Source of the DNA: Lentibacter sp. XHP0401
Lineage (GTDB): Bacteria; Pseudomonadota; Alphaproteobacteria; Rhodobacterales; Rhodobacteraceae
DNA length: 64,000 nucleotides
Assembly: GCF_025751535.1 (NCBI RefSeq)
Contig: NZ_JAOWLC010000004.1
Span: 186,001 to 250,000 of the forward strand
Direction: 5' to 3'
Made by a program: the position numbers and the translations under genes. Positions 1 through 64,000 of this stretch are shown here, in pieces. Under the pieces are notes generated by a model. That model worked only from the letters and a program-made list of their open reading frames with translations, did not search any database and was not told the origin of the DNA. Each line of letters starts with the position of its first letter. Position 1 is the stretch's first letter.

Positions 1-99
1 AAGCGGCGCCACGGTTTTCGCTCACGCATGGCCACAAAAGCTGGTCGCAAAATCCTGAACGCGCGCCGCGCGCGTGGCCGCAAGTCGCTTAGCGCGTAA
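1..99 (+). CDS. rpmH: 50S ribosomal protein L34 (3' part)
   Basis: The first 99 bases read as 32 residues of a very basic protein ending [20 protein letters not shown], the typical C-terminus of ribosomal protein L34 of the large subunit. L34 is usually about 44 residues, so roughly a dozen N-terminal residues lie outside the window. It is followed by rnpA and yidD in the same direction, the conserved rpmH-rnpA-yidD order. dnaA, which precedes rpmH in many bacteria, cannot be judged because the window starts inside the gene. Confidence 0.95.
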
Positions 100-108
100 G
101 CTGGCCTT

Positions 109-175
109 GCCCTTTTTACAGGGCATAGGATTGCGAAAAAGAGATCAAACCGCTTGAGAGCCTCTCAGGCGGTTT
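109..175 (+). terminator. two hairpins between rpmH and rnpA
   Basis: A small hairpin (GCCCT/AGGGC, 109-124, T-rich loop) is followed by a longer one at 147-175, where AAACCGC and the next six bases pair with a complementary arm ending GCGGTTT around a 3-nt loop, followed by TTTTC. The second resembles an intrinsic terminator or attenuator lowering rnpA and yidD expression relative to rpmH. This reading is from the sequence only; no activity is known. Confidence 0.5.
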
Positions 176-215
176 TCACTTGTTCTGCCCTCACTTTGGC
201 GCGAAAACCTCTCTC

Positions 216-557
216 ATGACAGCACCGCTCATCATCCTCAAAAAACGGTCCGAGTTTCTGGCCGCTGCCCGCGCGCAAAAGTGCGGCACAAAGGGCCTGA
301 TGCTTCAAGCCCGTTCGCGGGGCGATGAGGCTCCGATGCGTGTTGGCTTTACCTGCTCCAAGAAGGTTGGCAATGCCGTAGCGCGCAACCGCGCCAAGCG
401 CCGCCTGCGCGAAGCTGCGCGCGCGGTCCTACCCGTCAATGGCCGCAGTGGGTATGATTACGTCTTGATCGGCCGCTTTGAAACAACAGCCAACCGCGAT
501 TTTGAGGCGCTCAAAGGCGATCTGGCCTATGCGCTCGGAAAGGTGCATGCATCATGA
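216..557 (+). CDS. rnpA: ribonuclease P protein component
   Basis: Protein subunit of RNase P, which helps the catalytic RNA trim the 5' leaders of tRNA precursors. The 113-residue protein has the family hallmark SKKVGNAVARNRAKRRLRE (the RNR box) in its middle and a basic character throughout. I chose the ATG at 216 (MTAPLIILKK); an in-frame TTG at 180 would add 12 residues overlapping the hairpin upstream and is less likely. The stop overlaps the yidD start (ATGA), so the two are translationally coupled. Confidence 0.95.
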   Translation: MTAPLIILKKRSEFLAAARAQKCGTKGLMLQARSRGDEAPMRVGFTCSKKVGNAVARNRAKRRLREAARAVLPVNGRSGYDYVLIGRFETTANRDFEALKGDLAYALGKVHAS

Positions 558-775
558 CACCCCTTGCTTTCGTCATATCGCTGCCGGTGCGCTTTTATCG
601 TCTCGTGTTCAGCCCGTGGGTTGGCCACGGCTGCCGTTATCATCCGACATGCTCGGCCTACGGCATGGAAGCCCTGCGCAAGCACGGCGGCATCAAAGGC
701 ACATACCTCATGGTCCGCCGCATCCTGCGCTGTCACCCGTGGGGCGGCAGCGGCATCGACAATGTGCCGGATTGA
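554..775 (+). CDS. yidD: membrane protein insertion efficiency factor YidD
   Basis: A 73-residue member of the YidD family, a small inner-membrane-associated protein that helps YidC-dependent membrane insertion. The family signature is present in order: an amphipathic N-terminus, HPTCSAYGMEAL near residue 30 and RCHPWGGSGIDNVP at the C-terminus. It overlaps the end of rnpA by four bases and faces the convergent DMT transporter six bases beyond its stop, so the rpmH operon ends here or is followed by yidC elsewhere. Confidence 0.95.
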   Translation: MTPLAFVISLPVRFYRLVFSPWVGHGCRYHPTCSAYGMEALRKHGGIKGTYLMVRRILRCHPWGGSGIDNVPD

Positions 776-781
776 AGCGTC

Positions 782-1762
782 TCAATATCGCCTGTGAACC
801 CGTTTCTTGATCATCGGGCGGCTCTTGATGCGCTCGCGCACAAAGACAAACAAACCTGACACCATAATCAGAGCGATTCCCGCCAAAACCAGCGGGGTAG
901 GGAACTCGGCCCAGACCATCCAGCCCCAAAGTACAGCCAATGGCAGCCCCAAATATTCAAACGGTGCAACCGTGGCCGCACTTGCAAGGCGGTAGGCCTG
1001 CCCAAGGCAATAGCCGATGATTGCCGAGTTGAGTCCAAGCCCGAGAAATAGCCAGCGGTCTGTGCCCTCGGGCATAACCCATGCCCTTAACAGAAAGATC
1101 ACGCTTTCATTGCTCGCGCCTTCCGTAAACCGCCCATCGCCTGCGACAAGGAAAAATCCGAGCGAGACAATGAGAAATATCCCCTGAATATAGACAGCCA
1201 TCGCGCTGGCTTTGCTGGCCACACCCAGCTTACGGGTCATCAACTGGTTGAGCGCATAGGTCAGCGCGGCAAATATTGGTAGCGCCAGAACAACCAATGA
1301 CACATCCGCTGGCGCGTTCTCTCCGCGCCACGCCAGCATCATCAGAATCACCCCGCCAAAGCCGATGACAACCGCGCCCAGCCGCCACGGCCCGACCTTT
1401 TCTCCAAGGATTGGGATCGATAAAAGCGTGATCATCAGAGGTGCAACAAAGAACAGCGCGGTGGCGTCCGCCAGCGGCAGCACAGCCAGCGCCGCAAAGT
1501 AACTCAGGTTTGAAACAACCACAAAAAGCCCACGCAGCAGGTGCAAGCCGGGGGTTTTAGTTCTCAAAATCCCCCAGCCGCCTTCGATCTGTACCAAAAC
1601 AAGGCTAAAGAAAATTCCGATACCTGAGCGGATGAAAACCATCTCGTGCAGAGGGTAGCCACCCGAGAGAAGCTTGATCAGCACGTCATTCACGCTGATC
1701 GCCGTAATCCCTGCGATAACAAATAAAATACCCGCAGCAGGGCGGTTCAAAGCTTCCGTCAT
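782..1762 (-). CDS. DMT-family (EamA) transporter
   Basis: A 326-residue integral membrane protein with about ten hydrophobic segments in two similar halves, the layout of EamA-type drug/metabolite transporters. The start MTEALNRPAA at 1762 follows an AAAGGA ribosome binding site 8 bases upstream; the 21-codon upstream extension is not needed. The end of the protein is basic and cytoplasmic. Substrate cannot be told from sequence; members export amino acids, metabolites or drugs. It diverges from the ABC transporter pair, with about 130 bases between the starts. Confidence 0.85.
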   Translation of the reverse strand: MTEALNRPAAGILFVIAGITAISVNDVLIKLLSGGYPLHEMVFIRSGIGIFFSLVLVQIEGGWGILRTKTPGLHLLRGLFVVVSNLSYFAALAVLPLADATALFFVAPLMITLLSIPILGEKVGPWRLGAVVIGFGGVILMMLAWRGENAPADVSLVVLALPIFAALTYALNQLMTRKLGVASKASAMAVYIQGIFLIVSLGFFLVAGDGRFTEGASNESVIFLLRAWVMPEGTDRWLFLGLGLNSAIIGYCLGQAYRLASAATVAPFEYLGLPLAVLWGWMVWAEFPTPLVLAGIALIMVSGLFVFVRERIKSRPMIKKRVHRRY

Positions 1763-1893
1763 GACATGTCCTTTTGATAACCTGTTAACAGACCGCAAGC
1801 GACACCGCGCGCCGTTTAGCGACAAAAGCGCTTTCGCGGTTTCGCTCGGGTCAGCCGCGCAGTAGTGTCGGCACGCGAACAGGAGGGCAGGCC

Positions 1894-2829
1894 ATGGCCA
1901 TTGTCGAGATCAACGATCTGAAAAAAATCTACGAGGGCGGTTTTCAGGCGCTCAAAGGGGTGACCCTTGAAATTGGAGAAGGCGAGATCCTTGCCCTTCT
2001 CGGCCCCAATGGTGCCGGCAAAACCACACTTATCTCTGTGCTCTGCGGCCTCGTGTCGCCCACAGGCGGGCACGCGCGCATTGGTGGGTATGACATTGTT
2101 GCAAACTACCGTGAAGCGCGCCAGCTTGTCGGGCTTGTCCCGCAAGAAATTGCGCTGGAGCCGTTCACCAAAGTTATCGACGCGGTCCGCTTTTCGCGTG
2201 GCCTCTTTGGCCTCAAGCGCGATGATGCCCATATAGAGCGTATCCTCAAACAGCTCTCCCTATGGGACAAACGCAACAACCGCACCATGCAGCTTTCGGG
2301 CGGCATGAAACGCCGTGTGCTCATCGCCAAGGCGCTCGCCCACGAGCCGCGCGTGCTGTTTCTGGATGAACCCACAGCAGGTGTCGATGTCGAGCTGCGC
2401 CGCGATATGTGGGAAACGGTCGCCCAGCTCAAGGCCGATGGCGTCACCATTATTCTAACAACGCATTATATCGAGGAAGCCGAAGCCATCGCCGATCGCA
2501 TCGGCGTGATCAACAAAGGCGCTCTTTTGCTGGTTGAAGACAAGACCGCGCTGATGGAGCGGATGAGCAGCAAAGAGCTGCGCATCTCCCTGCGCGCACC
2601 GGTTCAATCCGTGCCCGAGGCGCTCGCCGGTTACGGGCTTGATCTGGCCGATGACGGCGAAACTCTTGTTTATACCTACGATACAAAAGGCGAGGGCACA
2701 GGCATCACCGCGCTCTTGGCCGACCTTGCAAGCGCGGGCCTCAAACTCGCCGATCTCAAAACAAACCAGTCGAGTCTGGAAGACATCTTCGTAGGCCTCA
2801 CAACTGATAAAGCGGAGGACGCCGCATGA
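1894..2829 (+). CDS. ABC-2 type exporter, ATP-binding protein
   Basis: A 311-residue ATPase with Walker A GPNGAGKT (37-44), signature LSGGM (134-138), and Walker B LFLDEPT near 155. The C-terminal 80 residues form the extension common in ABC-2 exporter ATPases of the YadG/CcmA-like group. A strong AGGAGG precedes the ATG at 1894. The stop overlaps the start of the permease gene, so the two encode one exporter: this subunit hydrolyses ATP at the cytoplasmic face. Substrate unknown; YadGH-like exporters have been linked to lipid or polysaccharide export, but that is only a family parallel. Confidence 0.93.
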
Positions 2830-3587
2830 ACTGGTCAGCCGTCTGGACAATCTACACCGCCGAGATGACCCGCTTTTTCCGCACCTTCGTGCAAAGCTTC
2901 ATCTCGCCGGTGATCTCTACATCACTCTACTTTGTGGTCTTCGGCACAGCCATCGGCAGCCGCATCCAGGAGGTTGAGGGCGTCAGCTACGCTGCCTTTA
3001 TCGTGCCGGGGCTTATCATGCTCTCGGTCATGACACAGGCAATCTCCAACGCAAGCTTCGGGATCTATTTCCCCAAGTTCACGGGCACAATTTACGAACT
3101 TCTCTCTGCGCCCATCAATTTCTTTGAAATCGTGCTTGGCTATGTCGGTGCCGCTGCCACCAAGGCGCTGTTCATCGGGCTGGTCATCCTCGCAACAGCT
3201 TCATTTTTCATTGATCTTCAGATCGCGCATCCCTTCGCCATGGTTGCATTCCTCCTGCTCACCTGTCTCAGCTTTGCGCTTTTCGGCTTCATCATCGGTA
3301 TCTGGGCGGGTAATTTCGAGCAGCTCCAGCTCATCCCGCTTCTGGTGCTCACGCCGCTCATCTTTCTCGGTGGCGCGTTTTATTCGATAACCATGCTGCC
3401 GGACATCTGGCAGAAGCTCTCACTCTTCAACCCAGTGGTTTACCTAATCTCCGGCTTCCGTTGGTCATTCTATGGCGCGGCAGATGTGCCCATCGGCCTC
3501 TCGCTTTTGGCCATTGCGGGCTTCACGGGGGCGTGTCTTCTCATCATCGGCTGGATCTTCAAGTCAGGCTACAGGCTCAAGCCTTGA
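2826..3587 (+). CDS. ABC-2 type exporter, permease
   Basis: A 253-residue permease with six hydrophobic segments and the ABC-2 signature region near residues 180-200 ([16 protein letters not shown]). The N-terminal cytoplasmic stretch with an aromatic-rich helix ([10 protein letters not shown]) is typical of YadH-like permeases. Its ATG lies inside the stop of the ATPase gene (ATGA), the strongest evidence that the two form a complex, probably two copies of each subunit in the inner membrane. Confidence 0.92.
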
Positions 3588-3687
3588 GGCGTTAAAACCA
3601 CATGCCACCCGCTTTTTTCACAAATCTTTTGCAGCGCGCAGGGGGGCTCCCTTGTTTACCCCTGCGCGCAGCTTTACATGCGACTGT

Positions 3688-4485
3688 ATGATCATAAAAC
3701 TGCCCTTCCTCAAAAAGCAGCCCCGCGTGGCCGTGATACGGCTCGCAGGCACTATCGCTTCAGGCACGCGCGGTTCTTTGTCAGACGAGGTTTTGGCCCC
3801 GCTGATCGAGAAAGCCTTTCGCAGAGGCAAACCCAAAGCCGTCGCGCTTATTCTTAATTCACCGGGCGGCTCGCCCGTGCAATCAGGGCTCATAGCCGCG
3901 CGCATCCGCAGGTTGGCCGATGAAAAAGAAATCCCCGTGCATGCCTTTGTCGAGGATGTGGCTGCCTCGGGCGGTTACTGGCTCGCAGCCGCAGCCGATG
4001 ATATCTGGGCCGACGGCGGAAGCATCATCGGCTCGATAGGGGTCATCTCGGCAGGCTTCGGTGCGCATGAGTTGCTAGAGCGCCAAGGCATCGAGCGCCG
4101 CGTTTACACAGCGGGCAAATCCAAGTCGACACTGGACCCTTTCCAAAAGGAAAAGCCCGAAGACGTGAAGCGCCTCAAGTCACTCCTGGGGGATATGCAC
4201 GCGCTGTTCATCGAGCATGTCAAAACCCGCCGCGCAGGCAAACTTGACGAAAGCGCAGACCTTTTCACAGGGGAGTTCTGGCTCGCGGGCCGTGCGCTTG
4301 AGCTGGGCCTGATTGATGGCATCGGCCATATCGAACCCAAACTCAAAGAGCTTTACGGCGAAAAGGTCCGCCTCATTCGCTACGGCCGCAGAAAGCCGCT
4401 GCTCGCACGCTTTGGTGCTCAGGTTGTCAATGACGGCTTGGCAGCTATAGAAGAGCGGGCCGAATACGCCCGCTTCGGGCTGTGA
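3688..4485 (+). CDS. S49 family serine peptidase (SppA/SohB-like)
   Basis: A 265-residue protein of the signal-peptide-peptidase A family, which degrades leftover signal peptides and other membrane-embedded fragments. It has the clp-like fold motifs: NSPGGSP near residue 60, the nucleophile region VAASGGYWLAAAADD near 95 and IGSIGVI near 120; a lysine in KSKSTLDPF is the likely general base. I took ATG 3688 (MIIKLPFLKK); the longer frame from 3472 runs back into the permease gene and is not protein-like. The length matches short single-domain family members. Confidence 0.88.
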   Translation: MIIKLPFLKKQPRVAVIRLAGTIASGTRGSLSDEVLAPLIEKAFRRGKPKAVALILNSPGGSPVQSGLIAARIRRLADEKEIPVHAFVEDVAASGGYWLAAAADDIWADGGSIIGSIGVISAGFGAHELLERQGIERRVYTAGKSKSTLDPFQKEKPEDVKRLKSLLGDMHALFIEHVKTRRAGKLDESADLFTGEFWLAGRALELGLIDGIGHIEPKLKELYGEKVRLIRYGRRKPLLARFGAQVVNDGLAAIEERAEYARFGL

Positions 4486-4489
4486 GCAG

Positions 4490-4654
4490 ATGATTTTCAA
4501 GATAGTCACTCTCTTCCTTGTGGCCATGGGCGTTCTGGCCATGTTCGGTAAGCTGAAGGTTCCGGGTGCCAAAACAATCGCCGACAAGCGCTGTCCCAAA
4601 TGTAAGCGCTTTCGCATCGGCAAGGGGCCATGCCCCTGCAAAACAAAAGGGTAA
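4490..4654 (+). CDS. small membrane-anchored Cys-rich protein (54 aa)
   Basis: The frame encodes 54 residues: an N-terminal hydrophobic helix (residues 4-20, IVTLFLVAMGVLAM) followed by a basic tail with CPKC at 35-38 and CPC at 48-50, a possible zinc-ribbon-like knuckle. It starts five bases after the peptidase stop and ends three bases before the exchanger start, so it is very likely a genuine gene of this operon. I do not recognise a named family. A role as a small metal-binding or assembly factor is only a guess from the cysteines. Confidence 0.7.
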   Translation: MIFKIVTLFLVAMGVLAMFGKLKVPGAKTIADKRCPKCKRFRIGKGPCPCKTKG

Positions 4655-4657
4655 CTC

Positions 4658-5626
4658 ATGGATTGGCTACTTGCGGCTCTCGGTCTGGTGATTTTGCTTC
4701 TGGCAGGTGACAGCCTCGTGCGCGGCGCGGTCAATCTTGCGCTGCGTGTCGGTATTCCCGCTCTCATCGTCTCGCTCACTATCGTGGCTTTCGGCACATC
4801 CGCACCCGAGCTGCTTATCGCGATCAAAGCGGTGTTCGACAATGCGCCCGATATCGCCATGGGCAACGTCGTTGGCTCCAACACGGCCAACATTCTTATG
4901 GTTCTCGGCTTTCCGGCCCTTTTGGCCTGTATGCACACGTCAGAGTGCGACACCCGCAAAAATTACCTCTACATGATCGCCGGCACAGTGCTGTTTATTG
5001 CGCTTGCCTTCCGTGGCGTGTTCGATGCCTTGGCGGGCCTTGTGCTTTTGGCCGCCTTGGCCGCCGTTCTCGCTGACAGCTTTCTTCACGCCCGCAACCA
5101 CCGCCGCGAAACCCGCGCCGCCGAAGCCGCCTTGGAAGAGGCCGAGCTTGAAGAACTCGAAGGCGCCGACCCTGATCTGCCCTGGTGGAAAATCATGGTC
5201 TTTCTCGTGCTCGGGCTTGTCGGCCTGCCGCTCGGTGCGGACATTCTTGTCAAAAGCTCGGTCAACATCGCGCGTGATTTCGGTGTCACCGAAACGGTGA
5301 TCGGCCTCACGCTTGTGGCTCTCGGCACATCGCTTCCCGAGTTGGCAACAACAGTCATGGCCGCGCTGCGCCGTCAGGCCGATGTGGCCTTGGGCAACGT
5401 CATCGGCTCCAATATGTTCAACCTTCTGGCCATCATCGGTATTACCTCGCTGTTGGGGCCGATCCCTGTTGATAGCCAGTTCCTTCAATTTGACCTTTGG
5501 GTCATGCTGGCTTCATCACTCCTGCTGATACCTTTCGTCTTTCTCAAACGTGACATCACACGCAACTGGGGCATTCTGCTGGTGGCACTTTATGTCGTCT
5601 ATATCGTGATTGTGGTCATGGCATGA
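4658..5626 (+). CDS. CaCA-family sodium/calcium exchanger
   Basis: A 322-residue membrane protein with the two inverted alpha repeats that define cation/calcium antiporters: AFGTSAPELL with MGNVVGSNTANILMVLG near residues 47-90, and ALGTSLPELA with LGNVIGSNMFNLLAIIG near 222-265. The acidic central loop (around residues 150-175, rich in E and D) separates the halves. The length fits the YrbG-like bacterial group. It likely exports Ca2+ in exchange for Na+ or H+ at the inner membrane. ATGA overlap with the following SDR gene. Confidence 0.92.
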   Translation: MDWLLAALGLVILLLAGDSLVRGAVNLALRVGIPALIVSLTIVAFGTSAPELLIAIKAVFDNAPDIAMGNVVGSNTANILMVLGFPALLACMHTSECDTRKNYLYMIAGTVLFIALAFRGVFDALAGLVLLAALAAVLADSFLHARNHRRETRAAEAALEEAELEELEGADPDLPWWKIMVFLVLGLVGLPLGADILVKSSVNIARDFGVTETVIGLTLVALGTSLPELATTVMAALRRQADVALGNVIGSNMFNLLAIIGITSLLGPIPVDSQFLQFDLWVMLASSLLLIPFVFLKRDITRNWGILLVALYVVYIVIVVMA

Positions 5627-6405
5627 GCGGGGCTGCTCTTGTCACAGGGGGCGCACAGCGCCTCGGCGCCGCCATGTCGCGCTATCTTGCCACACGCGGA
5701 TATGCGGTTGCAGTGCATTACAACACATCGTCTGACGAGGCCGACACGCTCGTAACAGAGCTCACAGGGCAGGGCGTGCGCGCCGTGGCACTTGGCGCTG
5801 ACCTGCTTGATGAAGCAGCCACAGAAACGCTGGTGGCGCGTGCGTCCAAAGCCTTGGGCCAGCCGCTCACCTGCCTCATCAACAACGCCTCGATTTTTGA
5901 ATACGACACGATCCACACAGCCACCCGCGAAAGTTGGGATCGCCACATCGGTTCCAATCTGCGTGCACCCTATGTGCTCACGCAAGCCTTTGCCGCTCAG
6001 GCACCTGTAGCCCTTACGGATGAAAACGGTGAGGCGCTCGCCAGTTCTCTTGTGATCAACATGGTGGATCAGCGCGTGCGCAAGGTCACGCCCGAGTTCA
6101 GCACCTACACCATTGCCAAGATGGGGTTGTGGGCGCTCACCCAAACCGCCGCGCAAGGCCTCGCGCCGGCGGTCCGTGTCAACGCAATCGGCCCGGGTCC
6201 GACACTCATAGGCGCGCGCCAAACCGAAGCTCACTTCGCCAGACAGCGCGAAAATACAGTGCTCGGGCGTGGGGCAAATCCTGCCGATGTAACGGCTGCT
6301 CTTGGCTATTTTCTCGATGCGCCAGCCGTAACCGGCCAGCTTCTCTGCGTCGATGGCGGGCAGCATCTCGGCTGGAAAACCCCTGATGTTCTGGGCGTTG
6401 AGTAA
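5623..6405 (+). CDS. SDR oxidoreductase, pteridine-reductase/FolM-like
   Basis: A 260-residue short-chain dehydrogenase. The nucleotide-binding turn TGGAQRLG (8-15) is the TGxxxRLG variant typical of pteridine reductases and FolM dihydromonapterin reductases rather than the usual TGxxxGxG, and HYNTSSDEA follows where NADPH-preferring enzymes place their phosphate-binding residues. The catalytic YxxxK is Y162/K166 (YTIAKMG), and the C-terminus ends in CVDGGQHLGW. It may reduce dihydrofolate or dihydromonapterin. The stop is followed by an unusual AT-rich regulatory spacer. Confidence 0.85.
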   Translation: MSGAALVTGGAQRLGAAMSRYLATRGYAVAVHYNTSSDEADTLVTELTGQGVRAVALGADLLDEAATETLVARASKALGQPLTCLINNASIFEYDTIHTATRESWDRHIGSNLRAPYVLTQAFAAQAPVALTDENGEALASSLVINMVDQRVRKVTPEFSTYTIAKMGLWALTQTAAQGLAPAVRVNAIGPGPTLIGARQTEAHFARQRENTVLGRGANPADVTAALGYFLDAPAVTGQLLCVDGGQHLGWKTPDVLGVE

Positions 6406-6420
6406 GCACAAATGCTGCAT

Positions 6421-6453
6421 GTGCAATGCAAGTTTTGCACTGACCTAAGGTCA
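6421..6453. repeat. stacked inverted repeats after the SDR gene
   Basis: Two palindromes lie next to each other: GTGCAA at 6421-6426 pairs with TTGCAC at 6435-6440, and TGACCT at 6441-6446 pairs with AGGTCA at 6448-6453 with one base between arms. Neither is followed by a T run, so they look more like protein-binding sites than a terminator. They form the left end of the 301-base spacer before uvrC. Confidence 0.4.
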
Positions 6454-6465
6454 TGTCATAAAAGC

Positions 6466-6481
6466 TTAAGAAAAACTTAAC
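6466..6481. promoter_or_regulatory. CtrA-type box (TTAA-N7-TTAAC)
   Basis: TTAAGAAAAACTTAAC matches the full alphaproteobacterial CtrA recognition sequence (TTAA, seven bases, TTAAC) without a mismatch. It lies in the non-coding spacer between the SDR gene and uvrC, about 225 bases upstream of the uvrC start. CtrA is the cell-cycle response regulator that in Rhodobacterales controls motility, gene transfer agents and part of DNA repair. In an AT-rich spacer an exact match can arise by chance, so binding is plausible and not shown. Confidence 0.5.
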
Positions 6482-6620
6482 AAAACCAAAGAGTTGCCAA
6501 ATTGCAATAAAAAACATAAGCAAAATCAATACCTTGAGAAAAAGCCTATTTTTTAGGCAGATCAAGCAAGGGGGCCAAAAACAAGGGAAAATCCCGCTTC
6601 GCCCTAGGTTATACGCAGAC

Positions 6621-6629
6621 TTATCCACA
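6621..6629 (+). promoter_or_regulatory. consensus DnaA box
   Basis: TTATCCACA is an exact match to the strong DnaA box consensus. It sits in the spacer upstream of uvrC, 78 bases before the start codon. I see only one good box, whereas origins normally carry several, so DnaA-dependent control of uvrC is more likely than an origin. The remaining spacer (6482-6620) is AT-rich with a short GCCTA/TAGGC hairpin near 6546-6560 and otherwise holds nothing I recognise. Confidence 0.5.
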
Positions 6630-6706
6630 GGAATAGTGGACAGCTTTCCTCTTGCCCCCAACGGGTTAACATTGCAGCACAACAGGCGAATCGAGACAAA
6701 GCAGAG

Positions 6707-8575
6707 ATGAACGAAACAGAGCCGCAAAATACCCCGACAGGCCATAAGGTCATCGCTGATTACGTGAAGTCGCTCAGCGGTGCGCCGGGGGTTTACCGCA
6801 TGCTCGATGCCCAGGCGCGGGTGCTCTATGTCGGCAAAGCGCGCAACCTCAAGGCGCGGGTTTCCAGCTACGCGCGTCTTTCCGGTCACTCTGGCCGCAT
6901 CGCACGGATGATCTCCGAAACCGCGACCATGATGTTTCTCACCACCAAAACAGAAACCGAAGCGCTGCTGCTTGAGCAAAACCTCATCAAACAGCTCAAA
7001 CCCAAATACAATGTGCTCCTGCGCGACGACAAGAGCTTCCCCAACATCCTTGTGACCGATCATGCTTTCCCGATGATCAAAAAGCACCGCGGTGCCAAAA
7101 AGGAAAAGGGTCATTACTATGGCCCCTTCGCCTCCGCCGGGGCCGTAACACGCTCGCTTGCGCAGCTTCAGCGCGTCTTTCTGTTGCGCAACTGTTCGGA
7201 TGCCGAGTTTGAGGGCCGCACGCGCCCCTGCCTGCAATACCAGATCAAGCGCTGCTCCGCCCCCTGCGTGGGCAAGGTTACAGCCGTCGAATACCGCGAG
7301 CATGTGAAAGATGCCGAGCGCTACCTCTCGGGCCGCTCGACCGACCTTCAGGAGAAGCTCGCCGCCGATATGCAAACCGCTTCCGATGCACTGGAGTTTG
7401 AAAAAGCCGGCGCTCTGCGCGACCGCATCAAAGCACTTACCCAGGTGCAAAGCACCCAAGGGATCAATCCGCGCGCCACGGCCGAGGCTGATGTCATCGC
7501 GCTGCATATGGACAAGGGGCAGGCCTGCGTGCAGGTCTTCTTCATCCGCGCCAACCAGAACTGGGGCAACCGCGACTTCTACCCCCGTGTCGGCTCCGAA
7601 GAGATCGAAGCCTCCGAAGTGCTCGAGGCCTTCATCGGCCAGTTTTACGACAGCAAAGAGCCACCCCGCCTGCTTCTCCTTTCCCATCCGATCGAAAACA
7701 AAGAGCTTATGGAAGAAGCCTTAAGCGAAAAAGCAGAACGCAAGGTTGAGATTATGCTCCCGCAGCGCGGCGAAAAGGCCGAGCTCGTCGAGTTCGCTCT
7801 GCGCAACGCCCAGCAAAGTCTCGCGCGTAAATCTGCCGAAACCGCCACCCAGGCCAAGCTGCTCAAAGGGCTGGCTGAAGCCTTCTCGCTGCCCGCACCT
7901 CCGCAGCGCATCGAGGTTTACGACAACTCGCATATTCAAGGTGCACATGCTGTCGGCGCAATGATCGTTGCCGGGCCAGACGGGTTTATGAAAAACCACT
8001 ACCGCAAGTTCAATATCAAGGGCGATGATCTTACGCCCGGAGATGACTTCGGTATGATGAAAGAGGTGCTCGAGCGCCGTTTCAAACGTCTGATCAAGGA
8101 GGATCCGCTCAAAAAGGAAGGCCTCTGGCCCGACCTTTTGTTAATCGACGGCGGCATAGGGCAAGTCTCCGCCGTGCGCGCGATCATGGACAAGATGGGC
8201 GTGTCAGAAATTCCCATGGTCGGCGTCGCCAAGGGGCTCGACCGTGACGCTGGCAAGGAAGAGTTCTATCGGACAGGCAAGCCGCCGTTTGCTCTCAGGC
8301 ACAATGACCCCGTGCTTTACTTTGTGCAGCGGATGCGAGATGAGGCCCACCGCTTCGCCATCGGAACCCACCGCGCCAAGCGCAGCAAAGCCATAAGCGC
8401 CACTCCGCTTGATGATGTACCCGGCGTCGGAGCAACCCGCAAACGCGCGCTGCTCACCCACTTCGGCAGCGCCAAGGCCGTGAGCCGCGCAGCGCTGGCC
8501 GATCTTAAGGCCGTGGACGGCATCTCCGATACCATCGCCGAAACGATCTATGATTTCTTTCACGAAAAGGGCTAG
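6707..8575 (+). CDS. uvrC: excinuclease ABC subunit C
   Basis: A 622-residue UvrC, which makes both incisions in nucleotide excision repair after UvrAB loads on damaged DNA. Domains in order: GIY-YIG nuclease (GVYRM near 27 and [14 protein letters not shown] near 40), a Cys-containing region ([16 protein letters not shown] near 170), the UVR motif near 205-240, the RNase H-like 5' nuclease with [15 protein letters not shown] near 400, and a C-terminal helix-hairpin-helix pair ([16 protein letters not shown]). Length is normal. Upstream lie CtrA- and DnaA-type sites. Confidence 0.97.
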
Positions 8576-8964
8576 TCTTCCCAAGCCTCTTTTGCGCGTG
8601 CCTCACGTTCAAGTCGACCAAGCTCGGCCTTGCGCAAGATCATCTCCTGAAACATGGGAGTCACCTGTTCGTCGTCATAATGCGAGCGGACCATGCCGCA
8701 AATGATTCCGGTCCAATATATCCTCAGGATCTTGTTGATCTTGGCCTGATAGCCGGGCCCCAGACTGCGAAACCACCGGAGCATATCCTCATCCAGCCGG
8801 ATCGAAATTTTCTCTTTGCGGGAGGTCTGGCCAAATGCACTGATCGAGCCGGACCAGTCCTTCGGCAAAGAGCGCTCCACCCAGTCGCGGCGCAATTCCT
8901 CTTGCAAGGATTTAAGCTCGTCAAACATCTCGATGCGGGCGGTTGCCTTTGTCAGTCTTGGCAT
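8572..8964 (-). CDS. orphan BrnA-like antitoxin / DNA-binding protein
   Basis: A 130-residue protein whose middle (residues 52-84) reads [20 protein letters not shown] followed by [13 protein letters not shown], the ribbon-helix-helix pattern of the BrnA antitoxin family (DUF4415). BrnA normally follows the toxin gene brnT, binds the toxin and represses the operon. No brnT-like frame is present on either side, so it is orphan. The C-terminus is longer than in classic BrnA, with a charged helix. Its stop overlaps the convergent uvrC stop by four bases. Confidence 0.7.
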
Positions 8965-9072
8965 TCTCGGGCCTCCTTATGCGGTGCTTTCGCCACTCTG
9001 GCGCGCAAAGGTTAACAAGCACACAGCGCTGCGATCTGCCCTATGCGCTGTCCATACTGGCGTATATACAGC

Positions 9073-9101
9073 TTGCCCTACAGGTTGCCCCACGGTTGCC
9101 C
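9073..9101. repeat. three phased TTGCCC repeats upstream of pgsA
   Basis: TTGCCC occurs at 9073, 9085 and 9096, spacings of 12 and 11 bases, with the last two preceded by GG. The array sits in the 193-base spacer between the divergent antitoxin and pgsA starts, next to the palindrome GTATATAC at 9062-9069. Helical phasing suggests an operator, possibly for the antitoxin-like protein or another regulator. No function is known to me. Confidence 0.4.
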
Positions 9102-9157
9102 GCAGCGAAGATTGCAGCTTTTCCCCTGCTTTGAAACGGGCTAGAAGGTTGGTTAAT

Positions 9158-9823
9158 ATGATCTGGAATATTCCAAATATCCTCACGGCTCTGCGCCTGC
9201 TCGCCGCCCCGGCCGTGGCGGTGATGTTTCTATATTTCACAAGGCCTTATGCGGATTGGTTCGCGCTTATCCTTTTCGTGACGGCTGCCGCAACCGACTG
9301 GTTTGACGGCTATCTGGCCCGCATGTGGAAGCAGGAGACAAAGCTCGGCGCGATGCTTGATCCGATCGCTGACAAGGCCATGGTCGTCATCGCCCTGATG
9401 ATCATTGTAGGGTATTCCGACACAAGCTGGACACCATGGCTTGTGTTACCCGCTACCTTTATTCTCTTCCGTGAAGTCTTTGTTTCAGGCTTGCGCGAGT
9501 TCCTCGGAGATACAGCAGGAACGCTCAAAGTTACCAAGCTTGCCAAGTGGAAAACCACCTTACAAATGGTTGCAATCGCTGTGCTTTTCTCACGAGAAAT
9601 CTTCGAGCATTACTTCGGCATGGCTACAATGGGCATGAATGATGAAATCATCGGTCAGGTGCTTTCCGGCAGTGAAGAAGATGTGTTTGGCATCCGCTGG
9701 AAGGCCTTTGGCGCCGCATGGGCCGGGCCTATCGGCATGATCTTGCTTTGGCTCGCGGCAATCCTTACGATGATCACAGGATGGGATTACTTTCGTAAAT
9801 CAATCCCTTACCTGAAGGATTAA
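9158..9823 (+). CDS. pgsA: CDP-diacylglycerol-glycerol-3-phosphate 3-phosphatidyltransferase
   Basis: A 221-residue membrane enzyme that makes phosphatidylglycerol-phosphate, the first committed step to phosphatidylglycerol and cardiolipin. The CDP-alcohol phosphotransferase motif D-x2-DG-x2-AR-x8-G-x3-D-x3-D is intact: D47, D50-G51, A54-R55, G64, D68 and D72. I start at ATG 9158 (MIWNIPNILT), typical of PgsA; the longer frame from 8816 runs through the antisense gene. About five hydrophobic segments follow. moaD starts three bases after the stop. Confidence 0.95.
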   Translation: MIWNIPNILTALRLLAAPAVAVMFLYFTRPYADWFALILFVTAAATDWFDGYLARMWKQETKLGAMLDPIADKAMVVIALMIIVGYSDTSWTPWLVLPATFILFREVFVSGLREFLGDTAGTLKVTKLAKWKTTLQMVAIAVLFSREIFEHYFGMATMGMNDEIIGQVLSGSEEDVFGIRWKAFGAAWAGPIGMILLWLAAILTMITGWDYFRKSIPYLKD

Positions 9824-9826
9824 GCC

Positions 9827-10072
9827 ATGGATGTGCTTTATTTTGCATGGGTGCGCGAACGGATAGGACTGCCACGCGAGGTGGTTGAGACAAAAGCAAA
9901 CACTGTAGCCGAGCTTGTAACAGAACTAAGCGCGCGTGAAGAGCGCTACGCCGCTGCTTTTGAAGACCTTTCCGCCTTGCGCGTGGCCGTTGATCAGGAG
10001 TTGGCTGATTTTGACGCTCCCTTGAAAGGTGTGCGCGAAGTTGCGTTCTTCCCGCCGATGACGGGTGGATAA
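9827..10072 (+). CDS. moaD: molybdopterin synthase small subunit
   Basis: An 81-residue ubiquitin-like protein ending in PPMTGG; the terminal Gly-Gly is adenylated and thiocarboxylated so that MoaD can donate sulfur to precursor Z. Opening MDVLYFAWVRERIG is family-typical. It lies directly between pgsA and moaE (adjacent to the moaE start with no gap), so molybdopterin synthase is made from a pgsA-moaD-moaE operon. Confidence 0.95.
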   Translation: MDVLYFAWVRERIGLPREVVETKANTVAELVTELSAREERYAAAFEDLSALRVAVDQELADFDAPLKGVREVAFFPPMTGG

Positions 10073-10522
10073 ATGGATATTCGCGTGCAGGAAAACCCGT
10101 TCGATCTGGGTCAGGAAGCAAGCACCTTCTCCAGCAAAACAAGTGCTTCCGGCGCGGTCGTCACCTTCACAGGTATCGTGCGCGATAACGCCCGGAATTC
10201 GCTGGACTACATGGATATCGAGCACTACCCGGGCATGACAGAAAGCGCTCTGCGCCAGATTGCGGATGATGCGTTAACCAAATGGTCACTGGAAGACGCA
10301 ATGATCATTCACCGAATTGGCAAAATGCGCGCGGGTGAAATGATCATGATGGTCGCCACCGCCGCGCGTCATCGGAAGGATGCGTTTGAAGCGGCCGAGT
10401 TTTTGATGGATTTCCTCAAATCCCGCGCGCCGTTCTGGAAGAAAGAAGTTTCAAAAGACGGCTCCGAATGGGTCGATGCCCGAGATGAAGACGAAGCCGC
10501 GCTTACGCGCTGGCAAAAATGA
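10073..10522 (+). CDS. moaE: molybdopterin synthase catalytic subunit
   Basis: A 149-residue MoaE, the large subunit that converts precursor Z to molybdopterin using the MoaD thiocarboxylate. Visible signatures are GAVVTFTGIVRD near 23-35, HRIGKMRAGEMIMMVA near 82-97, HRKDAFEAAEFLMDFLKSRA near 102, and PFWKKE at about 122-127, which carries the conserved active-site lysines. It abuts moaD and overlaps the next gene by four bases. Confidence 0.95.
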   Translation: MDIRVQENPFDLGQEASTFSSKTSASGAVVTFTGIVRDNARNSLDYMDIEHYPGMTESALRQIADDALTKWSLEDAMIIHRIGKMRAGEMIMMVATAARHRKDAFEAAEFLMDFLKSRAPFWKKEVSKDGSEWVDARDEDEAALTRWQK

Positions 10523-11676
10523 GTGTGTTAACGCTTTCTAACCGCACCGCACGCATTCTCTGGCTCGAGCGGCACGGGTTGCTGAAGGCTCCGACAGGCC
10601 CTCTTGATGTCCGCCAAATCGGTGAAGATCTTGGGTTCATCCAGCTTGACTCTATCCGCCATATCGAGCGCGCGCATGATCATATCATCTGGTCGCGCAA
10701 TCAGAAGTATCGCCGCGGCATCCTAGATAAGTCACTGAAGAAAAGAGATTTCTTTGAGCACTTCACGCATGATGCCAGCCTTATTCCAATGGCTTTCCTA
10801 CCGATGTGGCAGCGGCAGTTCCAGCGCCGTGCTGACAAAATTGTGCAAGCAGGCTGGTGGAAAAACATGCCCGACGCCGAAGGCCGCGCCGCTATCAAAG
10901 CCCGCATTGCTCGGGAAGGTCCGCTATCCACCAAGGATTTTGAAAGCGAGGGGCCACGCCCAAAAGAAATGTGGCAGCGCCCGCCGCACAAGCTCGCTCT
11001 GGATTTCATGTGGTATGCAGGCGAACTCGCAACATGCCATCGTGAGAAATTCGTAAAATATTATGACCTCGCCGAGCGGGTCTTTCCCGAGCATCTACAC
11101 GCGCAGCGGCTTGACCATGAAGACCAAATCGACTGGCTCTGCCGCGCAGCTCTGGAGCGCCTCGGTTTTGCAAGTGCAGGAGAGATTCAGCGGTTCTGGG
11201 ATGCTTGCAGCGCGGCTGAGGTGAGGGGCTGGCTGGCCCAAAGCGGGACAGAGCTTGTCCAGGTCAGCGTCGAACTGGCCGATAAAAGCAAGGCCCTGCT
11301 CTGGGCTATGCCAAGTATCGAAGCGCACCTTGAGACACTTGGTTCGGCCAGCGGCGGGCTGCGTATTCTCAATCCGTTTGACCCTGCCATCCGTGACAGA
11401 ACACGTTGCAACAAGCTCTTCGGATTTGACTATCGCAACGAGATATTTGTGCCTAAAGCCAAGAGAAAATGGGGGTATTATGTCTATCCTATCCTTGAAG
11501 GCACAAGGTTCGTTGGCCGCGCCGAGCTGAAGGCCGACCGCAAGTCAGGTATGCTAAAAGTGGCTCAGCTCTGGCCAGAAGCGGGCGTCAAATGGGGCGC
11601 CGCACGTCAGCAAAAATGGGTTGCTGAACTGACAAGGTTTGCACGGTTTGCAGGGCTGGAGTTAGCTGAAGCTTAG
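10519..11676 (+). CDS. AlkX/YcaQ-type DNA glycosylase (winged-helix HTH_42 family)
   Basis: A 385-residue member of the AlkZ/YcaQ family of winged-helix DNA glycosylases, which unhook bulky adducts or interstrand crosslinks. The catalytic motif near residue 42 reads IQLD (Q42-x-D44), the Q-phi-D form of the AlkX/YcaQ branch rather than the Q-phi-Q of AlkZ. Other family features are the HEHFTHDASLIP-like stretch near 82-93 and FDYRNEIFVPKAKRKWGYY near 304. It is the last gene of the pgsA-moaD-moaE unit and converges with the next gene, stops overlapping by four bases. Confidence 0.85.
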   Translation: MSVLTLSNRTARILWLERHGLLKAPTGPLDVRQIGEDLGFIQLDSIRHIERAHDHIIWSRNQKYRRGILDKSLKKRDFFEHFTHDASLIPMAFLPMWQRQFQRRADKIVQAGWWKNMPDAEGRAAIKARIAREGPLSTKDFESEGPRPKEMWQRPPHKLALDFMWYAGELATCHREKFVKYYDLAERVFPEHLHAQRLDHEDQIDWLCRAALERLGFASAGEIQRFWDACSAAEVRGWLAQSGTELVQVSVELADKSKALLWAMPSIEAHLETLGSASGGLRILNPFDPAIRDRTRCNKLFGFDYRNEIFVPKAKRKWGYYVYPILEGTRFVGRAELKADRKSGMLKVAQLWPEAGVKWGAARQQKWVAELTRFARFAGLELAEA

Positions 11677-12005
11677 GTATTGGCTGAGCTGATCCGCTCG
11701 ACATAAGCGCGCATTTCTTCGGCTTCATGACGCGCATCGCGTAGGCCTTCCATGGCAGCTGCAAGCTCGGCTTCTGTCTGGGAGAGCTGGTTTGTCAGCT
11801 CCGCTTCGCGCTGCTGCAAATAGGTAATCGCCTGATCGCGGGTCTCTTCGGCCTCGTGCAACTCTTGTGCCATCTTCTCCAGCTCCTCCATGTCGCCACG
11901 CGACACCCGCGTGAAGCGGTGGACAAGCCAATTGACGAACCAACCCATGCAAAAGGCAATAAACAGGATGATCGCTGTCGCGATAATAAACTCGGTGCGT
12001 GTCAT
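11673..12005 (-). CDS. small membrane-anchored coiled-coil protein
   Basis: A 110-residue protein with one N-terminal transmembrane helix (about residues 7-29, IATAIILFIAFCMGWFVNWL) and then a nearly continuous charged coiled coil rich in E, Q and A up to residue 105. No named family recognised. The start overlaps the stop of the upstream OmpA-like gene, so it is probably a partner of that protein in the inner membrane, with the coiled coil facing the cytoplasm (an inference from positive-inside residues RFTRVSRG after the helix). Confidence 0.8.
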   Translation of the reverse strand: MTRTEFIIATAIILFIAFCMGWFVNWLVHRFTRVSRGDMEELEKMAQELHEAEETRDQAITYLQQREAELTNQLSQTEAELAAAMEGLRDARHEAEEMRAYVERISSANT

Positions 12006-13921
12006 TCGTCTTGGCCCTCGCTCGATGCCGCTTCTTCATCGGCTTGTTCGTCGGTGTCTGATGCACCAGTTTGCTCGATGCTTTCAAGCGTTGTTTCCGT
12101 GCTTGCCTCAGGCTCGGGGCGCACGAGCTTAAACTCAATGCGACGATTTGCTTCACGGCCTTCTTCAGTGTCGTTCGAAGCAATGGGCTGCATCTCGCCA
12201 TATCCAACAGCTTCAAAGCCGCTTGTAATAATGCGCCTGTCGCGCAGGGCGTTCAACACGGCCTGCGCACGTGATTTCGAGAGGGTCTCGTTCATCTCTT
12301 CGCCACCTTGGCTATCGGTGTGGCCCGCGATCTCCATTGTCAGTTCCGTGCAATTCTTCAGAACTTCCGCAATCTCGTCGAGGGTGGCTCCGGAGCCCGC
12401 ATCAACAGTCCCGCTGCCGGGCTCAAAGGAGATTTTCTTGATACGCAGGATTTCAGCGATTTTGGCTTCGCATTCATCAGGCGTCAGCATACTCGCGATT
12501 GGGTCAAGCTTTTCCAGATAGGTGACTTCAACAGAAAACCGTGCACCTTCCCCCAGCTTTTCGGAAAGCAGTTTGGTAATTTCGGAGCGGGCATTTTTGT
12601 TACCCGTGTTGCCGGCGAGGGTGATGTCTTCGGCTGTTACGGTTGCTGATCCGTTTGACAGGAGTGAAAGCGCCTCAAGCCCCGACAAGACCCGTAGGGG
12701 CCAATCGCCGGGCAGTGTTTCATCGGTGCGGGCACGGTTGCTGACCGTTGCACTCCCGAAGCGCGCGGTTGCAAAACTCTCGGCAGTTTGAGCGACGATT
12801 TCGTCGTTCAGGCGGCCGTTGAGCTGCACAAGGCCTTCGGGGCTCAAAGTCGCGACAAACTCGGCAGGACCCTGACTTGGGTCGGAGGGGTCAGGTGTGA
12901 GAACGGCGTGTAATGCAAAGACATCAGGCAAGCTGTTTTCCAGCGCTCCAACGATACGATCAAACTCGCGCTGATCTGTTCCCGCTGGAGAAATCAACGT
13001 GACATCCGCGTCAGAGAAAGTCACCGAGCCGCCCTTAAGCTCGGCAACAGCTGCTATTGCGAGAGATGCCGCATCCGCCCAATTCGGAGAGGGAACGCCT
13101 AGGCCCACACGGCATTCCACCTCGCCCTCAATCCCGGCTTTGCGGGCTGCCCCGATAATTTTGGAGCGGGATTCTTCTGTGTCGGCTGAACAGTTGTCAA
13201 AGCGGGGTCCGGCATCGTCTTGTAAATAACGTAGAGAAAACGGGGTAATGACAGGGCGTGGAGAAGATATATCAAAGCCCAGACGCAAGCCCGATGGCGC
13301 ATTGCGCTTGAGCTGGCTTTCGATGCGCTGTTTCTTCTCTTCGCTCTCGGCCATTGCCGTAATCATCACGCGGCGCGCATCAATCGAGATTTTGGATCGG
13401 GGCAGAGCCTCAAGGGCTTCAAGGCCAAAATCGACAGCATTCTCCCAGCCGTCAGGGATGTCGTAATCGGCACTTTCGAGGAGATCGGCGATTTCGTCAT
13501 CGCTCGAGATGCGCCCGAGGCGTTTGAGCAGGTCTTCCCGGTCTGCCCCTGTCGGGATCAGGCCAATGAGCGAAACTTCGTTGTCATTGCGCAAAATTTC
13601 GATTGAAAAGCGCGGAGCGGCGAGGGCTGCCAAAGCCTCAACATCCATTTCGTCAATCACTCGGGCGGCATCAACCACGCTGCCCGCTGTGCTGATCGCA
13701 ATAAAGCGTTTTGCCTCGGAGGGCGCTGTTCCGATGAGCAGAACCTGAAGGCCGTTCGCCTCGACTTCCGCCCATGTAAGCTCTTTAGAATCAAGTGCTT
13801 GACGCACGCTGTATTCAGACGTTTCTTCAACCAGCGTTACAGCAAAAGTTGCCGCAAAGAAGGACAAAAGCGCCGCGCCTACGAACGTTCCGGAAAGAAT
13901 GAGTATGGATGATACGCGCAT
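12002..13921 (-). CDS. inner-membrane OmpA-family protein with BON-like repeats
   Basis: A 639-residue protein with an N-terminal membrane anchor (residues 5-30, no clear cleavage site). The region from about 40 to 440 contains repeated alpha/beta units resembling BON domains (for example around GLQVLLIGTAPSEAKRF and GLVQLNGRLNDEIVAQ). Residues 480-610 form an OmpA-C peptidoglycan-binding domain (AGHTDSQGGEEMNETLSKSR, VGYGEMQPIASN, NRRIEF), followed by an acidic tail. It probably ties the inner membrane to the cell wall. It overlaps the downstream coiled-coil gene (ATGA). A TTAA-N7-TTAC near-match to a CtrA box lies at 13930-13944. Confidence 0.85.
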   Translation of the reverse strand: MRVSSILILSGTFVGAALLSFFAATFAVTLVEETSEYSVRQALDSKELTWAEVEANGLQVLLIGTAPSEAKRFIAISTAGSVVDAARVIDEMDVEALAALAAPRFSIEILRNDNEVSLIGLIPTGADREDLLKRLGRISSDDEIADLLESADYDIPDGWENAVDFGLEALEALPRSKISIDARRVMITAMAESEEKKQRIESQLKRNAPSGLRLGFDISSPRPVITPFSLRYLQDDAGPRFDNCSADTEESRSKIIGAARKAGIEGEVECRVGLGVPSPNWADAASLAIAAVAELKGGSVTFSDADVTLISPAGTDQREFDRIVGALENSLPDVFALHAVLTPDPSDPSQGPAEFVATLSPEGLVQLNGRLNDEIVAQTAESFATARFGSATVSNRARTDETLPGDWPLRVLSGLEALSLLSNGSATVTAEDITLAGNTGNKNARSEITKLLSEKLGEGARFSVEVTYLEKLDPIASMLTPDECEAKIAEILRIKKISFEPGSGTVDAGSGATLDEIAEVLKNCTELTMEIAGHTDSQGGEEMNETLSKSRAQAVLNALRDRRIITSGFEAVGYGEMQPIASNDTEEGREANRRIEFKLVRPEPEASTETTLESIEQTGASDTDEQADEEAASSEGQDE

Positions 13922-13980
13922 TAGACCTATTAATCAGAGGTTACCCGAACTCTCTTAAGCCGTGAGAACAGGGGTTTCAA

Positions 13981-14952
13981 TCACACTAAGAGCGCTACGG
14001 CGAAAAACAGCAAGGGGATGAGCCCTGCATCGCGGTTTGAGCGGAAGAGTTTGAGTAGAATTGCGTTATCTTCAGCGTCAAAAAGGCGCAGCTGCCAAAG
14101 CATGTGCCAACCCATAGCGCAGGCCCCGGCCAGAGCGACTGTCATGGAAAAAGGGCTGCTCGCACTGCTCAGCATCGCACCGATGATCGCGATGCCCAAA
14201 AGCGTGACAGTGGCGGCAAGGAAGCGGCTGAGCCACATGGGGCTCTGGCTGCCAAAAAGCCGCGCGGTTGATTTTATGCCGATGAGGGCGTCATCTTCGG
14301 TGTCTTGATGGGCATAGATAGTGTCATAGAACAGAGTCCACACAATCCCTGCAACATAGAGGTAGAGTGCGGGGGCTTCGAGTTCACCGCGGTGAGCTGT
14401 CCATGCGAGCAGGGCGCCCCAGTTAAACGCAAGCCCGAGAAAGATTTGCGGCCACCATGTGAAGCGCTTGGCAAAGGGATACACGGCCAATGGCACAAGC
14501 GCGAGTATGCCGAGCAATACGGCTGCTGTGTTGAATGTGAGGAGGATGAAAAAGGCGATAAGGGCTTGTAAGCACATCCAAATGGCGGCTTGGCGGGTGG
14601 TCACCTGCCCCGAGGGGATAGGCCGCGAGCGGGTTCGTTCAACTGCGCCATCAAAGTCGCGGTCGGTGATATCGTTCCATGTGCAACCCGCGCCGCGCAT
14701 AAGCCACGCTCCCGCCCCGCAGGCGGCGAATATCCAGAGGTCATGCCAGGTGACGAGGCGGTCGTGCAGCATAGCCAACAGCAAGCCCCACCAGCAGGGG
14801 ATGAGCAAAAGCCATGTGCCGATGGGCCTGTCGGCGCGCGAGAGGCGCAGGTAAGGGCGGGTGGCTATGGGGGCGTAACGGTCAACCCAATTGCCTTTCA
14901 CGGCATCGGCAACTTGTCCGTTCTGCTCTGGCGTATTCTTTTCGCTGCTCAT
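13981..14952 (-). CDS. ubiA: 4-hydroxybenzoate polyprenyltransferase
   Basis: A 323-residue membrane prenyltransferase attaching the polyprenyl tail to 4-hydroxybenzoate in ubiquinone synthesis. The two Asp-rich motifs are seen: NDITDRDFDGAVERTRSRP near residue 92 and YAHQDTEDDALIGIKS near 220; around eight further hydrophobic segments are present. I chose ATG 14952 (MSSEKNTPEQ); no good ribosome binding site precedes it. This start codon sits immediately next to the divergent rsmE reading frame. Confidence 0.93.
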   Translation of the reverse strand: MSSEKNTPEQNGQVADAVKGNWVDRYAPIATRPYLRLSRADRPIGTWLLLIPCWWGLLLAMLHDRLVTWHDLWIFAACGAGAWLMRGAGCTWNDITDRDFDGAVERTRSRPIPSGQVTTRQAAIWMCLQALIAFFILLTFNTAAVLLGILALVPLAVYPFAKRFTWWPQIFLGLAFNWGALLAWTAHRGELEAPALYLYVAGIVWTLFYDTIYAHQDTEDDALIGIKSTARLFGSQSPMWLSRFLAATVTLLGIAIIGAMLSSASSPFSMTVALAGACAMGWHMLWQLRLFDAEDNAILLKLFRSNRDAGLIPLLFFAVALLV

Positions 14953-14964
14953 ATGTTTTGGCCC

Positions 14965-15699
14965 ATGACAGATGTAAAAATCAGATTGTTTGTAGATCAC
15001 CCGCTGGGGGCGGGGCAATCGCTGGCTTTGGATAAAGCGCAGTCGCATTACCTTTTTGGCGTGATGCGTCAGCAGATTGGTGCGCAACTTGCTGTTTTCA
15101 ATGGCAAAGATGGCGAGTGGTTGGCGGAAGTTTCCACAGCCAGCAAGCGAGGTGGCGAGCTTTTGTGCAAAGAGCAGCGCGGGCCACAGGTGAATCCGCC
15201 TGATCTTTGGTTGCTGTTTGCACCGATTAAAAAAGCGCGTACGGATTTTATTGTCGAGAAAGCCGCCGAGATGGGCGCGGCACGGATTGTGCCTGTGCAG
15301 ACGGATTTCACCAATGCGGAGCGGATTAGACAAGACCGTTTGCAGGCGCATGCGTTGGAAGCGGCAGAGCAATGTGGCGGAACATTTGTTCCGGAAGTAG
15401 CTGATTTAATGAAGCTTTCTACCTTACTCGACAAGTGGCCTGCCGAGCGCAAGCTTATGTTTTGTGATGAAGGCATTGCGGGACAGACGGGCGCGCAAGA
15501 GGCTTTGCAGGCTACCGGGGCGGGGCCTTGGGCGGTGCTGATCGGGCCTGAGGGAGGCTTTTCTCAGGCCGAGCGCGCGCGGCTTCATGGTTTGCCATTT
15601 GCTTATCCAGTGAGCCTTGGGCCGCGGATTTTGCGGGCTGATACTGCGGCTGTTGCGGCACTGACTGTTTGGCAACAAGTTTTGGGGGATTGGGCATGA
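14965..15699 (+). CDS. rsmE: 16S rRNA (uracil-1498-N3)-methyltransferase
   Basis: A 244-residue SPOUT methyltransferase that methylates U1498 of 16S rRNA. Family features: N-terminal PUA-like region (IRLFVDHPL), KARTDFIVEKAAEMGA near 86-102, and the SAM-knot IGPEGGFSQAE near 187-197 and LGPRILRADTAAVAAL near 215-230. MTDVKIRLFV at 14965 looks like the natural start; an in-frame ATG at 14953 adds four residues and would directly touch the ubiA start. Its stop overlaps the next gene's ATG. Confidence 0.93.
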   Translation: MTDVKIRLFVDHPLGAGQSLALDKAQSHYLFGVMRQQIGAQLAVFNGKDGEWLAEVSTASKRGGELLCKEQRGPQVNPPDLWLLFAPIKKARTDFIVEKAAEMGAARIVPVQTDFTNAERIRQDRLQAHALEAAEQCGGTFVPEVADLMKLSTLLDKWPAERKLMFCDEGIAGQTGAQEALQATGAGPWAVLIGPEGGFSQAERARLHGLPFAYPVSLGPRILRADTAAVAALTVWQQVLGDWA

Positions 15700-16235
15700 G
15701 TTTCATCAGACCAGAGGCCGAAAAATTCCTCAACAAATACAAAGAAGTGCTTGTCGCCACTTTTGCTTTTCTGTTGGGCGCCTACTGGGCGGCTTTCTCC
15801 TTTGGGTTGCTGCCATGGCTTGGCTACATAGTGATGGCAGCTTCGGGATTGTTGCTGTTTTCCTTCCTTCAGCGGGCCTGGTTTGCCCGTGGAGAAGGCG
15901 GGCGCGGGTTTGTCGAAGTGGATGAAGGCCAGATAAGTTATTTTGCGCCGGAAAGCGGCGGGATGATTGCAGTGCGTGAACTCACCGAGCTCACCTATGA
16001 TGCGCGGCCCAATCCGCCTGTCTGGACACTTAGGCAGGCAGGGCTGCCGGAGCTCGTTATTCCTGCGAATGCCAAGGGCGCACCACAGTTGTTTGACGCC
16101 TTTGCCGCTTTGCCGGGCCTTTCTGCCGACAGGTTGCTTACGGCGCAGCGCGGCGCGAAGGATCACGCACGCGTGATTTGGCGCAAAGATGCGCTGACGC
16201 GCATTGACAGCCCGCGCCCGCGCCTGCACTCCTAA
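15696..16235 (+). CDS. conserved hypothetical membrane protein
   Basis: A 179-residue protein with two adjacent transmembrane helices (about residues 19-36 and 40-58) and a C-terminal soluble part of roughly 115 residues without cysteines. The soluble half is beta-rich with FVEVDEGQISYF and VRELTELTYDA, a pattern seen in many small membrane proteins with PH-like domains. I do not recognise a family. It overlaps rsmE by four bases and precedes gshA by 30 bases, suggesting co-expression. Confidence 0.75.
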   Translation: MSFIRPEAEKFLNKYKEVLVATFAFLLGAYWAAFSFGLLPWLGYIVMAASGLLLFSFLQRAWFARGEGGRGFVEVDEGQISYFAPESGGMIAVRELTELTYDARPNPPVWTLRQAGLPELVIPANAKGAPQLFDAFAALPGLSADRLLTAQRGAKDHARVIWRKDALTRIDSPRPRLHS

Positions 16236-16265
16236 CCCCTCACGCGAACATATCGGAGCTTACAC

Positions 16266-17636
16266 ATGTCTATCCCTCAGTCCGGCGGCGGCCCGATCGA
16301 ACATTACGCGCAATTGGCCGAGTATATGGCCGAGGGGTGCAAACCCAAGAGCGAATGGAAAATCGGCACCGAACACGAGAAGTTTGGCTACTGTAAGGAT
16401 ACTCTCTTACCAATTCCTTACGAAGGTGAGCGTTCTGTGCGCGCCGTGCTGGAAGGCTTGCAGCACAAGCACGGCTGGAACCCTGTCTTTGAAGGCGAAA
16501 ATATCGTTGGATTAGAAAAGGATGGGGCGAATGTGAGCCTTGAGCCGGGGGGGCAGTTGGAGCTTTCCGGTGCGCCTTTGGAGAATATTCACCAGACATG
16601 CGACGAGGTTAACATCCATCTCAAGGAAGTTAAGGATGTGGCCGACGCTGTTGGCGTGGGCTTTATCGGGCTGGGCGCGGCGCCTATTTGGACTCATGAG
16701 CAAATGCCGCTGATGCCCAAGGGCCGCTACAAGCTGATGAACGATTACATGCAAAAAGTCGGGACGATGGGCCGCGATATGATGCGGCGCACTTGCACTG
16801 TGCAGGTGAACCTTGATTTTGCCTCGGAAGCCGACATGGTGAAGAAAATGCGCGCGGCGATTGCGCTGCAGCCTGTGGCCACCGCGCTGTTCGCGAACTC
16901 GCCGTTTTTTGAGGGCAAGCCAAACGGCCACAAAAGCTGGCGTAGCCGCGTCTGGCGTGATCTGGATGATGCGCGAACCGGGATGGTTCCGTTTGTTTTT
17001 GAAGAGGGCTTCGGCTTTGAACGCTGGGTGGAATATGCGCTCGATGTGCCGATGTATTTTGTTTATCGCGATGGCAAGTATATCAATGCTTTAGGGCAGT
17101 CTTTCCGTGATTTTCTGAAGGGCGAACTGCCCGCTATGCCGGGTGAGATGCCGACACTTTCAGATTGGGCAGATCACCTGACAACCCTGTTTCCCGAGGC
17201 GCGGATCAAGAAATATATGGAGATGCGCGGGGCCGATGGCGGGCCGTGGCGCAGGCTCTGTGCGCTGCCTGCTTTCTGGGTGGGCCTCATGTATGATGAC
17301 GGCGCGCTTGACGCGGCGCTGGACCTCACCAAAGGCTGGGATGCAGAGACCCGTGAGGCGCTGCGTGTGGCCTCGTCCGAGCAGGGTTTGCAGGCCGAAA
17401 CCCACGGTGTGAAGATGTATGATCTGGCGCGTGAAGTGGTGACTATTTCGGAGGCCGGATTGAAGGCGCGAGGCCAAGCCGGGGCTGGTGGGATGATTCC
17501 AGATGAGACCCATTTCCTCAATGCGTTGAAGGAATCTCTTGAAAGCGGAGAAGTGCCTGCGGACGAGCTTTTGCGCCGATACGAGACAGATTGGGACGGA
17601 GATTTGAGCAGTATTTACGCTGATTATTCATACTGA
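16266..17636 (+). CDS. gshA: glutamate-cysteine ligase
   Basis: A 456-residue enzyme of the plant/alphaproteobacterial type (GCS2 family) that joins glutamate and cysteine in the first step of glutathione synthesis. Signature stretches are GTEHEKFGY near residue 36-44, LEPGGQLELSGAPLENIHQT near 92, MMRRTCTVQVNLDF near 172 and MRGADGGPW near 319. The length is normal for the group. It is followed by a three-box element and a strong bidirectional hairpin. Confidence 0.95.
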   Translation: MSIPQSGGGPIEHYAQLAEYMAEGCKPKSEWKIGTEHEKFGYCKDTLLPIPYEGERSVRAVLEGLQHKHGWNPVFEGENIVGLEKDGANVSLEPGGQLELSGAPLENIHQTCDEVNIHLKEVKDVADAVGVGFIGLGAAPIWTHEQMPLMPKGRYKLMNDYMQKVGTMGRDMMRRTCTVQVNLDFASEADMVKKMRAAIALQPVATALFANSPFFEGKPNGHKSWRSRVWRDLDDARTGMVPFVFEEGFGFERWVEYALDVPMYFVYRDGKYINALGQSFRDFLKGELPAMPGEMPTLSDWADHLTTLFPEARIKKYMEMRGADGGPWRRLCALPAFWVGLMYDDGALDAALDLTKGWDAETREALRVASSEQGLQAETHGVKMYDLAREVVTISEAGLKARGQAGAGGMIPDETHFLNALKESLESGEVPADELLRRYETDWDGDLSSIYADYSY

Positions 17637-17655
17637 TTAAGGCAGCGTTCAGGCT

Positions 17656-17762
17656 GGTTAACACGCTTGAAAACCACCGATTCCGGGGGGGGTGAAATAC
17701 GTGCACCACGCGTGCACGAAGCGTGCACCGGTTGAATCGCGTTGTTGTTAAGGGAAAATTAG
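17656..17762. other. GTGCAC triple-box element, copy 1
   Basis: Non-coding element between the convergent gshA and small membrane protein genes. In order: GGTTAAC (17656-17662), a G run followed by GTGAAA (to 17697), then GTGCAC at 17701, 17712 and 17723 (exactly 11 bp apart, each palindromic), then TTAAGGGAAAATTAG at 17748-17762. A second copy with the same order and nearly identical spacings lies at 62962-63066. It may be a protein-binding array, a small-RNA gene or a chromosome-organising site; nothing in the window decides between these. Confidence 0.6.
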
Positions 17763-17804
17763 GTAACGCACCGTACGGTATTCCGCACGGTGCGTTACAT
17801 TTTT
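17763..17804. terminator. bidirectional intrinsic terminator after gshA
   Basis: A 36-base palindrome: GTAACGCACCGT at 17763-17774 pairs perfectly with ACGGTGCGTTAC at 17787-17798, with an inner CGG/CCG pairing. On the plus strand it is followed by ATTTTTC, and on the minus strand by TAATTTTCCC, so it can stop transcription of gshA and of the convergent membrane-protein genes. Confidence 0.8.
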
Positions 17805-18130
17805 CAGGCGGTTTTTTCTGCGAGCACGTGGCGCAGGGTTGTGACGGCTTGGGTGAAGCCCAGGCCGAGGCAGAGGGCGGCGAAGCCGAGCATCGGCAAG
17901 AGCACGAGGTTGCCGGCCTCTTGAAACAGGGGCAAGGCCGCGCCGATGAGGAGGACTGAGCCCGCGCCGATTGCGGCGTAGCCTGTGGCCACGGTCACGG
18001 AGGCGGTGCGCGCGCGAAATCCTGTTTCGGGGCAGTCGCCGAGCATTTTGCCGATCTTGAGGATCATCAGGCTGAGCACGAAGACTGTGCCGAGGGAGGC
18101 TGCGAGATAGATGAGGGATGTTGCAAACAT
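17804..18130 (-). CDS. small hydrophobic membrane protein
   Basis: A 108-residue protein with about three transmembrane helices (residues 2-24, 45-67, 75-98) and a short loop with GDCPETGFRARTA. No family recognised. It follows the 136-residue membrane protein by 11 bases and lies in the same direction as the GbsR-like regulator, so the three probably form one unit. The start MFATSLIYLA at 18130 is preceded by an AAAGGAAA ribosome binding site. Confidence 0.75.
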   Translation of the reverse strand: MFATSLIYLAASLGTVFVLSLMILKIGKMLGDCPETGFRARTASVTVATGYAAIGAGSVLLIGAALPLFQEAGNLVLLPMLGFAALCLGLGFTQAVTTLRHVLAEKTA

Positions 18131-18141
18131 AGCGTTTCCTT

Positions 18142-18552
18142 TCAAGCTGCGTTGCGGGTGAAACGGTTGTAGAGCAGGCCGAACATCCAGCCCCAGAGGG
18201 GGGCGAATATGAGCCCGAAACCGAAGTAGAAAATTGTGGCCTCGACGATTTGCTCTTTGCCAAGGGCAAAGGCGGCGAAGGTTGTGAGGCATAAAGCGGT
18301 GAAGTTGCTGACGAAGGCGAGCGCGGCGATTTCGCCAGCGTTGCAGGGGGCGCGCGACAGATGCCAGATCAAGAGCGGAAGACCGAGCCCGAGATAGGCG
18401 GGCGCGCCTATGACAACTGCAAAAACCGGAACAACGAGCCAGAAGGTTGCGCCTGTTATGATGATCGGCGCGAGAACGAGCGCCGCGAAGAAGGCGGGCA
18501 TGTGGATGCGCTGTGTCGGGTAAAGTAAGTGGCTTTTTGTGAGTGCGGACAT
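18142..18552 (-). CDS. small polytopic membrane protein
   Basis: A 136-residue protein with four predicted transmembrane segments (residues 19-35, 37-62, 75-96, 105-128) and little else. It begins MSALTKSHLL at 18552, 40 bases downstream of the GbsR-like regulator gene. It may be a transporter component or the target of that regulator; the sequence alone does not say. I do not recognise the family. Confidence 0.75.
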   Translation of the reverse strand: MSALTKSHLLYPTQRIHMPAFFAALVLAPIIITGATFWLVVPVFAVVIGAPAYLGLGLPLLIWHLSRAPCNAGEIAALAFVSNFTALCLTTFAAFALGKEQIVEATIFYFGFGLIFAPLWGWMFGLLYNRFTRNAA

Positions 18553-18592
18553 TTCTGTAATCTCCGAAATTAGTAGGCAAAATTTTTGAACG

Positions 18593-19120
18593 TCAGGAGC
18601 CTTTCGGCAGGAAACGGGCGATTTTTGCGCCGAGCTTGAGGAGGGCTGTCTGGGTGCCACGCGGTAGTTTGGCGATCTCGGAATACCAGTCATCAAACTG
18701 TTGCATGGTATCGAGCGTTTCCGCGTAGCGGGCGCGGATGTGTTCGGGAGTTCCGTCGCTCCCGGCCTCGGCGGCGACGATGCGCAGGGCCTCAAGCGTC
18801 GGGACGTATTCGCGCTCGCGGCGGCCTTCGACCACGGTGTTGACCAGATCAAACATATCGCGGACGGAGTGAAAGTGATCCCGTCTGTCGCCAAGCTGAC
18901 GGGAGGTTTTGACGAGCTTCCAGCCTTGCAGCTCTTTGAGCGCGGTCGAGACATTGGAACGCGCGAGGCTGAGTGTGTCGCAGATTTCCTCGGCGGTCAT
19001 CGGATCGGGGGAGAGGTGCAAGAGCGCGTGGATCTGGGCAACGGAGCGGTTGACGCCCCATTTTGCGCCCATCTCTCCCCAGTGAAGGATAAAGTCTTGC
19101 ATGGAGGGGGTGAGCTGCAT
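18593..19120 (-). CDS. GbsR/MarR-family transcriptional regulator
   Basis: A 175-residue protein with an N-terminal winged helix-turn-helix (residues 25-85: MTAEEICDTLSLARSNVSTA then LKELQGWKLVK) of the GbsR type, a MarR-related family known for choline/osmolyte control in Bacillus. The C-terminal half is helical and may bind a ligand or dimerise. A TTTCTG/CAGAAA operator lies just upstream. It heads a unit with two small membrane proteins, likely its regulatory targets. Confidence 0.85.
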   Translation of the reverse strand: MQLTPSMQDFILHWGEMGAKWGVNRSVAQIHALLHLSPDPMTAEEICDTLSLARSNVSTALKELQGWKLVKTSRQLGDRRDHFHSVRDMFDLVNTVVEGRREREYVPTLEALRIVAAEAGSDGTPEHIRARYAETLDTMQQFDDWYSEIAKLPRGTQTALLKLGAKIARFLPKGS

Positions 19121-19140
19121 GGCGAGTCGCTTGCTTCTGA

Positions 19141-19180
19141 AGTTTCTGTTGTGACAGAAATAAGTGACTAGACAGAAACT
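19141..19180. promoter_or_regulatory. inverted-repeat operator upstream of the GbsR-like gene
   Basis: AGTTTCTG at 19141-19148 is mirrored by CAGAAA at 19155-19160 (six-base spacer) and again, exactly over eight bases, by CAGAAACT at 19173-19180. Three half-sites within 40 bases, 20-60 bases before the regulator start, fit autoregulation by a dimeric MarR-type protein. Transcription of plsY ends just upstream at 19199. Confidence 0.6.
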
Positions 19181-19198
19181 TGCAAGAGATTTGTAACT

Positions 19199-19807
19199 TT
19201 ATTTTTTGCTGCCGAATTTGGGCTCTGTGCCGGCGCGGAGGCGGTCGATGTTGGCGCGGTGCGTGAAGAAGACCAGAACTGTGAGCATGATCCCGAGAAG
19301 CAGGACGGGTTGTGCGCCGAGCAGGGCCATCCAGACTGTCGAGGTGCTGGCGGCGGCGACAGCAGCGAGCGAGGAAATCCGCCAGATTGCGAAAGTGGCG
19401 AGCCATGTGGCGCAGCAGGCAAGACCCACGGGCCAGCTGAGCGCGAGCAAAAGGCCGAAGAACGTGGCAACGCCCTTGCCGCCTTTAAAGCCGAGCCAGA
19501 CGGGGAAGCAATGGCCGAGGAAGGCGAAAAGGCCAGCGAGCTGAGCCGCATCTTCGCCTGCCAGAGCGCGGGCCAGAAGCACGGCCACGGCCCCTTTTGC
19601 GCCATCGAGAACAAGCGTGAGTGCGGCGGCGGTTTTGTTGCCTGTGCGCAAGACATTGGTTGCGCCGATGTTGCCCGAACCGATGGCTCGGACATCGCCG
19701 AGGTTCATCACACGGGAAATGAGCAGGCCGAAGGGAACCGAACCAAGAAAATAGCCGATGAGCGCCCAGAGGGCGAGGACGGCGGCGGAGTGTTCAATCA
19801 GGGGCAT
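19199..19807 (-). CDS. plsY: glycerol-3-phosphate acyltransferase PlsY
   Basis: A 202-residue membrane enzyme that acylates glycerol-3-phosphate with acyl-phosphate, the first step of phospholipid synthesis. The three cytoplasmic motifs are visible: SGNIGATNVLRTGNK near 43, GHCFPVWLGFKGGKGVAT near 97, and HRANIDRLRAGTEP near 182. Five hydrophobic segments are present. Its start touches the stop of pyrC' (TGATG), so it is the last gene of the pyrB operon. Confidence 0.95.
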   Translation of the reverse strand: MPLIEHSAAVLALWALIGYFLGSVPFGLLISRVMNLGDVRAIGSGNIGATNVLRTGNKTAAALTLVLDGAKGAVAVLLARALAGEDAAQLAGLFAFLGHCFPVWLGFKGGKGVATFFGLLLALSWPVGLACCATWLATFAIWRISSLAAVAAASTSTVWMALLGAQPVLLLGIMLTVLVFFTHRANIDRLRAGTEPKFGSKK

Positions 19808-21075
19808 CAGCCGAAGACCTTTTTGCCAGCAACATACGTTGCGAAGACCTTACCTTGCAGGCGCTGCCCGTCAAAGGGGGTGTTCTTTGATTTGGAATGG
19901 AGTGTGGTTCTGTCGAGCACAAAGGGTTTGTCTGGGTCAAAGAGCATGAGGTCGGCGGGCGCACCTTTGGCAAGGCGGCCGGATTTTAGGCCGAGGCGAT
20001 TGGCCGGATTGAGCGCCAGTGCCCGGAACAGTTGCGCCAGCGTGAGCCCGCCCGCATGGACAAGGCGCATGGCAGCGGGCAGCAGGGTTTCGAGCGCGAC
20101 GGCGCCAGAGGCGGCTTCCTCATAGGGCAGGCGCTTGCTTTCTTCGTCTTGCGGCGTGTGCATTGAGCTGATGGTGTCGATGAGCCCGCTGGCAACGGCT
20201 TCAACCGTGGCGAGGCGGTCATCTTCGCTCCGCAACGGAGGCTTGAGCTTGAAGAAGCTGCGGTAGTCGGCCACGTCAAGCTCGTTGAGCGTGAGGTGAT
20301 GGATGGATGTGCCTGCCGTGATATCAAGGCCGTTGTTCTTTGCGCGCTCAAGGGCGGGCAGGGCGCGGGCGGTTGTGATCTGGTCGGCGTGATAGCGTGC
20401 GCCGGTCATTTCAAGCAGCGCGATATCGCGGTCAAGGCCCATGCGCTCGGCCATCGGAGATACGGCGGGGAGCCCCCGAAGTGTGGCGAACTTGCCCGAG
20501 GTGACAGCGGCCCCTGCCGAGAGGATTGGCTCTTGCGGATGCGCGATGACGAGCGCGCCGAGGGAGCGCGCATAGGTGAGGGCGCGCTGGAAAACCTTGG
20601 TGTTGGTAACGACTGCGTCGCAATCGGAGAAGCCCACGGCGCCTGCATCGAGCAGGAAGCCGAGTTCTGTCATCTCGCGCCCCTCGCGGCCTTTGGTGAG
20701 GGCCGCGAGATGCAGGACATTCACGGCGCTGTCTTCATTGGCGCGGCGCTTGACGAATTCGAGCGCTTCGGGGGTGTCGATTGCGGGGGAGGTATCGGGG
20801 CGGATGACCATTGTGGTGACACCGCCGGCAGCGGCTGCGCGGGCAGCGGAGGCGTAGCTTTCTTTGTGGCGCTCGCCCGGCTCGCCGACTTTGACACCGA
20901 TATCGACAATGCCCGGTGCGAGGCAGAGGCCTTTGCCGTCGGTGATTTCGTCGGCTTGGGGGGGCTCATTCCGGCCTGTGGCAGCTATTTTGCCGTTTTC
21001 AACGAGGAGCCAGCCTGTGATCTCGGTCTGGGCCTCGGGGTCGATGAGCCTGGCGTTGGTGAATAGGGTTTTCAT
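19807..21075 (-). CDS. pyrC': non-catalytic dihydroorotase homologue (PyrC')
   Basis: A 422-residue member of the class I dihydroorotase family, annotated as dihydroorotase by similarity but missing the active site. Where active enzymes have DLHVHLREPG this one has DIGVKVGEPG (residues 58-67): both metal histidines become G60 and K62 and the substrate arginine becomes G64. The later DHAPH motif is MHTPQ, losing the catalytic Asp. The fold and the HHL motif near 255 remain. Such PyrC' proteins in Pseudomonas support aspartate transcarbamoylase assembly; pyrB is in this operon, so the same role is likely. A separate active pyrC is expected elsewhere. Confidence 0.9.
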   Translation of the reverse strand: MKTLFTNARLIDPEAQTEITGWLLVENGKIAATGRNEPPQADEITDGKGLCLAPGIVDIGVKVGEPGERHKESYASAARAAAAGGVTTMVIRPDTSPAIDTPEALEFVKRRANEDSAVNVLHLAALTKGREGREMTELGFLLDAGAVGFSDCDAVVTNTKVFQRALTYARSLGALVIAHPQEPILSAGAAVTSGKFATLRGLPAVSPMAERMGLDRDIALLEMTGARYHADQITTARALPALERAKNNGLDITAGTSIHHLTLNELDVADYRSFFKLKPPLRSEDDRLATVEAVASGLIDTISSMHTPQDEESKRLPYEEAASGAVALETLLPAAMRLVHAGGLTLAQLFRALALNPANRLGLKSGRLAKGAPADLMLFDPDKPFVLDRTTLHSKSKNTPFDGQRLQGKVFATYVAGKKVFG

Positions 21076-21076
21076 A

Positions 21077-21487
21077 TCAGCTCCTTGCGCTCAGGGCGGC
21101 GTCGCGGGTGCGCAGGATCTGGGCTGCGCCGGCGGCGGGGTCGGATTGGTATTTGATGAGGTATTTGTCGCCCGTCCTGGTGATGACTTGTAGCGCGGAG
21201 AGCATGGTGCGCGCGTCGGCGACATCGGCGAGCGGGATGATGCGCCCGTCAGGGCCGACGAGTTTGCTGTCGGTGAGTTTCCAGACCATGCCGAGTTGTT
21301 CGCTCATGGCATATGCGCCGCGCGCGCCGATGGCGAGGACGGAGCCGACAACGCCTGTCCACGGGTGCGGATTGCCGATGTAGAAGAGAATGCCGGACAG
21401 CAGCAAGGAGCCGATGGCGGCGAGCATGATGTGCTCACGGATATAGGTGCTGCGGGCGGGCGGGAACTCGGCGACTACAGTGCTCAT
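21077..21487 (-). CDS. small membrane protein with PH-like C-terminal domain
   Basis: A 136-residue protein with two transmembrane helices (residues 19-38 and 42-60) and a C-terminal part (WKLTDSKLVGPDGRIIPLAD, then a YLIKYQSDPA stretch) resembling bacterial PH-like domains found behind membrane hairpins. It overlaps the preceding gene by four bases and ends one base before pyrC', tightly inside the pyrB operon. Function unknown; its place between pyrB and pyrC' is unexpected. Confidence 0.8.
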   Translation of the reverse strand: MSTVVAEFPPARSTYIREHIMLAAIGSLLLSGILFYIGNPHPWTGVVGSVLAIGARGAYAMSEQLGMVWKLTDSKLVGPDGRIIPLADVADARTMLSALQVITRTGDKYLIKYQSDPAAGAAQILRTRDAALSARS

Positions 21488-21999
21488 TCGGCGTTCTCTT
21501 CGGCTGGAATATCGGCTTCGTCGGCGATCGTGCCCATAAGGGCGAGGCGCGCCATATCAATATCACGCTCGACCGTGCGGGGGCGGGTGAGGTATTTCAT
21601 CAACACGGATTGCCCTATCTCGAGATCAATGCGCAGGTTTTTATAAAGCATACGCTTTGTGGCATGAATGTCGGCGAGATTGACAGCTGCGTTTTGCTCG
21701 GGTGCGTTGGTGTTTTCATAAATGAGGCGCAGGGAGGTGAGATGCCAGACATCGGTGCGGTGGCGTAGCCAGCTTGTGTAATCATCAAAGATGAAAGCCG
21801 AGAAGATGGTGGTGAATGCCATGATGGGCATCCATGTCTGTGGTGGCAGGCCGATGATGGGGCCGAAGAACAGGGCTGTGACAAATCCGATGAGAAGCGA
21901 GCGCTGGATAAAGGTCCAGATGTCGGGGGTGTAGGTTCCGAGGAAGGCCTCGTCATCCAGAAGTGTGGTGACGGGGGCGGGAAGATCGCGCTTAGACAT
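21484..21999 (-). CDS. conserved membrane protein in the pyrB operon
   Basis: A 171-residue protein with two transmembrane segments (about residues 32-53 and 55-71) and a soluble C-terminal half containing [17 protein letters not shown] and a helical stretch. I do not recognise a named family. The start [10 protein letters not shown] at 21999 overlaps the pyrB stop by eight bases, and its stop overlaps the next membrane protein by four, implying translational coupling to aspartate transcarbamoylase. Confidence 0.75.
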
Positions 22000-22945
22000 A
22001 GGTGTCTTTCGGCGGCTTCTGGCGCAGGTTGCGGGCCAGTAGGTCCATAGCGGCCATGCGCACGGCGACGCCCATTTCGACCTGTTCCTGAATAACCGAG
22101 CGGGTGACATCATCAGCGATGTCGCCGTCAATTTCGACACCGCGGTTCATCGGCCCCGGGTGCATAACGATGGCATCGGGTCTGGCAGCGGTGAGCTTGT
22201 CGGCGGTGAGGCCGAAGCGGTGATAATATTCGCGCTCCGAAGGGATGAAACCGCCGTCCATACGCTCTTTTTGCAGGCGGAGCATCATCACCACGTCAAC
22301 ATCCTGAAGGCCTTCGCGCATATCATCAAAGACTTCGACGCCGAACTCTCTGATTTCGCTCGGCATCAGTGTGGGCGGGCCGATGAGGCGGACGCGGTTC
22401 TCCATTTTGCCGAGCAGCATGATGTTGCTGCGGGCCACGCGGGAGTGCGCGATATCGCCGCAGATGGCAATGCTGAGGCGGTGCAGGCGGCCTTTGGCGC
22501 GGCGGATTGTGAGCGCATCGAGCAGTGCCTGAGTCGGGTGTTCGTGGCTTCCATCGCCTGCGTTGAGGACAGCGCAGTTGACCTTTTGGGCGAGCAGATC
22601 GACTGCGCCTGAATTGGGGTGACGGACCACAAGCAGATCGGGGTGCATGGCATTGAGCGTCAGCGCCGTATCGACCAGCGTTTCGCCTTTTTTGATCGAG
22701 GAAGCGCCCATTGCCATGTTCATCACATCGGCCCCGAGACGCTTGCCTGCCAACTCGAAGCTGGCCTGCGTGCGGGTCGAGTTTTCAAAGAACATGTTGA
22801 TCTGGGTGAGCCCTGCAAGGGCATCGGAGTGTTTGTGCGCCGAGCGGTTGAGTGCGACATATTGATCGGCCAGATCAAGCAGGGAAGTGATATCGGATTG
22901 GGAGAGCTGTTCGATCCCTAAAAGGTGACGATGTGCAAAGCTCAT
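21992..22945 (-). CDS. pyrB: aspartate carbamoyltransferase catalytic subunit
   Basis: A 317-residue enzyme condensing carbamoyl phosphate and aspartate in pyrimidine synthesis. The carbamoyl-phosphate loop appears as [12 protein letters not shown] near residue 53-64, with the second-domain motifs [11 protein letters not shown] near 136 and [12 protein letters not shown] near 270. It is the first gene of an operon continuing with two membrane proteins, a degenerate PyrC' and plsY. No pyrI regulatory subunit is present, consistent with class A ATCases that use PyrC' as partner. Confidence 0.95.
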
Positions 22946-23052
22946 GCTCTCAGCTCCCTTTAAAACTGTGTGGCGTTATAGGCGCTGGGCTTTGCTTGCG
23001 CAATCGGTCATTCGCTGTTTTGGCGGCGCTTGTGATGGGGTAGGCTTGGCAC

Positions 23053-23823
23053 ATGGAATCGGCTCAGGATTATTACGCGATGCGCGCGGCGCTCGAATGG
23101 CAGGTAGAGCTTGGCGCGAATGAGGCGCTGAGCGAGGCGCCTGTGAACCGCTTCGAACTTGTCGAGAAGGTGAAGGCCAAGCCCGCTGTGGCGGCGGCTG
23201 CCCCCCAAGTGCAGAATGTGCATGTTGAAGCGCTGAAGGTGGATGCTGTGGCTGTGGCCCGCGCTGCGGCGGAGGCTGCGCAGGACTTGGCGCAGCTACG
23301 GGTCAAGCTTGAGGGCTTTGAGCATTGCGAGCTGAAACGCGGGGCGCGCAACCTTGTGTTTGGTGATGGCGCTGCTGACGCACGGGTGATGATTATCGGG
23401 GAAGCACCCGACCGTGAGGGAGACCGCGAAGGCAAGCCTTTTGTCGGGCAGGCAAATGCGCTTTTGGGCAAGATGCTGGGGGCGATTGGCCTGAGCCTTG
23501 AGGAGAGCGTTTACGCGACCACGGTGATGCCTTGGCGGCTTTTGAACCAGTCGGGGCCGAGCCCTGAAGAAGTTTCGATGATGCGGCCGTTTATGGCGCG
23601 GCATGTGGCGCTGGCAAAGCCCGATCTGGTGATATTGATGGGCAATATTTCATGTGATGCTGCTCTTGGGCAGCGTGGGATCACGCGGCTGCGCGGGACC
23701 TGGGCGGAAGCTTACGGTGTGCCGGCAATGCCGATGTTTCCGCCGGAGACGCTTTTGCGCCAGCCGCATTTGAAGCGTGAGGCATGGGCGGATTTGTTAG
23801 AGATTAAAGCGAGGCTGACATGA
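23053..23823 (+). CDS. degenerate family-4-like uracil-DNA glycosylase homologue
   Basis: A 256-residue protein of the Fe-S uracil-DNA glycosylase superfamily, with GEAPDREGDREGKPFVG (116-132) as motif 1 and an LLRQPHLKREAWADL stretch near the end. It lacks what family 4 needs: of the four cluster cysteines only C92 is present (G89, M177 and the VKC position near P160 are replaced), and the motif-2 histidine of HPAYLLR is a proline (FPPETLLR). An Ala-rich N-terminal region of 85 residues precedes the domain. It may be a non-catalytic or altered-activity relative. It overlaps moaB by four bases. Confidence 0.8.
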   Translation: MESAQDYYAMRAALEWQVELGANEALSEAPVNRFELVEKVKAKPAVAAAAPQVQNVHVEALKVDAVAVARAAAEAAQDLAQLRVKLEGFEHCELKRGARNLVFGDGAADARVMIIGEAPDREGDREGKPFVGQANALLGKMLGAIGLSLEESVYATTVMPWRLLNQSGPSPEEVSMMRPFMARHVALAKPDLVILMGNISCDAALGQRGITRLRGTWAEAYGVPAMPMFPPETLLRQPHLKREAWADLLEIKARLT

Positions 23824-24362
23824 GCAGAATTGACGAAAACCGCGAGTTTATCCCTGTGCGGATCGCAGTTTTGACGGTGAGTGACACGCGCGAGCTGGCC
23901 GAGGACCGCTCGGGTAATATTCTGGCGGGCAGGATCGAAGAGGCGGGGCATGTGCTTGTCGCGCGCAAGATTGTCCGCGACGAGCGCGCCGATATTGCCG
24001 CCGAGCTGCGCGCCTGGGTGGCGTCTGGCGAGGTTGACGTGATTATCTCGACGGGCGGCACGGGGCTGACGGGACGGGATGTGTCTGTGGAAGCCCACAG
24101 GGACGTTTACGAGAAAGAGATCGACGCGTTCGGCACGTTGTTTACCATGATCAGCTTTGGCAAGATCGGCACGAGCGCTGTGCAGAGCCGCGCGACTGCA
24201 GGTGTAGCGGGCGGATGCTATTTGTTTGCACTGCCGGGCAGCCCCGGGGCGTGTAAGGACGGCTGGGACGAGATACTGAAGTGGCAGCTCGATTACCGCC
24301 ATATGCCCTGTAACTTCGTCGAGATCATGCCACGGCTTGAAGAGCACAAGCGACGAAAATGA
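23820..24362 (+). CDS. moaB: molybdenum cofactor biosynthesis protein B (MoaB/MogA-like)
   Basis: A 180-residue protein with the molybdopterin-binding fold: IAVLTVSDTRELAEDRSGN near residues 15-33 and IISTGGTGLTGRDVSVEA near 75-92, followed by LFALPGSPGACKDGWDEI near 138. MoaB-type proteins bind or adenylate molybdopterin before molybdenum insertion by MoeA. It is sandwiched between the uracil-glycosylase homologue and a Nudix gene with four-base overlaps on both sides, away from the moaDE and mobAB-moeA sets. Confidence 0.92.
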   Translation: MSRIDENREFIPVRIAVLTVSDTRELAEDRSGNILAGRIEEAGHVLVARKIVRDERADIAAELRAWVASGEVDVIISTGGTGLTGRDVSVEAHRDVYEKEIDAFGTLFTMISFGKIGTSAVQSRATAGVAGGCYLFALPGSPGACKDGWDEILKWQLDYRHMPCNFVEIMPRLEEHKRRK

Positions 24363-24727
24363 GCGATACTTTCGAGCCTGTCGGAGAGCAACCCGAGGTG
24401 ATCGCCGTGCGGGTTGTCGCGCTTTTTGTGCGCGACATGAAGGGGCGTATCCTTTGCCAGTTGCGCGATGACCTGCCGCATGTGGCGGGAGCAGGGCTTT
24501 GGAGCTTTTTTGGCGGGCGCGTGGAGGCGGGCGAAAGCCTGCGCGCGGCTGCTGTGCGCGAGTTTCACGAGGAGACGGGAATGCGCATTGCCGAGGCCGA
24601 TTTGAGCCCGCGTTCTATGATTGCGTCGAGTGTTTCTCCCGACTGGATGATCCATATTTTCGAGTTGGGCCAGCGCGTTGAACCGGGTGATGTTTGCCTT
24701 GGGGAGGGGCGGGTTTTGCCTTTTTGA
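24359..24727 (+). CDS. Nudix hydrolase, C-terminus cut by a frame break
   Basis: A 122-residue Nudix protein with an intact Nudix box GX5EX7REUXEEXGU at residues 52-74 (GGRVEAGES through REFHEETGM), so it should cleave a nucleoside-diphosphate-linked substrate with Mg2+. The frame stops in a run of five T (24721-24725). A -1 shift there continues LTEAQAKDFSFVRTYEQFF and ends at 24798, restoring the final helix usual for the fold. It could be an indel, a sequencing error or slippage at TTT-TGA. Confidence 0.8.
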   Translation: MSDTFEPVGEQPEVIAVRVVALFVRDMKGRILCQLRDDLPHVAGAGLWSFFGGRVEAGESLRAAAVREFHEETGMRIAEADLSPRSMIASSVSPDWMIHIFELGQRVEPGDVCLGEGRVLPF

Positions 24728-24872
24728 CCGAGGCGCAGGCGAAGGATTTTTCATTTGTGCGCACCTATGAACAGTTTTTTGAAAGTATTTTCGACTGAAA
24801 TGCGCAGCAGAGGCGTATAAGTTCAGAGCGCGCTCTTTTTGTGGGGGCGATCAGGTATACAGAGGATGGTGG

Positions 24873-26333
24873 ATGCGGTTTTTGCGGCGTGGATTGACGG
24901 GGCTTTTTATTCTGGCTGTGACACTCGGCTTTCTGGCCTATGGCGCGATATTGGTGCGGGGTGCTATCAATGACCGCATGAGCCGTGAAGCACGGGCGCC
25001 GCAGGCGCAGGAAAGGGTTTTTTCTGTGAATGCCCAGCGGGTTACGGGCGAAACACTGGTGCCTGTGATCACCGCATATGGCGAGGTGCAAAGCCTGCGC
25101 ACGCTTGAAGTCCGCCCCGCTGTGAGCGGGACTGTTGTCATGATGAGCGAGAATTTCATCGAAGGCGGACGCTTTGCCAAGGGCGAAGTGATGCTCAGAA
25201 TTGACGAAGCGGACGCGCAGTCTGCTTTCGAGCGGGCCGAGGCCGATGTGATGGACGCCGAAGCCGAGGCGCGGGACGCGGCGCGCGCGCTGGAACTGGC
25301 GCGGGACGAGCTTGTGAACAGTGAAGAGCAGGTTGCCTTGCGCGAGCGGGCTTTGGTGCGCCAGCAAGACCTGAAGGCGCGCCGTGTTGGCACGGATGCG
25401 GCAGTGGAGACAGCCGAAATTGCCGCGAGCACGGCCAAGGCGGCGGTGTTGACCCGGAGGCAGGCCATGGCGCAGGCCGAGGCGCGGGTGGACAGCTCGG
25501 CAACGCAGCTTGCGCGGGCGCGTATTGCATTGAATGAGGCGGAGCGCCGCCTTGCCGAGACGGAAATTACGGCCCAGTTTGAGGGTGTGCTTTCAGATGT
25601 GAGCGCAGTTGAGGGGCGGCTTGTAAGCACAGGCGAGCGGCTGGCCGAGCTTGTGGACGCGGAGGCGCTTGAAGTGGCCTTTCGCATTTCAACGCAGGAT
25701 TACGCGCGGCTTCTGGACGACAGCGGACAGTTGAAGCGCGCTGCAATTCTGGCTGTGTTGAGCGATTTTGGCATCGACCTTTCGGCAAAGGGAACGCTGA
25801 GCCGCGCGGGCGCTTCCAACGCGAGTGGAGAGACAGGGCGTGTGCTTTTTGCACGGCTGGAGGCAGCCAAGGGCTTCAAGCCCGGTGATTTTGTGACAGT
25901 GAAGATCAGTGAAGAACCGATGGAAAATGTTTCGCTGATTGCCGCAACGGCGCTGGGTGCGGGTGACACTGTATTGGCGATTGGTGAGGACAACCGGCTT
26001 GAGCTTGTCTCTGTCGAGCTTTTGCGCAGGCAGGGCGACGATGTTATCATCCGTGCGCCCGCGCTGGACGGGCGGCTTATCGTTTCAAAGCGCACACCTT
26101 TGTTGGGTGCGGGAATCCGCGTGACCCCTGTTGAGGCCGCGGCCGCTGTGGAGGCGCCTGCTGCGCCCGAGCTTATCGAACTGACGGATGAACGCCGCGC
26201 GAAGCTTGTGGCCGCTATCGAGGCCAACAGCCGTATGCCCAAGGACGTGCAGGAGCGGATGCTGGCGCAGCTCAAGGAGCCGAAAGTGCCGGCAAGAATG
26301 GTTGAGCGGATTGAAAGCCGCATGGGGGGGTAG
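24873..26333 (+). CDS. RND efflux periplasmic adaptor (HlyD/MFP family)
   Basis: A 486-residue membrane fusion protein with an N-terminal anchor (residues 7-30), a lipoyl half-motif (YGEVQSLRTLEVRPAVSGTV near 67-86), a long alpha-hairpin coiled coil (about 105-240) and a second lipoyl half with ITAQFEGVLSDVSAVEG near 230-246, then beta-barrel and membrane-proximal domains. It ends 3 bases before the pump gene, with which it forms the periplasmic link of a tripartite pump. No outer-membrane TolC-like gene follows. Confidence 0.92.
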   Translation: MRFLRRGLTGLFILAVTLGFLAYGAILVRGAINDRMSREARAPQAQERVFSVNAQRVTGETLVPVITAYGEVQSLRTLEVRPAVSGTVVMMSENFIEGGRFAKGEVMLRIDEADAQSAFERAEADVMDAEAEARDAARALELARDELVNSEEQVALRERALVRQQDLKARRVGTDAAVETAEIAASTAKAAVLTRRQAMAQAEARVDSSATQLARARIALNEAERRLAETEITAQFEGVLSDVSAVEGRLVSTGERLAELVDAEALEVAFRISTQDYARLLDDSGQLKRAAILAVLSDFGIDLSAKGTLSRAGASNASGETGRVLFARLEAAKGFKPGDFVTVKISEEPMENVSLIAATALGAGDTVLAIGEDNRLELVSVELLRRQGDDVIIRAPALDGRLIVSKRTPLLGAGIRVTPVEAAAAVEAPAAPELIELTDERRAKLVAAIEANSRMPKDVQERMLAQLKEPKVPARMVERIESRMGG

Positions 26334-26336
26334 GAT

Positions 26337-29300
26337 ATGCGCGAGGTGGGGCTTATCGGCGGGATCATCTCGTATTTTACGCGCCACAGAACCGTGGCCA
26401 ACCTGCTATTGGTGGCGATGATTGTTGCAGGGCTTGTGGCGACGCCACGGATGCGGGCGCAGTTTTTTCCTGATGTGGTTGTGGACAACGTGTCTGTCTC
26501 GGTGACATGGGACGGCGCAGGCGCCGAGGATGTTGACGCGGGCATTGTGCAGGTGCTCGAACCGGCTCTTCTGGCGGTTGAAGGTGTGGCCGAGGCCAAT
26601 TCGACTTCACGCGAGGGTGTTGCGCGCATTGCGCTGGAGTTTGAGCCCGGTTGGGACATGGCACGTGCCGCCGATGATGTGCAGGCGGCGGTGGATTTTA
26701 TCACGCTGTTGCCCGAGGAGGCCGATGAACCTCAGGTCAGCCGTGGTGTCTGGCGTGATCGTGTGACGGATGTTGTGATTACGGGGCCTGTGGGGGCCGA
26801 GCAGCTTGCGCGCTTTGCCGACGAATTTGTGGCGCGGCTTTTTGAAGGTGGCGTGACGCGCACAACCATCAGGGGGGTCGCGGGGCAAAAGACCAATGTG
26901 ATTGTTGCCACACGCGAACTGATCAAGCATGACATCACCTTTGCCCAGATCGCGGCCGCGATTGGGGAAGAAGTGAAGACCGACCCTGCGGGAACTGTCA
27001 CCGGAGCCAATGCGCGGGTGCGAACCGGTGTTGAAAAACGGAGCCCCGAGCAGATTTCGCAGATTGTGCTGAAGGCGCTTGAGGACGGCTCAAAGCTGAC
27101 TGTCGGTGATGTGGCACAGATCGAGGTTGAGGGCGCTTTGCGCGGCGAGACGTATTTTGTAGGCGCGAACCCTGCAATTTCGGTGCGGGTGGACCGTTCG
27201 GCGAACGGGGATGCGATTGGCATCCAACACGCGGTTGAGGAGGTTGCCGAGAAGCTTGAGGCGACGCTGCCGCCCGGTGTTTCGATTGATCTGATCCGCA
27301 CGCGGGCCGAGGCCATTACGGGGCGGCTTGATATATTGCTCGACAACGGGCTTGTCGGGCTTTTCCTTGTGGTGGGGCTGTTGTTCCTGTTTCTGAATGC
27401 GCGCACGGCGTTTTGGGTGGCGGCGGGGATACCCGTTTCGATGCTGGCAGCGATTGCGCTGATGTATGCCTTTGGGCTGACATTCAATATGATCTCGCTT
27501 TTTGCGCTCATTATCACACTGGGGATTGTTGTTGATGACGCCATTGTGGTGGGCGAACACGCCGATGCGCGCTTGCGAAAGCTGCGTGAAGGGCCTGTGG
27601 AGGCAGCAGAAAACGCCGCCAAGCGCATGGCGATGCCGGTGTTTTCGGCAACGCTGACAACCGTGATTGCCTTTTTTGCACTGACCATGGTTGGCGGGCG
27701 CTTTGGCGATATGATTTCGGATATTCCGTTTACGGTTGTTGTTGTGCTTCTGGCGAGCCTGGTGGAGTGCTTTCTCATTCTGCCAAACCACATGGCACAT
27801 TCTCTCAAACACGCGTTTGAAACGCATTGGTATGACATGCCGAGCCGTGTTGTGAACCGTGGGTTCGAGCACGTCCGCGAGCGCCTTTTCCGCCCTGTCA
27901 TGGCTTGGGTCGTGAAGCTGCGCTATCCTGTTATGGCAGCGGTTGTGTTGGTTCTGGCCTCGCAGGTTGCGATGCTTGTGCGAGGCGATGTGCAGTGGCG
28001 GTTTTTCAACGCGCCCGAGCAGGCTTCGATTTCGGGGAATTTTGCCATGGTTCCCGGGGCAACCCGCGAAGACACCTTCGAGATGATGCGGCTGTTTCAG
28101 CAAGTGGTCGAAACCCTCGGCGCGGAATATGAGGAAAAGTACGGGGCCAACCCGATTGATTATGTTATTGCGCAAGTGGGCGGCAACACAGGGCGCGGGC
28201 TGGCGGGGGCCGACACCAAAGACCCGGACGAGCTTGGCGCGGTTGCGATCGAGCTGATTGATGCGGACCTGCGGCCCTATTCGAGTTTTGCCTTTCTGGC
28301 CGAGCTGCAAGAGCGTTTGCCAACCCATCCGCTGCTGGAAACCGTGAGCTTTCGCGGGTGGCGATCGGGGCCGGGGGGCGACGCGCTTGATGTGCAGTTT
28401 TACGGCGCGGATGCGAACACTTTGAAAGCTGCAAGCGAGGCCTTGAAAGAGGCGGTTGCACAATATCCTGAAGTGAGCGCGGTGGAGGACGACCTTGCCT
28501 ATGACAAGGGTGAGTTTGTGCTGGACCTGAATGCGCGCGGGCAGGCGCTTGGCTTTACCATTGACGGGGTTGGCCGCGAGCTGCGCCACCGCCTCAGCGG
28601 GCTTGAGGCGGCGACATACCCCGAGGGCGCGCGCTCGGCCGAGATCCGTGTCGAGCTGCCTGAAGACGAGCTGACGGCTGATTTTATTTACCGCACGCAG
28701 ATGCGTGCGCCGGGCGGGCAGTATGCGGCGCTGTCCGATATTGTGAGTGTGCGCGAGCAGGCGGGGTTCTCGACCATCCGGCGCGAGAACGGGCTGCGCA
28801 CGGTTTCTGTCACGGGGGACATTTCCGAGGATGATGCCGCGCGGGCGGCCGAGATTATGACAGTGCTTGAGCAGACGATTTTGCCTCGGATTGCCTCGCG
28901 CTTTCAGGTTGAGTGGCGCCTGGCGGGATTGTCAGAGCAGGAAGACGAATTTCTCAACGATGCTTTGACAGGGTTTATCCTCTGTCTGGTCGGGATTTAC
29001 CTTGTGCTGGCGTGGGTTTTTGCCAGCTGGACGCGGCCTGCCGTTGTGATGGCGATCATCCCCTTCGGCCTTGTCGGGACGATTTATGGCCATGCGGCAT
29101 GGGATGTGCCTTTAAGCATGTTCACGGTTGTCGGATTGCTCGGGATGACGGGAATTATCATCAACGATTCGATTGTTCTGATCACCACGATTGACGACTA
29201 TGCCGAAGAACGCGGGCTGGTCCCCTCTATTATTGACGGGGCGGTCGACCGTTTGCGGCCTGTGCTTTTGACCACACTCACAACTGTGCTTGGCCTTGCG

Positions 29301-29720
29301 CCTTTGCTTTACGAGAAGAGTCAGCAGGCGCAGTTCCTCAAACCCACGGTGATTACTCTGGTTTACGGGCTTGGCTTTGGCATGGTGCTTGTGTTGCTGG
29401 TTGTGCCGGCGCTTATTGCGATGCAGGCGGATTTTGCGCGCCAGACAACCGGTTTGCGCCGTGCGGTGAAGGCCAAAGGCGCGCGCGGGGTTCAATTGCC
29501 GGTGGGCATTGGTGCGGCTTTGATTGGTATATGGTTTGCGCTGAGCATCGGCTGGTTTGCAGCGTTTGGCAGCCTGTCGCCTGCGATTGCGCCAGTGTTA
29601 AGCGCGACAACAGCGCTTGGAGCGCTCGGGCTTTTCCTTGCGGGGAGTGTGGTAATTCTGGTGCTGGTGGCGGCCGTGGGCTTTGGTGCGGCGCTGAAGA
29701 TGCGTCAGTCGCAGCCCTGA
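26337..29720 (+). CDS. RND-family efflux permease
   Basis: An 1127-residue inner-membrane pump of the AcrB/MexB hydrophobe-amphiphile group, with 12 membrane helices in two halves and two large periplasmic loops. The proton-relay aspartates appear in TM4 as VVDDAIVVGEHAD near residue 399; the second half has the matching GIIINDSIVLITTIDDYAEE near residue 945. The C-terminus carries two extra hydrophobic stretches after about 1060, longer than the usual pump. Partner adaptor is directly upstream. The end overlaps the convergent DsbD-domain gene by 16 bases. Confidence 0.95.
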   Translation: MREVGLIGGIISYFTRHRTVANLLLVAMIVAGLVATPRMRAQFFPDVVVDNVSVSVTWDGAGAEDVDAGIVQVLEPALLAVEGVAEANSTSREGVARIALEFEPGWDMARAADDVQAAVDFITLLPEEADEPQVSRGVWRDRVTDVVITGPVGAEQLARFADEFVARLFEGGVTRTTIRGVAGQKTNVIVATRELIKHDITFAQIAAAIGEEVKTDPAGTVTGANARVRTGVEKRSPEQISQIVLKALEDGSKLTVGDVAQIEVEGALRGETYFVGANPAISVRVDRSANGDAIGIQHAVEEVAEKLEATLPPGVSIDLIRTRAEAITGRLDILLDNGLVGLFLVVGLLFLFLNARTAFWVAAGIPVSMLAAIALMYAFGLTFNMISLFALIITLGIVVDDAIVVGEHADARLRKLREGPVEAAENAAKRMAMPVFSATLTTVIAFFALTMVGGRFGDMISDIPFTVVVVLLASLVECFLILPNHMAHSLKHAFETHWYDMPSRVVNRGFEHVRERLFRPVMAWVVKLRYPVMAAVVLVLASQVAMLVRGDVQWRFFNAPEQASISGNFAMVPGATREDTFEMMRLFQQVVETLGAEYEEKYGANPIDYVIAQVGGNTGRGLAGADTKDPDELGAVAIELIDADLRPYSSFAFLAELQERLPTHPLLETVSFRGWRSGPGGDALDVQFYGADANTLKAASEALKEAVAQYPEVSAVEDDLAYDKGEFVLDLNARGQALGFTIDGVGRELRHRLSGLEAATYPEGARSAEIRVELPEDELTADFIYRTQMRAPGGQYAALSDIVSVREQAGFSTIRRENGLRTVSVTGDISEDDAARAAEIMTVLEQTILPRIASRFQVEWRLAGLSEQEDEFLNDALTGFILCLVGIYLVLAWVFASWTRPAVVMAIIPFGLVGTIYGHAAWDVPLSMFTVVGLLGMTGIIINDSIVLITTIDDYAEERGLVPSIIDGAVDRLRPVLLTTLTTVLGLAPLLYEKSQQAQFLKPTVITLVYGLGFGMVLVLLVVPALIAMQADFARQTTGLRRAVKAKGARGVQLPVGIGAALIGIWFALSIGWFAAFGSLSPAIAPVLSATTALGALGLFLAGSVVILVLVAAVGFGAALKMRQSQP

Positions 29721-30490
29721 ATATCGACAGCTTCGCGCGAACCGATGAGGGTGAGGCGCAGAGCCGAGCGGTTGAGCGCAAACGCGCCGCCGAGGGCATG
29801 AACAAACTCGGTTTCAAGCTTTAGGCTGCGGCCTATGCGGCTGACTTTCGGATCGGTCGCCCAGACCAAGGGATCACCTGTTTCGACAGCGGCATTCTCG
29901 GGGCTGCCGAGCCGGGGCACATCGGCCAGAACCGTGAGTATGATACCACGTGTGCCTGCGCTCGTTGTGCATCGGATGTTTTCGGCCGCTTTGTGCGGCA
30001 CAGTGGCGAGCGCTTGTTTGATATCGCTTGTGGCGTTGGTGCTGTCGGGGGAGATGATCTCGTTCAGATTGACCTGAAGTGGCACGCAGATGTCTTTACA
30101 GATGCCGATGTCGAGCGTGGCCTTGAAGCGGATCGGCTTGCCCGCATTTTGCGGGCTGAGCGCCATGGGCAGCACGAGGCGGTTTTTGTAGATGATCGCA
30201 CGCATGCCGTTCTGGTCGTAGACCATCGGACGCGGCCAGCTGAAGGTGACGGCCGAGAGATTGCGTGAGGCTTGCCAGCTGAGCTGTGGCGGGATGCCTG
30301 CATCGCCCGGAGCGCGCCAGTAGGTGTGCCACCCGTCAGCGAGGCTGATTTCGATGGCGGCCATGCGTGTTCCGTCGGGTTCTGTCCAGCCGTGCAAAAT
30401 GCGGGTCTGGGCTTTGCTGGCGTATTGATTGGCCAGCGCGGGGAGGGCGAAAGCCAGAAGCGCGGCTGAAAGGGCGATAAGTTTTTTCAT
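29705..30490 (-). CDS. secreted DsbD alpha-domain-like protein
   Basis: A 261-residue protein with a signal peptide (MKKLIALSAALLAFALPALA, cleavage after ALA) and a domain like the N-terminal alpha domain of DsbD/ScsB, with WHTYWRAPGDAGIPPQLSW near 57 and a CxxxC pair in IGICKDICVPLQ near 133. These domains accept electrons from the DsbD membrane core and pass them to periplasmic thiol proteins; here the domain stands alone. Start at ATG 30490; an in-frame upstream start would spoil the signal peptide. Confidence 0.85.
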   Translation of the reverse strand: MKKLIALSAALLAFALPALANQYASKAQTRILHGWTEPDGTRMAAIEISLADGWHTYWRAPGDAGIPPQLSWQASRNLSAVTFSWPRPMVYDQNGMRAIIYKNRLVLPMALSPQNAGKPIRFKATLDIGICKDICVPLQVNLNEIISPDSTNATSDIKQALATVPHKAAENIRCTTSAGTRGIILTVLADVPRLGSPENAAVETGDPLVWATDPKVSRIGRSLKLETEFVHALGGAFALNRSALRLTLIGSREAVDIQGCD

Positions 30491-30619
30491 GAAACTGACA
30501 TGGGGCAAAGGCGGTGAAACGGCAACTCACAATGCGGAGAGAAAGATTTCGCTCGCGGGGCTTGTGATGCGCGGGGGCGCTTGGCTAAGGTGAGGTGAAG
30601 GCAACGAAGGGGTGCGGTT

Positions 30620-31180
30620 ATGAGCGACATGAGCGATCTGACAGGGCAGCTTCTGATTGCCATGCCCGATATCGGTGATCCGCGGTTCGAGCGCTCGGTT
30701 ATTCTGGTTTGCGAGCATTCCAAAGACGGCACGATGGGGCTTATTTTGAACAAGCCTTCTGACGAGATTTCTTTTGCCGAGCTCACCGAACAGCTCAATC
30801 TCGGGGCGTCCGAACGTGCGCATCAGGTGCATTTCGGCGGGCCCGTCGAGATGGGCCGGGGCTTCGTGCTGCATTCCGGCGAATATGTTTCGGGGCTGTC
30901 CTCGCATCTGGTGCTTGAGGATGTGCGCTTGAGCGCTTCGCTTGATGTGCTGGAAGATATGGCACAGGACACAGGGCCGGCACGCGCCTTGCTGATGCTG
31001 GGGTATACCGGTTGGGGTGTAGGGCAACTTGAGAGTGAAATATTGGCGAACGGCTGGTTGAGCGGGCCTGCGGACGCGGAGTTTGTGTTTTCGGGCGGGG
31101 GCGAGCAGATGTGGAGCGCGGCTTTGAAGCGGCTGGGAATTGATCCTTTGTTGCTATCCGCTGCAGCAGGGCACGCTTGA
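30620..31180 (+). CDS. yqgE: YqgE/AlgH family protein
   Basis: A 186-residue cytoplasmic protein of the UPF0301 family, with the signatures LTGQLLIAMPDIGDPRFERS near 7-26, GTMGLILNKPS near 38, HFGGPVEMGRGFVLH near 71 and GYTGWGVGQLESEI near 131. Its function is unsettled; it is linked to alginate regulation in Pseudomonas and to envelope or recombination phenotypes elsewhere. The gene is single, ending just before a paired-hairpin repeat. Confidence 0.93.
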   Translation: MSDMSDLTGQLLIAMPDIGDPRFERSVILVCEHSKDGTMGLILNKPSDEISFAELTEQLNLGASERAHQVHFGGPVEMGRGFVLHSGEYVSGLSSHLVLEDVRLSASLDVLEDMAQDTGPARALLMLGYTGWGVGQLESEILANGWLSGPADAEFVFSGGGEQMWSAALKRLGIDPLLLSAAAGHA

Positions 31181-31210
31181 AAACAGACTCTTATCGCTTC
31201 CTCTTTCTAA

Positions 31211-31276
31211 AAATATCCTGGGGGGGGGCGGGGGGCTAGCCCCCCGCCACGATCGGATTTGCGAAGCAAATTCGAT
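31211..31276. repeat. paired-hairpin intergenic repeat, copy 1
   Basis: Between convergent yqgE and the Sua5 gene. AAAATATCCTGG is followed by a GC hairpin (GGCGGGGGG/CCCCCCGCC, 31227-31248) and a second hairpin with ATCGGATTTGC pairing to GCAAATTCGAT around GAA (31252-31276). The same order recurs at 58316-58382 after rpoH. It probably works as a bidirectional terminator that exists as a dispersed repeat in this genome. Confidence 0.7.
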
Positions 31277-31297
31277 ACCTGCACAGTTGACCAAACA

Positions 31298-32260
31298 TCA
31301 ACGGGGTGCCGCTGCGCGGATAAGCCTGTCGTTTATGGCAAGGCCTATCCCGTGTGCAGGGATCGGCGAGACGGCGATTTTAACCTCCGTTGCATCAAGT
31401 TCGCGCAACATGGCGAAGAGGTTCGCGGCGGCTTCGCGCAAGTCCCCTGCGGGCGAGAGATTGAGCGTGGCGTTTTCAACAGGGCCGAACCCAAGGAGCG
31501 CTTCGCCTTGTTCCGTCGCTGTGACATTGAGGCGCAGGGCTGCGTCGGGTGCGTAGTGCGAGGCTAGCTGGCCCGGGGCGGTGATGGCTGCGGGTGTCGT
31601 GGCCTCATGGAGTTCTGCGCCGAGAGCGGCTTCGAGCATCTCACGGGTGATGGAGCCGTGGCGAAGCAAGGTTGGTGCGCCCGTCTGCCCCAAACCCGTC
31701 AGGCCGACAATTGTGCTTTCCAGCCCGATCTCGGTAGAGCCACCATCCAGCACGGCGTCTATTTTGCCGCTTAGGCCTTCGAGGACATGGGCGGCTGTTG
31801 TTGGGCTGATCTTGCCCGAGGGGTTGGCCGAGGGAGCCGCTATTGGTCCGTTGAAGGCCGTGAGCAGGGCTTGTGCAACAGGGTGCGCAGGGCAGCGCAC
31901 GGCCAGACTATCAAGGCCCGCCGTAACGAGGCTCGCGATACCGTGGCCCTCACACAAAGGTAAAACGAGCGTGAGCGGTCCGGGCCAAAAGGCGGATGCG
32001 AGGCGCTCGGCGGCATCATTCCATTTTACGTAGGTCTGCGCGGCGGCGGAGTTCGGGACATGGACGATGAGGGGGTTGAAACCGGGGCGGCCCTTGGCGG
32101 CGTAGATGCCTGCCACGGCCTTGCCTGCGCGTGCATCGGCGCCGAGGCCATAGACCGTCTCGGTGGGCAGCGCGACGAGCCCGCCATCGGCCAGAAGAGC
32201 GGCGGCTTGGGCTATGCCTGCCTTGTCAGACGGCAAAAGAAGGGTGTTGAGTGATGTCAT
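31298..32260 (-). CDS. threonylcarbamoyl-AMP synthase, long (Sua5) form
   Basis: A 320-residue enzyme that makes threonylcarbamoyl-AMP for the t6A modification of ANN-decoding tRNAs. The YrdC-like N-terminal domain is visible: GGLVALPTETVYGLGADA near 27-44, KGRPGFNPLIVHV near 57, and SANPSGKISPTTA near 141. After residue 205 comes the additional Sua5 domain (HEATTPAAITAPGQLASHYA near 217), marking the long form rather than short TsaC. Faces yqgE across a repeat; single gene. Confidence 0.92.
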   Translation of the reverse strand: MTSLNTLLLPSDKAGIAQAAALLADGGLVALPTETVYGLGADARAGKAVAGIYAAKGRPGFNPLIVHVPNSAAAQTYVKWNDAAERLASAFWPGPLTLVLPLCEGHGIASLVTAGLDSLAVRCPAHPVAQALLTAFNGPIAAPSANPSGKISPTTAAHVLEGLSGKIDAVLDGGSTEIGLESTIVGLTGLGQTGAPTLLRHGSITREMLEAALGAELHEATTPAAITAPGQLASHYAPDAALRLNVTATEQGEALLGFGPVENATLNLSPAGDLREAAANLFAMLRELDATEVKIAVSPIPAHGIGLAINDRLIRAAAPR

Positions 32261-32353
32261 GACGCCGCGTTATTGCAGAATTGAAGTTTGAAAGCTTGTA
32301 TGTCAGGGGGACGTTTTTGCCAAGCGGCCCATTAACCCGTTGAGGAGATTGCC

Positions 32354-34075
32354 ATGAGCTTTCGTGCCCCCGTAAATGACTATCAGTATATCATGCACCA
32401 TGTTGTCGGTTTTGACAAAGTGAGCGGAACAGAACGGTTTGCGGAGGCGAGTGACGATGTGACGGCCGCTGTTCTGACGGAAGCGGGCAGAATGTGTGAC
32501 GAGGTGCTTTTCCCGTTGCAGCGCAACGGTGATCTGGACCCGGCACGGCTTGAAAACGGGGTCGTGCGCACCTCCAAGGGCTTTGCCGACGGCTATAAAG
32601 CGATCCGCGAGGGCGGCTGGGTGTCGGTTGCGGCAAGCCCCGAGCATGGCGGGATGGGCCTGCCTATGACGGTGACAACGGCAGTGAACGAGATGATGAG
32701 CGCGGCTTGTTTGAGCTTGCAGCTTAACCCGTTGATGACGCAGGGGCAGATTGAAGCGCTCGAGCATCATGCGAGCGAGGAGCTTAAGGCGATCTATCTG
32801 CCCAAGCTTGTTTCGGGCGAGTGGTGCGGGACAATGAACCTGACCGAGGCGCAGGCGGGCAGCGATGTTGGCGCGCTTTCCAGCAAGGCCGTTGCGAATG
32901 GTGACGGGACATATGCCATTTCGGGGCAGAAGATATATATCAGCTGGGGCGACAACGACTTTAGCGATAATGTTTGCCACCTTGTGCTGGCGCGATTGCC
33001 TGATGCGCCTGCGGGCACCAAGGGGATCAGCCTGTTTCTGGTTCCGAAATTTTTGCCGGACAACAACGGCGAGGCAGGTGTGGCCAATACGCTGAAGGTT
33101 GTGAGCCTTGAACATAAGCTTGGCCTGCACGGCAGTCCGACCGCTGTAATGCAATATGACGGCGCGACAGGCTGGCTTGTGGGCGAGGAAAACAAAGGTA
33201 TGGCCGCGATGTTCACGATGATGAACAACGCGCGGCTGGGTGTGGGGTGTCAGGGGATTGGCGCGGGCGAAGGCGCTTACCAGAAGGCTCTGGCCTATGC
33301 GATGGAACGCAAACAGGGGCGCACGCCCGTTGAGGGCGGCACCGGCACGATTGTTGACCATGCCGATGTGCGCCGCATGTTGGCGACGATGCGTGCGGAG
33401 CTGTTTGCAGCACGGGCCATTGCTCTGGCCAATGCGGTTGCGATTGATATGGGCACCGCCACAGGCGAGGCCGACTGGGCCGCGCGGGCGGCTTTGCTGA
33501 CACCTATCACCAAGGCGTTTGGCACGGACACGGGTATCAAAGTAGCAGAAATGGGCGTGCAGGTGCATGGCGGTATGGGCTTTATTGAAGAAACAGGTGC
33601 CTCGCAATACGCCCGCGATGTGCGTGTGACGGCGATTTACGAGGGCACGAACGGCATCCAGTCCATGGACCTTGTCGGCCGCAAGCTGATGGACGGTGGC
33701 GAGGCGGCGCATGCGCTGATTGACGAGATGCAGGGCTTTGCCGAGGAAGCGCGCGCGACGCGCCCCCGTATGGCAGGGCTTGTCTGGGATGCGACCGAGA
33801 ATTTGCGCGAGGCGACAGAATGGATGGTGGCGCAGAAGGATATGACGGCGCGTTTTGCGGGGTCGGTTCCGTTTCTGGCGGCGTATGCGCGTGTCTTGGG
33901 CGGATATTTCCACCTGCGCGCTGCTGTGGCTGAGGGGGGCGAAGGGCCGCGCACGAAACTTGCGCGGTTTTACATCAACCGGCTGCTGCCCGAACATAAG
34001 GCGCAGTTGGGCCACGCCATGCAGGGTGCTGACGATCTTTATGCGCTGGGCATCGAGGATTTGGAAAGCGCATGA
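32354..34075 (+). CDS. acyl-CoA dehydrogenase, DmdC-like
   Basis: A 573-residue acyl-CoA dehydrogenase, longer than the usual 380 because of a C-terminal extension found in the AidB/DmdC-type groups. Substrate and FAD contacts appear as GTMNLTEAQAGSDVGALSSK near 157 and VQVHGGMGFIEETGASQYAR near 402, with the catalytic-region IYEGTNGIQ near 430. The best-known Roseobacter members of this size (DmdC) oxidise 3-methylmercaptopropionyl-CoA from DMSP, but I cannot prove the substrate; a medium-chain fatty acyl-CoA is equally possible. ATGA overlap with the MBL gene. Confidence 0.85.
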   Translation: MSFRAPVNDYQYIMHHVVGFDKVSGTERFAEASDDVTAAVLTEAGRMCDEVLFPLQRNGDLDPARLENGVVRTSKGFADGYKAIREGGWVSVAASPEHGGMGLPMTVTTAVNEMMSAACLSLQLNPLMTQGQIEALEHHASEELKAIYLPKLVSGEWCGTMNLTEAQAGSDVGALSSKAVANGDGTYAISGQKIYISWGDNDFSDNVCHLVLARLPDAPAGTKGISLFLVPKFLPDNNGEAGVANTLKVVSLEHKLGLHGSPTAVMQYDGATGWLVGEENKGMAAMFTMMNNARLGVGCQGIGAGEGAYQKALAYAMERKQGRTPVEGGTGTIVDHADVRRMLATMRAELFAARAIALANAVAIDMGTATGEADWAARAALLTPITKAFGTDTGIKVAEMGVQVHGGMGFIEETGASQYARDVRVTAIYEGTNGIQSMDLVGRKLMDGGEAAHALIDEMQGFAEEARATRPRMAGLVWDATENLREATEWMVAQKDMTARFAGSVPFLAAYARVLGGYFHLRAAVAEGGEGPRTKLARFYINRLLPEHKAQLGHAMQGADDLYALGIEDLESA

Positions 34076-35112
34076 GAGACGAGATGCATGGCATAAGGTA
34101 TCCTTGGGGTGAGGCGCCCGAGCCGGGCGGCTGGCTTGAAGTTGCCGAGGGTGTGCTCTGGATACGCTTGCCGCTGCCTATGGTGCTGGATCATGTGAAT
34201 GTCTACGCGCTCGACGAGGGCGACAGCTGGACACTCATTGACACGGGCTTTCATACCAAGCGCTCTGTTGCCATGTGGGAAGAGCTACTTAAGACGGCCC
34301 TCAAGGGCAAGCCTGTGAGCCGCGTTATTCTCACGCATCATCACCCTGATCATATCGGTATGGCGGGTTGGTTTATGGAGCGCGGCGCGAGCCTTTGGGC
34401 CTCGCGCACAGCTTGGCTTCTGAGCCGTATGCTTATTCTGGATGTGGAAGAGGCCGTGACGCCGCAGGCGGTGCAGTTCTGGCGGGAAGCGGGGATGGAC
34501 CCTGACATTCTGGCCAAGCGTATAGCGGAGCGGCCCTATAACTTTGCCGACGTTTGCGCACCTATCCCGACAGGCTACACGCGGCTGAAGGATGGCGATG
34601 TGCTGCATGCGGGCGGGCGCACATGGGATGTGCTGGAGGGCAACGGGCATGCCCCCGAGCACCTCACTTTCTGGAGCCGTGAGGACGGTCTGGTGCTGTC
34701 GGGCGACCAGATTATCTGCTCGATCAGCCCCAACATCGGGGTTTATCCGACCGAGCCGGAGGCGGACCCTGTGGGCGAATGGATTGAAAGTTGCGAGAAG
34801 TTCTCCGAGGTTGCGCGAGAGGATCATATCGTGCTGGCGGGGCACAAGCGGCCCTTTACGGGGCTGCCTTTCAGGATGCGCCAGCTGAAAGAGAATCACG
34901 TTCACGGGCTTGACCGTTTGGCCGAGTATATTGCCGAGCCGAAGACGGCTGTTGAGTGTTTTCCTGTGCTGTTCAAACGAAAAATTGACCAAGGCACATA
35001 TGGATTGGCCCTTGTGGAAGCTGTCGCGCACCTTAATCATTTGTTCCGGGAAGGCCGTGCCACGTGCAAAATGAGCGAAAGTGGCGCGTGGTTGTGGAAC
35101 AAAAAGGGGTAG
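34072..35112 (+). CDS. MBL-fold metallohydrolase
   Basis: A 346-residue metallo-beta-lactamase-fold hydrolase with the zinc motif THHHPDHIG (H89, H91, D93, H94) and further ligands in GNGHAPEHLTFW near 187 and the LSGDQII strand near 209. A C-terminal winged-helix-like tail of about 90 residues is typical of LACTB2-type enzymes. It is translationally coupled to the acyl-CoA dehydrogenase (ATGA), suggesting that it removes or hydrolyses a related thioester, which is an inference. Confidence 0.88.
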   Translation: MRDEMHGIRYPWGEAPEPGGWLEVAEGVLWIRLPLPMVLDHVNVYALDEGDSWTLIDTGFHTKRSVAMWEELLKTALKGKPVSRVILTHHHPDHIGMAGWFMERGASLWASRTAWLLSRMLILDVEEAVTPQAVQFWREAGMDPDILAKRIAERPYNFADVCAPIPTGYTRLKDGDVLHAGGRTWDVLEGNGHAPEHLTFWSREDGLVLSGDQIICSISPNIGVYPTEPEADPVGEWIESCEKFSEVAREDHIVLAGHKRPFTGLPFRMRQLKENHVHGLDRLAEYIAEPKTAVECFPVLFKRKIDQGTYGLALVEAVAHLNHLFREGRATCKMSESGAWLWNKKG

Positions 35113-35115
35113 GAT

Positions 35116-35571
35116 ATGGATGACGAAATTCTGACATCGGCGGAAGCATTGGAGGCTGAGGCCCTGCCCAAACGCTATGAGGCGCATTGTGCGGAGCAGA
35201 GCAAAGCGGGCGAAATGCCCAAAGCCGTGACGCAAAAACCTGTCGCCCAGAAGAGCCCTGCGGAATGGGCGCATGAGCGGCTGATCCTTTATATACAGAA
35301 CTTCGAGGCGCAGCTTGATAACGAGCATGAGGTTGCCATGGGCTTTACCGGCGGCGACGCGGGCGTCATGCGCATCGAAGGGATGGGCTTTTTTGACCCT
35401 GATATCGTGACCTTTTACGGCAGTGACGCAACTGGGGCGAAAACCCAGCTTGTGCAGCATGTAAGCCAGCTCAGCGTGCTGTTGCGCGCGCTTCCAAAAG
35501 AGGTCGAGACGGCGGCGCCCAATCGCATCGGTTTCAGGCTTGCCAAGGCGCTTGAAGAGGGCGAGGCCTAA
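35116..35571 (+). CDS. conserved hypothetical protein (DUF6173-like)
   Basis: A 151-residue soluble protein with a Glu/Ala-rich N-terminus, then PAEWAHERLILYIQNFEAQL near 48-67 and EVAMGFTGGDAGVMRIEGMG near 71, with a conserved FYGSDATGAKTQLVQHVSQL region near 100. This arrangement resembles the DUF6173 family; I am only moderately sure of the name. It starts three bases after the MBL gene and probably belongs to the same unit. Function unknown. Confidence 0.65.
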   Translation: MDDEILTSAEALEAEALPKRYEAHCAEQSKAGEMPKAVTQKPVAQKSPAEWAHERLILYIQNFEAQLDNEHEVAMGFTGGDAGVMRIEGMGFFDPDIVTFYGSDATGAKTQLVQHVSQLSVLLRALPKEVETAAPNRIGFRLAKALEEGEA

Positions 35572-35653
35572 AAATGCGAAGCTTGCACGGCAAGATAGTG
35601 ACAGGCTCCGGCAAATAAAGTATTTAGCTGCAAACGCGAATTAGGAGACAGAC

Positions 35654-35788
35654 ATGAGCGATCACAAACACGGCGAAATGGACATCCAGGTTCAGGAAGA
35701 TACATTTGCCGGCTTTATTACAGCGGTCACACGCACGGCCATTGTGATTATTCTGGTGCTGCTCTTTGCCTATATGATCAACGGCTGA
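35654..35788 (+). CDS. aa3-type cytochrome c oxidase subunit IV
   Basis: The 44-residue protein MSDHKHGEMDIQVQEDTFAG... has a short charged N-terminus and a single C-terminal transmembrane helix (about residues 26-42), the pattern of the small bacterial COX IV subunit of aa3 oxidases. A GGAG ribosome binding site lies 8 bases upstream of ATG 35654. It is separate from the main oxidase genes, as is common in alphaproteobacteria. Confidence 0.85.
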   Translation: MSDHKHGEMDIQVQEDTFAGFITAVTRTAIVIILVLLFAYMING

Positions 35789-35792
35789 TCTA

Positions 35793-36404
35793 ATGCACAT
35801 TTTTTTGAAGGTTTTTCTGGCGCTTGGCCTGGCGCTAACAGTTTCTGCATGTGCCAAAGAAGCGGTTTGGGCGCCAGATGAAGTCATCGATAAAGTGAAA
35901 TACCGTGACACGGGGCCAAACAAGCTCACGTTGTTCACGATGATCAACAACCGCAGCGGACAGGGCGCGCACACTTCGCTGATGATCAGCGGCAGCCAGC
36001 GTGTGATCTGGGACCCTGCGGGAAGTTTTTACCATCCGGCGATTCCCGAGCGCAACGATGTGCTTTTCGGGATCAGCCCGCGGGTGGCTGATGTTTACAC
36101 GCGCTACCACGCACGCGAGACGTTTCATGTGATTGTGCAGGAAGTTGAAGTGAGTCCTGCCGTGGCAGAACGCGCGCTTCAGCTTGCCATGAACAAGGGC
36201 AATGTCGGTGATGCGCAATGTGCGCTTTCGACATCGGGTATTTTGAGCCAGCTGGCAGGATTCGAGAGCATCAATGTGGGCTGGTATCCGAAAAAGCTTG
36301 CAGAGCAGTTCGGTGCTTTGCCGGGTGTGACCGAGCGCAAGCTTTACGAGTATGACAACGCTGATCTGGGTGCTTATGACCCCTCGAAAGTGAAGATCAA
36401 CTGA
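35793..36404 (+). CDS. lipoprotein of unknown function
   Basis: A 203-residue protein with a lipoprotein signal peptide: hydrophobic core ending LTVSAC, giving Cys20 as the lipidated residue. The mature part contains NNRSGQGAHTSLMISGSQRV near 52 and NVGDAQCALSTSGIL near 137 with a single non-lipid cysteine. A family of similar proteins is known to me only as conserved hypothetical. It follows the COX IV gene by four bases, so the pair may be co-transcribed. Confidence 0.8.
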   Translation: MHIFLKVFLALGLALTVSACAKEAVWAPDEVIDKVKYRDTGPNKLTLFTMINNRSGQGAHTSLMISGSQRVIWDPAGSFYHPAIPERNDVLFGISPRVADVYTRYHARETFHVIVQEVEVSPAVAERALQLAMNKGNVGDAQCALSTSGILSQLAGFESINVGWYPKKLAEQFGALPGVTERKLYEYDNADLGAYDPSKVKIN

Positions 36405-36406
36405 TC

Positions 36407-36733
36407 TTATCCGAGTAGGTAGAGCGCCAGATAGAGCGTGGTTGCGCCTGCTGCTATGGATATCAGAACATTTCGGAACCAGAAGCCGGCGGCCAGTGTT
36501 ACGAAGGCTGCGAGGCCGCGGGGCAGATCGAAGCTGCCGCCTGTGGCTGCAGGCCAGAGCACCATGGGTGCAATGAGGGCGGGTAGAACCGCAACGGCTG
36601 TGTAGCGCAAATGGCGCAGGAGCCACTCGGGCAGCGGCCTGTCACCGACAAAGCCGAGAAACGTGAAACGCAGCAGGAAGCTGCCTGCGGCGAGGCCTGC
36701 GATGACATACCAAAGTTCCGGGCGTTCGATCAT
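36407..36733 (-). CDS. azlD: AzlD-family branched-chain amino acid exporter subunit
   Basis: A 108-residue membrane protein with about four hydrophobic segments and the AzlD pattern LRFTFLGFVGDRPLPEWLLR followed by RYTAVAVLPALIAPMV. AzlD is the small partner of AzlC; the pair exports branched-chain amino acids or their analogues. The stop region of azlC overlaps its ATG by four bases, consistent with a complex. Confidence 0.9.
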   Translation of the reverse strand: MIERPELWYVIAGLAAGSFLLRFTFLGFVGDRPLPEWLLRHLRYTAVAVLPALIAPMVLWPAATGGSFDLPRGLAAFVTLAAGFWFRNVLISIAAGATTLYLALYLLG

Positions 36734-37446
36734 TTGAAAAGCCCCCGTTTTGTGAGCATGAGCTCAACTTGCGCGCCTGTGACCATGCCCAAAGTGGCCG
36801 CGATCATGAGGCCCAAGTTGTAGGGAACCCATGTGAGGCCGAGCGCCATGAGGCTGGCCACGAGCGCTGCCGCGAGGTGGGCTGGCGTGCGCATCATGGG
36901 CGCGATGAGGGCGAGAAAAGTGATCGGCACGGCAAAGTCGAGCGCTGCACTTTCGGGGATACTTTCACCGATGAGGGCGCCGACGAGCGACATGAGATAC
37001 CACATCGGAATGACGGGCAGGCATGTTGCGAAGAAATAGGTGGTGCGCTGTTTCAGGTTCCAGCCGGGGTTGCGCTCGAATGCTGCGACGGAGCAGGCGT
37101 AGGACTGGTCAACCGTGAGATAGGCGACCAGCGCGCGTTGCCAGAGGGGAGCTGCGCCAAGGTAGGGTGTAAGGGAGGCCGAATACATCGCCATGCGCAG
37201 ATTGACCGCGAGACCCGAGAGCAGGGCAATTACGGCGGGGGCATTTTCATTGAGCAGTTGCAGTGTGGTGAACTGGGCCGCGCCTGCGATGACGGCGATA
37301 GAGAAGAGCAAGGTCTCGGCGATGCTGAGGCCAGCTTCGGTGGCGACCACACCAAAGACCAGCGCGAAGGGCGAAACCACCAGAATAAAGGGGGCGGCGT
37401 CGCCTATCCCCTGCCGAAGCGGCGTTTTTGATGTGGTTGCGCGCAT
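36730..37446 (-). CDS. azlC: AzlC-family branched-chain amino acid exporter subunit
   Basis: A 238-residue inner-membrane protein with the AzlC signature: GAAQFTTLQLLNENAPAVI near 55, and RMAMYSASLTPYLGAAPLWQR near 85-105, then TVDQSYACSVAAF near 112. About six hydrophobic segments. It is encoded directly before azlD with a four-base overlap, and diverges from fdhD, with 55 bases between starts. Confidence 0.9.
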   Translation of the reverse strand: MRATTSKTPLRQGIGDAAPFILVVSPFALVFGVVATEAGLSIAETLLFSIAVIAGAAQFTTLQLLNENAPAVIALLSGLAVNLRMAMYSASLTPYLGAAPLWQRALVAYLTVDQSYACSVAAFERNPGWNLKQRTTYFFATCLPVIPMWYLMSLVGALIGESIPESAALDFAVPITFLALIAPMMRTPAHLAAALVASLMALGLTWVPYNLGLMIAATLGMVTGAQVELMLTKRGLFK

Positions 37447-37501
37447 GTCTTGCCCCTACATTGGTAGCGAATGGGCTACCGCGTTTTGGGGGGAGAGGTA
37501 A

Positions 37502-38383
37502 ATGGGCAAAGAGACTGAGACAGACAGCTATATCCTCGCGCCTGACCCTGACGCGGTGCGGCTCACGCGATCTGTGCAGGGGCGCGACCAGAACGGCGAT
37601 GTGACCGAGATCAACGTGGTCGAGGAGCGGCCGCTGACGATTTTCCTCAACTCCCGCGAGATTGTGACGGCGATGACCATCGGGGACTACCCCGAGTATC
37701 TGGCGCTCGGGTTTCTGCGCAATCAGGGGATGATCACCGACGCCGACACGGTGCTGGGTGTGGACTATGACGAGGAGTCTGAAGCTGTTGTTGTGCGCAC
37801 CAATCAGCGCACGCGGTTTGAGGACAAGCTCGAGAAGAAAACGCGCACATCGGGCTGTGCCGTGGGCACTGTGTTTGGCGATATGATGGAAGGACTTGAG
37901 GGGCTGGTGCTGCCTGCGGGCGAGGTGAAACTGTCTGACCTTTATGCACTGAGCGCGAAGATCAACCGCACGCCTTCCATTTACTTGAATGCGGGGGCCA
38001 TTCACGGCACGGTGCTTTGTGAGGGGGGTAAGCCATTGGTTTATATGGAGGATGTGGGGCGGCACAATGCGGTTGATAAGGTGGCCGGCTGGATGCTTTC
38101 CGAAGGGGTCGGCCCCGAGGGCAAGCTTTTGTATACCACGGGCCGCCTGACGAGCGAGATGGTGATCAAGACGGCGCTTATGGGGATACCTGCGCTTGTG
38201 TCGCGCTCGGGGTTTACCGCCTGGGGCGTTGAAATTGCGCGGCAGGTGGGGCTGACACTTGTGGGGCGGATGCGCGGGCATCGGTTTGTCTGTCTGTCCG
38301 GCGAGGAGCGACTTCTTTGGGATGCAGACCCTGCGAGTGTGCCTGAAGAGTCGAGGAAGCACGGGCGGAAGGGTGGCCAATGA
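37502..38383 (+). CDS. fdhD: FdhD-family sulfurtransferase / bis-MGD chaperone
   Basis: A 293-residue member of the FdhD family, which passes sulfur from IscS to the bis-MGD cofactor of formate dehydrogenase. Family motifs YPEYLALGFLRNQGMI near 63, YMEDVGRHNAVDKVAGWML near 180, TGRLTSEMVIKTA near 214, and SRSGFTAWGVEIARQVGLTL near 232 are present. The usual CxxC is reduced: the region reads TSGCAVGT with only C119. Similar reduction occurs in FdsC-like chaperones. It starts a block of molybdenum-cofactor genes. Confidence 0.9.
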   Translation: MGKETETDSYILAPDPDAVRLTRSVQGRDQNGDVTEINVVEERPLTIFLNSREIVTAMTIGDYPEYLALGFLRNQGMITDADTVLGVDYDEESEAVVVRTNQRTRFEDKLEKKTRTSGCAVGTVFGDMMEGLEGLVLPAGEVKLSDLYALSAKINRTPSIYLNAGAIHGTVLCEGGKPLVYMEDVGRHNAVDKVAGWMLSEGVGPEGKLLYTTGRLTSEMVIKTALMGIPALVSRSGFTAWGVEIARQVGLTLVGRMRGHRFVCLSGEERLLWDADPASVPEESRKHGRKGGQ

Positions 38384-38886
38384 GCTATAATCTGAGCTTC
38401 GAAATTGCGCCGGAGCTTTACCGCCGCGCTGTGACAACGCCGATAGAGGGTGTGCCTTCGAAAAACAGAGTGGCGCTGCGCAATCTGGCAGCGGCGGTAC
38501 TGTTTCCGACGTCGATTTTCATGTTTAACCGCGCGCTGTTTGACCCCGAGAGCCTTGTGCCGATGCTGTTTGCGGCGGCTCTTGGAGGCGGGCTTGTGCT
38601 TGCCGTTTGGTGGCGGCAGCACCGCAAACTTGTGGGTGTGCACGGGCGCTACAACGAGACGGGTGGCGCGCAGGCAATGAAGCTTGCGCCCGAGGGGATT
38701 GTGGCGGCACGGCCCAATATAGAGAGTCATGTGGGCTGGGCTTTTGTGCGCGAGATACGGCGGATTGAGGGCGCGACGTTGATCGAGTTGCCGACCGCGC
38801 GGCTGATTGTGCCTGATGCGGCTCTGCCTGAGGGGGTAACGCCTGAGGCATTTGCGGCGGATCTGGAAGAGTGGAGAGTGACATGA
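38380..38886 (+). CDS. membrane protein with YcxB-like C-terminal domain
   Basis: A 168-residue protein with two helices (about residues 35-53 and 58-77) separated by a short loop, then a beta-rich cytoplasmic part (LAPEGIVAARPNIESHVGWA and ATLIELPTARLIVPDAAL), similar to YcxB-like domains. It overlaps both fdhD and mobA by four bases, so it is co-translated with molybdenum-cofactor genes, but I do not know a role there. Confidence 0.75.
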   Translation: MSYNLSFEIAPELYRRAVTTPIEGVPSKNRVALRNLAAAVLFPTSIFMFNRALFDPESLVPMLFAAALGGGLVLAVWWRQHRKLVGVHGRYNETGGAQAMKLAPEGIVAARPNIESHVGWAFVREIRRIEGATLIELPTARLIVPDAALPEGVTPEAFAADLEEWRVT

Positions 38887-39473
38887 AGCAGCCGGCTGGA
38901 GTGATAGTGGCGGGCGGGTTGGCCACGCGGATGGGGGGCGGAGACAAGTGCCTTTTGCCGCTCGGTGGCGCGCCGATGCTGGAGCGTGTGATTGCGCGGC
39001 TGGAACCGCAGGTGGCAGAGCTTGCGCTGAATGCCAACGGCGATTCCGCGCGGTTTGCAGGCTTTGGTTTGCCTGTTGTGAGCGACAGTGTCGCGGGCTT
39101 TGCGGGGCCTTTGGCAGGGGTCTTGGCTGGGTTGGATTGGGCCGCTTCGCAGGGACATGAGAGTATTGTGACAGCGGCGGGGGACACGCCGTTTTTCCCT
39201 TGCGATCTTGTCCCGCGTTTGTTGTTGGCGGCAGAAGGCATGGCGCATCCGCTCGCGCTTGCCTGCACGCCTGACGGGCGGCAGCCAACCTTCGGGCTTT
39301 GGCCTGTCGCTTTGCGCGATGATTTGCGTGCCGCTCTTGAGGGGGGCTTGCGGAAGGTTGTGATGTGGACGGATAAGCACGGCGGGCAGATGGCCGAGTT
39401 CGACGGAGCGGGCGAGCCGTTTTTCAACATCAATACGCCAGAAGACCTGGTGAAGGCAGAGGCGATGATATGA
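38883..39473 (+). CDS. mobA: molybdenum cofactor guanylyltransferase
   Basis: A 196-residue enzyme that attaches GMP to molybdenum cofactor to give MGD. The NTP motif VIVAGGLATRMGGGDKCLLP (residues 7-26) is intact, as are LNANGDSARFAG near 45 and TAAGDTPFFPCDLV near 96. I chose the ATG at 38883 (MKQPAGVIVA), whose bases overlap the previous stop; a GTG at 38871 would add four residues. Followed by mobB with a four-base overlap. Confidence 0.93.
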   Translation: MKQPAGVIVAGGLATRMGGGDKCLLPLGGAPMLERVIARLEPQVAELALNANGDSARFAGFGLPVVSDSVAGFAGPLAGVLAGLDWAASQGHESIVTAAGDTPFFPCDLVPRLLLAAEGMAHPLALACTPDGRQPTFGLWPVALRDDLRAALEGGLRKVVMWTDKHGGQMAEFDGAGEPFFNINTPEDLVKAEAMI

Positions 39474-39961
39474 GAGTTTACGGAGTTGTCGGCTGGAAGA
39501 ACGCGGGCAAGACTGGGCTCATGGAGCGGCTTGTGGCCGAGATTACGGCGCGGGGGATTTCTGTTTCAACGGTGAAGCACGCGCATCATGCGTTTGATGT
39601 AGACCATGAGGGTAAAGACAGCTACCGCCACCGCGCGGCGGGGGCGAGCGAGGTGTTGCTTGCCTCGCGCAAGCGTGTGGCGATTATGCAGGAGATGCGC
39701 GGGGCAGAGGAACCTGATTTGGCGGCATTGCTGGCGCGGCTGAGCCCCGTCGATCTGGTGTTGATCGAGGGGTATAAGCGCGATGCGCACCCCAAGGTGG
39801 AGGCGTTTCGGGCCGAGACGGGAAATGCGCTGATTGCGAGTGATGACCTGACAGTGCGCGCTGTTGCTTCTGACACGCCGATGGAGCTTGACCGGCCGGT
39901 ATTTGATTTGAACGACACGCGTGCGATTGCGGATTTTATCTTGATCGAGGTCGGGCTTTGA
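39470..39961 (+). CDS. mobB: molybdopterin-guanine dinucleotide biosynthesis adaptor protein
   Basis: A 163-residue GTP-binding protein with the P-loop GWKNAGKTGL at residues 7-16, KHAHHAFDVDHEGKDSYRHR near 37 and a VDLVLIEGYKRDAHPKVE stretch near 94. MobB binds GTP and assists MobA. It lies between mobA and moeA; in many bacteria mobB is fused to moeA, and the 37-base gap plus the odd N-terminus of moeA here may be a trace of such a fusion. Confidence 0.9.
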   Translation: MRVYGVVGWKNAGKTGLMERLVAEITARGISVSTVKHAHHAFDVDHEGKDSYRHRAAGASEVLLASRKRVAIMQEMRGAEEPDLAALLARLSPVDLVLIEGYKRDAHPKVEAFRAETGNALIASDDLTVRAVASDTPMELDRPVFDLNDTRAIADFILIEVGL

Positions 39962-39998
39962 CCCCTGTGGGGAGGCGCGGGTTGGTCTGGCAGGATGT

Positions 39999-41375
39999 GT
40001 GGCGGGCTTGTCTGACGCGGCTTTGAGGGCCATGTTGGATGTAAGGGAGCCGCGCGTCGCCGAGGAAGGCTGGATTTTGGGGCTTGGTCAGGAGGCGGAA
40101 TTGACTGAAGAGAATGACACAGGATTGAAGCCACCTCCTTTACGCGATGATTGTTTTGCGCTGCCTGCCGGGGTGGATTGGACGCCTGTAGATGAAGCCC
40201 TGAAGGGCTTGCGAGGGCGATTGCGCGGAGTGGTGGCACGCGAGGAGTTGCCTTTGAGTGCGGTTTTGGGGCGGGTGCTGTCTGAGGATGTCGTGGCGAA
40301 GCGCTCGAACCCGCCTTTGCCGAACTCCGCTGTGGACGGTTACGGCTTTGCCTTTGAAGCGCTGGGGGCGGGCGATCAGACCTTGCCTCTCATTGAGGGG
40401 CGCTCGGCGGCGGGTGTGCCGCTTGGCCATGCGGTTCCGTATGGTTCTGCTGTGCGTATTCTGACGGGTGCGGCATTGCCGGAGGGCGTGGATACGGTGA
40501 TTCTGGAAGAGGACGTAAACGCCGGCGCGCGCGAGATTGCCTTTCGGGCGGGTGTGAAGCCAAAGGCGAATACGCGAAAGGCCGGTGAGGATGTCATCGC
40601 TGGCGATGTGATCTTGCGGCAGGGTCTGCGGCTGGGCGCGCCCGAGCTTGCGCTTGCAGCGGCAACGGGGCTGGGCGCTTTGCCCGTGTTCGAGCGTCTC
40701 AAGGTCGGTGTGCTTTCGACGGGCGACGAGCTTGTTGAACCTGGAGAAGTGGCGGGCGAGGGGCAGATATTTGATGCCAACCGTGTGATGCTTTTGGGGC
40801 TGGTCGCCGAGATGGGCTTTGAACCGGTAGATTTGGGCCGCGTGGGAGATGACCGCGCGGCGCTGCGGGTGCGGCTGAATGAGGCAGCGGGCAAGGCAGA
40901 TGTTATTCTGACATCGGGTGGGGCCTCGAACGGTGATGAAGATCATATGTCAGCTCTGCTGCGCGAGGCTGGCGCGATGCAGGAGTGGCGGATTGCGATC
41001 AAACCCGGGCGCCCCTTGGCTCTTGGAATGTGGGCGGGGACGCCTGTCTTCGGCTTGCCGGGCAATCCCGTGGCGGCGCTTGTTTGCACCTTGATTTTTG
41101 CGCGCCCTGCGATGGGTGTTCTGGCGGGGCGCGGCTGGGATGAACCGCTTGGGTATGCGCTGCCAGCGGCGTTTGAGAAACGCAAAAAGGCCGGGCGGCG
41201 CGAGTATTTGCGCGCGCGGATGCGCGGCGGCTCTGTTGAGGTGTTTGCCTCGGAGGGCTCAGGAAGGATCAGCGGGCTGAGTTGGGCGGACGGATTGGTT
41301 GAACTGCCTGATGGAGAGCTTGAAATCGCGCAGGGTGATCCGGTGCGCTTTATCCCTTATGCGAGCTTTCTGTGA
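39999..41375 (+). CDS. moeA: molybdopterin molybdenumtransferase
   Basis: Up to 458 residues encoding MoeA, which inserts molybdate into adenylated molybdopterin. The core from DDCFALPAGVDWTPVDEAL (about residue 49) has NPPLPNSAVDGYGFAFEA near 103, LTGAALPEGVDTVILEED near 153, STGDELVEPGEV near 243 and PVFGLPGNPVAALV near 352. The first 45 residues from a GTG at 39999 do not look like MoeA. Possible later starts are the ATG at 40032 and a TTG just before KPPPLRDD. It overlaps the convergent DUF2235 gene by 26 bases. Confidence 0.9.
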   Translation: MAGLSDAALRAMLDVREPRVAEEGWILGLGQEAELTEENDTGLKPPPLRDDCFALPAGVDWTPVDEALKGLRGRLRGVVAREELPLSAVLGRVLSEDVVAKRSNPPLPNSAVDGYGFAFEALGAGDQTLPLIEGRSAAGVPLGHAVPYGSAVRILTGAALPEGVDTVILEEDVNAGAREIAFRAGVKPKANTRKAGEDVIAGDVILRQGLRLGAPELALAAATGLGALPVFERLKVGVLSTGDELVEPGEVAGEGQIFDANRVMLLGLVAEMGFEPVDLGRVGDDRAALRVRLNEAAGKADVILTSGGASNGDEDHMSALLREAGAMQEWRIAIKPGRPLALGMWAGTPVFGLPGNPVAALVCTLIFARPAMGVLAGRGWDEPLGYALPAAFEKRKKAGRREYLRARMRGGSVEVFASEGSGRISGLSWADGLVELPDGELEIAQGDPVRFIPYASFL

Positions 41376-42714
41376 CGCTCGGGTCAACTTCATGCCCCGG
41401 CGGAATGCGACGCGGCTCATAAAGCGGGAGATACCATTTCCAGAGTGCACGGCGGAACCATTCGGGCGCACCGGCTTCACGGCGGCGGGCAGATTTGGGG
41501 AAGAATTCCATGATATTCCAGATCGGGGCGAGCAGGCCGTTGCGATGGGAATCGTGCAGCGGCGCGTTTGCATCGGGCGGGGCGTAGGGCAGGCCACCCG
41601 GCGTGCGAGCTTCGGGGACGACGCCTTCAAAATAGCGTTTGCGCGCGCCTGATTTGAGGGCGAGACCGTATCTGCGCGGCTTCATGAGCGGGCTGCGGCG
41701 GGATTTCTTGCGCGCGGCGTTGTCCTCGGCATCGGCTTGCTTTTCGGCGTCGGCCAAAGCGTCAATCATCCAGAGCAGGGCTATTTTTCCGAGGCCGCTT
41801 TCATCTTCGGGCGGGGAGCCGCCGACATCGGAGTGAAAGCCTGAAAACCAGCGCTGACGGATGATTTGTGCGCGTTTGGCAGCGGGCAGACGGAAATTGT
41901 TGCCAAAGTAGAGGGGTACACCATTGGGGCTGCCCCCCTCACGGTCACCTGCTGTGGGCGCCCAAAGTTGCGGGCGAAAGAGCGAGCGGCGCTCGTGTTT
42001 GGCAAGAGCGTGCAGGACGATGCGCACCGAGACGTTGGAATTGACGCTGGCATGTGTACCGAATTCGGCGAGGCTGCCGTATTTCTTGAAGTTGTGCCAT
42101 GGGCGACGGAAGCGAACGAGCGAGTTGACCGTATCAAACAGCAAGAGTGCGCGGATGGATGCAGGGGTTGGTTTGAGCACGTCTTCATACTCGCGCAGGG
42201 CCTGGAACACGCGGTCATCAGATGCAGATTGGTCAAAGTCACTGACGCGACGGTAGGCGCGGAAGACGGGGGCAATAAGGTGGAGCTTTGCAGGCGCGAT
42301 GAGGCCGAAGTTGTGCACAAACCCTGCGAGAATGCGCGCGGCGTATGCGCCACGCGAGAAGCCGGCGATATAGACATGATCGCTTTCGGCGGCGTCTTCT
42401 GAAAGGCCGCCATCGGCGGCGCGCTTGTCGGCTTTGGAGCGGTAAGTGCGGCAGAGGAAGCGGTAGGCTTGCAGCACATCATCCTCAAGGCCGTAGCCGA
42501 AAGCCTGACCCAGCAGTTGATTGATTGCGTGTCGGGTGCGGCCCATAAGCTTGGTTCCGTCAAAGGTTCCGACACCGAGGACATAATGGGAGATTTGCGC
42601 CTCATCTCTTGGTTTGAGCGCTTTGTAGAGTTTCAGGACATTGCTTTCGCGGTCACCGATTTCGTTGCCGGTTCCGTCGATGCAGATGATGATTTTGCGG
42701 GCCTTGGCTGTCAT
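41350..42714 (-). CDS. DUF2235 alpha/beta-hydrolase (Tle1-like)
   Basis: A 454-residue protein opening with KIIICIDGTGNEIGDRESNV, the DUF2235 hallmark, and carrying the nucleophile elbow AGFSRGAYAAR (GxSxG-like) near residue 117-127. Other elements are GYGLEDDVLQAYRFLCR near 73 and a WFSGFHSDVGGS motif near 285. The family includes T6SS phospholipase effectors (Tle1), but no secretion gene is near, so a housekeeping lipase or esterase is more likely. It has no signal peptide. The upstream membrane protein begins 49 bases away. Confidence 0.85.
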   Translation of the reverse strand: MTAKARKIIICIDGTGNEIGDRESNVLKLYKALKPRDEAQISHYVLGVGTFDGTKLMGRTRHAINQLLGQAFGYGLEDDVLQAYRFLCRTYRSKADKRAADGGLSEDAAESDHVYIAGFSRGAYAARILAGFVHNFGLIAPAKLHLIAPVFRAYRRVSDFDQSASDDRVFQALREYEDVLKPTPASIRALLLFDTVNSLVRFRRPWHNFKKYGSLAEFGTHASVNSNVSVRIVLHALAKHERRSLFRPQLWAPTAGDREGGSPNGVPLYFGNNFRLPAAKRAQIIRQRWFSGFHSDVGGSPPEDESGLGKIALLWMIDALADAEKQADAEDNAARKKSRRSPLMKPRRYGLALKSGARKRYFEGVVPEARTPGGLPYAPPDANAPLHDSHRNGLLAPIWNIMEFFPKSARRREAGAPEWFRRALWKWYLPLYEPRRIPPGHEVDPSVTESSHKG

Positions 42715-42762
42715 GCTCCGTTCCCCCTGTCATCTTAGGGTAGAGCATGGCCGCGCTTCTGG

Positions 42763-43779
42763 CTAGTCGAACACGCCTGCGACGCGGCCAAGGAGCATGA
42801 AGGCGCGGGCAGTGCGGGTGCCTGCGAGCTCTGATATCTCGGAATCGCTTGCTTCGGCTTCGAACTGGACGAAGCTTTTGTCAAAGCGGCGCAGGAAGTG
42901 ATGCACCGCGTCCCGGAAGATCGGATCTTCGCGCATACGGCCTGATGTGAGTGCCAGAGACGAGCGGTCACGCACACCGCCAAGGGAGGCGATTTGGCGG
43001 CCGCGTGTGCCTTGGGCGAACTGGCGCCAGATTTCGGGACGGGCCATGTCGGGGTTGAGATCGTCCATGTAGATGCCATCCTGGCTGAGCAGGGTGAGCA
43101 CGTCTTGTGCAGCTTGCACGAGGCCAGCGACAGCGCGGTCTTTGAGCGCGCGGCGGAGGGCGTTGAAGCCTACGGTGTCATCGGCCGTTTCGGGGAAGTT
43201 TATGGCGCGGATGAACTCTTCGCGGCTGATCGAAGGGGCCATATCTTGTGCGGTTGTGCCGAGGGGAAGGGCTGTTTGTGCCTCGGATTGGGCCTCTGGT
43301 GCGGCAGCCGCAGGGCGCTGGCTGCGATTGTCGCGGCTGGAGGTGAAGGTCGCCAGGGCCGTTTCGGTCTTGCGCTGGGCAGCGGCAATTTCATCGAGCT
43401 TGCGGGCGACCGAGGGTTCGGCGCTTATTTTGCCACTCTGACTTTGCACAATGTAGGCGTGGCGGATGGCATCAATTGCGCTTTGCAGGCGCTGGCTTTC
43501 CTCGCGCATGATTTTTGACGAGCGCGCGGCTGTGGCGGCGACCCAGATCATGCCGACGGGCATGAAGACGGCCATCATTGTCATCATGAAGCGCAGCGAG
43601 CCGGAGGCGGTTTCATCGGCAGGCGCATCGGAGGGCAGCAAGAGAAAGAAAATGGCCGCGCCAAAGAGCCAGACGGCCGAAAGACTCAGCGCGATGATCT
43701 CGATCGCGGTGATTTTCTCGGCGGCTTGGCGATCATAGATCCCCAGCGGTGTCGGGCGTGTCTCGTTTGGCTCTGACAT
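42763..43779 (-). CDS. conserved membrane protein with coiled coil
   Basis: A 338-residue protein with two transmembrane helices (residues 25-47 and 63-84) near the N-terminus, then a coiled-coil region (about 90-150) with an Ala/Gln-rich linker, and a helical C-terminal domain (residues 185-330) containing FNALRRALKDRAVAGLVQAA near 205. No enzymatic motif was found. It lies between greA and the DUF2235 gene, all on the minus strand; spacing of 15 bases to greA suggests co-transcription from the greA promoter. Confidence 0.75.
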   Translation of the reverse strand: MSEPNETRPTPLGIYDRQAAEKITAIEIIALSLSAVWLFGAAIFFLLLPSDAPADETASGSLRFMMTMMAVFMPVGMIWVAATAARSSKIMREESQRLQSAIDAIRHAYIVQSQSGKISAEPSVARKLDEIAAAQRKTETALATFTSSRDNRSQRPAAAAPEAQSEAQTALPLGTTAQDMAPSISREEFIRAINFPETADDTVGFNALRRALKDRAVAGLVQAAQDVLTLLSQDGIYMDDLNPDMARPEIWRQFAQGTRGRQIASLGGVRDRSSLALTSGRMREDPIFRDAVHHFLRRFDKSFVQFEAEASDSEISELAGTRTARAFMLLGRVAGVFD

Positions 43780-43794
43780 GGCGCTCTCTTTCGG

Positions 43795-44265
43795 TTAAAC
43801 GAACGCGATTTTCAGGATTTCGTAGCTTCTCTCGCCGCCCGGCGTGCGGACTTCGACGCTGTCGCCTTCTTCTTTTCCGATGAGGGCACGGGCGATGGGG
43901 GAACTCATGTTGAGCAGGCCTTTTTCGATATTGGCCTCGTGCTGGCCGACGATCTGCCAGGTTTTCTCTTCATCGGTGTCTTCATCAACCACAGTCACAG
44001 TCGCGCCGAACTTGATTGTGCCGGAAAGTTTTTTGGGATCAATCACTTCGGCGAGGCTGAGCACAGCCTCAAGCTCCTGGATGCGGCCTTCGATGAAGCC
44101 CTGCTTCTCGCGGGCGGAGTGGTATTCGGCGTTTTCCTTCAAATCGCCGAGCTCGCGCGCTTCCGCGATGGCCGAGATCACGGCGGGACGCTCAACGGAT
44201 TTGAGGTTTTTCAATTCTGCTTCGAGCGCGGCATGGCCAGCGCGTGTCATTGGAAATTTGTCCAT
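43795..44265 (-). CDS. greA: transcription elongation factor GreA
   Basis: A 156-residue Gre factor that rescues backtracked RNA polymerase by stimulating transcript cleavage. The N-terminal coiled coil contains the acidic tip [20 protein letters not shown] near 38-57, where the conserved acidic pair D/E sits; the C-terminal globular domain has [19 protein letters not shown]-like residues near 120. I chose [10 protein letters not shown] at 44265, with AAGG upstream; the earlier ATG is less typical. Confidence 0.95.
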
Positions 44266-44414
44266 TAGACTTGCCTTTATAGTCATTGCGGCGCGGCGCG
44301 CTCGCTTTCGTATTCGTTAAATCACTCTGTCCCACAGATGGGCTGTCTTGCAATAGGGTAAAGGGCGCGGCGCTTCAATGGGCGGAATTTGCCGAGGCGC
44401 TTCCCGGGCGTGCT

Positions 44415-44636
44415 TCAGCTTTCGGGGCAGCCAGTGCCGCCGATGCCATCCCCATCGCAAACCTCAAGGCCGGGCGAGGTGTGCATGGGGGCTTCTTCTA
44501 CCATGACGGGCGCTGCATCAAGCGGGGCCGATGCGGGTGCTGGCGCTGTAGCGCCTTTGAGAAATTCGCCTTCGGGCGCCGCGCAGGCGGCCAGGGCGAG
44601 CAGGGAAAAGAGGGTGAGGGCTGTGCGCTTAATCAT
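44415..44636 (-). CDS. small lipoprotein
   Basis: A 73-residue protein with a lipoprotein signal ending LLALAAC (lipidated Cys18) and a short Pro/Ala-rich mature chain ending with two cysteines (LEVCDGDGIGGTGCPES), which could form a disulfide. No family recognised. It overlaps the end of the DUF6502-like gene and stands in front of greA, separated from it by 149 bases that hold the greA promoter region. Confidence 0.75.
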   Translation of the reverse strand: MIKRTALTLFSLLALAACAAPEGEFLKGATAPAPASAPLDAAPVMVEEAPMHTSPGLEVCDGDGIGGTGCPES

Positions 44637-45399
44637 CGGATGTCTCGCCTGTTGCAGAGTAGAAATACCCTCCTGCCCGAAAGCGTGCGGATGCGCCAGT
44701 GGGAGCTTTCAACTTGAGGGCTTCTGCCTGGCTGGCGATGTCTTCCAGCAGAGCCATTTGGGCGGCATCATAGCTGGCGGTAAGGATTTTCACCTGTGCG
44801 GGTGTGAGGCCTGTGTAATGCGCCGCGCGCTCGAAGTGCAGCGGGTAGGGGCCAAGCACATTTTCGGCGGCAGCGGCAAGGTGATCGCCGACGTTTTCGG
44901 CGAGGTAATCAAGCTGCTCTTCGGAGCCTGCGAGGGGAACATAAGCGTTTTGGGTGAGTTCGACTGTGTCTTTGCAGAGTTTGACCGTGCCTGCCGCGAA
45001 GAGTGTATCGAGCATGGCGCGGGGGTGCACATCCTGACGGACCTCGCGGGCGAGGCTTTCAAAGCTGGGCGCATCGCCTGTGCGGGGCAGGGGCAGAGGC
45101 TTGCCGCTCCGGCTGTAATCAGGGTGCGCTTGCCAGAGCGCGACCAGTCGTGTGAGCGGGTTGGGTTTGGGCGCCTTATGCTCGAACGCGCGCAGGCGGG
45201 CGATGTCGCGTCGTTGCAGGCCTGTCATGACCGAGAGGCGGCTATCGGTGATTTTGCCATCGGATTGCGCGGCTGATTGCTCGGAGGCGGCCTGCACATA
45301 ATGGCCTTTCATCCGCTCCATCAGATCACCAAAGGGAACGCCGCGTGCGACAAGGAGGCGGGCAAGGGGGGCGAGGATATGATCAAGTGTTGGCAGCAT
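44629..45399 (-). CDS. DUF6502-like protein
   Basis: A 256-residue protein whose N-terminus (ILAPLARLLVARGVPFGDLM near 9-28, then a helical hairpin) and RRDIARLRAFE motif near 63-73 fit the DUF6502 family as I know it, possibly containing a helix-turn-helix. Start taken at ATG 45399 (MLPTLDHILA); a longer start would include the repeated operator. It diverges from the VWA lipoprotein gene across two matching 15-base palindromic sites, so it may be its regulator, an inference only. Confidence 0.75.
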   Translation of the reverse strand: MLPTLDHILAPLARLLVARGVPFGDLMERMKGHYVQAASEQSAAQSDGKITDSRLSVMTGLQRRDIARLRAFEHKAPKPNPLTRLVALWQAHPDYSRSGKPLPLPRTGDAPSFESLAREVRQDVHPRAMLDTLFAAGTVKLCKDTVELTQNAYVPLAGSEEQLDYLAENVGDHLAAAAENVLGPYPLHFERAAHYTGLTPAQVKILTASYDAAQMALLEDIASQAEALKLKAPTGASARFRAGGYFYSATGETSDD

Positions 45400-45405
45400 A
45401 ATGGA

Positions 45406-45470
45406 TAAATTGCACATTTATATTGACGAAAGCAAGCGGTGCTTTTATCAGTGTGTAAATTGCACATTAT
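45406..45470. promoter_or_regulatory. paired TAAAT-TGCAC-ATTTA operators in a divergent promoter
   Basis: TAAATTGCACATTTA at 45406-45420 has perfect TAAAT/ATTTA arms around TGCAC. A second, TAAATTGCACATTAT, starts exactly 50 bases later at 45456. A promoter-like pair TTGACG (45423-45428) and TATCAG (45446-45451, 17 bases apart) lies between them, reading towards the VWA gene. Two sites on the same face of DNA, bracketing a promoter, suggest repression by looping or cooperative binding. Confidence 0.6.
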
Positions 45471-45488
45471 TTAGAGTGGAGACGTAAG

Positions 45489-46793
45489 ATGACCCTGTTT
45501 CGAAACAAGATCTGGCTTTCGGGCCTTGCGGCTTTTGCCTTGACGGCTTGTGAAAGCGGGGTGAACCCCGAGGCAATGAGCTTGGAAAGCGCGCCTGTTG
45601 CCTCGGAAACGCGAGGGAGCAGCAGCGCCAGGGGTGCGCCGATGGCGGATGCGATTGTGATGGCGGCGCCTGAGCCGATGTCTGCGCGCATGAGTCCGAG
45701 GGGCAAGCGCGGCGTTGTGACGGCGGGCGATATCGACGACACGCTCAACCTTGCGGCGTTTTCTCGCTATCAGGCGGGGGCGGCGAAGGAGCTGAAGCTG
45801 CCACGGGTGAACCTTGGCGGGATGGTGGCCGCAAGGCTGGTGAGCGGCGATGGCGCGCCTGTTGCGGGGATGGCTTATACGCTGACCAAAATGGGGGCGA
45901 GCCAGCCGTTTCATACGGGGTATAGCGGTGTTGACGGTGTGATCACCGCGTTTCCTGCTGCTCTGGGGGCGAGCGCGCCGCGCGAAGTGATGCTGAAAGT
46001 GTTTGACAGGGGCGTGCAGGTGTCGGGCGATGATTTGCGCACGGGGAGCACCACTATGCCACGCTTGGTTGTGCCTAAAACGGAGGGTTGGACCCCCGAT
46101 TTTATGGACCTGACCTTTGTTTTTGATACGACAGGCAGCATGGGCGACGAACTGGCTTGGCTGACCCGCGAATTTAAGGGGATTGTGCGCGAGGCCAAGC
46201 GGGCGGCGCCGGGCGTCGATATTCGCTTCGGGCTGATTGCTTATCGTGATGATGGCGACCTGTATAAAGTGAAGAACTTTGGCTTCACGAAGAGCCAGCC
46301 CGAGATGCAGAACTGGCTGCGCAGTCTGGATGCCAGTGGCGGTGGGGATTATCCCGAAGCGGCGGCGGAAGCGCTGGAAGCGGCCGTTGCGATGCAATGG
46401 CGGCGCGGCAAGGGCGAGCGGATTGTGTTTCATATTGCCGACGCGCCCGCGCATGACAGCAAGGCCAAGCGCTTTTTGGCGGCGGCTTCCAAAGCAGCGG
46501 CACAGAATGTGCAGATCTTCGGACTTGGCGCGAGCGGTGTTGGAAAGGAAAGCGAGTTTCTGATGCGTCAGGCGGCGCTGGTGAGTGGTGGGCGCTATAT
46601 GTTTCTGACCGATGACAGCGGCGTAGGCCACGCGCATGCGGAGCCGACGATCTCTTGCTACCGTGTGACCAAGTTGAAGGATTTGCTGGTGCGGGTGCTG
46701 GCAAGCGAGCTTTCCGGCCAACGGCGCGAAGCCTCGGGCGGGCAGGTGATCCGCGAAGTGGGAAACTATAACAGGGGTATTTGCGCAGAGTAA
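45489..46793 (+). CDS. VWA-domain lipoprotein
   Basis: A 434-residue protein with a lipoprotein signal (AFALTAC, Cys19) and a von Willebrand A domain with MIDAS motif DTTGSMGDEL near residue 212 and LIAYRDDGD near 246, plus GGGDYPEAAAEALEAA near 282. The N-terminal 200 residues hold a region with Ig-like or carboxypeptidase-regulatory-like character (VNLGGMVAARLVSGDGAPVA near 108). VWA lipoproteins mediate metal-dependent protein contacts in the periplasm or at the outer membrane. Preceded by a GGAG ribosome binding site. Confidence 0.9.
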   Translation: MTLFRNKIWLSGLAAFALTACESGVNPEAMSLESAPVASETRGSSSARGAPMADAIVMAAPEPMSARMSPRGKRGVVTAGDIDDTLNLAAFSRYQAGAAKELKLPRVNLGGMVAARLVSGDGAPVAGMAYTLTKMGASQPFHTGYSGVDGVITAFPAALGASAPREVMLKVFDRGVQVSGDDLRTGSTTMPRLVVPKTEGWTPDFMDLTFVFDTTGSMGDELAWLTREFKGIVREAKRAAPGVDIRFGLIAYRDDGDLYKVKNFGFTKSQPEMQNWLRSLDASGGGDYPEAAAEALEAAVAMQWRRGKGERIVFHIADAPAHDSKAKRFLAAASKAAAQNVQIFGLGASGVGKESEFLMRQAALVSGGRYMFLTDDSGVGHAHAEPTISCYRVTKLKDLLVRVLASELSGQRREASGGQVIREVGNYNRGICAE

Positions 46794-46874
46794 CCTGCCC
46801 GAAACCTTCCAAGAGGCGGCCATGCTCGTGCCACATTGTGTTGGTTTTTATAGCCAAACAAGAACAACCAGGGC

Positions 46875-47885
46875 ATGGGCATGGCCGACCATCAGACATT
46901 TTTTCTGCGCTATTGTTTGCGCTTTACCCTTTTTGCGCTGGCATTTGGCTTTATTGTTCGTGGCTTTTCGTTTGCCTATCTGCCTGCCTTTCTGGCCGGG
47001 AACCTCTCGGTAGCCCAGATGATGGTGACAGGGAAGACGGGGCTTTTTGTCGTGCCGATCTGCTTTGGATATCTGATCTATAATCGTTTTAAGAGCATTG
47101 AGATTGTAGGTGCTCTTTTTGGGGCGGCGCTGTTGTGTAGCTCGTTTATCATTATCAAGACAACCATCCCGTTGATGATGCCGTATTGGGCCGACCCGAT
47201 GCTGGCCGCTTGGGACAAGGCGCTTTTTGGCGGTGTGCATGCTTATGAATGGAGCCATGGGTTTACGCCTTATATGAGCGCAAATTGGGCTATGATGTTT
47301 TATATGCCTGTCTGGGCGATCTCGATGCTTTTGTTTCCTGCCTTTGTTGTGCTGGTCGAGACAGACGCGGTGCGCAAGCAGACCTATCTGAAGATCTATT
47401 TTTACATGTGGCTTGTATTGGGGCTGGGGGTCGCGACGCTGATGAGTTCGGCGGGGCCGATCTATCATGACAGGCTGATCGGAGCCGAGGCCTTTGCCGG
47501 TATGCAAGCGAGCCTTGCCAGTGTGGGCTTTGAGAACACCTCTGTGCGGATGCTTCAGGAAGGGCTTTGGGGAGCCTATGAGGCGGATGGCGGACAACAA
47601 TTGCAGGGCAGCGGAATTTCGGCATTCCCCTCGATGCATGTGGCCATGGCGACGCTTTGGGCCTGTTACCTGACCGAGCGCAGCAAGTGGCTGGCTCCTC
47701 TCGGCATTGGATATGCGGCGCTGATCCTGTTTTTGTCTGTCTTTACAGGGTGGCATTATGCTGTGGACGGGATTTTCTCGATTGCGGCGGTTGCTCTGGC
47801 TTGTGCCGCTCCTTGGCTTTTTCGGCTGCTGCGCGGGGCCAAGTTTTCCCCGGAGGGGAGAAAACTTCGGGAATCTGCCATCTGA
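46875..47885 (+). CDS. PAP2-family membrane phosphatase
   Basis: A 336-residue polytopic membrane protein with the PAP2 motif set at the C-terminus: SAFPSMHVAMATLW near 248-261 and GWHYAVDGI near 290-298, containing the catalytic histidines. Earlier helices and SSAGPIYHDRLIG near 192 agree with inositol phosphorylceramide synthase-like phosphatases or lipid phosphate phosphatases. The substrate is unknown; undecaprenyl-pyrophosphate or a lipid phosphate are possible. Confidence 0.85.
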   Translation: MGMADHQTFFLRYCLRFTLFALAFGFIVRGFSFAYLPAFLAGNLSVAQMMVTGKTGLFVVPICFGYLIYNRFKSIEIVGALFGAALLCSSFIIIKTTIPLMMPYWADPMLAAWDKALFGGVHAYEWSHGFTPYMSANWAMMFYMPVWAISMLLFPAFVVLVETDAVRKQTYLKIYFYMWLVLGLGVATLMSSAGPIYHDRLIGAEAFAGMQASLASVGFENTSVRMLQEGLWGAYEADGGQQLQGSGISAFPSMHVAMATLWACYLTERSKWLAPLGIGYAALILFLSVFTGWHYAVDGIFSIAAVALACAAPWLFRLLRGAKFSPEGRKLRESAI

Positions 47886-48004
47886 CGTGTGGAAACTCTC
47901 TGCAAATGCGAAGAATCCGCCTAGCTGCGATTGACGCCGTGGCTTGAAGGCATGTAATTCTGCGTGAAATATTATTACCCAGATGCGCAAGAGGGAAACA
48001 GAAC

Positions 48005-49648
48005 ATGTCCGACACAGCACGCGAGACTATGGAATACGATGTCGTAATCGTTGGTGCGGGGCCTGCCGGGCTTTCGGCTGCGATCCGCCTTAAACAGCTG
48101 GATGCGGACTTGCAGGTTGTGGTTCTGGAAAAGGGCTCGGAAGTGGGCGCGCATATTCTTTCGGGGGCTGTACTTGACCCATGCGGGCTGGACAAGCTGA
48201 TCCCTGACTGGAAGAAAAAAGGCGCTCCGCTGAATGTGCCTGTGAAAGACGATAACTTCTATATGCTCGGCGAAGCGGGCGGTGTGCGTATTCCCAACTT
48301 TCCGATGCCGCCATTGATGAACAACCATGGCAATTACATTGTTTCCATGGGCAATGTCTGCCGCTGGATGGCGGAGCAGGCGGAGGAACTGGGTGTCGAG
48401 ATATTCCCCGGGATGGCGTGTAGCGAGCTTGTCTATGAGGGCGACCGTATCAAAGGTGTTGTCGCCGGTGTTTTCGGGCTTGAGGCCGATGGCAGCATCG
48501 GGCCGAACAGCGAACCGGGTATGGAGCTGCACGGCAAGTATGTGTTCCTCTCCGAGGGTGTGCGCGGGAGCCTGTCGAAAGAGGTGATTGCGAAATACAA
48601 TCTCTCGGACGGGCATGAACCGCAGAAATTCGGCCTTGGTATGAAAGAGATCTGGGAGATCGACCCCGCCAAGCACAAAGAAGGCAGCGTGACTCATACG
48701 ATGGGCTGGCCGCTTAATGGCAATGCAGGCGGTGGTTCGTTTATTTACCACCTTGATAAAAATCAGGTTTATGTCGGGTTTGTGGTTCACTTGAATTACA
48801 AGAACCCCTATCTTTATCCCTACATGGAATTCCAGCGTTTCAAGCACCATCCGATGGTGGCGGAGCTTCTGGAAGGCGGCAAGCGTGTGGCTTATGGCGC
48901 GCGCGCGATCAGCGAGGGCGGCTATCAGTCTATGCCCAAGATGGTTGCGCCCGGTGTGGCGATGCTGGGTTGCTCTGTGGGCATGGTCAACGTGCCGCGC
49001 ATCAAGGGCAACCATAATGCGATGCTTTCGGGTATGGCGGCGGCCGAGGCGGCGCATGAGGCTATCAAGGCAGGCCGCGAGGGTGACGAGTTGACAGCTT
49101 ACGAGACCGAAGTGCGCACGGGTGCAATTGGTAAAGACCTCAAGAAAGTGCGCAACGTGAAACCGATGTGGTCGAAGTGGGGCCTCTTGCCTTCTCTGGT
49201 TGCGGGTGGCTTGGACATGTGGACCAACACCTTCGGCTTTTCGCTGTTCGGCACGATGAAGCACGGCAAGAACGACGCGGACAGCACCGAGCCCGCTGCG
49301 GCGCATAAAGAGATTGCTTACCCCAAGCCGGACGGCAAACTGAGCTTTGACCGCCTCACCAACGTGAGCTTCTCGATGACCAACCACGAGGAGAGCCAGC
49401 CTGCGCATCTCAAGCTCAAGGATGCGAGCATTCCTGTTTCGGTGAACCTGCCGAAGTTTGCAGGGCCCTCGGCGCGTTATTGCCCTGCGGGTGTCTATGA
49501 GTTTGTCGAGAAGGATGGCGAGCAGCAGTTTGTGATCAACTTCCAGAACTGCGTGCATTGCAAGACATGTGATATCAAAGACCCGAGCCAGAACATCAAC
49601 TGGACCACGCCGCAAGGCGGGGACGGGCCGAACTATCCGAATATGTAA
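48005..49648 (+). CDS. electron transfer flavoprotein-ubiquinone oxidoreductase
   Basis: A 547-residue inner-membrane enzyme passing electrons from ETF (fed by acyl-CoA dehydrogenases) to ubiquinone. FAD-binding VIVGAGPAGLSAAIRLK at residues 13-29, conserved FPMPPLMNNHGNYIVSMG near 100 and GEGGYQSMPKM-like residues near 305 are visible. The C-terminal [4Fe-4S] ferredoxin-like domain has Cys near 493 (YCPAGVYEF) and NCVHCKTCDIKDPSQNINW near 517. Directly linked in function to acyl-CoA dehydrogenases such as the one at 32.4 kb. Confidence 0.96.
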   Translation: MSDTARETMEYDVVIVGAGPAGLSAAIRLKQLDADLQVVVLEKGSEVGAHILSGAVLDPCGLDKLIPDWKKKGAPLNVPVKDDNFYMLGEAGGVRIPNFPMPPLMNNHGNYIVSMGNVCRWMAEQAEELGVEIFPGMACSELVYEGDRIKGVVAGVFGLEADGSIGPNSEPGMELHGKYVFLSEGVRGSLSKEVIAKYNLSDGHEPQKFGLGMKEIWEIDPAKHKEGSVTHTMGWPLNGNAGGGSFIYHLDKNQVYVGFVVHLNYKNPYLYPYMEFQRFKHHPMVAELLEGGKRVAYGARAISEGGYQSMPKMVAPGVAMLGCSVGMVNVPRIKGNHNAMLSGMAAAEAAHEAIKAGREGDELTAYETEVRTGAIGKDLKKVRNVKPMWSKWGLLPSLVAGGLDMWTNTFGFSLFGTMKHGKNDADSTEPAAAHKEIAYPKPDGKLSFDRLTNVSFSMTNHEESQPAHLKLKDASIPVSVNLPKFAGPSARYCPAGVYEFVEKDGEQQFVINFQNCVHCKTCDIKDPSQNINWTTPQGGDGPNYPNM

Positions 49649-49657
49649 GCGGCGAAC

Positions 49658-49685
49658 GGGCGGGGGATGACCCCGCCCTTTTTGT
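49658..49685 (+). terminator. intrinsic terminator of the ETF-QO gene
   Basis: GGGCGGGG (49658-49665), loop GATGA, CCCCGCCC (49671-49678), then TTTTTGTTT. A textbook rho-independent terminator located ten bases after the stop codon. Confidence 0.9.
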
Positions 49686-49848
49686 TTGTGAGGTGGGCCT
49701 AAACCGGAGGTATAGGCGGCTATGTCGCGGGGTTTAGAGACGCAGATTAGGCTTTTGGGTCAATAGGATTTGTGCACAGGATAGGCATGTTGAGGCGCAA
49801 GGGCGAGATGCTTCTTGCCTGAAACTCAAACCTGAAAGGGACAATGCA

Positions 49849-50103
49849 ATGATCCGTAAATTTATCCTCCCCGCCGTTCTGATGAGCGCTTTGGCTGCCC
49901 CTGCTTTTGCGAGCGACACAGTCCAGCTCAATGATGAGAACACCACGAAAATCCGCGCGATGCTGACCGAGCAGGGCTACGAGGTTGCCAAGATCAAGCT
50001 CGAAGATGGTATGTATGAAGCCTATGCACGCAAAGATGGGCAGCGCTACGAGGTCTATCTTGATGCGGCTTTCAATATTGTAAAAACAGACCTTGATGAT
50101 TGA
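49849..50103 (+). CDS. secreted PepSY-domain protein
   Basis: An 84-residue periplasmic protein: signal peptide to about residue 21 (LAAPAFA), then one PepSY domain (TTKIRAMLTEQGYEVAKIKL, DGMYEAYARKDGQRYEVYLD), a fold often involved in peptidase inhibition or metal/redox sensing. It is followed by a hairpin and then a cytochrome b561 gene and a LuxR-type membrane regulator, forming the cassette described in the findings. Confidence 0.9.
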   Translation: MIRKFILPAVLMSALAAPAFASDTVQLNDENTTKIRAMLTEQGYEVAKIKLEDGMYEAYARKDGQRYEVYLDAAFNIVKTDLDD

Positions 50104-50112
50104 TCTGGGCGA

Positions 50113-50138
50113 GGGGTGCGGGATGACCGCGCCCCTTT
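50113..50138 (+). terminator. hairpin between PepSY and cytochrome b561 genes
   Basis: GGGGTGCGG (50113-50121), loop GATGA, CCGCGCCCC (50127-50135), then TTT. The loop GATGA is identical to that of the terminator at 49658. With only a short T run it may be a partial terminator setting a high PepSY-to-b561 ratio. Confidence 0.6.
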
Positions 50139-50157
50139 CGAATGAGGGGGACGGGAT

Positions 50158-50682
50158 ATGAAACATATCTATGTTTGGGACATTTTTGTACGCTGCTTTC
50201 ATTGGTTGCTTGTGCTCGGCTTTGCTGCCAACGCGCTGATTATTGATGATGACAGCAAGTTACACATCTGGGTGGGGTATTGCGTACTGGCGCTTGTGCT
50301 GGCGCGGATTGTTTGGGGCTTTGTTGGCCGTGGATATGCACGATTTGCGAGTTTTCCACCAAGCGTTCGTGGTGCTGCCGCGCAGTTGACCGACATAGCC
50401 ACACAGCGAAATCATGCCCATGTCGGGCATTCACCGCTTGGCGCGCTCATGATTTATAATCTCATCGCTTCTCTTCTGGTGCTAGGCCTGTCGGGCTATC
50501 TTATGACGACCGATATGTTCTGGGGCACAGAATGGACTGAGGAATTGCACGAGCTGGCGGCGATCTGGACAGAAGCTTCGGTGATTGTTCATATTCTTGC
50601 GGCTCTCTTCGAGAGCAAGCGCACCAGAGTAAACCTGCCAAAGGCTATGGTGACTGGCTTTAAGGACATGCCCGAAGAATAG
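50158..50682 (+). CDS. cytochrome b561-type membrane protein
   Basis: A 174-residue membrane protein with four helices and the histidines expected for heme b binding: HWLLVLGFAAN near residue 13, HSPLGALMIYN near 89, ELHELAAIWTEASVIVHILA near 129. It belongs to the bacterial cytochrome b561/Ni-Fe-hydrogenase-b-like family, which transfers electrons across the inner membrane. It sits between the PepSY gene and the LuxR-type gene; starts MKHIYVWDIFVRCFHWLLVL. Confidence 0.88.
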   Translation: MKHIYVWDIFVRCFHWLLVLGFAANALIIDDDSKLHIWVGYCVLALVLARIVWGFVGRGYARFASFPPSVRGAAAQLTDIATQRNHAHVGHSPLGALMIYNLIASLLVLGLSGYLMTTDMFWGTEWTEELHELAAIWTEASVIVHILAALFESKRTRVNLPKAMVTGFKDMPEE

Positions 50683-50690
50683 GGGGGAAG

Positions 50691-51209
50691 ATGCCGATCA
50701 ACAAGATGTCTCGTTTCCCGCTCGGGCTTTTTCTTTTGATGGTCGTGCAGTTCTTCTGCGCGGTGTTCTTCATCGGTGATGTTGTGGCTGATTACCGCGC
50801 GATGGGCGGGCTTACGGGGGGCATTCACTTCTGGGTTGAAGTTTTTGCGACCGTTAGCCTGTTTGTAACGATTGCCTTTGAGGCGAAGTTCCTGCTGCGC
50901 TTGTTGCGGCGAGAGGCGCATTTACAAGACAGATTGCGGCTTGCGAGCGCGGCTGTTTATGATGTGATCGAGGCCCAGTTTGACGAGTGGGCGCTCTCGC
51001 CCGCGGAAGTGGATGTGGCGACCTTTCTTGTGAAGGGGCTTGATATTGCCGAGATTGCACATGTGCGCGGATGTGCGGAAGGCACGGTGAAAGCGCATCT
51101 GAACGCGATTTACCGCAAGTCAGGCACGCACAGCCGCGGCGAGCTTCTGAGCGTGGTGATTGATGTGCTTCTGGGGCAGGAGGCCGCGGGGAGCGGCACA
51201 GCTGGTTAG
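50691..51209 (+). CDS. membrane-tethered LuxR-family regulator
   Basis: A 172-residue protein with two transmembrane helices (about residues 9-30 and 45-69) and a C-terminal GerE-type helix-turn-helix (residues 99-160, WALSPAEVDVATFLVKGLD, AEGTVKAHLNAIYRKSG). No receiver or ligand domain is visible, so a signal probably arrives through the membrane, perhaps from the cytochrome b561 encoded eight bases upstream. LuxR-type domains fixed to the membrane are uncommon. Confidence 0.85.
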   Translation: MPINKMSRFPLGLFLLMVVQFFCAVFFIGDVVADYRAMGGLTGGIHFWVEVFATVSLFVTIAFEAKFLLRLLRREAHLQDRLRLASAAVYDVIEAQFDEWALSPAEVDVATFLVKGLDIAEIAHVRGCAEGTVKAHLNAIYRKSGTHSRGELLSVVIDVLLGQEAAGSGTAG

Positions 51210-51314
51210 GGGCCGCTTTTCTGCTCATTCAGCGATGCTGGCGCGCCTTCAACTTGCTTTTACGTTTCCCATGTTTAGATTGGAAACAGCAGATATAAAA
51301 AGAGGGCCGCAGGT

Positions 51315-53036
51315 ATGATGACAGGTTTGAAACGGGCGGCGCTTGTTGCGGTGCTTGGCTGTGCGGTGAGCGCACCGCTGCCGGCGGTGGCAGAGAGCTT
51401 CTCGGGAGCCTATCTGGCGGCACGTCAGGCACAGTATCTGAACGACTATGAAGCAGCGGCGCGCTATTTCACGGTTGCGTTGACACGTGACCCTTCAAAT
51501 ATCGAGATCATGGACGAGCTGATTTTGGCGCAGATCGCGCTGGGGCAGTTTGACCGGGCTGGCGCTGTCGCACGCAAGCTTGAGGCTGACGGGCACAGAA
51601 GCCAGGTCGGTCAAATGGCGCTTGCGGCGATTGAGGGTGCTGAAGAGAATTATGATGCGCTGATTGCACGCGTCGAAGACGAGCGCTTGATGGGCGAGTT
51701 GGTTGACGGGCTGGTGAAGGCCTGGGCGCTTGTCGGAAAGGGCGATATGAGCGCGGCACTGGCCGAGTTTGATGTTATTTCCGAAGAAAACGGCACGCGG
51801 GCTTTCGGGCATTATCACAAGGCACTCGCTCTGGCGCTTGTGGGCGACCTTGAGGGCGCGGAGGCGCTGTTTGGCGGAGCGCAGCCCGGCTCGATTATGC
51901 AATCGCGGCGCGGTTTGCTGACGCATGTGCAGATCCTGAGCCAGCTCGGGCGTAGCGAAGTGGCGCTTGAACAGCTCAAGGCGCGGTTTGGCGACACGCA
52001 AGACCCCGAGATTACGCAGATGAGTGACGTGCTGGAGGCGGGGGGCGATCTGAGATTTGATGTACTGCAAAGCCCGCGTGACGGGGTGGCCGAGGTTTTC
52101 TTTACAATAGCAGGCGCATTGGCTGTAGAGCCGCGTGGCACGGATACCTTGCTTTTTGCCCGCGTGGCACAGCACATGCGCCCCGATCTGGTTGATGCGA
52201 GCCTGCTTCTGGCGCAGCTCCTGGAAGATCAGGGGCAATATGAGGCCGCCGTGGCGGCTTACCGCTCTGTGCCCAACACGCACCCCGCTTTTTATGTGGC
52301 CGAGATGGGCCGCGCGGAAACGCTGCGTGAGGCAGGCAAGACGGATGCGGCCATCGAGGTGATGACAACGCTTGCCAAGACCTATGGAACCTTGCCTGTT
52401 GTGCAGAGTGCCATGGGAGATTTGCTGCGCGGGGAAGAGCGCTTTGAAGAAGCTATTGCGGCCTATGACCGCTCGCTTGCGCTTTGGGACGGGCGAGAAA
52501 ATACCGATTGGCGCACCTATTACGCGCGCGGGATTGTGCACGAACGTCTCGACAAATGGGAGCAGGCGGAAGCCGATTTTCGTGCGGCCCTGGCGATCAG
52601 TCCGGGGGAGCCGAATGTGCTGAACTATCTCGGCTACTCGCTTGTCGAACATCATACGAAGCTTGATGAAGCGCTTGAAATGATCGAACAGGCTGTCGCT
52701 GCGCGGCCACAGAGCGGTTATATTATCGACAGTTTGGGTTGGGCGCTGTTCCGCCTTGGACGCTATGAAGAGGCTGTGCCGCATATGGAGCGGGCCGCCG
52801 AGCTTATGTCGATTGATCCTGTGGTGAATGACCATCTGGGCGATGTTTACTGGGCTGTCGGGCGCAAGCTTGAGGCCGAGTTTCAGTGGAAGCGTGCGCT
52901 TTCGTTTATCGACCATGGTGAAGTGAGCCAGGATGCAGACCCTGAGCGCATTCGCCGCAAGCTTGAGGTCGGACTGGACAAGGTTCTGGAAGACGAGGGC
53001 GCAAAGGCACTTGAGCTTGTGAATGACGAGAGTTGA
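51315..53036 (+). CDS. periplasmic TPR-repeat protein
   Basis: A 573-residue protein with a signal peptide ending about residue 26 (APLPAVAES) and a series of TPR-like helical pairs through most of its length; the clearest are near residues 330-360, 430-460 and 470-520 (VLNYLGYSLVEHHTKLDEAL, GWALFRLGRYEEAVPHMERA). Such proteins act as scaffolds in envelope biogenesis. The final 14 bases overlap the start of ispE, an odd but common link in Rhodobacterales. Confidence 0.85.
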   Translation: MMTGLKRAALVAVLGCAVSAPLPAVAESFSGAYLAARQAQYLNDYEAAARYFTVALTRDPSNIEIMDELILAQIALGQFDRAGAVARKLEADGHRSQVGQMALAAIEGAEENYDALIARVEDERLMGELVDGLVKAWALVGKGDMSAALAEFDVISEENGTRAFGHYHKALALALVGDLEGAEALFGGAQPGSIMQSRRGLLTHVQILSQLGRSEVALEQLKARFGDTQDPEITQMSDVLEAGGDLRFDVLQSPRDGVAEVFFTIAGALAVEPRGTDTLLFARVAQHMRPDLVDASLLLAQLLEDQGQYEAAVAAYRSVPNTHPAFYVAEMGRAETLREAGKTDAAIEVMTTLAKTYGTLPVVQSAMGDLLRGEERFEEAIAAYDRSLALWDGRENTDWRTYYARGIVHERLDKWEQAEADFRAALAISPGEPNVLNYLGYSLVEHHTKLDEALEMIEQAVAARPQSGYIIDSLGWALFRLGRYEEAVPHMERAAELMSIDPVVNDHLGDVYWAVGRKLEAEFQWKRALSFIDHGEVSQDADPERIRRKLEVGLDKVLEDEGAKALELVNDES

Positions 53037-53853
53037 AGAGGCTTTTGCGCCGGCCAAAGTAAACCTTGCGCTGCATGTCACAGGGCAGCGGGCTGATGGC
53101 TATCATCTGCTGGAAAGCCTCGTGGTTTTTGCAAACATAGGTGATTGCGTGACTGCGCGACTGGCTGATGAGCCAAGCCTGCATGTCCATGGCCCGCTGG
53201 CGGCGGGTGTGCCAACCGGCCCCGGGAATCTTGTGCTGAAGGCGGCCGCATGGGCGGGGCATGACGCTGCGTTTGAGCTTGAGAAAAACTTGCCTGCGGC
53301 GGCAGGGATTGGCGGCGGCTCTTCGGATGCGGCGGCGGCTTTACGCGCGCTTGAGGCTCTGACGGGGCGGGCCGTGGATGTGACCCGACTGGCCGAGTTG
53401 GGCGCGGATCTGCCTGTTTGCTATTTTGGCCGATCCTGCCTGATGCGCGGCGTCGGAGAGCAGGTTGAGGGCGTTGCGCTTCCAAGGGTGCCCGCTGTTT
53501 TGGCCAATCCGCGCGTCGAGGTGGCGACACCGAAAGTGTTTGCTGCGCTGGCGCTTAAAGACAATCCGCCGATGCCCGTGTTGCCTGTGCTTGACGATGT
53601 CTCCGCGTTGGTTGCTTTTCTGGCCAATGAAACCCGAAACGACCTTGAAGCCCCTGCGCTTGCACTTGCGCCTGTCATTGGCGAGGTGATTGACCGTCTT
53701 TGGGCTTTGGAGGGCGCACGGCTTGCGCGCATGTCGGGTTCGGGGGCCACCTGCTTTGCGCTGTTTGACGAGATCGGCGCAGCAGAGAAGGCCGCCGCTG
53801 ACCTGAAAGCGCAAAAGCCCGACTGGTGGATAAGCGCGGTTTGGCTCAGTTGA
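53023..53853 (+). CDS. ispE: 4-diphosphocytidyl-2-C-methyl-D-erythritol kinase
   Basis: A 276-residue GHMP kinase of the non-mevalonate isoprenoid pathway, phosphorylating CDP-ME. Motifs: AFAPAKVNLALHVTGQRADG at 7-26, PAAAGIGGGSSDAAAAL near 90-106, and RMSGSGATCFALFD near 230. Length fits. It overlaps the TPR protein by 14 bases; the ATG at 53023 gives the usual N-terminus. Confidence 0.95.
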   Translation: MTRVEEAFAPAKVNLALHVTGQRADGYHLLESLVVFANIGDCVTARLADEPSLHVHGPLAAGVPTGPGNLVLKAAAWAGHDAAFELEKNLPAAAGIGGGSSDAAAALRALEALTGRAVDVTRLAELGADLPVCYFGRSCLMRGVGEQVEGVALPRVPAVLANPRVEVATPKVFAALALKDNPPMPVLPVLDDVSALVAFLANETRNDLEAPALALAPVIGEVIDRLWALEGARLARMSGSGATCFALFDEIGAAEKAAADLKAQKPDWWISAVWLS

Positions 53854-53924
53854 AAGAAATCTGGCGCAGAACTTGCAACCGAGCGGTGAAAGGTTACGTT
53901 TAGATTGAATAGAGGATTCGCGCT

Positions 53925-54263
53925 ATGCCAAAGCTCATCAAGCTCTACATCGTCAATGTTGCCATCGGGTTCGCGCTCGCCGGGCTGTTTGTCGGGATGC
54001 TGCTGTGGTTCAATATCGCAAACCTCTGGCACCTTGTGAGCCATTCGGACAAAGGCCTGTTGGCCGTGATCATTTTGTGGATTTCAAACGGGATTATCTT
54101 TGCGGGCGTTCAGTTTGGAATTGCTGTGATGCGCATGAAGGACGATGATGACGACGAGCCGCGCGGAGGCAATAAAGCCCCGAGCCTTGTGCATCTTGCC
54201 GAGCCTGTGCTTGTGCGCGTGAAGGCCAAGCCAAACATGCAGGAACAGTCGCGCCGCTACTGA
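53925..54263 (+). CDS. two-helix membrane protein of unknown function
   Basis: A 112-residue protein with two transmembrane helices (residues 8-30 and 42-66) and an acidic DDDDDEPRG patch near 72-80, then a basic tail. Similar small proteins occur widely in Rhodobacterales next to housekeeping genes. The start MPKLIKLYIV is preceded by a GAGGA-like site. No function can be offered from sequence. Confidence 0.75.
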   Translation: MPKLIKLYIVNVAIGFALAGLFVGMLLWFNIANLWHLVSHSDKGLLAVIILWISNGIIFAGVQFGIAVMRMKDDDDDEPRGGNKAPSLVHLAEPVLVRVKAKPNMQEQSRRY

Positions 54264-54548
54264 GCCGAATTTTCATCCCTGAAGAGTAGTAAAGTGACGG
54301 AACCACCGCAACCGTTGGGTTATCTCATTCCCGAGGACCTGTATGTACAGGTGGGCGTCAGGTAACATGGCCAGGGCCATGACAGAGCCAACTCCCTCGG
54401 AATGCTTAAGGCCACCGGAATGCAACCGTAAAACGAGAAGGGCAGAAGCCGTCTTCTCATAGGTAGGGCTTGCGGAGGCTGCGCGCAAGTGGGCGAATGT
54501 GGCATTTTGGGGTTGATTGGTGTTCTCTTTTTGTTCAAGCTTGAGTCC
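54264..54548. other. unassigned structured gap before mmcB
   Basis: About 285 bases without a convincing gene. It contains strong hairpins: ACCTGT/ACAGGT (54338-54353), CATGGC/GCCATG near 54365-54382, an ATTCC-GAGG arm matched by CCTCGGAAT enclosing both, and GAGAAGGGC pairing with GCC-CTTCTC near 54436-54460. A GTG at 54294 opens a short frame (24 codons) that ends in a stop. It may be a structured RNA or a decayed gene; I could not name it. Confidence 0.3.
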
Positions 54549-54989
54549 ATGGATGAACTCCCCCCTTTTATGCAGGCAGGCCAGCTTCTGGCGCGTGGTG
54601 TGTGCCGACATTTACTAAGCCACAATTTCACGTCACTGGAAGAGTTTGTGCCCGAACGCGGCAAGCGCGTGGATGTTATGGCGCTGGGCCCCAAGGGCGA
54701 GATCTGGGTGATTGAATGCAAATCATGCCGTGAGGACTACATGGCCGATCACAAGTGGCGGGGCTATCTGGAGTGGTGCGACCGCTTTTTCTGGGCGGTC
54801 GATGCACAGTTCCCGCTTGAGCTTTTGCCAGACGAAACGGGGCTGATCATGGCGGATGCGTATGGCGCGGAAGTCGTGCGGATGGGCCCCGAGAGCAAGC
54901 TTGCCGCCGCGCGGCGCAAGAAAATCACGCTGAAGTTTGCCCGCGACGTGGCGCTGCGCCACCAAAGGCTGCGGGATCCGAGGGCTTAG
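54549..54989 (+). CDS. mmcB: MmcB family DNA repair protein
   Basis: A 146-residue protein of the MmcB family, a nuclease-like fold first described in Caulobacter with ImuA/ImuB translesion repair. Features: LLSHNFTSLEEFVPERGKRV near 22-41, an IECKSCREDYMADHKWRGYL region near 54-73 (E-x-K nuclease-like signature), and WCDRFFWAVDAQFP near 75-88. ATG 54549 is chosen; the upstream frame lacks protein character. It converges with the small DUF6324-like gene by four bases. Confidence 0.85.
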   Translation: MDELPPFMQAGQLLARGVCRHLLSHNFTSLEEFVPERGKRVDVMALGPKGEIWVIECKSCREDYMADHKWRGYLEWCDRFFWAVDAQFPLELLPDETGLIMADAYGAEVVRMGPESKLAAARRKKITLKFARDVALRHQRLRDPRA

Positions 54990-55165
54990 CCGGATATGGC
55001 TTTTGCTGCGGCAAGAATCTCTTCGGCGATTTCCTCCGCCTCTTCAGGCGTGAAGTCCATCGGGATTTCGACGCCGCCAGCTTCGACGAAAATACGCACC
55101 ATGCCCTGATCTGTTGGGCCGATCTGCATATTGGCTTCGATGTCGCGTTCGGTGTTGATGCCCAT
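54986..55165 (-). CDS. small conserved protein (DUF6324-like)
   Basis: A 59-residue acidic protein: MGINTERDIEANMQIGPTDQ then GMVRIFVEAGGVEIPMDFTP and an EAEEIAEEILAAAKA helix. The pattern matches a conserved Rhodobacterales small protein family that I know as DUF6324. It has no cysteine or membrane helix. AGGAGAGC lies upstream of the ATG. Function unknown. Confidence 0.8.
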   Translation of the reverse strand: MGINTERDIEANMQIGPTDQGMVRIFVEAGGVEIPMDFTPEEAEEIAEEILAAAKAISG

Positions 55166-55243
55166 GGTGGCTCTCCTTCGTTGCGTATTGGAGCTAGCGA
55201 GTTTTTAGTTGTGATGCAAGCGGACTAGAGGCAGGCTTAGGCT

Positions 55244-55726
55244 ATGAGCGAGATCACTTTGAGAGAGTTTCATCCGGATGATGCAGGCTGGCTGGCCACG
55301 CAGCATGGTATACTTTACACGCGCGATGAGGGGTTTGATGCGAGTTTCGAGATTTTGGTGGCCGAGATTCTTGCGGACTTTATTCGCAACCACGACCCGG
55401 TCTGCGAGCGCGGTTGGATCGCGGAGCAGGATGGTGTGCGCCTCGGCTCGATCTTTTGTGTGAGGCTGGATGGGCAAACCGCTAAGCTTCGATTGTTTTT
55501 GCTGATGCCTGAGGCACGCGGCAAAGGGTTGGGGCGGCGACTTTTGAGCGAATGTATGAGTTATGCTAAATCCAAGGGCTACACGCGGATGCAGCTTTGG
55601 ACCCATGAGAGCCACAAGGCGGCCTGCGCGCTCTATGCCAAAACGGGGTGGAGCCTTGTTTCTTCAAAAGCGGTACACAGTTTCGGAGCCGACAGGATAG
55701 AACAAAGCTGGGAAATTGGTCTTTAA
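55244..55726 (+). CDS. GNAT-family N-acetyltransferase
   Basis: A 160-residue acetyltransferase with the acetyl-CoA motif EARGKGLGRRLLSE (R/Q-x-x-G-x-G/A) near residues 89-102 and the helix KGYTRMQLWTHESHKAACAL near 110-128 followed by YAKTGW. It uses acetyl-CoA to modify an amine; the substrate is not inferable. Single gene between the DUF6324-like gene and tRNA-His. Confidence 0.9.
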   Translation: MSEITLREFHPDDAGWLATQHGILYTRDEGFDASFEILVAEILADFIRNHDPVCERGWIAEQDGVRLGSIFCVRLDGQTAKLRLFLLMPEARGKGLGRRLLSECMSYAKSKGYTRMQLWTHESHKAACALYAKTGWSLVSSKAVHSFGADRIEQSWEIGL

Positions 55727-55769
55727 GGCTCTTGCATTCGTGCGAATGGAAAGTTAAATCACCCCCAAT

Positions 55770-55846
55770 GCCGCCTTAGCTCAGTTGGTTAGAGCACTGG
55801 TTTGTGGAACCAGGGGTCCCCCGTTCGAGCCGGGGAGGCGGTACCA
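55770..55846 (+). tRNA. tRNA-His (GTG)
   Basis: A 77-base cloverleaf with encoded CCA. Acceptor stem GCCGCCT pairs with AGGCGGT, the last pair being G1:U72; anticodon loop TTGTGGA with anticodon GTG; T loop GTTCGAGC. Most bacteria encode an extra G-1 pairing with C73; here the discriminator is A73 and no G-1 is present, the alphaproteobacterial form recognised by their distinct HisRS. Confidence 0.96.
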
Positions 55847-56164
55847 TCACTCCCCCGTTGATAGCTTGATCTCTTGAAGAAGCGTCGCACCGTCGCGCGC
55901 GAAGATCAGGATTCGCTCGTCTTCCGTGACCACGGCAAACCAGCTTTCACCTTGGGTGAAGGCTTGGGCTTTTGTGCCTTCGGGCAGGGTGATGCGCGAG
56001 GGCAGCGGCGGAACATCGGCTTGCAAGCGGATGACAAGCAGGGCAATGACCGCTACAAGCCCGACAATCATCACCCCTGCGAGGGCCGTTACCAAAAGTT
56101 TGAGGTAGCGCACGAGGCTCGGGTCGACTTCAACTTGCTCAAAGCCTTCGGGGGTTTCACTCAT
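55847..56164 (-). CDS. small membrane protein (DUF6476-like)
   Basis: A 105-residue protein with one transmembrane helix (residues 23-46) and a C-terminal part with LPSRITLPEGTKAQAFTQGE and FAVVTEDERILIFARDG. The shape matches a small Rhodobacterales family known to me as DUF6476. Its end abuts the tRNA-His 3' end and its start overlaps the divergent rluD start. Confidence 0.8.
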   Translation of the reverse strand: MSETPEGFEQVEVDPSLVRYLKLLVTALAGVMIVGLVAVIALLVIRLQADVPPLPSRITLPEGTKAQAFTQGESWFAVVTEDERILIFARDGATLLQEIKLSTGE

Positions 56165-57200
56165 GGCCGATGCCTCGCTAGAATTCAGGATCCTGGAAGA
56201 TCCGCCTGCCCGCCTTGATAAGGCGCTTTCGCGCGATGTGCCAGAGGCCGCTTCGCTCAGCCGCACGCGGCTGGCGCGGCTGATGGAGCAAGGCGCAGTG
56301 AAGGTGAACGGCGCCGTGGCGAGCAACCCCAAGGCCAAGGTTGCCGAGGGCGACTTGGTGCAGATCGTGCTGGAAGCAGCGGAAGAGAGCCACATCCAGC
56401 CGCAAGAGATTGCGCTTGAAGTGGTCTATGAAGACGAGGCTTTGGTGGTGGTCAACAAGCCTGCGGGTATGGTTGTGCACCCTGCGCCCGGCACACCGGA
56501 CGGTACATTGGTGAATGCTTTGATGCATCATTGCGGCACTTCTCTGAGTGGGGTGGGCGGTGTGGCACGCCCCGGGATTGTGCACAGGATTGACAAGGAT
56601 ACGAGCGGACTTCTGGTTGTGGCCAAGTCTGATGTGGCCCACCACGGGCTTGCAGCACAGTTTGAGAAGCACACTGTCGAGCGGCACTACCGTGCGCTTG
56701 TTTATGGCGTGCCTGATGCGTCAGACCCTCGTTTGCGTGGCACAAAGGGTGTGAGCTTTGAGCAGGGTGGGGTTATGAAAATCCAGACCCAGCTTGCGCG
56801 CCACAAGCACGACAGGCAGCGTCAGGCCGTATTTTTTGAAGGTGGGCGCCATGCGGTGACGCGGGCGCGCGTTGTTGAAAGCTTTGGCTCCCCTGAAAGT
56901 CTATCGCTTGTTGATTGCTGGCTTGAAACGGGACGCACCCATCAGATCAGGGTGCATATGGCCCACGCTGGCCACGGGCTTGTGGGCGATCCTGTTTATG
57001 GCGGTAAGCGGAAGTTGAGCGAAAAGGCTTTTGGCGCGGGGGCCGCGGCGGCTGTGAAAGGGTTTGACCGTCAGGCGCTTCATGCCGCGAGCCTTGGATT
57101 TGAGCATCCTGTCAGTGGCGAGATGCTGCGGTTCGAGGCGGAGTTGCCCGAAGATATGGCAGCTTTGATAGCTGTGCTCGCGAGTGAGCGCGCAAACTGA
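56163..57200 (+). CDS. rluD: 23S rRNA pseudouridine synthase, RluD family
   Basis: A 345-residue pseudouridine synthase acting on 23S rRNA (1911/1915/1917 in E. coli). An S4 domain occupies residues 16-70 (ARLDKALSRDVPEA, RTRLARLMEQGAVKVNG), followed by the catalytic motif IVHRIDKDTSGLLVVAKSD near 138-156 with the active Asp, and ETGRTHQIRVHMAH near 256-269. The start ATG at 56163 forms part of the CATG shared with the divergent small membrane protein gene. Confidence 0.95.
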   Translation: MADASLEFRILEDPPARLDKALSRDVPEAASLSRTRLARLMEQGAVKVNGAVASNPKAKVAEGDLVQIVLEAAEESHIQPQEIALEVVYEDEALVVVNKPAGMVVHPAPGTPDGTLVNALMHHCGTSLSGVGGVARPGIVHRIDKDTSGLLVVAKSDVAHHGLAAQFEKHTVERHYRALVYGVPDASDPRLRGTKGVSFEQGGVMKIQTQLARHKHDRQRQAVFFEGGRHAVTRARVVESFGSPESLSLVDCWLETGRTHQIRVHMAHAGHGLVGDPVYGGKRKLSEKAFGAGAAAAVKGFDRQALHAASLGFEHPVSGEMLRFEAELPEDMAALIAVLASERAN

Positions 57201-57239
57201 GCCGAAATATGCCCATCGCGGGCGGAGCACCTGTCATAT

Positions 57240-57268
57240 TGATCCCAAATGCGTGAAGCTGCGTAACA
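57240..57268 (+). promoter_or_regulatory. RpoE-like promoter upstream of rpoH
   Basis: TGATCC at 57240-57245, an 18-base spacer, and TAACA at 57264-57268 closely match the Rhodobacter RpoE promoter pattern (TGATCC-N18-TAAGA as I know it). It would place a start 115-120 bases upstream of rpoH and suggests control by oxidative (singlet-oxygen-type) stress. One base differs in the -10. Confidence 0.4.
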
Positions 57269-57319
57269 AATCTGGGAATTTTCCGCCGAGTGCTTAGGTT
57301 GACCTTCAAGAATGCTGAT

Positions 57320-57349
57320 CTTGAAACCACGCTTCAGCGAACCTAAATT
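57320..57349 (+). promoter_or_regulatory. sigma70/RpoH-like promoter upstream of rpoH
   Basis: TTGAAA at 57321-57326, 17 bases, and TAAATT at 57344-57349 form a housekeeping-like promoter. Preceded by C it also reads CTTGAA-N17-CTAAAT, similar to heat-shock promoters, so rpoH may be autoregulated. The distance to the start codon (38 bases) is reasonable, leaving a leader of about 30 bases that contains GGGAGGGG as ribosome binding site. Confidence 0.4.
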
Positions 57350-57387
57350 AATGTTAAGCCCTGTTACATAATGGGAGGGGACAGAAC

Positions 57388-58284
57388 ATGAGTAACTACA
57401 AGAATTTACCGGCGCCAACGCCAGAAGGCGGGTTGAACCGCTATATGCAGGAGATCCGCAAGTTTCCACTGTTGGAGCCAGAAGAAGAATATATGCTCGC
57501 CAAACGCTGGGTTGAGCAGGAAGACCCTGAAGCGGCGCACCGTATGGTGACATCGCATTTGCGTCTCGCTGCCAAGATTGCCATGGGCTATCGCGGCTAT
57601 GGCCTGCCACAGGCCGAAGTGATTTCGGAGGCCAACGTGGGCCTCATGCAGGCTGTGAAACGGTTCGATCCTGAAAAGGGCTTCCGCCTTGCGACCTATG
57701 CGATGTGGTGGATTCGGGCGAGCATTCAGGAATATGTCCTGCGCTCGTGGAGCCTTGTGAAGCTCGGGACGACATCGGCGCAAAAGAAGCTGTTTTTCAA
57801 CCTGCGCAAAGCAAAATCCCGGATTGGTGCGCTTGAAGAAGGGGATATGCGCCCCGAAAATGTGCAGCGGATTGCGACAGATCTTGGTGTAACCGAGGAT
57901 GAAGTGATCTCGATGAACCGCCGCCTTTCGGGCGGGGATGCTTCGCTCAACGCTACGGTCGGGTCCGAGGGTGAAGGAACGATGCAGTGGCAGGACTGGC
58001 TTGAGGATGAAGACGCAGACCAGGCTGGCGACTATGAAGCGCGCGACGAGTTGACAGCGCGCCGCGAGCTTCTGGCCGAGGCGATGGATGTGCTTAACGA
58101 GCGTGAGAAAGATATTCTAACGCAGCGCCGTTTGTCCGAGGAAACTATCACGCTAGAAGATCTTTCAAGCCAGTATGATGTGAGCCGTGAGCGTATTCGC
58201 CAAATTGAAGTTCGCGCGTTTGAGAAACTTCAAAAGCGTATGCGTGATTTGGCAAAAGATCGTGGGATGCTCGCCAACGCCTGA
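57388..58284 (+). CDS. rpoH: RNA polymerase sigma factor RpoH
   Basis: A 298-residue heat-shock sigma factor. Region 2 motifs VTSHLRLAAKIAMGYRGYGL near 52-71, ISEANVGLMQAVKRFDPEKG near 76-95 and FRLATYAMWWIRASIQEYVL near 96-115 are followed by the RpoH box AQKKLFFNLRKAKS near 130. Region 4 ends with LSSQYDVSRERIRQIEVRAF. Context downstream of rluD is that of the Rhodobacterales RpoHI. Two promoter-like signals stand upstream. Confidence 0.96.
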   Translation: MSNYKNLPAPTPEGGLNRYMQEIRKFPLLEPEEEYMLAKRWVEQEDPEAAHRMVTSHLRLAAKIAMGYRGYGLPQAEVISEANVGLMQAVKRFDPEKGFRLATYAMWWIRASIQEYVLRSWSLVKLGTTSAQKKLFFNLRKAKSRIGALEEGDMRPENVQRIATDLGVTEDEVISMNRRLSGGDASLNATVGSEGEGTMQWQDWLEDEDADQAGDYEARDELTARRELLAEAMDVLNEREKDILTQRRLSEETITLEDLSSQYDVSRERIRQIEVRAFEKLQKRMRDLAKDRGMLANA

Positions 58285-58315
58285 AACTTGAACTGTTTTG
58301 GCTTCTTCTGTTTGA

Positions 58316-58382
58316 AAATACCTCGGGGTTGCGGGGGCTGGCCCCCGCAACGGTCGGGTTTTCGCGAAGCGAAAATTCGAAA
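58316..58382. repeat. paired-hairpin intergenic repeat, copy 2
   Basis: AAAATACCTCGG, then TTGCGGGGG/CCCCCGCAA (58329-58350) and TTTTCGC-GAA-GCGAAAA with extended pairing (about 58354-58380). It mirrors the element at 31211 in order and core bases and again lies between convergent genes (rpoH and purD), supporting a bidirectional terminator repeat. The first hairpin loop is CTGG. Confidence 0.7.
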
Positions 58383-59648
58383 TCAGCTTAGAGCACGCCA
58401 GCCGATATCCGTGCGGAAGAACCCTTCGGGCCAGTCAATCTCTGCTATCATGGCGTAGGCCAGCTTATGCGCTGCATCAAGCGTATCCGCCCGCGCGGTG
58501 ACAGCGAGGACACGCCCACCAACGGCTGTGATTTCATTACCTGACATTGCGGTTCCGGCATGAAAGACCATTTGCGAGCTGGATTGCGGGAGGGTCTCCA
58601 GGCCTTTGATCAGGGTGCCTTTTTCATAAGAAGAAGGATAGCCCTTCGCGGCCATGACTACTGTAAGCGCGTGGTCGTCTGCCCAATGCACCTTTGCCTC
58701 TGACAAACGCCCTTCGGCGGCGGCTTGGATGTGGTCAAAAGCCTGCGCGCCGAGGCGCATCATCAGAACCTGACACTCGGGGTCGCCAAAGCGGGCGTTG
58801 TATTCGACAAGACGGGGCTGGCCATCTTTGATCATCAGGCCAACGAACAACACGCCTTGGTAGGGTGTGCCGCGCTTGGCCATTTCACGCAGGGTGGGGC
58901 GCACGATCTCGTCCATGGTTTTGGCGATGATATCGTTGGTCATCACGGGAGCGGGGGAGTAAGCGCCCATGCCGCCAGTGTTCGGGCCCGTATCACCTTC
59001 GCCGACGCGTTTGTGGTCTTGGGCCGTGCCGAGCGGGAGTGCTTCCTCGCCATCGCAGAGCACAAAGAAGCTGGCTTCTTCGCCGTCCATGAACTCCTCA
59101 ATCACAACTTCCGCACCCGCGTCGCCAAGGCTTCCGCCGAACATGTCGTCGACAGCTTCAAGGGCTTCTTCAAGCGTCATCGCCACGACAACGCCTTTGC
59201 CTGCAGCAAGACCGTCGGCTTTGATCACGATGGGCGCGCCTTGGGCCTCGACATAGGCCCGCGCGGGAGCGGCTTCTTTGAAATGGGCATACCCTGCTGT
59301 GGGCGCGCCCGATGCGTCGCAAATTTCTTTGGTGAAGGCTTTGGAGGCTTCAAGCTGTGCGGCGGCGGCGCTTGGGCCGAAGGTGAGGATACCTGCGGCG
59401 CGCAGAGTGTCAGACACACCAGCGGCCAGCGGTGCTTCTGGGCCGATAATGACAAAGTCGATGGCTTCGTTCCGGGCAAACTCGACAACTGCTGCGCCAT
59501 CGTTGATGTCGAGCGGAATGCAGGTGGCCAGCTCGGCGATGCCTGCGTTTCCGGGGGCGACGAAGAGTTTGTCACACTTGGGGTTTTGCGCGGTGGCCCA
59601 TGCTAGGGCATGTTCGCGACCTCCGCTTCCAAGAATAAGGATGTTCAT
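58383..59648 (-). CDS. purD: phosphoribosylamine-glycine ligase
   Basis: A 421-residue ATP-grasp enzyme forming glycinamide ribonucleotide in purine synthesis. Family motifs: MNILILGSGGREHALAW at 1-17, IGPEAPLAAGVSDTLRAAG near 66, VVAMTLEEALEAVDDM near 156, HKRVGEGDTGPNTGGMGAY near 215, and LVEYNARFGDPECQVLM near 282. Start ATG 59648; the longer frame extends into antisense of xseA. It diverges from xseA with 73 bases between starts. Confidence 0.96.
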   Translation of the reverse strand: MNILILGSGGREHALAWATAQNPKCDKLFVAPGNAGIAELATCIPLDINDGAAVVEFARNEAIDFVIIGPEAPLAAGVSDTLRAAGILTFGPSAAAAQLEASKAFTKEICDASGAPTAGYAHFKEAAPARAYVEAQGAPIVIKADGLAAGKGVVVAMTLEEALEAVDDMFGGSLGDAGAEVVIEEFMDGEEASFFVLCDGEEALPLGTAQDHKRVGEGDTGPNTGGMGAYSPAPVMTNDIIAKTMDEIVRPTLREMAKRGTPYQGVLFVGLMIKDGQPRLVEYNARFGDPECQVLMMRLGAQAFDHIQAAAEGRLSEAKVHWADDHALTVVMAAKGYPSSYEKGTLIKGLETLPQSSSQMVFHAGTAMSGNEITAVGGRVLAVTARADTLDAAHKLAYAMIAEIDWPEGFFRTDIGWRALS

Positions 59649-59721
59649 GGGCGCAACTCCTGCTTGGCCTTCGTTGGCCAGCGTTCTAAGCTGGCGGGCA
59701 ACGAGATACAAGCGAGGCGAA

Positions 59722-61200
59722 ATGTCCGATCTGATCGACGATGGCAATAATGTAGGCAATGCGCCCGAATTTTCGGTTACGGATATTTCCAACGCCATCA
59801 AGCGGGTGATTGAGGGTGAGTTTTCGCACGTTCGCATTCGGGGCGAGGTGGGCCGCGTATCGCGGCCGCGCTCGGGGCATATTTACCTTGATCTGAAAGA
59901 CGACAAATCCGTGATCAACGGGGTGATCTGGAAGGGGGTTGCGAGCCGCCTTCAAGTGCAGCCTGAAGAGGGTATGGAAGTGATCGCCGTGGGGCGAATG
60001 ACCACTTTCGGGGGCCAGTCGCGTTACCAGATTATCATTGAAGAGATACGGCCTGCGGGCGTGGGCGCGCTTATGGCAATGCTGGAAAAACGCAAGAAAA
60101 TGCTGGCGGCCGAGGGGCTGTTCGCGCCCGAGCGCAAGCGCGCTTTGCCTTATTTGCCTGAGGTTATAGGGGTTGTTACCTCGCCTTCCGGTGCGGTGAT
60201 CCGTGATATTTTGCACCGCTTGCGCGACAGGTTCCCCCGCAAGGTTCTGGTTTGGCCTGTGGCTGTGCAGGGCGAGAAATGCGCCAGTGAAGTGGCCCGT
60301 GCGATTTCCGGGTTTAATGGGTTCAGCGCGGGAGGAGCTTTGCCGCGGCCTGATCTGATTATTGTGGCGCGTGGCGGAGGCTCGGTTGAAGACCTTTGGG
60401 GGTTCAATGAGGAAGTGGTCGCGCGAGCGGTTGCGGCCTCACAGATTCCGCTTATTTCGGCTGTGGGCCATGAGACAGACACAACCTTGATTGACTTTGT
60501 CTCCGACAAGCGTGCGCCCACGCCTACGGCGGCAGCGGAGCTTGCTGTGCCCGTGCGATTGGAGCTTCTGGCTTGGGTAGGCGAGCAAGGCTCGCGAATG
60601 TCTTATGCGCTCTCGAATGGGGTGAGTCAGCGGGGCCAGCGCTTGCGCGATCTGTCGCGCGCGATGCCGCGGATCGAGAGCCTTGTGGAAGCGCCTCGCC
60701 AGCGGCTTGATCGGGCTTCAGACAGGTTGCCAGCGGCGCTGCAACGTGGTGTGCAGATCAGGCGTGTGGCGCTTTCGGATGCAGCGGGGAGTTTACGTCC
60801 TTCGCTTTTGGCGCGCTCGGTTCGCGGCGAGGCGCAACGGCTTTCAGGGCTTGTTGCAAGACTGAATGTCGAGGCGATTGGCCGTGATCTGGCGCGCAAG
60901 CGAGTTGACCTTGAGCGTGTTGCACGGCGGATGAGTGACACAGGTGAGCGCCAGATTAAAGTGCTGTCCGAGCGGCTTGAGGCAACCGACCGCCTGCGCG
61001 AAACGCTGAGTTATAAGGCCACTTTGGAACGCGGATATGCTGTAGTGCGCAGTGAGGACGGGGTTGTGACAACCAAGGCTGAGGCGCAAAAAGCGGGCGC
61101 GCTTGAGGTCGAATTTGCCGACGGTCGCATGAGCCTGAACGCCAGACCCAAGCGAGCGGGCGGGGCGAGCAAGCCGTCAGATCAAGGATCACTTTTTTAA
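59722..61200 (+). CDS. xseA: exodeoxyribonuclease VII large subunit
   Basis: A 492-residue large subunit of exonuclease VII, degrading single-stranded DNA. The N-terminal OB-fold is seen at 10-115 (FSVTDISNAIKRVIEGEF, GHIYLDLKDDKSVINGVIWK), then the nuclease domain with VTSPSGAVIRDILHRLRDRF near 154, DLIIVARGGGSVEDLWGFNE near 213 and SAVGHETDTTLIDFVSDKRA near 246. A coiled-coil C-terminus follows. The start MSDLIDDGNN is chosen; the longer frame is antisense to purD. Confidence 0.96.
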   Translation: MSDLIDDGNNVGNAPEFSVTDISNAIKRVIEGEFSHVRIRGEVGRVSRPRSGHIYLDLKDDKSVINGVIWKGVASRLQVQPEEGMEVIAVGRMTTFGGQSRYQIIIEEIRPAGVGALMAMLEKRKKMLAAEGLFAPERKRALPYLPEVIGVVTSPSGAVIRDILHRLRDRFPRKVLVWPVAVQGEKCASEVARAISGFNGFSAGGALPRPDLIIVARGGGSVEDLWGFNEEVVARAVAASQIPLISAVGHETDTTLIDFVSDKRAPTPTAAAELAVPVRLELLAWVGEQGSRMSYALSNGVSQRGQRLRDLSRAMPRIESLVEAPRQRLDRASDRLPAALQRGVQIRRVALSDAAGSLRPSLLARSVRGEAQRLSGLVARLNVEAIGRDLARKRVDLERVARRMSDTGERQIKVLSERLEATDRLRETLSYKATLERGYAVVRSEDGVVTTKAEAQKAGALEVEFADGRMSLNARPKRAGGASKPSDQGSLF

Positions 61201-61302
61201 CTTCGTTTCGTGTTCTGAATCCGACTCATATCGTCGCTCACAGGCAGGCTTGATGAAGCACTGAGCTGTTTGATCAGGGGTGTCATACCAGAGGAGATAC
61301 GC

Positions 61303-62859
61303 ATGGCACGGTCAGGACGTAAAGGGCGCGGTGGCGGGCGGGCAGGGGCCGCAGAGCGGCGCGGTGCGGCTGTGATCGAGCAGATGCCATGGCGGCTTCC
61401 CAAGAACCTCGACAAGCCGACCGAGCCTCTGAACGAAGAGGGAGTGCAGGCGATCCACGAAGGCGCAATGCGCATTCTCGAAGAGATCGGGATCGAGATT
61501 CTCAATGCCGAGGCGCTGGAGATTTTCCGCGAGGCGGGGGCGACGATCAAGGACACCAATGTGCGCGTCGGGCGCGACTGGCTGATGGAAATGATTGGCA
61601 AGGCGCCCGGACGCTGGACTATGACCCCGCGCAACCCTGACCATGAACTGGTGATGGGCGACGGGCATATCCTGTTTGGCAACGTCTCCTCGCCCCCCTC
61701 ATACTGGACACTTGAGACAGGCCGAAAAATGACCGGCACACGCGAGATGTGCAAAGATTTTATCAAGCTGAGCCAATACTTTAACTGTATCCATTTTTGC
61801 GGCGGCTACCCTGTTGAACCGCAGGACATTCACGCCAGTATCCGGCATCTGGATGTTCTGTATGACAAGCTTACGCTGACGGATAAGGTGGTGCATACCT
61901 ACTCGCTCGGCAAGGAGCGGGTGGAAGACGCGATGGAGATGGTGCGGATTGCGGGGGGGCTCAGCCACGAAGAATTCGAGGCCAAGCCGAGGATGTATAC
62001 CAACATCAACTCGACCTCGCCACTCAAGCATGACGAACCGATGCTGGACGGCTGGATGAGACTTGCGAGGCGCAATCAGGGGCTGGTGGTGACGCCCTTT
62101 ACGCTGGCGGGGGCGATGGCTCCTGTTACGATGGCGGGAGCCGTGGCGCAGAGCCTTGCGGAAGGGCTGATTGCGGTGGCTTTGGCGCAGTATATCAGGC
62201 CCGGAGCGGCCTGTGCGATCGGGACTTTTACCAGCAATGTGGACATGAAATCAGGCGCGCCGGCTTTTGGGACACCTGAATATATGCGCGCCACGCAAAT
62301 GACGGGGCAGCTTGCGCGGTTTTACAATTTGCCGCTGCGCTCTTCGGGGGTTTGTGCGGCGAATGTGCCTGACGGGCAGTCTATCTGGGAGACCTCCAAC
62401 AGCCTTTGGGCGGCCGTGCAATCAGGCACAAACATGGTCTACCACGCGGCGGGGTGGCTTGAGGGAGGGCTGATTGCCAGCCCCGAAAAGTTTATCATGG
62501 ATTGCGAAATTCTACAGCAAATCCAGAGATATATGGAACCCCAGACTTTTGCTACAACGGCAGATGATATTGCTCTCGAAGCGATTGCCGAAGTCGGTGG
62601 ACAGGGGCATTTCTTCGGGCTTCAGCACACGCAGGACCGCTATGAAACCGCGTTCTACCAGCCCTTCCTGAGCGACTGGCGCAACTTTGAGGCCTGGGAG
62701 GCGGCGGGCGGTATCTGGACGCCGGAGCGGGCGCATCATTTATACAAAGACATCATTACGAGCTTTGAGGCACCGCATATGGACGAGGGCATCCGCGAGG
62801 AGCTTGAAGCCTTTGTGGCGCGGCGCAAGGAAGAGGGTGGCGCACCGACGGATTATTAA
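61303..62859 (+). CDS. MttB-superfamily corrinoid-dependent methyltransferase (non-pyrrolysine)
   Basis: A 518-residue protein of the trimethylamine methyltransferase (MttB) superfamily, with a TIM-barrel and motifs GHILFGNVSSPPSYWTL near 112 and GGQGHFFGLQHTQDRYETAF near 436-455. No in-frame TAG occurs, so it lacks pyrrolysine, as in glycine-betaine- or proline-betaine-type MtgB/MtpB relatives. A GAGGAG precedes ATG 61303 by six bases. No corrinoid partner gene lies next to it. Substrate is likely a quaternary amine; unproven. Confidence 0.88.
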   Translation: MARSGRKGRGGGRAGAAERRGAAVIEQMPWRLPKNLDKPTEPLNEEGVQAIHEGAMRILEEIGIEILNAEALEIFREAGATIKDTNVRVGRDWLMEMIGKAPGRWTMTPRNPDHELVMGDGHILFGNVSSPPSYWTLETGRKMTGTREMCKDFIKLSQYFNCIHFCGGYPVEPQDIHASIRHLDVLYDKLTLTDKVVHTYSLGKERVEDAMEMVRIAGGLSHEEFEAKPRMYTNINSTSPLKHDEPMLDGWMRLARRNQGLVVTPFTLAGAMAPVTMAGAVAQSLAEGLIAVALAQYIRPGAACAIGTFTSNVDMKSGAPAFGTPEYMRATQMTGQLARFYNLPLRSSGVCAANVPDGQSIWETSNSLWAAVQSGTNMVYHAAGWLEGGLIASPEKFIMDCEILQQIQRYMEPQTFATTADDIALEAIAEVGGQGHFFGLQHTQDRYETAFYQPFLSDWRNFEAWEAAGGIWTPERAHHLYKDIITSFEAPHMDEGIREELEAFVARRKEEGGAPTDY

Positions 62860-62901
62860 GGTGCCATGGTCTGAAAAGTATATACCTTTCAAGGCTCTAA
62901 C

Positions 62902-62940
62902 GGACACGGGTGTGAGAGTATCATACCCGTGTTCTGTTTT
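62902..62940 (+). terminator. intrinsic terminator after the MttB-like gene
   Basis: GGACACGGGT at 62902-62911 pairs with ACCCGTGTTC (62925-62934) across a 13-base loop, followed by TGTTTTGG. It separates the methyltransferase transcript from the GTGCAC element that follows. Confidence 0.75.
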
Positions 62941-62961
62941 GGTAATTAGGCCGTTCCGAAA

Positions 62962-63066
62962 GGTTAACGACGGTTTTGCTTCTTAAAACAGGGGGGTGAA
63001 ACCCGTGCACAAAGCGTGCACCCTGCGTGCACCGTCTGATAGGGGATGTGTTAACGGGAATTAAGT
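62962..63066. other. GTGCAC triple-box element, copy 2
   Basis: Between the convergent MttB-like and universal-stress-protein genes. Order: GGTTAAC (62962-62968), AAAACAGGGGGGTGAAACC, then GTGCAC at 63005, 63016 and 63027 (11 bp apart), then TTAACGGGAATTAA starting at 63051. Distances 43, 11, 11 and 24 nearly equal those of copy 1 (45, 11, 11, 25). The remainder of the 345-base spacer holds a terminator on the left and a 13-bp perfect hairpin on the right. Confidence 0.6.
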
Positions 63067-63094
63067 TAATACGGCGTTCGGGGGATCGGCCCGG

Positions 63095-63130
63095 AGCTGA
63101 CATTCGTGAGCATCTCGACGAATGTCAGCT
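63095..63130. repeat. perfect 13-bp inverted repeat
   Basis: AGCTGACATTCGT (63095-63107) and ACGAATGTCAGCT (63118-63130) pair perfectly around a ten-base loop. No T run follows on either strand, so it is not a simple terminator; it could be the end of a small RNA from the adjacent GTGCAC element or a protein site. Confidence 0.55.
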
Positions 63131-63204
63131 TTGGTGTTGCGGGGCACGATTTTGAAAACAGACAAGTGGCGATTTGAGGATTTGCGCTGAAAGTGAAAGT
63201 GCAG

Positions 63205-63645
63205 CTATTGCGGTCGAACCACCAGAACCGAACAGTTTGAATGACGCACCACGCGCGCGGCGTTGGGGCCCAGCAAATAGTCTTTGAAGTCGGGCTTGTG
63301 AGCGCCGATAACAATCAGGTTCGCGGCGTCTGCAGCTGCCACTTTCAGGATTTCTTCATAAGCGCTACCGGTGCCGACGATGTGGCGAACGTTCTTGTTC
63401 GCCGTCTCGCCAAGTGCTTCGGTGACCGCGTCTTCAAGATGCCGTTTGGCTTCCGCCATCGCCTTTTTATGGTGGTCGGCGCTAAAGAAACCTCCGACAA
63501 CACTCATGCCGTAGTTAGGCACAACGGTGATAACATCAAGCTGTGCCCCGTCCATTTCAGCGAGCTTTGCAGCTTGCTTGATCACCGGAATGTCACGGCT
63601 TTCGTTGCTGATATCGACAGCGCAAAGTACGACTGGCTTACTCAT
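63205..63645 (-). CDS. universal stress protein (UspA family)
   Basis: A 146-residue UspA-type protein with an ATP-binding pattern: strand KPVVLCAVDIS at 3-13, HIVGTGSAYEEILKVAAADA near 89-108 and the GAHKPDF... GPNAARVVRHSNCSVLVV signature near the end. Its start overlaps the stop of the TRAP-transporter gene, so it resembles TeaD-like stress proteins that accompany TRAP transporters. Confidence 0.92.
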   Translation of the reverse strand: MSKPVVLCAVDISNESRDIPVIKQAAKLAEMDGAQLDVITVVPNYGMSVVGGFFSADHHKKAMAEAKRHLEDAVTEALGETANKNVRHIVGTGSAYEEILKVAAADAANLIVIGAHKPDFKDYLLGPNAARVVRHSNCSVLVVRPQ

Positions 63646-64000
63646 GCTGTTACTCCTTCTTTTCTAACCCGTCCGAGCTGCAACACGGTGATGAGGCCAA
63701 GCAACAAAAGAGCCGGGATAAAGACGAGTTCTTTTGGCATTTGGACTTTCGGTGCTTTGACTTCGGTAATGCGCACGGCTTCGTCTGCATAAAAATCAAA
63801 GCTACCCATCTGGTTGGCAATCGGAGCGCCAAACATAGGTTCTTCCATTTTCATCAACCCGTCTTCTTCAAGCGTCATGAACCCCATAGCTTCGAGTTTC
63901 GCAGCGCTGTCAGCTCCTTCCGGGACAGGCACGACAAGAGACATGTCTTTCATTTCGCCCGTGTCAAAGTCCGGGCCTGAAACCACAAAGCGCAGTTCCT
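63642..64000 (-). CDS. C-terminal part of a fused TRAP transporter permease (DUF3394-like)
   Basis: The frame stays open to the window edge; the last 119 residues are visible. They contain SGPDFDTGEMKDMSLVVPVP, an extracytoplasmic-looking region, and a final transmembrane helix (PKELVFIPALLLLGLITVLQ). This tail is like the DUF3394 C-terminus of large TRAP permeases. The rest, including the permease core, lies beyond base 64000. Coupled to the universal stress protein gene by a four-base overlap. Confidence 0.75.
   Translation of the reverse strand, partial: ELRFVVSGPDFDTGEMKDMSLVVPVPEGADSAAKLEAMGFMTLEEDGLMKMEEPMFGAPIANQMGSFDFYADEAVRITEVKAPKVQMPKELVFIPALLLLGLITVLQLGRVRKEGVTA

Follow-up and report, generated by a model that had tools for sequence, protein, structure and literature searches.

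An oriented, spaced three-box GTGCAC element, putatively protein-binding, recurs along the chromosomes of Lentibacter and related bacteria

The stretch of DNA analysed here, which we call the window, is a 64-kb part of contig C23 in the genome assembly of Lentibacter sp. XHP0401 (G000; 3.71 Mb in 28 contigs). It contains two copies of an element built around three GTGCAC boxes, each in a gap where two genes face one another. One copy lies between a gene for a GCS2-family ligase and a facing open reading frame without a Pfam match, the other between an MTTB gene and a facing Usp gene. These genes were predicted with our own gene finder, trained on 118 long open reading frames, and they confirm the convergent placement that the first-pass annotation had given to both copies. 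Compared by the GCS2 gene, which encodes a glutamate-cysteine ligase, the closest named records belong to Lentibacter (family Rhodobacteraceae), with identities of 89, 90 and 95%; two further records, which share one identical contig and carry the labels Roseobacter sp. AQU-03 and Flavobacteriia bin, reach 94%. The parts of the two elements are listed below, where R1 denotes a model built from sequence alone.

17656..17767, + strand: element 1, whole (three-box pattern and R1 model match, G000:C23:203655-203777)
17656..17662, + strand: element 1, upstream arm GGTTAAC (TTAA is kept here in an alignment of 50 copies)
17685..17700, + strand: element 1, core half, G-run plus GTGAAATAC (G-run and GTGA nearly invariant across the 50 copies)
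17701..17706, + strand: element 1, box 1, GTGCAC (pattern scan)
17712..17717, + strand: element 1, box 2, GTGCAC (pattern scan)
17723..17728, + strand: element 1, box 3, GTGCAC (pattern scan; the next base, C, is invariant in the 50 copies)
17748..17767, + strand: element 1, downstream AT-rich arm TTAAGGGAAAATTAGGTAAC (sequence and 50-copy alignment)
62962..63069, + strand: element 2, whole (three-box pattern and R1 model match, G000:C23:248961-249080)
62962..62968, + strand: element 2, upstream arm GGTTAAC (sequence)
62991..63004, + strand: element 2, core half, G-run plus GTGAAACCC (sequence)
63005..63010, + strand: element 2, box 1, GTGCAC (pattern scan)
63016..63021, + strand: element 2, box 2, GTGCAC (pattern scan)
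63027..63032, + strand: element 2, box 3, GTGCAC (pattern scan)
63051..63069, + strand: element 2, downstream AT-rich arm TTAACGGGAATTAAGTTAA (sequence and 50-copy alignment)

Measured from start to start, GGTTAAC, the three boxes and the downstream TTAA follow one another at 45/11/11/25 bp at the first locus (GGTTAAC at 17656-17662, boxes at 17701, 17712 and 17723, TTAA at 17748) and at 43/11/11/24 bp at the second (62962-62968; 63005, 63016 and 63027; 63051), which reproduces base for base the layout and intervals first noted for the two loci. A scan of the window for GTGCAC-N5-GTGCAC-N5-GTGCAC, tolerating up to three mismatches, returned two matches, each with no mismatch, where 100 shuffles predict 0.02. 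The GTGCAC box by itself is frequent, with 11 more in the window outside the elements. Replication polarity, spacing, conserved positions and lineage consensus cannot be seen in the window because they require the whole genome.

We next turn to the genome and its relatives, in which the first-pass annotation had proposed a pattern search. The whole G000 genome has 57 three-box places at two or fewer mismatches, 53 of them exact, and a reversed control pattern has none, so that a chance occurrence at the two window loci alone, which the annotation had held open, does not describe the data. R1 matched 58 places in G000, most of them exact three-box copies, with few decayed copies, and it matched 52 in G001, 56 in G002, 49 in G004, 19 in G006 and one each in G003 and G005; three relatives thus carry 49–56 matches, and four of the seven genomes of the Lentibacter group carry 49–58. 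The exact pattern was present in five of 40 genomes (G000, G001, G002, G004 and G006), all from one genus group, with only three copies in G006.

Farther afield the distribution is patchy. Over 149 genomes of the family, 14 including G000 matched R1 (E 1e-4 or better, strict filters), several of them weakly; L253, one of the matching loci, had no box array on reading. R2, a second model that describes the core across several genera, found 94 copies in G092, a member of another genus, and 11 in G095. In G005 it matched 25 places at E 0.01, many of them close to that cut-off, and in G003 one. Over 289 genomes of the class, R2 matched G000 only at E 1e-5 with strict filters. At E 0.01 it found nothing in the genomes of Ruegeria pomeroyi, Thalassovita mediterranea, Phaeobacter italicus and Roseobacter MED193, and Sulfitobacter undariae had eight weak matches. 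Because of this patchiness, the element cannot serve a universal need.

Copies in G000 share a common architecture. In the core, GGGGGTGAWANGC precedes three GTGCAC boxes set at 11-bp intervals, and TTAA arms enclose it; across 50 ungapped copies the core consensus is GGGGGTGA-W-A-N-G-C, then two units of GTGCAC-nnn-S-C, then GTGCAC-CG. These 50, drawn from the 53 exact copies and used in G000 for the alignment and for the analyses of gene context, flanks and orthology, were picked by their 18 exact box bases, so the invariance of the boxes holds by construction, and the G-run, the GTGA and the C before each box are conserved although they lie outside the selection criterion. GGTTAAC stands some 42–45 bases ahead of box 1, a T-rich stretch follows the boxes in the alignment, and many copies have an AT-rich arm of the type TGTTAACGnAAATTAAnTTAA about 20 bases past box 3. 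The site is thus more than 40 bp long in its core, compound and asymmetric, with the G-run and GTGA first and the phased boxes after. The first-pass annotation had described a repeated, phased element resembling a protein site and no ordinary promoter, and the conservation of bases at fixed phase upholds that description.

Two simpler readings of this anatomy were dropped: an NtrC-like site (TGCAC-N5-GTGCA), on account of a spacing unlike that of the NtrC site, and a mini-ORF with a Shine-Dalgarno sequence and ATG, whose start and stop vary among the copies by eye. Outside the three-box copies, the two-box pattern GTGCAC-N5-GTGCAC, which is blind to any pair carrying C or G at a certain outer position and so gives a partial view of all pairs, occurs once in G000, once in G001 and not in G002 or G004. 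The two sites, at L285:1494-1535 and near L284:1501-1530, are the element in altered form: the step is 10 bp or a box is lacking, which shows that neither the step nor the number of boxes is fixed. The pattern had been meant to find the promoter site of a self-regulated reader gene, and as both sites are element variants it yielded no candidate gene.

None of the 50 copies in G000 and none of the 42 in G001 that were examined lies inside a predicted gene, though a few touch a gene end. For 37 of the G000 copies both neighbours lay within 300 bp (13 of 50 were dropped, 8 as too far and 5 as having no neighbour), and the flanking genes were convergent at 15, tandem at 19 and divergent at 3; for 33 in G001 (9 of 42 dropped) the counts were 13, 18 and 2. 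Gaps of 100–600 bp without the element gave 9, 38 and 17 (n=64). Convergent placement is thus enriched (p 0.004 in G000, 0.009 in G001) and divergent placement depleted (p 0.04 and 0.02). The idea that the element belongs between convergent genes is accordingly reduced to a tendency, 15 of 37 against 9 of 64 other gaps. Intergenic position, convergent enrichment and the T-rich stretch past the boxes are what one would expect of a cis-regulatory or transcription-termination site for the adjoining genes, but the element seldom lies between divergent genes (3 of 37 copies, against 17 of 64 other gaps), and tandem genes in G000 run along with it in 10 cases and opposite in 9, so that gene direction does not set its orientation.

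What orientation does follow is replication. G001 is a single 3.28-Mb contig with parS sites at 3.035 and 3.037 Mb, and its elements flip between 2.94 and 3.02 Mb, near parS, and again between 1.39 and 1.53 Mb. With the origin set at 2.98 Mb and the terminus at its antipode, 44 of the 52 copies point from origin to terminus (p 4e-7); one of the eight that run against arm polarity lies near the assumed terminus. Neighbouring copies rarely switch orientation: there were 7 switches in G000 against 20.8 expected (56 of 58 copies), 14 against 25.7 in G001 and 28 against 44.3 among the 94 copies of G092. The GC skew of the flanks, with the element itself excluded, was positive on the element strand for 49 of 50 copies in G000 and 41 of 42 in G001; in G092, where 20 copies were chosen, 15 of them as running against their contig, 19 agreed, several being barely positive. 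In G001, 47 of 60 evenly placed 2.7-kb segments agreed in skew with their arm. Given this local agreement, orientation tracks the local leading-strand signature more than the present arm. Four of five G001 exceptions that we checked had local skew on the element's side, the one at 1.66 Mb being without it, which suggests that the exceptions sit in segments that were probably inverted or relocated.

The first-pass annotation had allowed that variants might lie randomly with respect to gene orientation. Orientation is indeed non-random, and the account needs correcting in that replication, not the genes, sets it. The element tracks replication and not transcription, and we regard the cis-regulatory or termination reading as highly improbable. 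As a separate observation in G001, elements against arm polarity at about 1.66, 2.15 and 2.37 Mb lie near samples with weak or reversed GC skew.

Copies also keep their distance from one another. Gaps shorter than 8 kb numbered 0 in G000 against 6.2 expected, 1 in G001 against 6.1 and 1 in G092 against 16.2, and the gaps in G001 have a coefficient of variation of 0.67 (p 0.001 against random placement) and a minimum of 7,994 bp (p 0.001). Copies thus avoid one another below about 8 kb, and their spacing ranges from kilobases to tens of kilobases. Density from origin to terminus is flat, at 15, 11, 12 and 11 per successive bin for 49 copies, with no rise toward the terminus.

Many of these places are old. 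For 38 of the 50 G000 copies, the adjoining DNA on one or both sides matched that of an element in G001, from which 46 of 52 loci entered the comparison. This goes against the possibility, raised at the outset, that the copies carry no conservation in relatives. Orientation was the same in all 34 pairs in which both copies could be oriented; four G001 copies without three exact boxes were left unoriented. In those 34 orthologous pairs, whose loci were chosen by exact boxes, identity was 99.0% at conserved positions and 49.5% at variable positions, which is not the course of neutral decay after insertion. Non-orthologous pairs gave about the same values, 98.8% and 47.7%, and because orthologous copies are thus about as alike at variable positions as non-orthologous ones, the core has been held while the spacer turned over fully. 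We take a held core with a randomised spacer to be the strongest sign of what is probably selection on each copy, with the choice of loci by exact boxes inflating the conserved figure.

The consensus itself differs between lineages. In Lentibacter algarum B3M08 and isolate 3-229, the form found at the ligase gene keeps its arms, and its boxes read GTGCAT or GTGCAG by eye; over 79 ligase loci, R2 matched three at E 1 or better, two Lentibacter records and Roseobacter sp. AQU-03. Of five copies read in G006, four combine GTGACATCC with boxes of the forms GTACAC and GTGCAC; G003 and G005, each read at a single copy, show GTGCAT. In G092 the units are GTGCAC and GGCTGACATCC at 11-bp steps between similar arms, and G060, G095 and G040 have other versions, in part without the G-run or arms. 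Such lineage-wide change suggests that the consensus may have coevolved with a reader protein.

These drifted forms also bear on whether the copies are related small-RNA genes whose transcription runs the same way as replication, an option that the first-pass annotation had left standing. Leading-strand orientation would suit such genes, the G-run with GTGA looks by eye like a ribosome-binding sequence, and the boxes pair with one another in predicted folds. However, none of the 10 pairs in the consensus fold shows a compensatory change, and the GTGCAT, GTACAC and GGCTGAC forms of other lineages weaken or break the pairing between boxes. Single folds gave z-scores of -1.4, -1.9, -1.6 and -0.5 (two loci, both strands). 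Rfam, run over the window at gathering thresholds, found a tRNA-His only, and a more permissive scan of the surroundings of element 1 turned up a single sub-threshold match that lies outside the element, leaving the elements without an Rfam match. Some 50 loci with a minimum spacing would also be odd for an RNA gene. This option is not borne out, and we consider it quite improbable.

The main rival to a protein-binding landmark is a non-autonomous mobile repeat of MITE or REP type, which a transposase acting in trans would have inserted with a replication-strand bias and under target immunity, and which would by now be old or domesticated. Strand bias is known for IS200/IS605 and for Tn7 with TnsE, and target immunity for Tn7 and Mu; the strand bias, the repulsion between copies and the patchy occurrence among genera all fit such behaviour, and the arms are roughly inverted (TTAA with GCGnnCGG). 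Sites differ in presence among relatives. At L029 the element occurs in G000, G001, G002 and G004, a two-box form occurs in G006, and none was seen in G003 or G005; at L013 there is a 14-bp gap in G005, a different 1-kb stretch in G001 and a GTGCAT form in G003. Over long times, then, elements are both gained and lost. The element-free sites in G005 and G003 would fit mobility, though the intergenic DNA in which a target duplication would show does not align. At 884-942 of L029 stands another repeat, which is short, G+C-rich and terminated by GGGATATTTGAGGCAAGAAAAAAG, with many matches in the relatives searched; it resembles repeats at gene ends and seems to have no connection with the element.

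Plasmids offer a further point for mobility, with one or two copies on those of Sulfitobacter and Leisingera. The G000 version matched four Sulfitobacter and two Leisingera plasmids, and the G060 version had matches on 12 plasmids from Leisingera and on one from Sulfitobacter; two plasmid searches with the versions of other genera found no match. Among three plasmids searched whole, two had one copy and a Leisingera plasmid had two. On three Sulfitobacter plasmids (L276:6001-6102, L277:5001-5102 and L279:4001-4102) a Lentibacter-like copy adjoins the same RidA/aspartate aminotransferase block. These three copies suggest passive transfer with that block.

Against a mobile repeat stand the core kept at 99% in orthologous places while variable bases were randomised, the similar copy number (49–58) in four species, the few decayed copies (53 exact of 58 model matches in G000) and the absence of any match among the phage records searched. 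We judge this explanation rather unlikely. Viral contigs gave two exact matches to an oriented 23-base pattern, on L161 and L162, both without the G-run/GTGA part. On L162 the match falls within G+C-rich sequence of low complexity, and we attribute it to chance. The 4.4-kb contig L161 has a capsid gene and also a primase/helicase-type gene (AAA_25; PHROG DNA primase/polymerase families), and downstream of the latter seven GTGCAC fall within 130 bp (1180-1307), four of them spaced by 12, 11 and 11 bp. This cluster could be the origin array of a phage or a remote relative of the element.

Several known systems resemble the element in part. The Ter sites of the Tus and RTP fork traps are polar protein-binding sites oriented relative to the origin, with about 10 copies around the terminus; the element shares their relation to the origin, but its roughly 50 copies are spread chromosome-wide. 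REP/BIME and MITE repeats are interspersed, intergenic, lineage-specific and present in many copies, whereas the element has no covarying hairpin, has old orthologous copies with a held core, and shows strong polarity and spacing. Iteron arrays of plasmid and phage origins, and MraZ boxes, are direct repeats near one helical turn apart, and the boxes of the element are similarly phased beside an AT-rich stretch; unlike iterons, the element has about 50 chromosomal copies, and neither window copy adjoins a replication gene among its four flanking genes.

Polarity also links the element to AIMS, KOPS and SRS. AIMS, according to PMC5993296, are polar 8-bp sequences oriented along the leading strand, alike within clades and rising toward the terminus, with 27 AIMS amounting to 7119 copies in E. 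coli; KOPS and SRS, the guides of FtsK and SpoIIIE, are polar leading-strand motifs too, KOPS being 8 bp long. Set beside these, the element has the same leading-strand bias (44 of 52 copies in G001; skew at 49 of 50 and 41 of 42) but differs from the high-copy octamers in its core of more than 40 bp and its roughly 50 copies (57 in G000), and from AIMS also in lacking a terminus gradient and keeping a minimum spacing. Passages of PMC7901474 mention KOPS-directed FtsK movement for Dinoroseobacter and contain no such element. Queries for GTGCAC with Rhodobacteraceae and for six core strings found nothing in the open-licence PMC literature, and the titles and abstract openings among the papers listed likewise yielded no description of the element. 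We conclude that the element family is real and that, within the reach of these searches, it is undescribed.

We favour the reading that the element is an oriented, spaced, putative protein-binding landmark for chromosome maintenance, interspersed and replication-oriented, and on sequence comparison we give it roughly even chances. A dedicated DNA-binding protein, either an oligomer or a multi-module protein with one module per 11-bp helical turn, would occupy the core on double-stranded DNA, and the bound complex would serve as a polar landmark to machinery that moves along the chromosome or depends on its direction, for which the replication fork, an SMC complex and a segregation translocase are candidates. 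The consensus would then differ by lineage as it coevolves with its reader. Several points count against the landmark: the patchy distribution, the tolerated copies against arm polarity, the flat density toward the terminus and the absence of the element at some loci in other members of the group. The boxes beside the primase/helicase-type gene on L161 would fit a replication-origin array as well, and GTGCAC is self-complementary, which makes single-strand effects formally possible. A more specific proposal, which we offer tentatively as a possibility, is a polar chromosome-domain element, that is, a helix-phased modular site about every 60 kb, bound by a lineage-specific multi-module reader, that might act as a one-way barrier or pass for the fork or for a loop-extruding SMC complex, loosely as CTCF does for cohesin, its code drifting lineage-wide as the protein evolves.

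To our knowledge, the polar chromosome motifs of bacteria have so far been short words or a few terminator sites. A long, asymmetric and spaced element, held at dozens of orthologous places and with a consensus proper to each lineage, points to a DNA-binding protein that may have a genome-wide structural or replication role. More than 50 coordinates form a ready, testable set, and other genera provide naturally occurring variants in the specificity of a system that appears to be the same.
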